Source: an uncultured Rhodocyclaceae bacterium
GTDB taxonomy: Bacteria; Pseudomonadota; Gammaproteobacteria; Burkholderiales; Rhodocyclaceae
Assembly: GCA_903930805.1 (NCBI GenBank)
Contig: CAIYZZ010000203.1
Span: 1 to 11,036 of the forward strand
Length of the DNA stretch: 11,036 nt
Direction: 5' to 3'
Positions 1 through 11,036 of the stretch are shown here, piece after piece (position 1 is the first letter of the stretch; each line of letters begins with the position of its first letter). Under the pieces are notes generated by a model. The model searched no databases, was not told the DNA's origin, and saw only the letters and a list, made by a program, of their open reading frames with translations. A program made the translations under genes and the position numbers.

Positions 1-264
1 GAGGATCGAGCTCGGATTGTTTTCGTCCTCGATGAGGAAGCGCACGATGCTGTCTTCGTCGGCCTGGGCCAAGTGTGGATGGTGCTCGCTGAAGATCTGG
101 TCGAGTCCGGCCACCTTGAGCAGCACGTCCCAGCCGAAGGCGGCATCGCGCGGCAGATCGAGCAGCACCTGCGTCGTGCTGTTGATGAAGCGCGCGGTAT
201 TTTCGGCACGCTCGAGATAGCGGCCCATCCAGTAGAGATTTTCGGCGACGCGCGAGAGCATCAT
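1..264 (-). CDS. Alpha-E domain protein, 5' part only (runs off the left edge)
   Basis: The gene starts at ATG 264-262 and stays open to base 1, giving the first 88 residues. The N-terminus, [20 protein letters not shown], is the signature opening of the alpha-E family: a mostly helical protein of roughly 310 residues with no assigned catalytic activity. It is known almost only beside circularly permuted ATP-grasp proteins and transglutaminase-like peptidases. The start overlaps the stop of the upstream ATP-grasp gene as ATGA, so translation of the two is probably coupled. A second ATG follows directly (261-259) and could be the real initiator; the difference is one residue. Family membership is read from the sequence. 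A role as partner or scaffold of the ATP-grasp enzyme is inference from gene context. Confidence 0.9.
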   Translation of the reverse strand, partial: MMLSRVAENLYWMGRYLERAENTARFINSTTQVLLDLPRDAAFGWDVLLKVAGLDQIFSEHHPHLAQADEDSIVRFLIEDENNPSSIL

Positions 265-1730
265 GCTTCCTCGGTGTTGATGATCCAGGTGTCCTTGCTG
301 CCGCCCCCCTGGGATGAATTGACGATCAGCGAACCTTCACGCAAGGCCACGCGCGTGAGCCCGCCGGTCGTAGCATAGAGCTTGTCGGACTGCAGCACGA
401 AGGGGCGCAGGTCGAGGTGGCGCGGCGCCATTTTGTCGCCGATCAAGGTCGGTGCAGTGGAGATCGAGAGCGTCGGTTGCGCCATGTAGTTGCGCGGATT
501 GGCGCGGATCAGGTCGGCGAACTGCAGGCGCTCTTCTGCGCTGGCGCGCGGCCCGATCAGCATCCCGTAGCCACCCGACTCGTTGGCCGGCTTGACGACG
601 AGCTTGTCGAGGTTGGCGAGCACATACTCGCGCTGGTCTTCAACCATGCACATGTACGAAGGCACGTTGGGCAGGATCGGATCCTGGTCGAGGTAGTACT
701 TGATGATCTGCGGCACGAAGGTATACACCACCTTGTCGTCGGCCACGCCCGCGCCCGGTGCATTGGCGATGCCGACCTTGCCGGCACGCCAGGCGCGCAT
801 CAGGCCGGGTACGCCGAGCGCAGAGTCGGGGCGGAAAGCCTCGGGATCAAGAAAGTCGTCGTCGATGCGGCGGTAGATCACATCGACGCGCCGAAGCCCG
901 GAAATCGTCTTCATGTAGACGCAGTCGTCGGCCTGGACAACGAGGTCGGAGCCCTCGACGAGGATCGCACCCATCTTCTGGGCGAGGTAGCTGTGCTCGA
1001 AATATGCCGAATTGTAGATGCCTGGTGTCAGCACGACGATCACGGGACGGTCGCCGGCTTGATTGTGACGGGGCGAGAGCGCCGCCAGCGTGTCGTAAAG
1101 CTGCGTCGGGTAGTCATCGATCGGCAGAATGTCGCTCGATTTGAATAGTTCGGGGAACAGCCGTTTCATCAGCTGGCGGTTTTCCAGCATGTAGGAAACC
1201 CCCGAGGGGACGCGCAGGTTGTCCTCGAGCACATAAACGGTGCCGTCCTTGTCGCGCACCAAATCGGTGCCGCATACGTGCGCCCACACCCCAAAGCGGG
1301 GCGTCATCCCCTTGCATTGCGCACGGAAATTTTTCGAACCTTCCAGCACTTCAATGGGGAAAATGCAGTCCCGGACGATTTTCTGCTCGTTGTAAAGATC
1401 GTCGATGAAGAGGTTGAGCGCCGTCAGGCGCTGCTTGAGGCCGGCGTCAATCCGATCCCACTCCCGGCGCGACATGGTGCGCGGGATGATGTCGAAGGGC
1501 CAGACACGGTCGATGTTGCCAGCATCGCTATACACCGTGAAGGTGATGCCCATCGCCATGATGGCAGCGTCGACACTCTCGCGACGTGCCACCAACTCGG
1601 CGGTGCCCAAGCGGTCAAGATAGCTGAACAACACACGGGAAGCCGGACGTGGTTGCCGCTGTGCGTCGAGCAACTCGTCGTAAGCATCGTTGGCGTGGGG
1701 CTGGGGGTAATTCAGCATTTCTAGTGGCAT
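261..1730 (-). CDS. Circularly permuted ATP-grasp type 2 protein (DUF404/DUF407 family)
   Basis: This 489-residue protein has the length and motifs of the circularly permuted ATP-grasp family, predicted to join a carboxylate to an amine with ATP, probably in the cytoplasm. I see the acidic block [19 protein letters not shown] (residues 167-185), the nucleotide-binding stretch [13 protein letters not shown] (378-390, Lys380 and a Gly-rich loop), HLDLRPFV (438-445) and the terminal [12 protein letters not shown] (471-482). No signal peptide or membrane segment is visible. The start chosen is ATG 1730, preceded by GGAAGAG only a few bases away; Met5 is an alternative with a poorer site. The gene leads a minus-strand unit with the alpha-E gene (ATGA overlap) and is divergent from the Anbu gene. 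The substrate is unknown. The ligase role is a family prediction, not something the sequence proves. Confidence 0.92.
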
Positions 1731-1748
1731 GGCTCTTCCGGTGTCTTT

Positions 1749-1777
1749 TCTTTACGCTGGCCTGTGCAACGCAACAA
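1749..1777 (-). promoter_or_regulatory. Possible promoter of the ATP-grasp/alpha-E unit
   Basis: Read on the minus strand, TTGTTG (1777-1772) and TAAAGA (1754-1749) are 17 bases apart, just upstream of the ATP-grasp start. Each box matches the sigma-70 consensus at only three of six positions, so this is a weak candidate supported mainly by spacing and location in the divergent gap. Confidence 0.2.
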
Positions 1778-1787
1778 ACGCGCCAGC
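1756..1787. repeat. Short inverted repeat in the divergent intergenic region
   Basis: GCTGGC (1756-1761) and GCCAGC (1782-1787) form a perfect 6-base inverted repeat with a 20-base spacer, in the middle of the 113-base gap between the two divergent arms. It could be an operator serving both directions, but a 6-base arm can easily occur by chance in a GC-rich stretch. Confidence 0.25.
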
Positions 1788-1808
1788 CCGTAAATTGGCG
1801 CAAGGGCA

Positions 1809-1814
1809 TACAAT
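1809..1814 (+). promoter_or_regulatory. Possible -10 box for the Anbu gene
   Basis: TACAAT matches the sigma-70 -10 consensus at five of six positions and lies 29 bases before the Anbu start codon. That would give a short leader of about 23 bases. No convincing -35 box lies 16-18 bases upstream, so the call is tentative and might need an activator if real. Confidence 0.3.
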
Positions 1815-1843
1815 CTACGCTATTCCTTTCAGCCACCTGCATC

Positions 1844-2623
1844 ATGACCTACTGCCTAGCCATCAATGTCAATGAAGGCCTTGTCCTTTGTACCGATTCG
1901 CGCACCAACGCGGGTACCGACAACGTCAGCGTCTATTCGAAAATGCACAACTTCGTCTGGCCCGGCGAACGCTTCTTCTCGCTGCTCTCGGCCGGCAACC
2001 TGGCTACCACACAGGCAGTCGTCAAAAAGCTCAACAGCGACATCGCCGCCGCACTGACCCCCAACTTGCTGTCGGTCAATAACATGCAGGAGGCGGCCGA
2101 CTATCTCGGCATGATCAGCACCCAGGTGCAAAAGCTGCACTCCACCCGCGACACCGGCACCACCAACTTCGAGGCCACCTTCATCTTCGCCGGGCAGATC
2201 GCCGGCCAGGCCCCGGAAGTGTTCATGGTCTACCCGCAGGGCAACTACATCCACGAATCGAATGAGCATCCCTTCCTGCAGATCGGCGAGATCAAGTACG
2301 GCAAGCCCATCCTCGACCGCGTCATCAAGCGCGACGTATTTCTCGAGCGAGCGGCGCGTTGCGCGCTGGTGTCGATGAATTCGACCATCCGCAGCAACGT
2401 CACCGTCGGCCCCCCCGTCGAACTGCTGATTTACGAACGCGACAGCCTCACCGCCGGCCGGCGCATTTACTTCAACGAAGATGATCCCTTCGCCCGCCAA
2501 CTGTCGGAGAAATGGAACGAGGGCCTGTTGATGGCTCTGCAGAACCTCCCGCGCTTTGACTGGGAAGACGCCAACAAGGATGTCGGCGGGCAACATCGGG
2601 TCGTCAATTTCCCTTCGGGCTGA
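1844..2623 (+). CDS. anbu: Anbu: proteasome-type N-terminal nucleophile hydrolase
   Basis: This 259-residue protein belongs to the Anbu family, bacterial relatives of proteasome beta subunits and HslV. The open frame extends upstream to about 1649, but I place the start at ATG 1844. That puts Thr right after Met in MTYCLAINVNEGLVLCTDSR, as needed for Thr to become the free N-terminal nucleophile. Counting from Met, Thr2, Asp18 (CTDSR) and Lys33 (YSKMH) match proteasome Thr1, Asp17 and the Lys32/33 position. A longer start would also run through the divergent promoter gap. No strong Shine-Dalgarno sequence is visible, so the start rests on family logic. Structural work on other Anbu proteins shows open helical assemblies; the natural substrate is not settled as far as I know. 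Context suggests processing or turnover of whatever the neighbouring ligases make (inference). Confidence 0.92.
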   Translation: MTYCLAINVNEGLVLCTDSRTNAGTDNVSVYSKMHNFVWPGERFFSLLSAGNLATTQAVVKKLNSDIAAALTPNLLSVNNMQEAADYLGMISTQVQKLHSTRDTGTTNFEATFIFAGQIAGQAPEVFMVYPQGNYIHESNEHPFLQIGEIKYGKPILDRVIKRDVFLERAARCALVSMNSTIRSNVTVGPPVELLIYERDSLTAGRRIYFNEDDPFARQLSEKWNEGLLMALQNLPRFDWEDANKDVGGQHRVVNFPSG

Positions 2624-2638
2624 GCTGGGCAATTTCCG

Positions 2639-2667
2639 CCGCGCAATGGTCATGCGCGGTCATGCGG
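2639..2667. repeat. Small hairpin and 10-base tandem repeat between Anbu and transglutaminase genes
   Basis: CCGCGCA (2639-2645) pairs perfectly with TGCGCGG (2653-2659) around a 7-base loop. Overlapping it, GGTCATGCGC (2648-2657) and GGTCATGCGG (2658-2667) form a tandem repeat differing at the last base. No T-run follows, so it is not a typical intrinsic terminator. It may be an mRNA processing or partial attenuation element inside the two-gene unit, or an operator. Confidence 0.4.
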
Positions 2668-2716
2668 CACGTTCGTTGCATGGGCTTGGTGTTATCCCCT
2701 TTCGTGGTCACCCTCC

Positions 2717-5700
2717 ATGTCCATTCGCGTCGCCCTCCGGCACACCACCCGCTACGCCTTTGATCGTGCCGTCAGTCTCTGGCCGCACGAGGTGCGCTTG
2801 CGCCCGGCGGCACACAGCCGCACACCTATTCACAGCTATTCGCTGAATATCGAGCCGGCCGGCCATTTTCTGAATTGGCAGCAGGATCCCTTCGGCAACT
2901 GGGTGGCGCGCCTGGTTTTCCCGGAAAAAGCCGAAGCGCTGGAAATCACCGTCGACCTGCTGGCCGACATGACGGTCATCAACCCCTTCGACTTCTTCAT
3001 CGACGAAGCTTCCGAGAAGTTTCCCTTCGAATATCCGGAAGGTTTGAAGCGCGAACTCGGCCCCTATCTCGAAGCCGACCCCGTCACGCCCTTGCTGGCC
3101 GACTGGCTGGCGCGTACCCACAAGGAGTTCCTCTGTGCGGAAATGCGCACCATCGACATGCTGGTCGGCATCAACCAGCGCGTACAGGGCGATGTCGGCT
3201 ACATCGTGCGCCTCGAAGCCGGCGTGCAGACGCCGGAAGAAACACTGGAACTCAAACGCGGCTCCTGTCGCGACTCGGCCTGGCTGCTGGTGCAGGCGCT
3301 GCGACACCTGGGCCTGGCGGCGCGCTTTGCCTCGGGCTACCTGATCCAGTTGAAGGCCGACGTCAAGGCGCTCGACGGTCCTTCCGGCACCGACCACGAC
3401 TTCACCGACCTGCATGCCTGGACGGAAGTGTTCATCCCCGGCGCCGGCTGGATCGGCCTCGATCCGACCTCGGGCCTGCTGGCCGGCGAAGGCCATATTC
3501 CGCTGGCCTGCACGGCCATGCCGTCATCAGCCGCGCCGGTCATCGGCGGCACCGAAGTCTGCGAAACGCACTTCGATTTCGCCATGCAGGTCACGCGCAT
3601 CCACGAAGACCCGCGTGTCACTCAGCCCTATACCGAAGCGCAATGGCAGGCGCTACTCGACCTCGGCCATCAGGTCGATGCCGAGCTGGCCGAGCATGAT
3701 GTGCGCCTCACCATGGGCGGCGAGCCGACCTTCGTCTCGATCGACGACATGGAGGGCGCGGAGTGGAATTACACCGCCTTGTCGGACAAAAAGCGCGAAC
3801 TGGCGGGCGATCTGCTCAAGCGCCTGCAGGGCCACTTTGCGCCAGGTGCGATGCTGCATTACGGCCAGGGCAAGTGGTATCCCGGCGAGCCGTTGCCGCG
3901 CTGGGCGCTCGGTTGCTACTGGCGCACCGACGGCAAGCCCTTGTGGAACGAACACAAGCTGCTGGTCACCACGGACGGCGCCGGCTCACAAACGACCGCA
4001 GATGCCTTGGCGTTCATCCAGCACCTGACGCACGAGCTCGGGCTCGACGCAGGCTTCGTCATTCCCGCCTTCGAAGACGTCACGCGCATCATCGACGAAG
4101 AACAGCGTTGGCCGGAGAATTTCGACCCGCTCAAGCTCGACCTGAAACAGGCCGACGAACGCCGACGCGTGGCGAAACTGATCGAACGCGGCCTCGGCGC
4201 AGCGGCTGGCTATGTACTGCCATTGAAAGCCCTGCCCTCTGCCAAAAAGAGCCGTCCCGCCAAAGCCGACTTTTCCATACGCTTCCGTTCCGGCCCGTGG
4301 CCGCTGAAGCGTGAGCACCTCTACCTGATTCCCGGTGACTCCCCGCTCGGCCTGCGCCTGCCGCTCGCCTCACTGCCTTGGGTAGCGCCCGAAGACAAGG
4401 AGGAGGAACTTGGTCGTGACCCGTTCGAAGCGCTTGAAGCCTTGCCAGAATCGGCAACAGCGGCAACGCCGGCACCGAAGAAAAAAACAGTAGCTTCCAA
4501 GTCGTCTGAAACCAAATCCGGCTATGACCCCAAGGAAATCGTACACACCGCCCTGTGCGCCGAGGTGCGCGATGGCGTGCTGTGCGTCTTCCTGCCGCCG
4601 GTGCCCTTGCTGGAAGATTTTGTCATCCTGCTGACAGCGATCGAAACCACCGCCAGTGCTTTGGCCATTCCGTTGCGGCTGGAAGGCTACACGCCACCGT
4701 CCGATCCGCGCCTCAAAGAATTCCGCATCACGCCCGACCCAGGCGTGATCGAGGTGAACATCCATCCGGCCAGTCGCTGGACACAACTGGTGGAAAACAT
4801 GCAGACGCTCTACGAAGAAGCACGCCTGACGCGGCTAGGCACCGAAAAATTCATGCTCGACGGTCGCCACACCGGCACTGGCGGCGGCAATCACGTCACG
4901 CTCGGCGCCGCCACGCCGGCCGACTCGCCCTGCCTGCGCCGGCCGGACCTGCTGATGAGCCTGATCAGCTACTGGCAGCACCACCCGGCGCTGTCCTACC
5001 TGTTCTCCGGCATGTTCATCGGCCCCACCAGCCAGGCGCCGCGCGTCGACGAGGCGCGCCACGAAAGCCTCTACGAGCTGGAGATTGCCTTCCAGCAGAT
5101 GCAGGAAAAACTAAAAGCCGGCGAAGAAAGCCTGCAACCTTGGCTTGTCGATCGCCTGTTGCGCAACCTGCTCATCGATCTCTCCGGCAATACACACCGT
5201 GCCGAGTTCTGCATCGACAAGCTGTATTCGCCTGACAGCGCGACGGGCCGGCTCGGCCTGGTCGAATTCCGCGGCTTCGAGATGCCGCCCCACGCCCAGA
5301 TGGCGCTGCTGCAGATGCTGCTGCTGCGCGCGCTGGTCGCCCGTTTCTGGCAGAAACCCTATCAGGGCAGCCTGATGCGCTGGAGCACCGAACTGCATGA
5401 CCGCTTCATGCTGCCGCACTTCGTGGCGCAGGACATGCGCGACGTCGTGCTCGACCTGCAACGCGCCGGTTACGCCTTCGAGTTCGACTGGTTCGCGCCC
5501 TTCCTCGAATTCCGCTTCCCGCGCTTTGGCACCGTCGTCTATCACGGCATCGAGATCGAGCTGCGCCAGGCCATCGAACCCTGGCATGTGCTCGGTGAAG
5601 AAGTCGGCGCTGGCGGGACGGCACGCTACGTCGATTCATCGGTCGAGCGCCTGCAGGTCAAGGTGCATCACATGCACGACACGCGCCATATCGTCACCTG

Positions 5701-6133
5701 CAACGGCCGCCCACTACCGCTGACGCCTACCGGCACACGCGGCGAGTTCGTCGCCGGCGTGCGCTACCGTGCCTGGTGCCCGCCCTCGGGGCTACACCCG
5801 ACCATCGGCGTGCAGGCACCGCTGGTGTTCGATCTGGTCGATAGCTGGAGCGGCCGCTCGATCGGCGGTTGCACCTACCACGTCGCCCACCCCGGCGGCC
5901 GCAACTACGATACTTTCCCCGTAAACGCCAACGAGGCCGAAGCACGCCGCGTTGCGCGCTTCTGGAACCACGGCCACACCGCCGGCCCGCTACACGTGCG
6001 CCGCGAAGGCCGCAACCCCGATTACCCGCTGACGCTGGATTTGCGTCGCGCACCGGAAGCATGGATGGAAGGTGAGATCTCCGTCGCCAGTGAGGTAGCG
6101 AGCGAAGTTGCCGCACCTACGCCCAAGCCTTAA
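2717..6133 (+). CDS. Transglutaminase-like peptidase fused to DUF2126 (putative amidoligase)
   Basis: A 1138-residue two-part protein. Residues 1-110 form the bacterial transglutaminase N-terminal domain (MSIRVALRHTTRYAFDR). Residues 110-265 are the papain-like core with the triad visible: Cys184 in KRGSCRDSAW, His233 in DLHAWTEVF and Asp249 in GLDPTSG. From about residue 325 (LTMGGEPTFVSIDD) to near the end is DUF2126, a family assigned to amidoligase-like enzymes, with TGTGGGNHVTLG (719-730) and RVDEARHESLYELE (776-789). An Ala/Pro/Lys/Ser-rich linker lies at about 574-601, and the C-terminal tail is low complexity. Full-length members of this fusion are usually about 1,100 residues, so it appears intact. 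No signal peptide or membrane segment is apparent. It starts 93 bases after Anbu, likely on the same transcript. A hydrolase joined to a ligase suggests that one protein trims and another part extends a peptide product (inference). The substrate is unknown. Confidence 0.93.
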   Translation: MSIRVALRHTTRYAFDRAVSLWPHEVRLRPAAHSRTPIHSYSLNIEPAGHFLNWQQDPFGNWVARLVFPEKAEALEITVDLLADMTVINPFDFFIDEASEKFPFEYPEGLKRELGPYLEADPVTPLLADWLARTHKEFLCAEMRTIDMLVGINQRVQGDVGYIVRLEAGVQTPEETLELKRGSCRDSAWLLVQALRHLGLAARFASGYLIQLKADVKALDGPSGTDHDFTDLHAWTEVFIPGAGWIGLDPTSGLLAGEGHIPLACTAMPSSAAPVIGGTEVCETHFDFAMQVTRIHEDPRVTQPYTEAQWQALLDLGHQVDAELAEHDVRLTMGGEPTFVSIDDMEGAEWNYTALSDKKRELAGDLLKRLQGHFAPGAMLHYGQGKWYPGEPLPRWALGCYWRTDGKPLWNEHKLLVTTDGAGSQTTADALAFIQHLTHELGLDAGFVIPAFEDVTRIIDEEQRWPENFDPLKLDLKQADERRRVAKLIERGLGAAAGYVLPLKALPSAKKSRPAKADFSIRFRSGPWPLKREHLYLIPGDSPLGLRLPLASLPWVAPEDKEEELGRDPFEALEALPESATAATPAPKKKTVASKSSETKSGYDPKEIVHTALCAEVRDGVLCVFLPPVPLLEDFVILLTAIETTASALAIPLRLEGYTPPSDPRLKEFRITPDPGVIEVNIHPASRWTQLVENMQTLYEEARLTRLGTEKFMLDGRHTGTGGGNHVTLGAATPADSPCLRRPDLLMSLISYWQHHPALSYLFSGMFIGPTSQAPRVDEARHESLYELEIAFQQMQEKLKAGEESLQPWLVDRLLRNLLIDLSGNTHRAEFCIDKLYSPDSATGRLGLVEFRGFEMPPHAQMALLQMLLLRALVARFWQKPYQGSLMRWSTELHDRFMLPHFVAQDMRDVVLDLQRAGYAFEFDWFAPFLEFRFPRFGTVVYHGIEIELRQAIEPWHVLGEEVGAGGTARYVDSSVERLQVKVHHMHDTRHIVTCNGRPLPLTPTGTRGEFVAGVRYRAWCPPSGLHPTIGVQAPLVFDLVDSWSGRSIGGCTYHVAHPGGRNYDTFPVNANEAEARRVARFWNHGHTAGPLHVRREGRNPDYPLTLDLRRAPEAWMEGEISVASEVASEVAAPTPKP

Positions 6134-6172
6134 AGGCCTTATTGGTACTTCTTGAAAACGGTGTTTGCGTCC

Positions 6173-6200
6173 CGGTGCGCACGCTCCAGCGTGCGCATTG
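6173..6200. repeat. Strong hairpin between the transglutaminase and ribBA genes
   Basis: TGCGCACGCT (6176-6185) and AGCGTGCGCA (6188-6197) are perfect inverted copies separated by CC. Two G-T wobbles and one C-G pair extend the stem to 6173-6200. It lies 40 bases after the transglutaminase stop. There is no T-run on the plus strand and no matching A-run before it, so it is not a classical intrinsic terminator on either strand. It may stop or stabilise the upstream transcript or bind a protein. Confidence 0.6.
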
Positions 6201-6289
6201 ACGGATCCTCAGCTTGTGGTGGTGCTGTCTGTCGTTGTTTGGTCATCTGCAATCGCATGCTCGGGAAATGGCGATGTCGCGCATGCCCG

Positions 6290-6314
6290 TATTATCTCCC
6301 GCCCGGCGTAAAAT
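6290..6314 (+). promoter_or_regulatory. Candidate -10 boxes of the ribBA promoter
   Basis: TATTAT (6290-6295) and TAAAAT (6309-6314) each match the sigma-70 -10 consensus at five of six positions, upstream of the ribBA start. Neither has a good -35 box at the usual spacing. The second would give a leader of about 20 bases, leaving no room for a riboswitch. A promoter is expected here because this is the first gap before the compact plus-strand series. Confidence 0.3.
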
Positions 6315-6330
6315 GTGCGCCTTCCCCGAC

Positions 6331-6334
6331 GGAG
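6331..6334 (+). promoter_or_regulatory. Ribosome binding site that fixes the GTG start of ribBA
   Basis: GGAG lies six bases before GTG 6341. It selects that codon over upstream in-frame starts in the frame that opens near 6152, whose translated extension (Cys/Arg-rich) does not resemble the RibB family. Confidence 0.7.
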
Positions 6335-6340
6335 CCCACC

Positions 6341-7441
6341 GTGAGCATCAGCCCAGTACAAGACATCGTTAACGACATGCGCGCAGGCAAAATGGTCATC
6401 CTCGTTGACGAGGAAGATCGCGAAAACGAGGGTGATCTCGTCCTGGCCGCCGAACATGTGACCCCCGAAGCAATCAACTTCATGGCCAGGTTCGGTCGCG
6501 GCTTGATCTGCCTGACGCTCACCGAGAGCCGCTGCCGCCAGCTCGATCTACCCCTGATGGTACGCAACAACAAGGCGCCGCACGGTACCGCCTTCACCAT
6601 GTCGATCGAAGCCGCCGTGGGTGTGACCACCGGCATCTCGGCACATGATCGCTCACGCACGGTACAAGCCGCAGTCGCAAAGAATGCAAAGGCTACCGAC
6701 ATCGTTCAGCCCGGCCATATTTTTCCGCTAATGGCACAAAAGGGCGGTGTGCTGGTGCGCGCCGGCCATACCGAGGCAGGTTGCGATCTGGCCCAGATGG
6801 CGAGCTGCGAGCCAGCTGCGGTGATTTGCGAGATCCTCAAGGACGACGGCACGATGGCGCGGCTCCCCGACCTGCTGGTTTTTGCGCAGGAGCACGGGCT
6901 GAAGATCGGCACCATCCGCGACCTGATCCAGTACCGGTCCGAAAACGAAAAGCTCGTCGAATGCGTGGCTGACAAGGAAGTGATCTGCGCCCACGGCAGC
7001 TTTCGCCTGCGGGCCTTCGCTGACCGCACGTGCGGCGACGTACATCTGACTCTGAGCCGGGGTGAAATTCGCTCAGAGCTTGAAACTTTAGTGCGGGTGC
7101 ATGAGCCGGTTACCGTGCTCGACTTTCTCGATTGCGAAAGTCACCGCCATACTTTCAGCGTCGACCAGGCGATGCGGGCCATCGCCAAGGCAGGTAGCGG
7201 CGTGATCGTACTGCTGCACCGAGATGAGTCCAGTGCCAATCTGCTCAGCGCACTGAAGGCGGACGAGGATCGCCAAGCGGTGAAATGGGATCCGCGTCTT
7301 TACGGCATTGGCGCGCAGATTCTGCGCGAGCTCGGCGTCGGCAAGATGCGACTGTTGTCCAGCCCGCGCAAGATGCCGAGCATGGCGGGCTTCGGACTCG
7401 AAATCTGCGGCTATTTATCTCCAGAAGGGATCCCGTCATGA
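6341..7441 (+). CDS. ribBA: 3,4-dihydroxy-2-butanone-4-phosphate synthase with degenerate GTP cyclohydrolase II domain (RibBX type)
   Basis: This 366-residue cytoplasmic enzyme should convert ribulose 5-phosphate to 3,4-dihydroxy-2-butanone 4-phosphate and formate for riboflavin synthesis. Residues 1-205 form the RibB domain with [10 protein letters not shown] (23-32) and GHTEAGCDL (142-150), both intact. The second domain (about 210-366) follows the GTP cyclohydrolase II fold in sequence, for example [13 protein letters not shown], but lacks its active-site signatures. The three zinc cysteines align by eye to Val257, His268 and His270, and the RQEGRGIG stretch reads RDESSANL. This matches the RibBX variant described in Proteobacteria, so GTP cyclohydrolase II must be encoded elsewhere. 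The start is GTG 6341 with GGAG six bases upstream. It overlaps ribH by ATGA. Databases will probably label it RibBA or RibB. Confidence 0.92.
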
Positions 7442-7944
7442 GCTTTACCCCTAATTCGACAACACCGACGCCCAGCGGCCGCTGCACCGACCTACGCGAG
7501 ATCGAGCCGAATCTGGCAGGCGTCGGCTTGCGCATCGGTATCGTCATGGCGCGCTTCAATCGTGACGTGGGCGAAGGACTGCTCTCTGGCTGCTGCCAGG
7601 AACTACATCGCCTCGGTGTGGCATCTTCCGCTACTACCTTGGTGAGCGTGCCGGGTGCACTGGAAATCCCGCTCGCCCTGCAAACCATGGCGCAAAGCGG
7701 CAAGTACGACGCACTGGTGGCGCTCGGTTGCGTGATCCGTGGTGAGACCTATCACTTCGAGATTGTCTCGAATGAATCGGCGCGTGGCGTTACCGACGTA
7801 CAACTGACGACAGGGATCCCCATCGCCAATGCCGTGCTAACCGTAGAAAACGATGATCAGGCGCTGGTGCGCATGGCCCAAAAAGGCATGGAAGCCGCCC
7901 AGTGCGCGGTGGAAATGGTTAATCTGTTGAAAGCAGTAAAGTGA
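7438..7944 (+). CDS. ribH: 6,7-dimethyl-8-ribityllumazine synthase
   Basis: This 168-residue enzyme joins the four-carbon product of RibB with the ribitylaminouracil intermediate to give lumazine, the penultimate step to riboflavin. Lumazine synthases form pentamers or 60-mer shells. Visible motifs are [13 protein letters not shown] (37-49), [12 protein letters not shown] (71-82), the catalytic region [14 protein letters not shown] (97-110) with His106, and [11 protein letters not shown]. The N-terminal 25 or so residues are Ser/Thr/Pro-rich and poorly conserved. The ATG start overlaps the ribBA stop as ATGA and has AGAAGGGA seven bases upstream (7423-7430). Its own stop overlaps nusB as GTGA. 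Its position right after ribBA fits a ribBA-ribH-nusB unit common in Proteobacteria. Confidence 0.97.
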
Positions 7945-8429
7945 GCAGCACACCTGTGGAACGAGGCAAGGCCGGCAGCGGCAAGCCACCGAGTTCCCCG
8001 CGCCATCGTGCGCGCGAGTTCGTCGTGCAAGGGCTCTATCAATATCTGGTCGGCGGTCAGGATGCTGCGGCCATCATCACCCAAGCAGAGTCGGCCGGCG
8101 GTTTCGATCGTGCCAACCGCGCGCTTTACGATGCCCTGCTCGATGGTGTGCTGAATAACACTGCGACCTTGCAGGTGCTGCTCGAACCCCATATCGAACG
8201 TCCCTGGGCCGAGGTTTCGCCCATTGAACGCGGCATCCTGCTCCTGGCAGCCTGCGAACTTCAGTTTCACCCCGACACCCCCTACCGCGTGGTCATTAAC
8301 GAAGCCATCGAACTGACCAAATCTTACGGTGGCACCGACGGCTACAAGTTCGTCAATGGCGTGCTGGACAAGTTGGCCCCCCAGTTACGGCCACACGAGT
8401 TGCGTCCGGACGCAAGCAACGCCCGATAG
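7941..8429 (+). CDS. nusB: Transcription antitermination factor NusB
   Basis: This 162-residue, mainly helical RNA-binding protein pairs with NusE (S10) on boxA RNA to support antitermination, chiefly of rRNA operons. Recognisable stretches are [17 protein letters not shown] (20-36), [15 protein letters not shown] (about 92-106), [16 protein letters not shown] and the closing [15 protein letters not shown]. It has a Ser/Pro/Lys-rich extension of about 20 residues before the conserved core, and a short polar tail. The start is GTG 7941, overlapping the ribH stop as GTGA; no strong Shine-Dalgarno site is evident, so coupling to ribH translation is likely. Linkage of nusB to ribH is widespread in bacteria. 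Confidence 0.96.
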
Positions 8430-8444
8430 TCTCACCCACGCGGC

Positions 8445-9389
8445 ATGCCCTCCGAGTTTGCCCTGATCGACCGTTATTTTCGCCATCCCACCCGGCATAC
8501 CGTGCTCGGCGTCGGCGACGACGGCGCCATCGTGCACGCGACTGCCGGTTGCGAACTGGTAGTGTCGACCGACATGCTGGTGGCTGACACACACTTTCTG
8601 GCCGACACCGACCCGGAAGATCTCGGCTGGAAAACGTTGGCGGTGAATGTGTCGGACATGGCGGCGATGGGCGCGCAACCACGCTGGGCACTGCTGGCTG
8701 CCGCGCTGCCGACGGCAACGGAATCATGGATTGAGAAATTCGCTCGCGGTTTTTTTGCTTGCGCCGATACGTTCGGCATCGATGTCATCGGCGGCGATAC
8801 GACCAAGGGGCCGCGCAATTTCTGCGTAACGATCTTTGGCGAAGTACCGGCGGGTAAAGCGCTGCTACGCTCGGGGGCACGCAACGGTGATGAAATCTGG
8901 GTGTCTGGCGCACCCGGTCGTGCCGCCTTGGGGTTGGCGCATCTGCAGGGCCGCATCACGCTGGCCGAACCGGCGCTTGCCTATTGCCTGGCCGCCTTGC
9001 ATCGCCCCCAGCCACGCATCGCACTCGGGCTGGCGCTACGGGATATCGCCACGGCAGCTATCGATGTGTCCGACGGTCTGTTGGCAGACCTCAGTCACAT
9101 TCTCAAAGCTTCAGGCGTCGCCGCCAAGCTGAAAGTTGCCGTCCCGCCAGCGCCGACTTTTGTTGATACCAATCTGTGGCGCGACTGTTATCTGGCCGGC
9201 GGCGACGACTATGAGCTCGTCTTTACTACTCCGGCAGCACAGCACACAAACATCCAGTCACTCATCGCGGGTCTGCCACTGACCTGCATTGGCACTATCG
9301 AGATCGGTACCCCGGGCCAATGGACGCTTTTCGATGCCGCCGGCCGGCCCATGGAAACCGCACGGCGCGGCTACGACCACTTCGCGTAA
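8445..9389 (+). CDS. thiL: Thiamine-monophosphate kinase
   Basis: This 314-residue enzyme phosphorylates thiamine monophosphate to thiamine diphosphate with ATP and Mg2+, the last step of the pathway in the cytoplasm. It belongs to the AIR synthase/PurM-like superfamily. Motifs in order: GVGDDGA (22-28), STDMLVADTHF (41-51), NVSDMAAMGAQPRW (68-81), GGDTTKGP (116-123), DVSDGLLADL (centred on Asp210) and GGDDYELVF (252-260). Length is normal. It begins 15 bases after nusB and ends nine bases before pgpA; the ribosome binding site is weak, so it is probably translated as part of the cluster. Bases 9137-9161 carry one copy of a 25-base repeat also found in cinA, here read as VAVPPAPTF in a variable part of the protein. 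Confidence 0.97.
   Translation: MPSEFALIDRYFRHPTRHTVLGVGDDGAIVHATAGCELVVSTDMLVADTHFLADTDPEDLGWKTLAVNVSDMAAMGAQPRWALLAAALPTATESWIEKFARGFFACADTFGIDVIGGDTTKGPRNFCVTIFGEVPAGKALLRSGARNGDEIWVSGAPGRAALGLAHLQGRITLAEPALAYCLAALHRPQPRIALGLALRDIATAAIDVSDGLLADLSHILKASGVAAKLKVAVPPAPTFVDTNLWRDCYLAGGDDYELVFTTPAAQHTNIQSLIAGLPLTCIGTIEIGTPGQWTLFDAAGRPMETARRGYDHFA
9137..9161 (+). repeat. 25-base direct repeat, copy 1 (inside thiL)
   Basis: This stretch matches 10287-10311 at 24 of 25 bases; the difference is C at 9145 against T at 10295. The shared core is GCCAGCGCCGACTTTT. The copies start 1,150 bases apart, point the same way and are read in different frames, so protein similarity cannot explain the match. 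Confidence 0.85.
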
Positions 9390-9398
9390 GCTGCCAGC

Positions 9399-9902
9399 AT
9401 GGCGAAAGCTCCAGCCCCACCCTTTTCTTTCCTGTTGCGTCACCCCGCCCATCTGATCGCCTGCGGCTTCGGCAGTGGGCTGGCGCCGTTCGCGCCTGGA
9501 ACTGCCGGCACCGCGTTCGCCTGGCTGACCTATCCGTTCCTGCGCACTTGGCTGCCCGACGACACAAGCTTCGCGGTTTTTCTGCTGCTGGCCTTCGCAC
9601 TCGGCGTCACCGCTTGCCAGATCACCGGCCGCGCGCTGGGCGTCGTCGACCATGGCAGCATCGTCTGGGACGAGATCGTGCCGTTCTGGGCGGTGCTGTT
9701 CCTGACGCCCGCCGGCTGGATGTGGCAGCTCGCCGCATTTTTGTGGTTCCGCATCTACGACATCAGCAAACCGGCACCGGCAGATTATTTCGACGGCAAG
9801 GTGAAAAATGGTTTCGGCGTAATGATGGACGATGTGATTGCCGCCGCCTACACGGTGCTGACGCTGGCAGTGTTCAAGGCATTGGTGGAGCGATTGTTCT
9901 GA
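9399..9902 (+). CDS. pgpA: Phosphatidylglycerophosphatase A
   Basis: This 167-residue membrane enzyme removes phosphate from phosphatidylglycerophosphate to give phosphatidylglycerol. Family motifs are GFGSGLAPFAPGTAGT (23-38), DHGSIVWDEIVPFW (84-97) and RIYDISKPAP (118-127) followed by YFDGKVKNGFGVMMDD (130-145), which contain the conserved acidic residues. Hydrophobic segments at about 57-75, 95-117 and 145-163 are likely membrane helices. Compared from memory with typical PgpA, some usual glycines are replaced (WDEIVG by WDEIVP, GGFG by NGFG, DDVIAG by DDVIAA); the acidic residues remain, so activity is still expected. It lies nine bases after thiL and overlaps cinA by one base (TGATG). 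The thiL-pgpA pairing is common in Proteobacteria. Confidence 0.95.
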   Translation: MAKAPAPPFSFLLRHPAHLIACGFGSGLAPFAPGTAGTAFAWLTYPFLRTWLPDDTSFAVFLLLAFALGVTACQITGRALGVVDHGSIVWDEIVPFWAVLFLTPAGWMWQLAAFLWFRIYDISKPAPADYFDGKVKNGFGVMMDDVIAAAYTVLTLAVFKALVERLF

Positions 9903-10396
9903 TGGATACCGAACTTGTTGAATTGTCGGCCGCAGTTGGGACGGTGTGCCGTGAGCGCCAACTGCTGATTGCCACGGCGGAATCCTGCACTGGCGGTTGG
10001 GCATCCCAAGTGATCACCCATACAGCGGGCAGCTCGGCGTGGTTTGAGCGCGGCTTCGTAACCTATACAAATGAAGCAAAAACGGATATGCTTGGTGTTC
10101 TGTTGGACACCATAGCAACATTCGGTGCGGTCAGCGTCGAAACGGCGGGTGAAATGGCCAGTGGGGCACTGAAAAATTCCAATGCCTTGATTTCTTTGGC
10201 TATCACGGGAATTGCCGGGCCGACGGGTGGCTCACCTGACAAACCAGTGGGTACCGTATGCTTTGCTTGGTGTGTTCGTAATGAGGTGCCGTCCTGCCAG
10301 CGCCGACTTTTTTCGGGCGACCGGGAAACCATCCGGCGCCAGTCGGTGATTTATGCGCTTACTGGCTTGATTGGACGCGCAAGAAACATGCCATAA
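9902..10396 (+). CDS. pncC: CinA-family nicotinamide-nucleotide amidohydrolase (PncC)
   Basis: This 164-residue protein matches the stand-alone C-terminal domain of CinA, which deamidates nicotinamide mononucleotide to nicotinate mononucleotide in NAD salvage. Visible motifs are ATAESCTGGW (24-33, with the presumed nucleophile Ser28), GFVTYTNEAKTDMLGV (51-66, Tyr55 and Lys60), AITGIAGPTGG (100-110) and LFSGDRETIRRQ (136-147). The N-terminal molybdopterin-binding-like domain of long CinA is absent, as is usual for the proteobacterial short form. ATG 9902 overlaps the pgpA stop as TGATG. The middle is less GC-rich than its neighbours: I count 93 G or C in 180 bases at 10021-10200. Its codons 129-138 contain the second copy of the 25-base repeat. 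Its stop codon overlaps the likely recA -10 box. Linkage of cinA to recA is widespread. Confidence 0.94.
   Translation: MDTELVELSAAVGTVCRERQLLIATAESCTGGWASQVITHTAGSSAWFERGFVTYTNEAKTDMLGVLLDTIATFGAVSVETAGEMASGALKNSNALISLAITGIAGPTGGSPDKPVGTVCFAWCVRNEVPSCQRRLFSGDRETIRRQSVIYALTGLIGRARNMP
10287..10311 (+). repeat. 25-base direct repeat, copy 2 (inside cinA)
   Basis: This is the partner of 9137-9161, identical at 24 of 25 bases. Here it is read as codons 129-138, PSCQRRLF, just before the conserved FSGDR motif, in a different frame from the thiL copy. Confidence 0.85.
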
Positions 10397-10397
10397 T
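10367..10397 (+). promoter_or_regulatory. Probable recA promoter inside the end of cinA
   Basis: CATAAT (10392-10397) matches the -10 consensus at five of six positions and overlaps the cinA stop codon (TAA 10394-10396). Possible -35 boxes are TTGATT (10367-10372, 19-base spacer) and TTGGAC (10371-10376, 15-base spacer); neither spacing is ideal. Transcription would begin near 10404, leaving a leader of about 20 bases. I find no CTGT-N8-ACAG LexA box from 10200 to the recA start. Confidence 0.4.
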
Positions 10398-10410
10398 CGG
10401 AACAACATTC

Positions 10411-10418
10411 AGGAAGGA
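10411..10418 (+). promoter_or_regulatory. Strong ribosome binding site of recA
   Basis: AGGAAGGA lies five bases before ATG 10424. It is among the strongest Shine-Dalgarno sequences in the window, fitting high RecA synthesis independent of translation of the upstream cluster. Confidence 0.8.
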
Positions 10419-10423
10419 ATATC

Positions 10424-11036
10424 ATGGACGAGAACAAGACCAAGGCCCTGCAAGCGGCACTGGCGCAAATCGAAAAACAATTCGGCAAAGGCTCCATCAT
10501 GAAGATGGGTGAAGGTCTTGCTATCGACGACATCCAGACCGTCTCCACCGGTTCGCTCGGGCTGGACATTGCGCTCGGCATTGGCGGCCTGCCACGCGGT
10601 CGGGTGGTGGAAATCTACGGCCCGGAATCGTCGGGCAAAACCACACTGTGCCTGCATATCGTCGCCGAAATCCAGAAGGCAGGCGGTGTCGCCGCCTACA
10701 TCGATGCAGAAAACGCACTCGACCCGGGTTACGCCGCCAAACTGGGCGTGAACGTGCCCGATCTGCTCATCTCTCAGCCCGACACAGGTGAGCAGGGCCT
10801 CGAGATTACCGACATGCTGGTGCGTTCGGGTGGCATCGATCTGATCGTCATCGATTCGGTAGCAGCATTGACACCCAAGGCGGAAATCGAGGGAGAAATG
10901 GGCGACCAACTGCCTGGCCTGCAGGCCCGCCTGATGTCGCAAGCGCTGCGCAAGCTCACCTCCAACATCAAGCGCACCAATACGCTGGTGATCTTCATCA
11001 ACCAGATCCGCATGAAGATTGGTGTGATGTTTGGCA
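10424..11036 (+). CDS. recA: Recombinase A, 5' part only (runs off the right edge)
   Basis: The first 204 residues of RecA, the ATP-dependent strand-exchange protein and LexA co-protease activator, are present; the family is usually about 340-350 residues, so the rest lies beyond the window. The N-terminal filament segment ([20 protein letters not shown]) is followed by Walker [10 protein letters not shown] (66-74), the catalytic Glu96, Walker B LIVIDS, loop L1 around [10 protein letters not shown], and [12 protein letters not shown] entering loop L2. Numbering matches E. coli RecA. Residue 97, next to the catalytic Glu, is Asn (codon AAC at 10712-10714), where His is usual (DAEHALDP). No stop or frameshift is seen. 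The gene follows cinA by 27 bases with its own strong ribosome binding site. Confidence 0.98.

Follow-up and report, generated by a model that had tools for sequence, protein, structure and literature searches.

Gene organization of the locus

The window, i.e., the whole stretch of 11,036 nucleotides analysed here from an uncultured Rhodocyclaceae bacterium, harbors an alpha-E gene, a circularly permuted ATP-grasp gene, an Anbu gene, and a transglutaminase (TG)-DUF2126 fusion gene (Table 1). The sequence-only reading had described four intact or edge-cut genes in two arms around a 113-base gap, which was confirmed by the Pfam matches and coordinates, and its assignment of two ligase-type and two hydrolase-type folds was borne out as well. 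Since their scores lie far above the cut-off, chance matches are excluded for PF04168, PF14403, and PF09899.

Table 1. Features of the locus in the window
Feature	Position	Strand	Basis
alpha-E, N-terminal 88 codons	1..264	-	PF04168, 92.3 bits, profile positions 1-81/294; gene cut by contig end
Circularly permuted ATP-grasp ligase (predicted)	261..1730	-	CP_ATPgrasp_2 PF14403, 543.4 bits, full length; PDB 3n6x, E 4.5e-153
Gap between the two arms, 113 bases	1731..1843		Read from sequence
sigma54-type -24/-12 promoter match TGGCGCGTTTGTTGCG	1770..1785	-	Score 14.1; 2 mismatches to pattern
Anbu, proteasome-like Ntn hydrolase	1844..2623	+	Proteasome PF00227, 23.5 bits (cut-off 22.4); PDB 5loy, E 2.7e-73
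sigma54-type promoter match CGGCACGTTCGTTGCA	2665..2680	+	Score 14.8; 1 mismatch to pattern
Transglutaminase-like cysteine hydrolase fused to DUF2126	2717..6133	+	Bact_transglu_N, Transglut_core, DUF2126 PF09899, 1339.7 bits

Positions 261-264 are common to the alpha-E start and the ATP-grasp stop, a 4-base overlap. The missing end of the window's alpha-E probably lies on contig C242 from the same assembly, whose alpha-E gene is cut at the opposite end and shares a 163-base overlap with the window (87% DNA identity), although this gene may represent a separate second copy; the contamination of the genome bin is 5.69%. We read the gene adjoining the alpha-E of C242 as ribE, consistent with the ribBA-ribH side of the window.

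Catalytic residues and predicted folds

A PDB sequence search with Anbu, which we take to be COG3484, gave five matches, all of them Anbu structures, with the designed Anbu 5loy as the best. The residues Thr1, Asp17, and Lys32 are present in the window protein, and 49 of the 50 rows of the alignment share all three, the remaining row having a gap. Likewise, C184, H233, and D249 of the transglutaminase domain are invariant (47/47 rows). In the ATP-grasp protein, E169, N171, D331-D332-K333, GGYG 386-389, H438, D440, and N471 are at least 97% conserved within a set of 39 type-1 relatives, from which L026, a cut type-2 copy, was left out.

The TG-DUF2126 protein had no PDB sequence match at E 0.001, and its model of middling confidence (pLDDT 73.8) predicts a glutamine-synthetase fold for DUF2126. 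Five residues of this domain (E336, E679, H726, E850, and R852) are invariant in 47 rows and may correspond to the metal-ligand Glu/His set of glutamine synthetase, to which they were matched by order rather than by superposition. For the ATP-grasp family, the fold search was queried with the model of a fused relative, L064, rather than with the window protein, and the predicted nearest folds include eukaryotic glutathione synthetases, YgiC/YjfC, and the E-64 ligase Cp1B; in structural alignments of this model, glutathionylspermidine synthetase/amidase and the eukaryotic glutathione synthetases share 9-13% identity.

The activity published for the family is the release of phosphate from ATP by the Yersinia bercovieri ATP-grasp protein, which was stimulated by neither glutamate, glutamine, nor Anbu and for which the authors could not separate ligation from hydrolysis (PMC6376114), and amide ligation by the window's ATP-grasp protein is a prediction.

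Co-occurrence across genomes

In a survey of 168 genomes of the class, drawn at a completeness of at least 90%, ATP-grasp and alpha-E were found in an identical set of 51 genomes and never apart; the family association described in the sequence-only reading held up. All DUF2126 genomes (32/32) and all genomes with PF08379 above the cut-off (38/38) fall inside this set, together with 41 of the 43 Anbu genomes; the two remaining Anbu matches are truncated genes adjoining an ATP-grasp remnant. Independent occurrence of the families, named earlier as a counter-case, was thus not seen for the ATP-grasp/alpha-E core, but 10 of the 51 genomes lack Anbu and 19 lack DUF2126, and both are therefore accessories to the core.

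The coupling of the core pair is also visible in gene order: alpha-E directly follows ATP-grasp on the same strand, with a median gap of 0 bases, in 44 of the 51 fetched loci (set 2, from 50 genomes, G086 being represented twice). Among the best 80 of 592 matches, a single frame matches both ATP-grasp and alpha-E in 36 loci, and Pfam found both domains in all three fused proteins tested.

Neighbouring genes

A short peptide gene always lying nearby, as envisaged in the sequence-only reading, did not emerge from the best 80 of 592 matches, of which L035 and L039 were set aside as having no core ORF in the set. In the resulting 78 loci plus the window, 899 ORFs of 15-99 codons, each situated for the most part outside longer ORFs, were collected at no more than 1.5 kb from the core genes (74/79 loci had any), and the largest cluster comprised 4 loci, three of them in Marinomonas. 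None of the short ORFs of the 113-base gap clustered with those of L051, a relative of the same layout.

Within the best 80 of 592 matches, no neighbour family that looked like a transporter or tailoring enzyme from its first 90 residues occurred in more than 5 loci. Two neighbour families were found in a larger sample, a metallopeptidase in 18 and an unnamed one in 16 of 131 loci. The metallopeptidase family PF15887 matched 29 genomes at E 0.001, 26 over the cut-off, and 22 when full-length matches were counted, the full-length line being drawn after the scores were seen; six of its seven partial matches lie outside the 51 ATP-grasp/alpha-E genomes. The unnamed family, of 410 residues, gave no PDB match (single sequence at E 1, profile at E 10) and nothing above the cut-off in Pfam/NCBIfam, where the best hits were Glyoxalase_4 (E 0.054) and YecM (E 0.13), so that its oxygenase-like character is a tentative reading of its motif.

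Promoter matches and nitrogen regulation

The two best sigma54-type matches on both strands of the window lie upstream of TG-DUF2126 and of the ATP-grasp start, at 36 and 39 bases, respectively, distances that are rough because the longest ORF starts were taken, and two intragenic sites score nearly as high (13.97 and 13.6) with the matrix, whose weights are approximate. The sequence-only reading was silent on the sigma54-type matches before both arms and on the published nitrogen-starvation control.

When the relatives were pooled, a sigma54-type match preceded 35/70 lead ATP-grasp, 19/61 lead TG-DUF2126, and 2/34 lead Anbu genes, with 33/662 for controls; it is thus missing from half of the lead ATP-grasp and two thirds of the lead TG-DUF2126 genes. 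Set 1 gave 19/33 for lead ATP-grasp (reverse strand 1/33), 13/43 for lead TG-DUF2126 (2/43), and 23/450 for lead controls (21/450), and 4 of its 10 non-lead ATP-grasp genes also carry a match. The corresponding counts in set 2 were 16/37 (reverse strand 2/37) and 6/18 (1/18), with 1/27 for lead Anbu (3/27) and 10/212 for controls (8/212). For internal alpha-E genes the counts were 0/35 and 1/40. The two sets share one genome (L133 = L061), and neither includes the genome of the window; genes near a stretch end were dropped, genes of set 1 with no upstream neighbour were counted as internal, and p-values treat genomes and loci as independent. The enrichment in relatives, together with the matches in the window, points to putative -24/-12 promoters before the operon heads.

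Sigma54 (rpoN) is present in the window's genome, of which the best NtrC-family match scores 435.7 versus a cut-off of 558.6. A search around the two promoter matches of the window for NtrC-like sites found none (scores 3.9 and 0.7 versus a control median of 3.7), and for both reasons NtrC is no more than a candidate activator in this genome. Upstream of 64 sigma54-type sites, the window's two included, NtrC-like palindromes are mildly enriched (p 0.0035), with 26.6% of the sites reaching the control 95th percentile.

Published Burkholderia data agree with sigma54 control of the ligase arms, and those from Pseudomonas are mixed. In B. cenocepacia, I35_5080-5083 are listed among the common sigma54/NtrC targets and changed by log2 -8.2, -9.4, -9.4, and -6.0 in an ntrC mutant (PMC5491218). 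In P. putida, the ATP-grasp promoter was induced 3.7-fold by nitrogen depletion and the Anbu promoter was nitrogen-agnostic (PMC8050072), and under nitrogen limitation PP_2686-2688 were still up 14- to 20-fold in an rpoN mutant, as were the urt genes (PMC7801951). Anbu mRNA in P. putida rose by log2 4.44 on nitrate versus ammonium (PMC8050072), is given as 11.1 in the nutrient-limitation table of another study, and increased merely 1.12-fold in a third (PMC7801951). The rise in two of these studies, along with the enrichment of COG3484 in a 2025 sigma54 survey (PMC12316311), argues against an uncoupling of Anbu from the control of the ligase arms.

Comparison with known systems

The Anbu operon of ATP-grasp, alpha-E, transglutaminase, and Anbu was described by Valas and Bourne in 2008 and by Iyer et al. 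in 2009, as cited in PMC5666114 and PMC6376114. The window shares with it all four families, the adjacency of ATP-grasp and alpha-E, and the Anbu triad; it differs in the fusion of its transglutaminase to DUF2126 and in the position of Anbu on the arm opposite ATP-grasp. The locus is the published Anbu/amidoligase cluster and therefore not new as a kind.

The NtrC- and sigma54-dependent I35_5080-5083 encode DUF404/407, DUF403, TG, and large TG proteins, read by us as ATP-grasp, alpha-E, TG, and a DUF2126 fusion; in contrast with the window, there are two separate TG genes, and the excerpt names no Anbu (PMC5491218). PP_2685-2688 of P. putida comprise a proteasome beta-like protein, a TG, a hypothetical gene, and an ATP-grasp gene with the nitrogen-responsive promoter, the TG being described there, unlike that of the window, with no mention of DUF2126 in the excerpts (PMC7801951, PMC8050072); we infer that PP_2687 is alpha-E.

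Three further candidates were set aside. The Rlo system of P. aeruginosa, with an ATP-grasp protein, an inactive membrane transglutaminase, and aspartic proteases, is a parallel rather than a relative, alpha-E being unmentioned in the excerpt (PMC12239564). The Caulobacter transglutaminase homologue hvyA, from an NtrC paper, was also discarded, and a Bradyrhizobium ATP-grasp gene with a sigma54 site (PMC13207237) was not identified as belonging to the cluster's ATP-grasp family.

Proposed function and alternatives

Drawing on the computed gene content, predicted folds, catalytic residues, co-occurrence, and promoter matches and on the regulation and phosphate release reported by others, we infer an amide product, a division of labour, and a substrate class. 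The cluster is probably able to build and cut amide bonds, and the promoter-like sites in the window and many relatives suggest induction of its bond-building half under nitrogen shortage. The locus would thus be a nitrogen-starvation amide-ligation system with ligase arms under sigma54 and Anbu mostly not, a reading given a probability of roughly 0.48. Once nitrogen becomes scarce, an NtrC-type activator and sigma54 RNA polymerase would induce the ATP-grasp/alpha-E and TG-DUF2126 arms. The ATP-grasp protein, with alpha-E as its obligatory partner, would activate a carboxylate with ATP and join it to an amine, and the glutamine-synthetase-fold domain may make a second, glutamyl-type amide bond, which the fused transglutaminase-like cysteine domain could open or transfer. 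Anbu, mostly outside the shared promoter control, would cleave or trim the product. A small amine or peptide serving as nitrogen source is in our view a more likely substrate than a protein tag; the sequence-only reading had held that no substrate was established, and the literature excerpts on the cluster name none.

A broader version of this reading is doubtful and is put forward tentatively: the locus would belong to a widespread pathway winning nitrogen from amines or peptides via ATP-driven amide conjugation, with ATP-grasp and alpha-E indivisible, the ligase half sigma54-controlled, and Anbu not. In many members a second copy, with ATP-grasp fused to alpha-E and motif residues lost, would act as a regulatory pseudo-ligase, and the zinc-ribbon metallopeptidase (PF15887) and the 410-residue His/His/Glu family would be part of the system.

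It is unlikely that the cluster instead makes a small amide-linked metabolite under nitrogen stress, such as an osmolyte or a storage or signalling peptide, which the hydrolases edit or recycle. The predicted fold neighbours of ATP-grasp are consistent with such a product, YgiC and YjfC being termed peptidylpolyamine synthetases (PMC12568646), but a nitrogen-rich store would be odd under nitrogen starvation, transporter- and tailoring-like neighbours are scarce among the best 80 of 592 matches, and the metallopeptidase and the unnamed family accompany only a minority of loci.

Slightly less probable is a Pup-like route, proposed before (PMC6376114), in which the glutamine-synthetase-fold ligase and ATP-grasp tag proteins and Anbu degrades or untags them, recycling amino acids under nitrogen starvation. 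The Pup ligase PafA belongs to the glutamine-synthetase/gamma-glutamyl-ligase class, and Mycobacterium smegmatis benefits from the Pup-proteasome system when nitrogen is limiting (PMC8223512), which parallels the predicted fold of DUF2126 and the proteasome homology of Anbu. The window locus differs in its extra ATP-grasp, alpha-E, and TG, and Anbu has no partner ATPase (PMC5666114). Against this route, a Pup-like small protein gene was not found nearby, as no short ORF recurred in more than 4 of the loci examined (78 plus the window), although such a gene may lie at a distance; Anbu is absent from 10 of the 51 systems and departs from the sigma54 pattern (2/34 lead genes); and Anbu showed no peptidase activity, and Yersinia Anbu used as pull-down bait yielded no specific partner, in the excerpt of PMC6376114. 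The pull-down proposed in the sequence-only reading has thereby been carried out in part, the excerpt containing no ATP-grasp/alpha-E pull-down.

General protein turnover, with Anbu degrading proteins in nitrogen starvation and the other enzymes feeding or regulating it, was proposed from the nitrogen induction in P. putida (PMC5666114, PMC7801951) and is highly improbable: ATP-grasp/alpha-E occurs with no Anbu in 10 genomes, the sole two reverse cases are truncated Anbu genes, no unfoldase-like neighbour cluster occurs in 4 or more loci among the best 80 of 592 matches, and Anbu was inactive on three proteasome peptidase substrates (PMC6376114). That the genes are mere neighbours with no common function is scarcely credible, and already refuted for ATP-grasp with alpha-E, in view of the identical 51-genome distribution, the nesting, the fusions, and the joint decay in two genomes, even though the locus looks mosaic among the best 80 of 592 matches, TG-DUF2126 being nearest to a Rhodocyclales copy (85%) and ATP-grasp and Anbu to a gammaproteobacterial set (84% and 81%).

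Should the ligase arms represent a conserved nitrogen-starvation response to which Anbu is an accessory, the question would shift from the target of Anbu to what ATP-grasp and alpha-E join, and an inducing condition would be given for metabolomics and pull-downs.

Architecture and genomic setting of the locus

That genes for ATP-grasp, alpha-E, transglutaminase and Anbu are associated has already been published, as cited in PMC5666114 and PMC6376114, which agrees with the sequence-only reading that such a family association had been noted before. The same reading had described four genes in two arms, and this layout was borne out by gene calls and Pfam: in the window, alpha-E (PF04168) and the circularly permuted ATP-grasp (PF14403) on the left, and Anbu and a transglutaminase-like/DUF2126 fusion (TG-DUF2126) on the right, flank a gap of 113 bases. 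The locus genuinely belongs to this known but unsolved cluster. Sequence matches in the PDB revealed crystal structures of Anbu and of one ATP-grasp relative. For Yersinia, PMC6376114 reports that ATP-grasp frees phosphate from ATP, that Anbu displayed no peptidase activity with the three substrates tried, and that no specific partner of Anbu was found.

The genome bin comprises 3.25 Mb in 558 contigs, with 95.08% completeness and 5.69% contamination. The alpha-E of the window is a cut gene, and another contig of the assembly (C242) terminates in an alpha-E cut at the opposite end, which shares a 163-base overlap with the window (87% identity) and is adjoined by a gene read as riboflavin synthase, ribE. 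In the simplest picture, the cluster sits inserted in a riboflavin gene run, with ribE on one side and ribBA on the other, and the contig break at alpha-E is due to strain differences in the assembly; alternatively, the alpha-E of C242 may be a second copy rather than the missing end of the window's gene. The second gene from the cut alpha-E on C242 (L084:4406-6187) encodes an N-acetylglutaminylglutamine amidotransferase (TIGR03104, 963.6 bits; cut-off 570.1).

Among the loci of the best 80 of 592 TG-DUF2126 matches, the nearest relatives of the window's ATP-grasp and Anbu reside in L051 (84% and 81%), and the alpha-E piece shares 69% with L051 and 71% with L064, while the nearest TG-DUF2126 belongs to the Rhodocyclales locus L004 (85%), whose identity to the window drops to 52% for ATP-grasp and 42% for Anbu. 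We read positions 1-2623 versus 2717-6133 as a probable mosaic.

Features of the window and of related loci (L, fetched loci of relatives)
Feature	Location	Strand	Remark
ribBA, ribH, nusB, thiL, pgpA, cinA, recA	window 6332-11035		directly downstream of cluster; thiL and recA named from translation
sigma54-type match, best in window	window 2665	+	score 14.8; 36 bases before TG-DUF2126
sigma54-type match, second best	window 1770	-	score 14.1; 39 bases before ATP-grasp
truncated Anbu by ATP-grasp remnant	L138:4092-4649	-	
truncated Anbu by ATP-grasp remnant	L139:4142-4729	+	
zinc-ribbon metallopeptidase, PF15887+PF10005	L095:3939-4976	-	near alpha-E, Anbu or TG-DUF2126; 17 further loci
~410-residue protein	L114:3696-4931	-	also L005, L010, L012, L014, L026, L034, L038, L046, L071, L096, L106, L117, L121, L124, L128

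Conserved core and its accessories

The neighbourhood survey suggested by the sequence-only reading was carried out with 168 genomes drawn from the class, and it disclosed conserved co-occurrence that is nested. ATP-grasp turned up in 51 genomes and alpha-E in exactly the same 51; all 32 genomes with DUF2126 and all 38 with PF08379 (Bact_transglu_N) above cut-off lie within these 51, and a 39th PF08379 match is below cut-off and interrupted by stop codons. Anbu matches, counted intact or not, occurred in 43 genomes, 41 of them within the 51; the other two belong to one genus and hold a truncated Anbu adjoining an ATP-grasp remnant, which looks like joint decay of the cluster. Ten of the 51 genomes are without Anbu and 19 without DUF2126, and a transglutaminase of the kinds covered by the profile used was present in 25 of 51 fetched stretches. 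Under a strict gap rule, alpha-E comes immediately after ATP-grasp, in the same orientation, in 44 of the 51 loci fetched from 50 genomes, and domain coordinates likewise place the two side by side in the remaining seven. This nesting and pairing therefore define ATP-grasp and alpha-E as the core and the rest as accessories, which were not found living without the core among the 168 genomes.

Two further families follow the core. The full-length PF15887 metallopeptidase was detected in 22 of 168 genomes, all within the 51, whereas six of seven more genomes with partial matches lie outside; of 131 loci, which include the best 80 of 592, 18 have a homologue adjacent to the cluster. Among the papers listed by a literature search on the names PF15887 and PF10005, none pointed to an association with the cluster. 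A 410-residue family, nameless in Pfam and NCBIfam, was detected in 12 of the 168 genomes (in one as two pieces), all within the 51, and in or near the cluster in 16 of the 131 loci, again including the best 80 of 592. Its invariant H225, H313, H314 and E372 are, we presume, reminiscent of a vicinal-oxygen-chelate dioxygenase. Neither family was found in the window's own genome.

A second, long ATP-grasp

ATP-grasp proteins with at least 45% identity to that of the window were termed type 1 and those below 45% type 2. In the best 80 of 592 loci, type 1 occurs in 47, type 2 in 54, both in 34 and neither in 13, nine of the latter being stretches shorter than 23 kb. A single ATP-grasp frame exceeding 700 residues, typically around 850 (e.g., L064:13491-15956), was observed in 48 of these 80 loci; 36 frames matched ATP-grasp and alpha-E together by BLAST; Pfam identified ATP-grasp with fused alpha-E domains in all three long proteins tested. 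When 39 type-1 proteins were compared with 48 long type-2 proteins, conserved residues at 169, 171, 331-333, 386, 388, 389, 438, 440 and 471 were gone from nearly all of the latter, while R287, D295, K380, R442 and D480, among others, were retained. With position roles taken from the family, this would imply that ATP or metal binding has been lost, and the long protein is possibly a pseudo-ligase.

Predicted promoters of the ligase arms

A sigma54 matrix with approximate weights was run over all positions of both strands of the window. Intragenic sites (13.97 and 13.6) score close behind the two best matches, and therefore it is the placement of these two rather than their score that is telling; the chance of both best matches lying on the right strand in the 150 bases that precede ATP-grasp, Anbu or TG-DUF2126 is about 4e-4, for a zone picked after looking. 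No NtrC-like palindrome was seen in the window; its genome encodes sigma54, and NtrC was not found there above the model cut-off.

In the relatives, lead genes (predicted operon heads) were scored in set 1 (80 TG-DUF2126 loci), with the 95th percentile of controls as threshold, and in set 2 (51 loci of the class sample), to which this threshold was carried over; the sets have one genome in common. Upstream of 64 sigma54-type sites, NtrC-like palindromes were mildly enriched.

Genes with a sigma54-type match (set 1, best 80 of 592)
Gene	Set 1	Set 1, reverse strand	Set 2	Set 2, reverse strand
lead ATP-grasp	19/33	1/33	16/37	2/37
lead TG-DUF2126	13/43	2/43	6/18	1/18
lead Anbu	1/7		1/27	
other lead genes (controls)	23/450	21/450	10/212	8/212
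ATP-grasp, not lead	4/10		2/13	
TG-DUF2126, not lead	2/33			
alpha-E, not lead	0/35		1/40	
long ATP-grasp, lead	0/19			
long ATP-grasp, not lead	0/29			

According to PMC5491218, the four-gene cluster of B. cenocepacia is a strong NtrC target (log2 -6.0 to -9.4) and is listed among the common sigma54 and NtrC targets, and PMC8050072 states that nitrogen depletion in P. putida acts on the ATP-grasp promoter, not on the Anbu promoter; nitrogen control of the cluster was therefore already known. Contrary observations exist: PP_2686-2688, likewise the urt genes, were still induced in a P. putida rpoN mutant (PMC7801951), P. putida Anbu mRNA was up in two studies (PMC3325844, PMC8050072), and COG3484, which we take to be Anbu, was enriched in a sigma54 survey (PMC12316311). 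In the literature searched, that survey is the nearest counterpart of our comparison, and a family-wide one splitting the ligase arms from Anbu was not found there.

The best-supported additions to the cluster's biology are that ATP-grasp and alpha-E form a unit never seen apart, and that matches to sigma54-type promoters are frequent in the ligase arms but mostly missing from Anbu.
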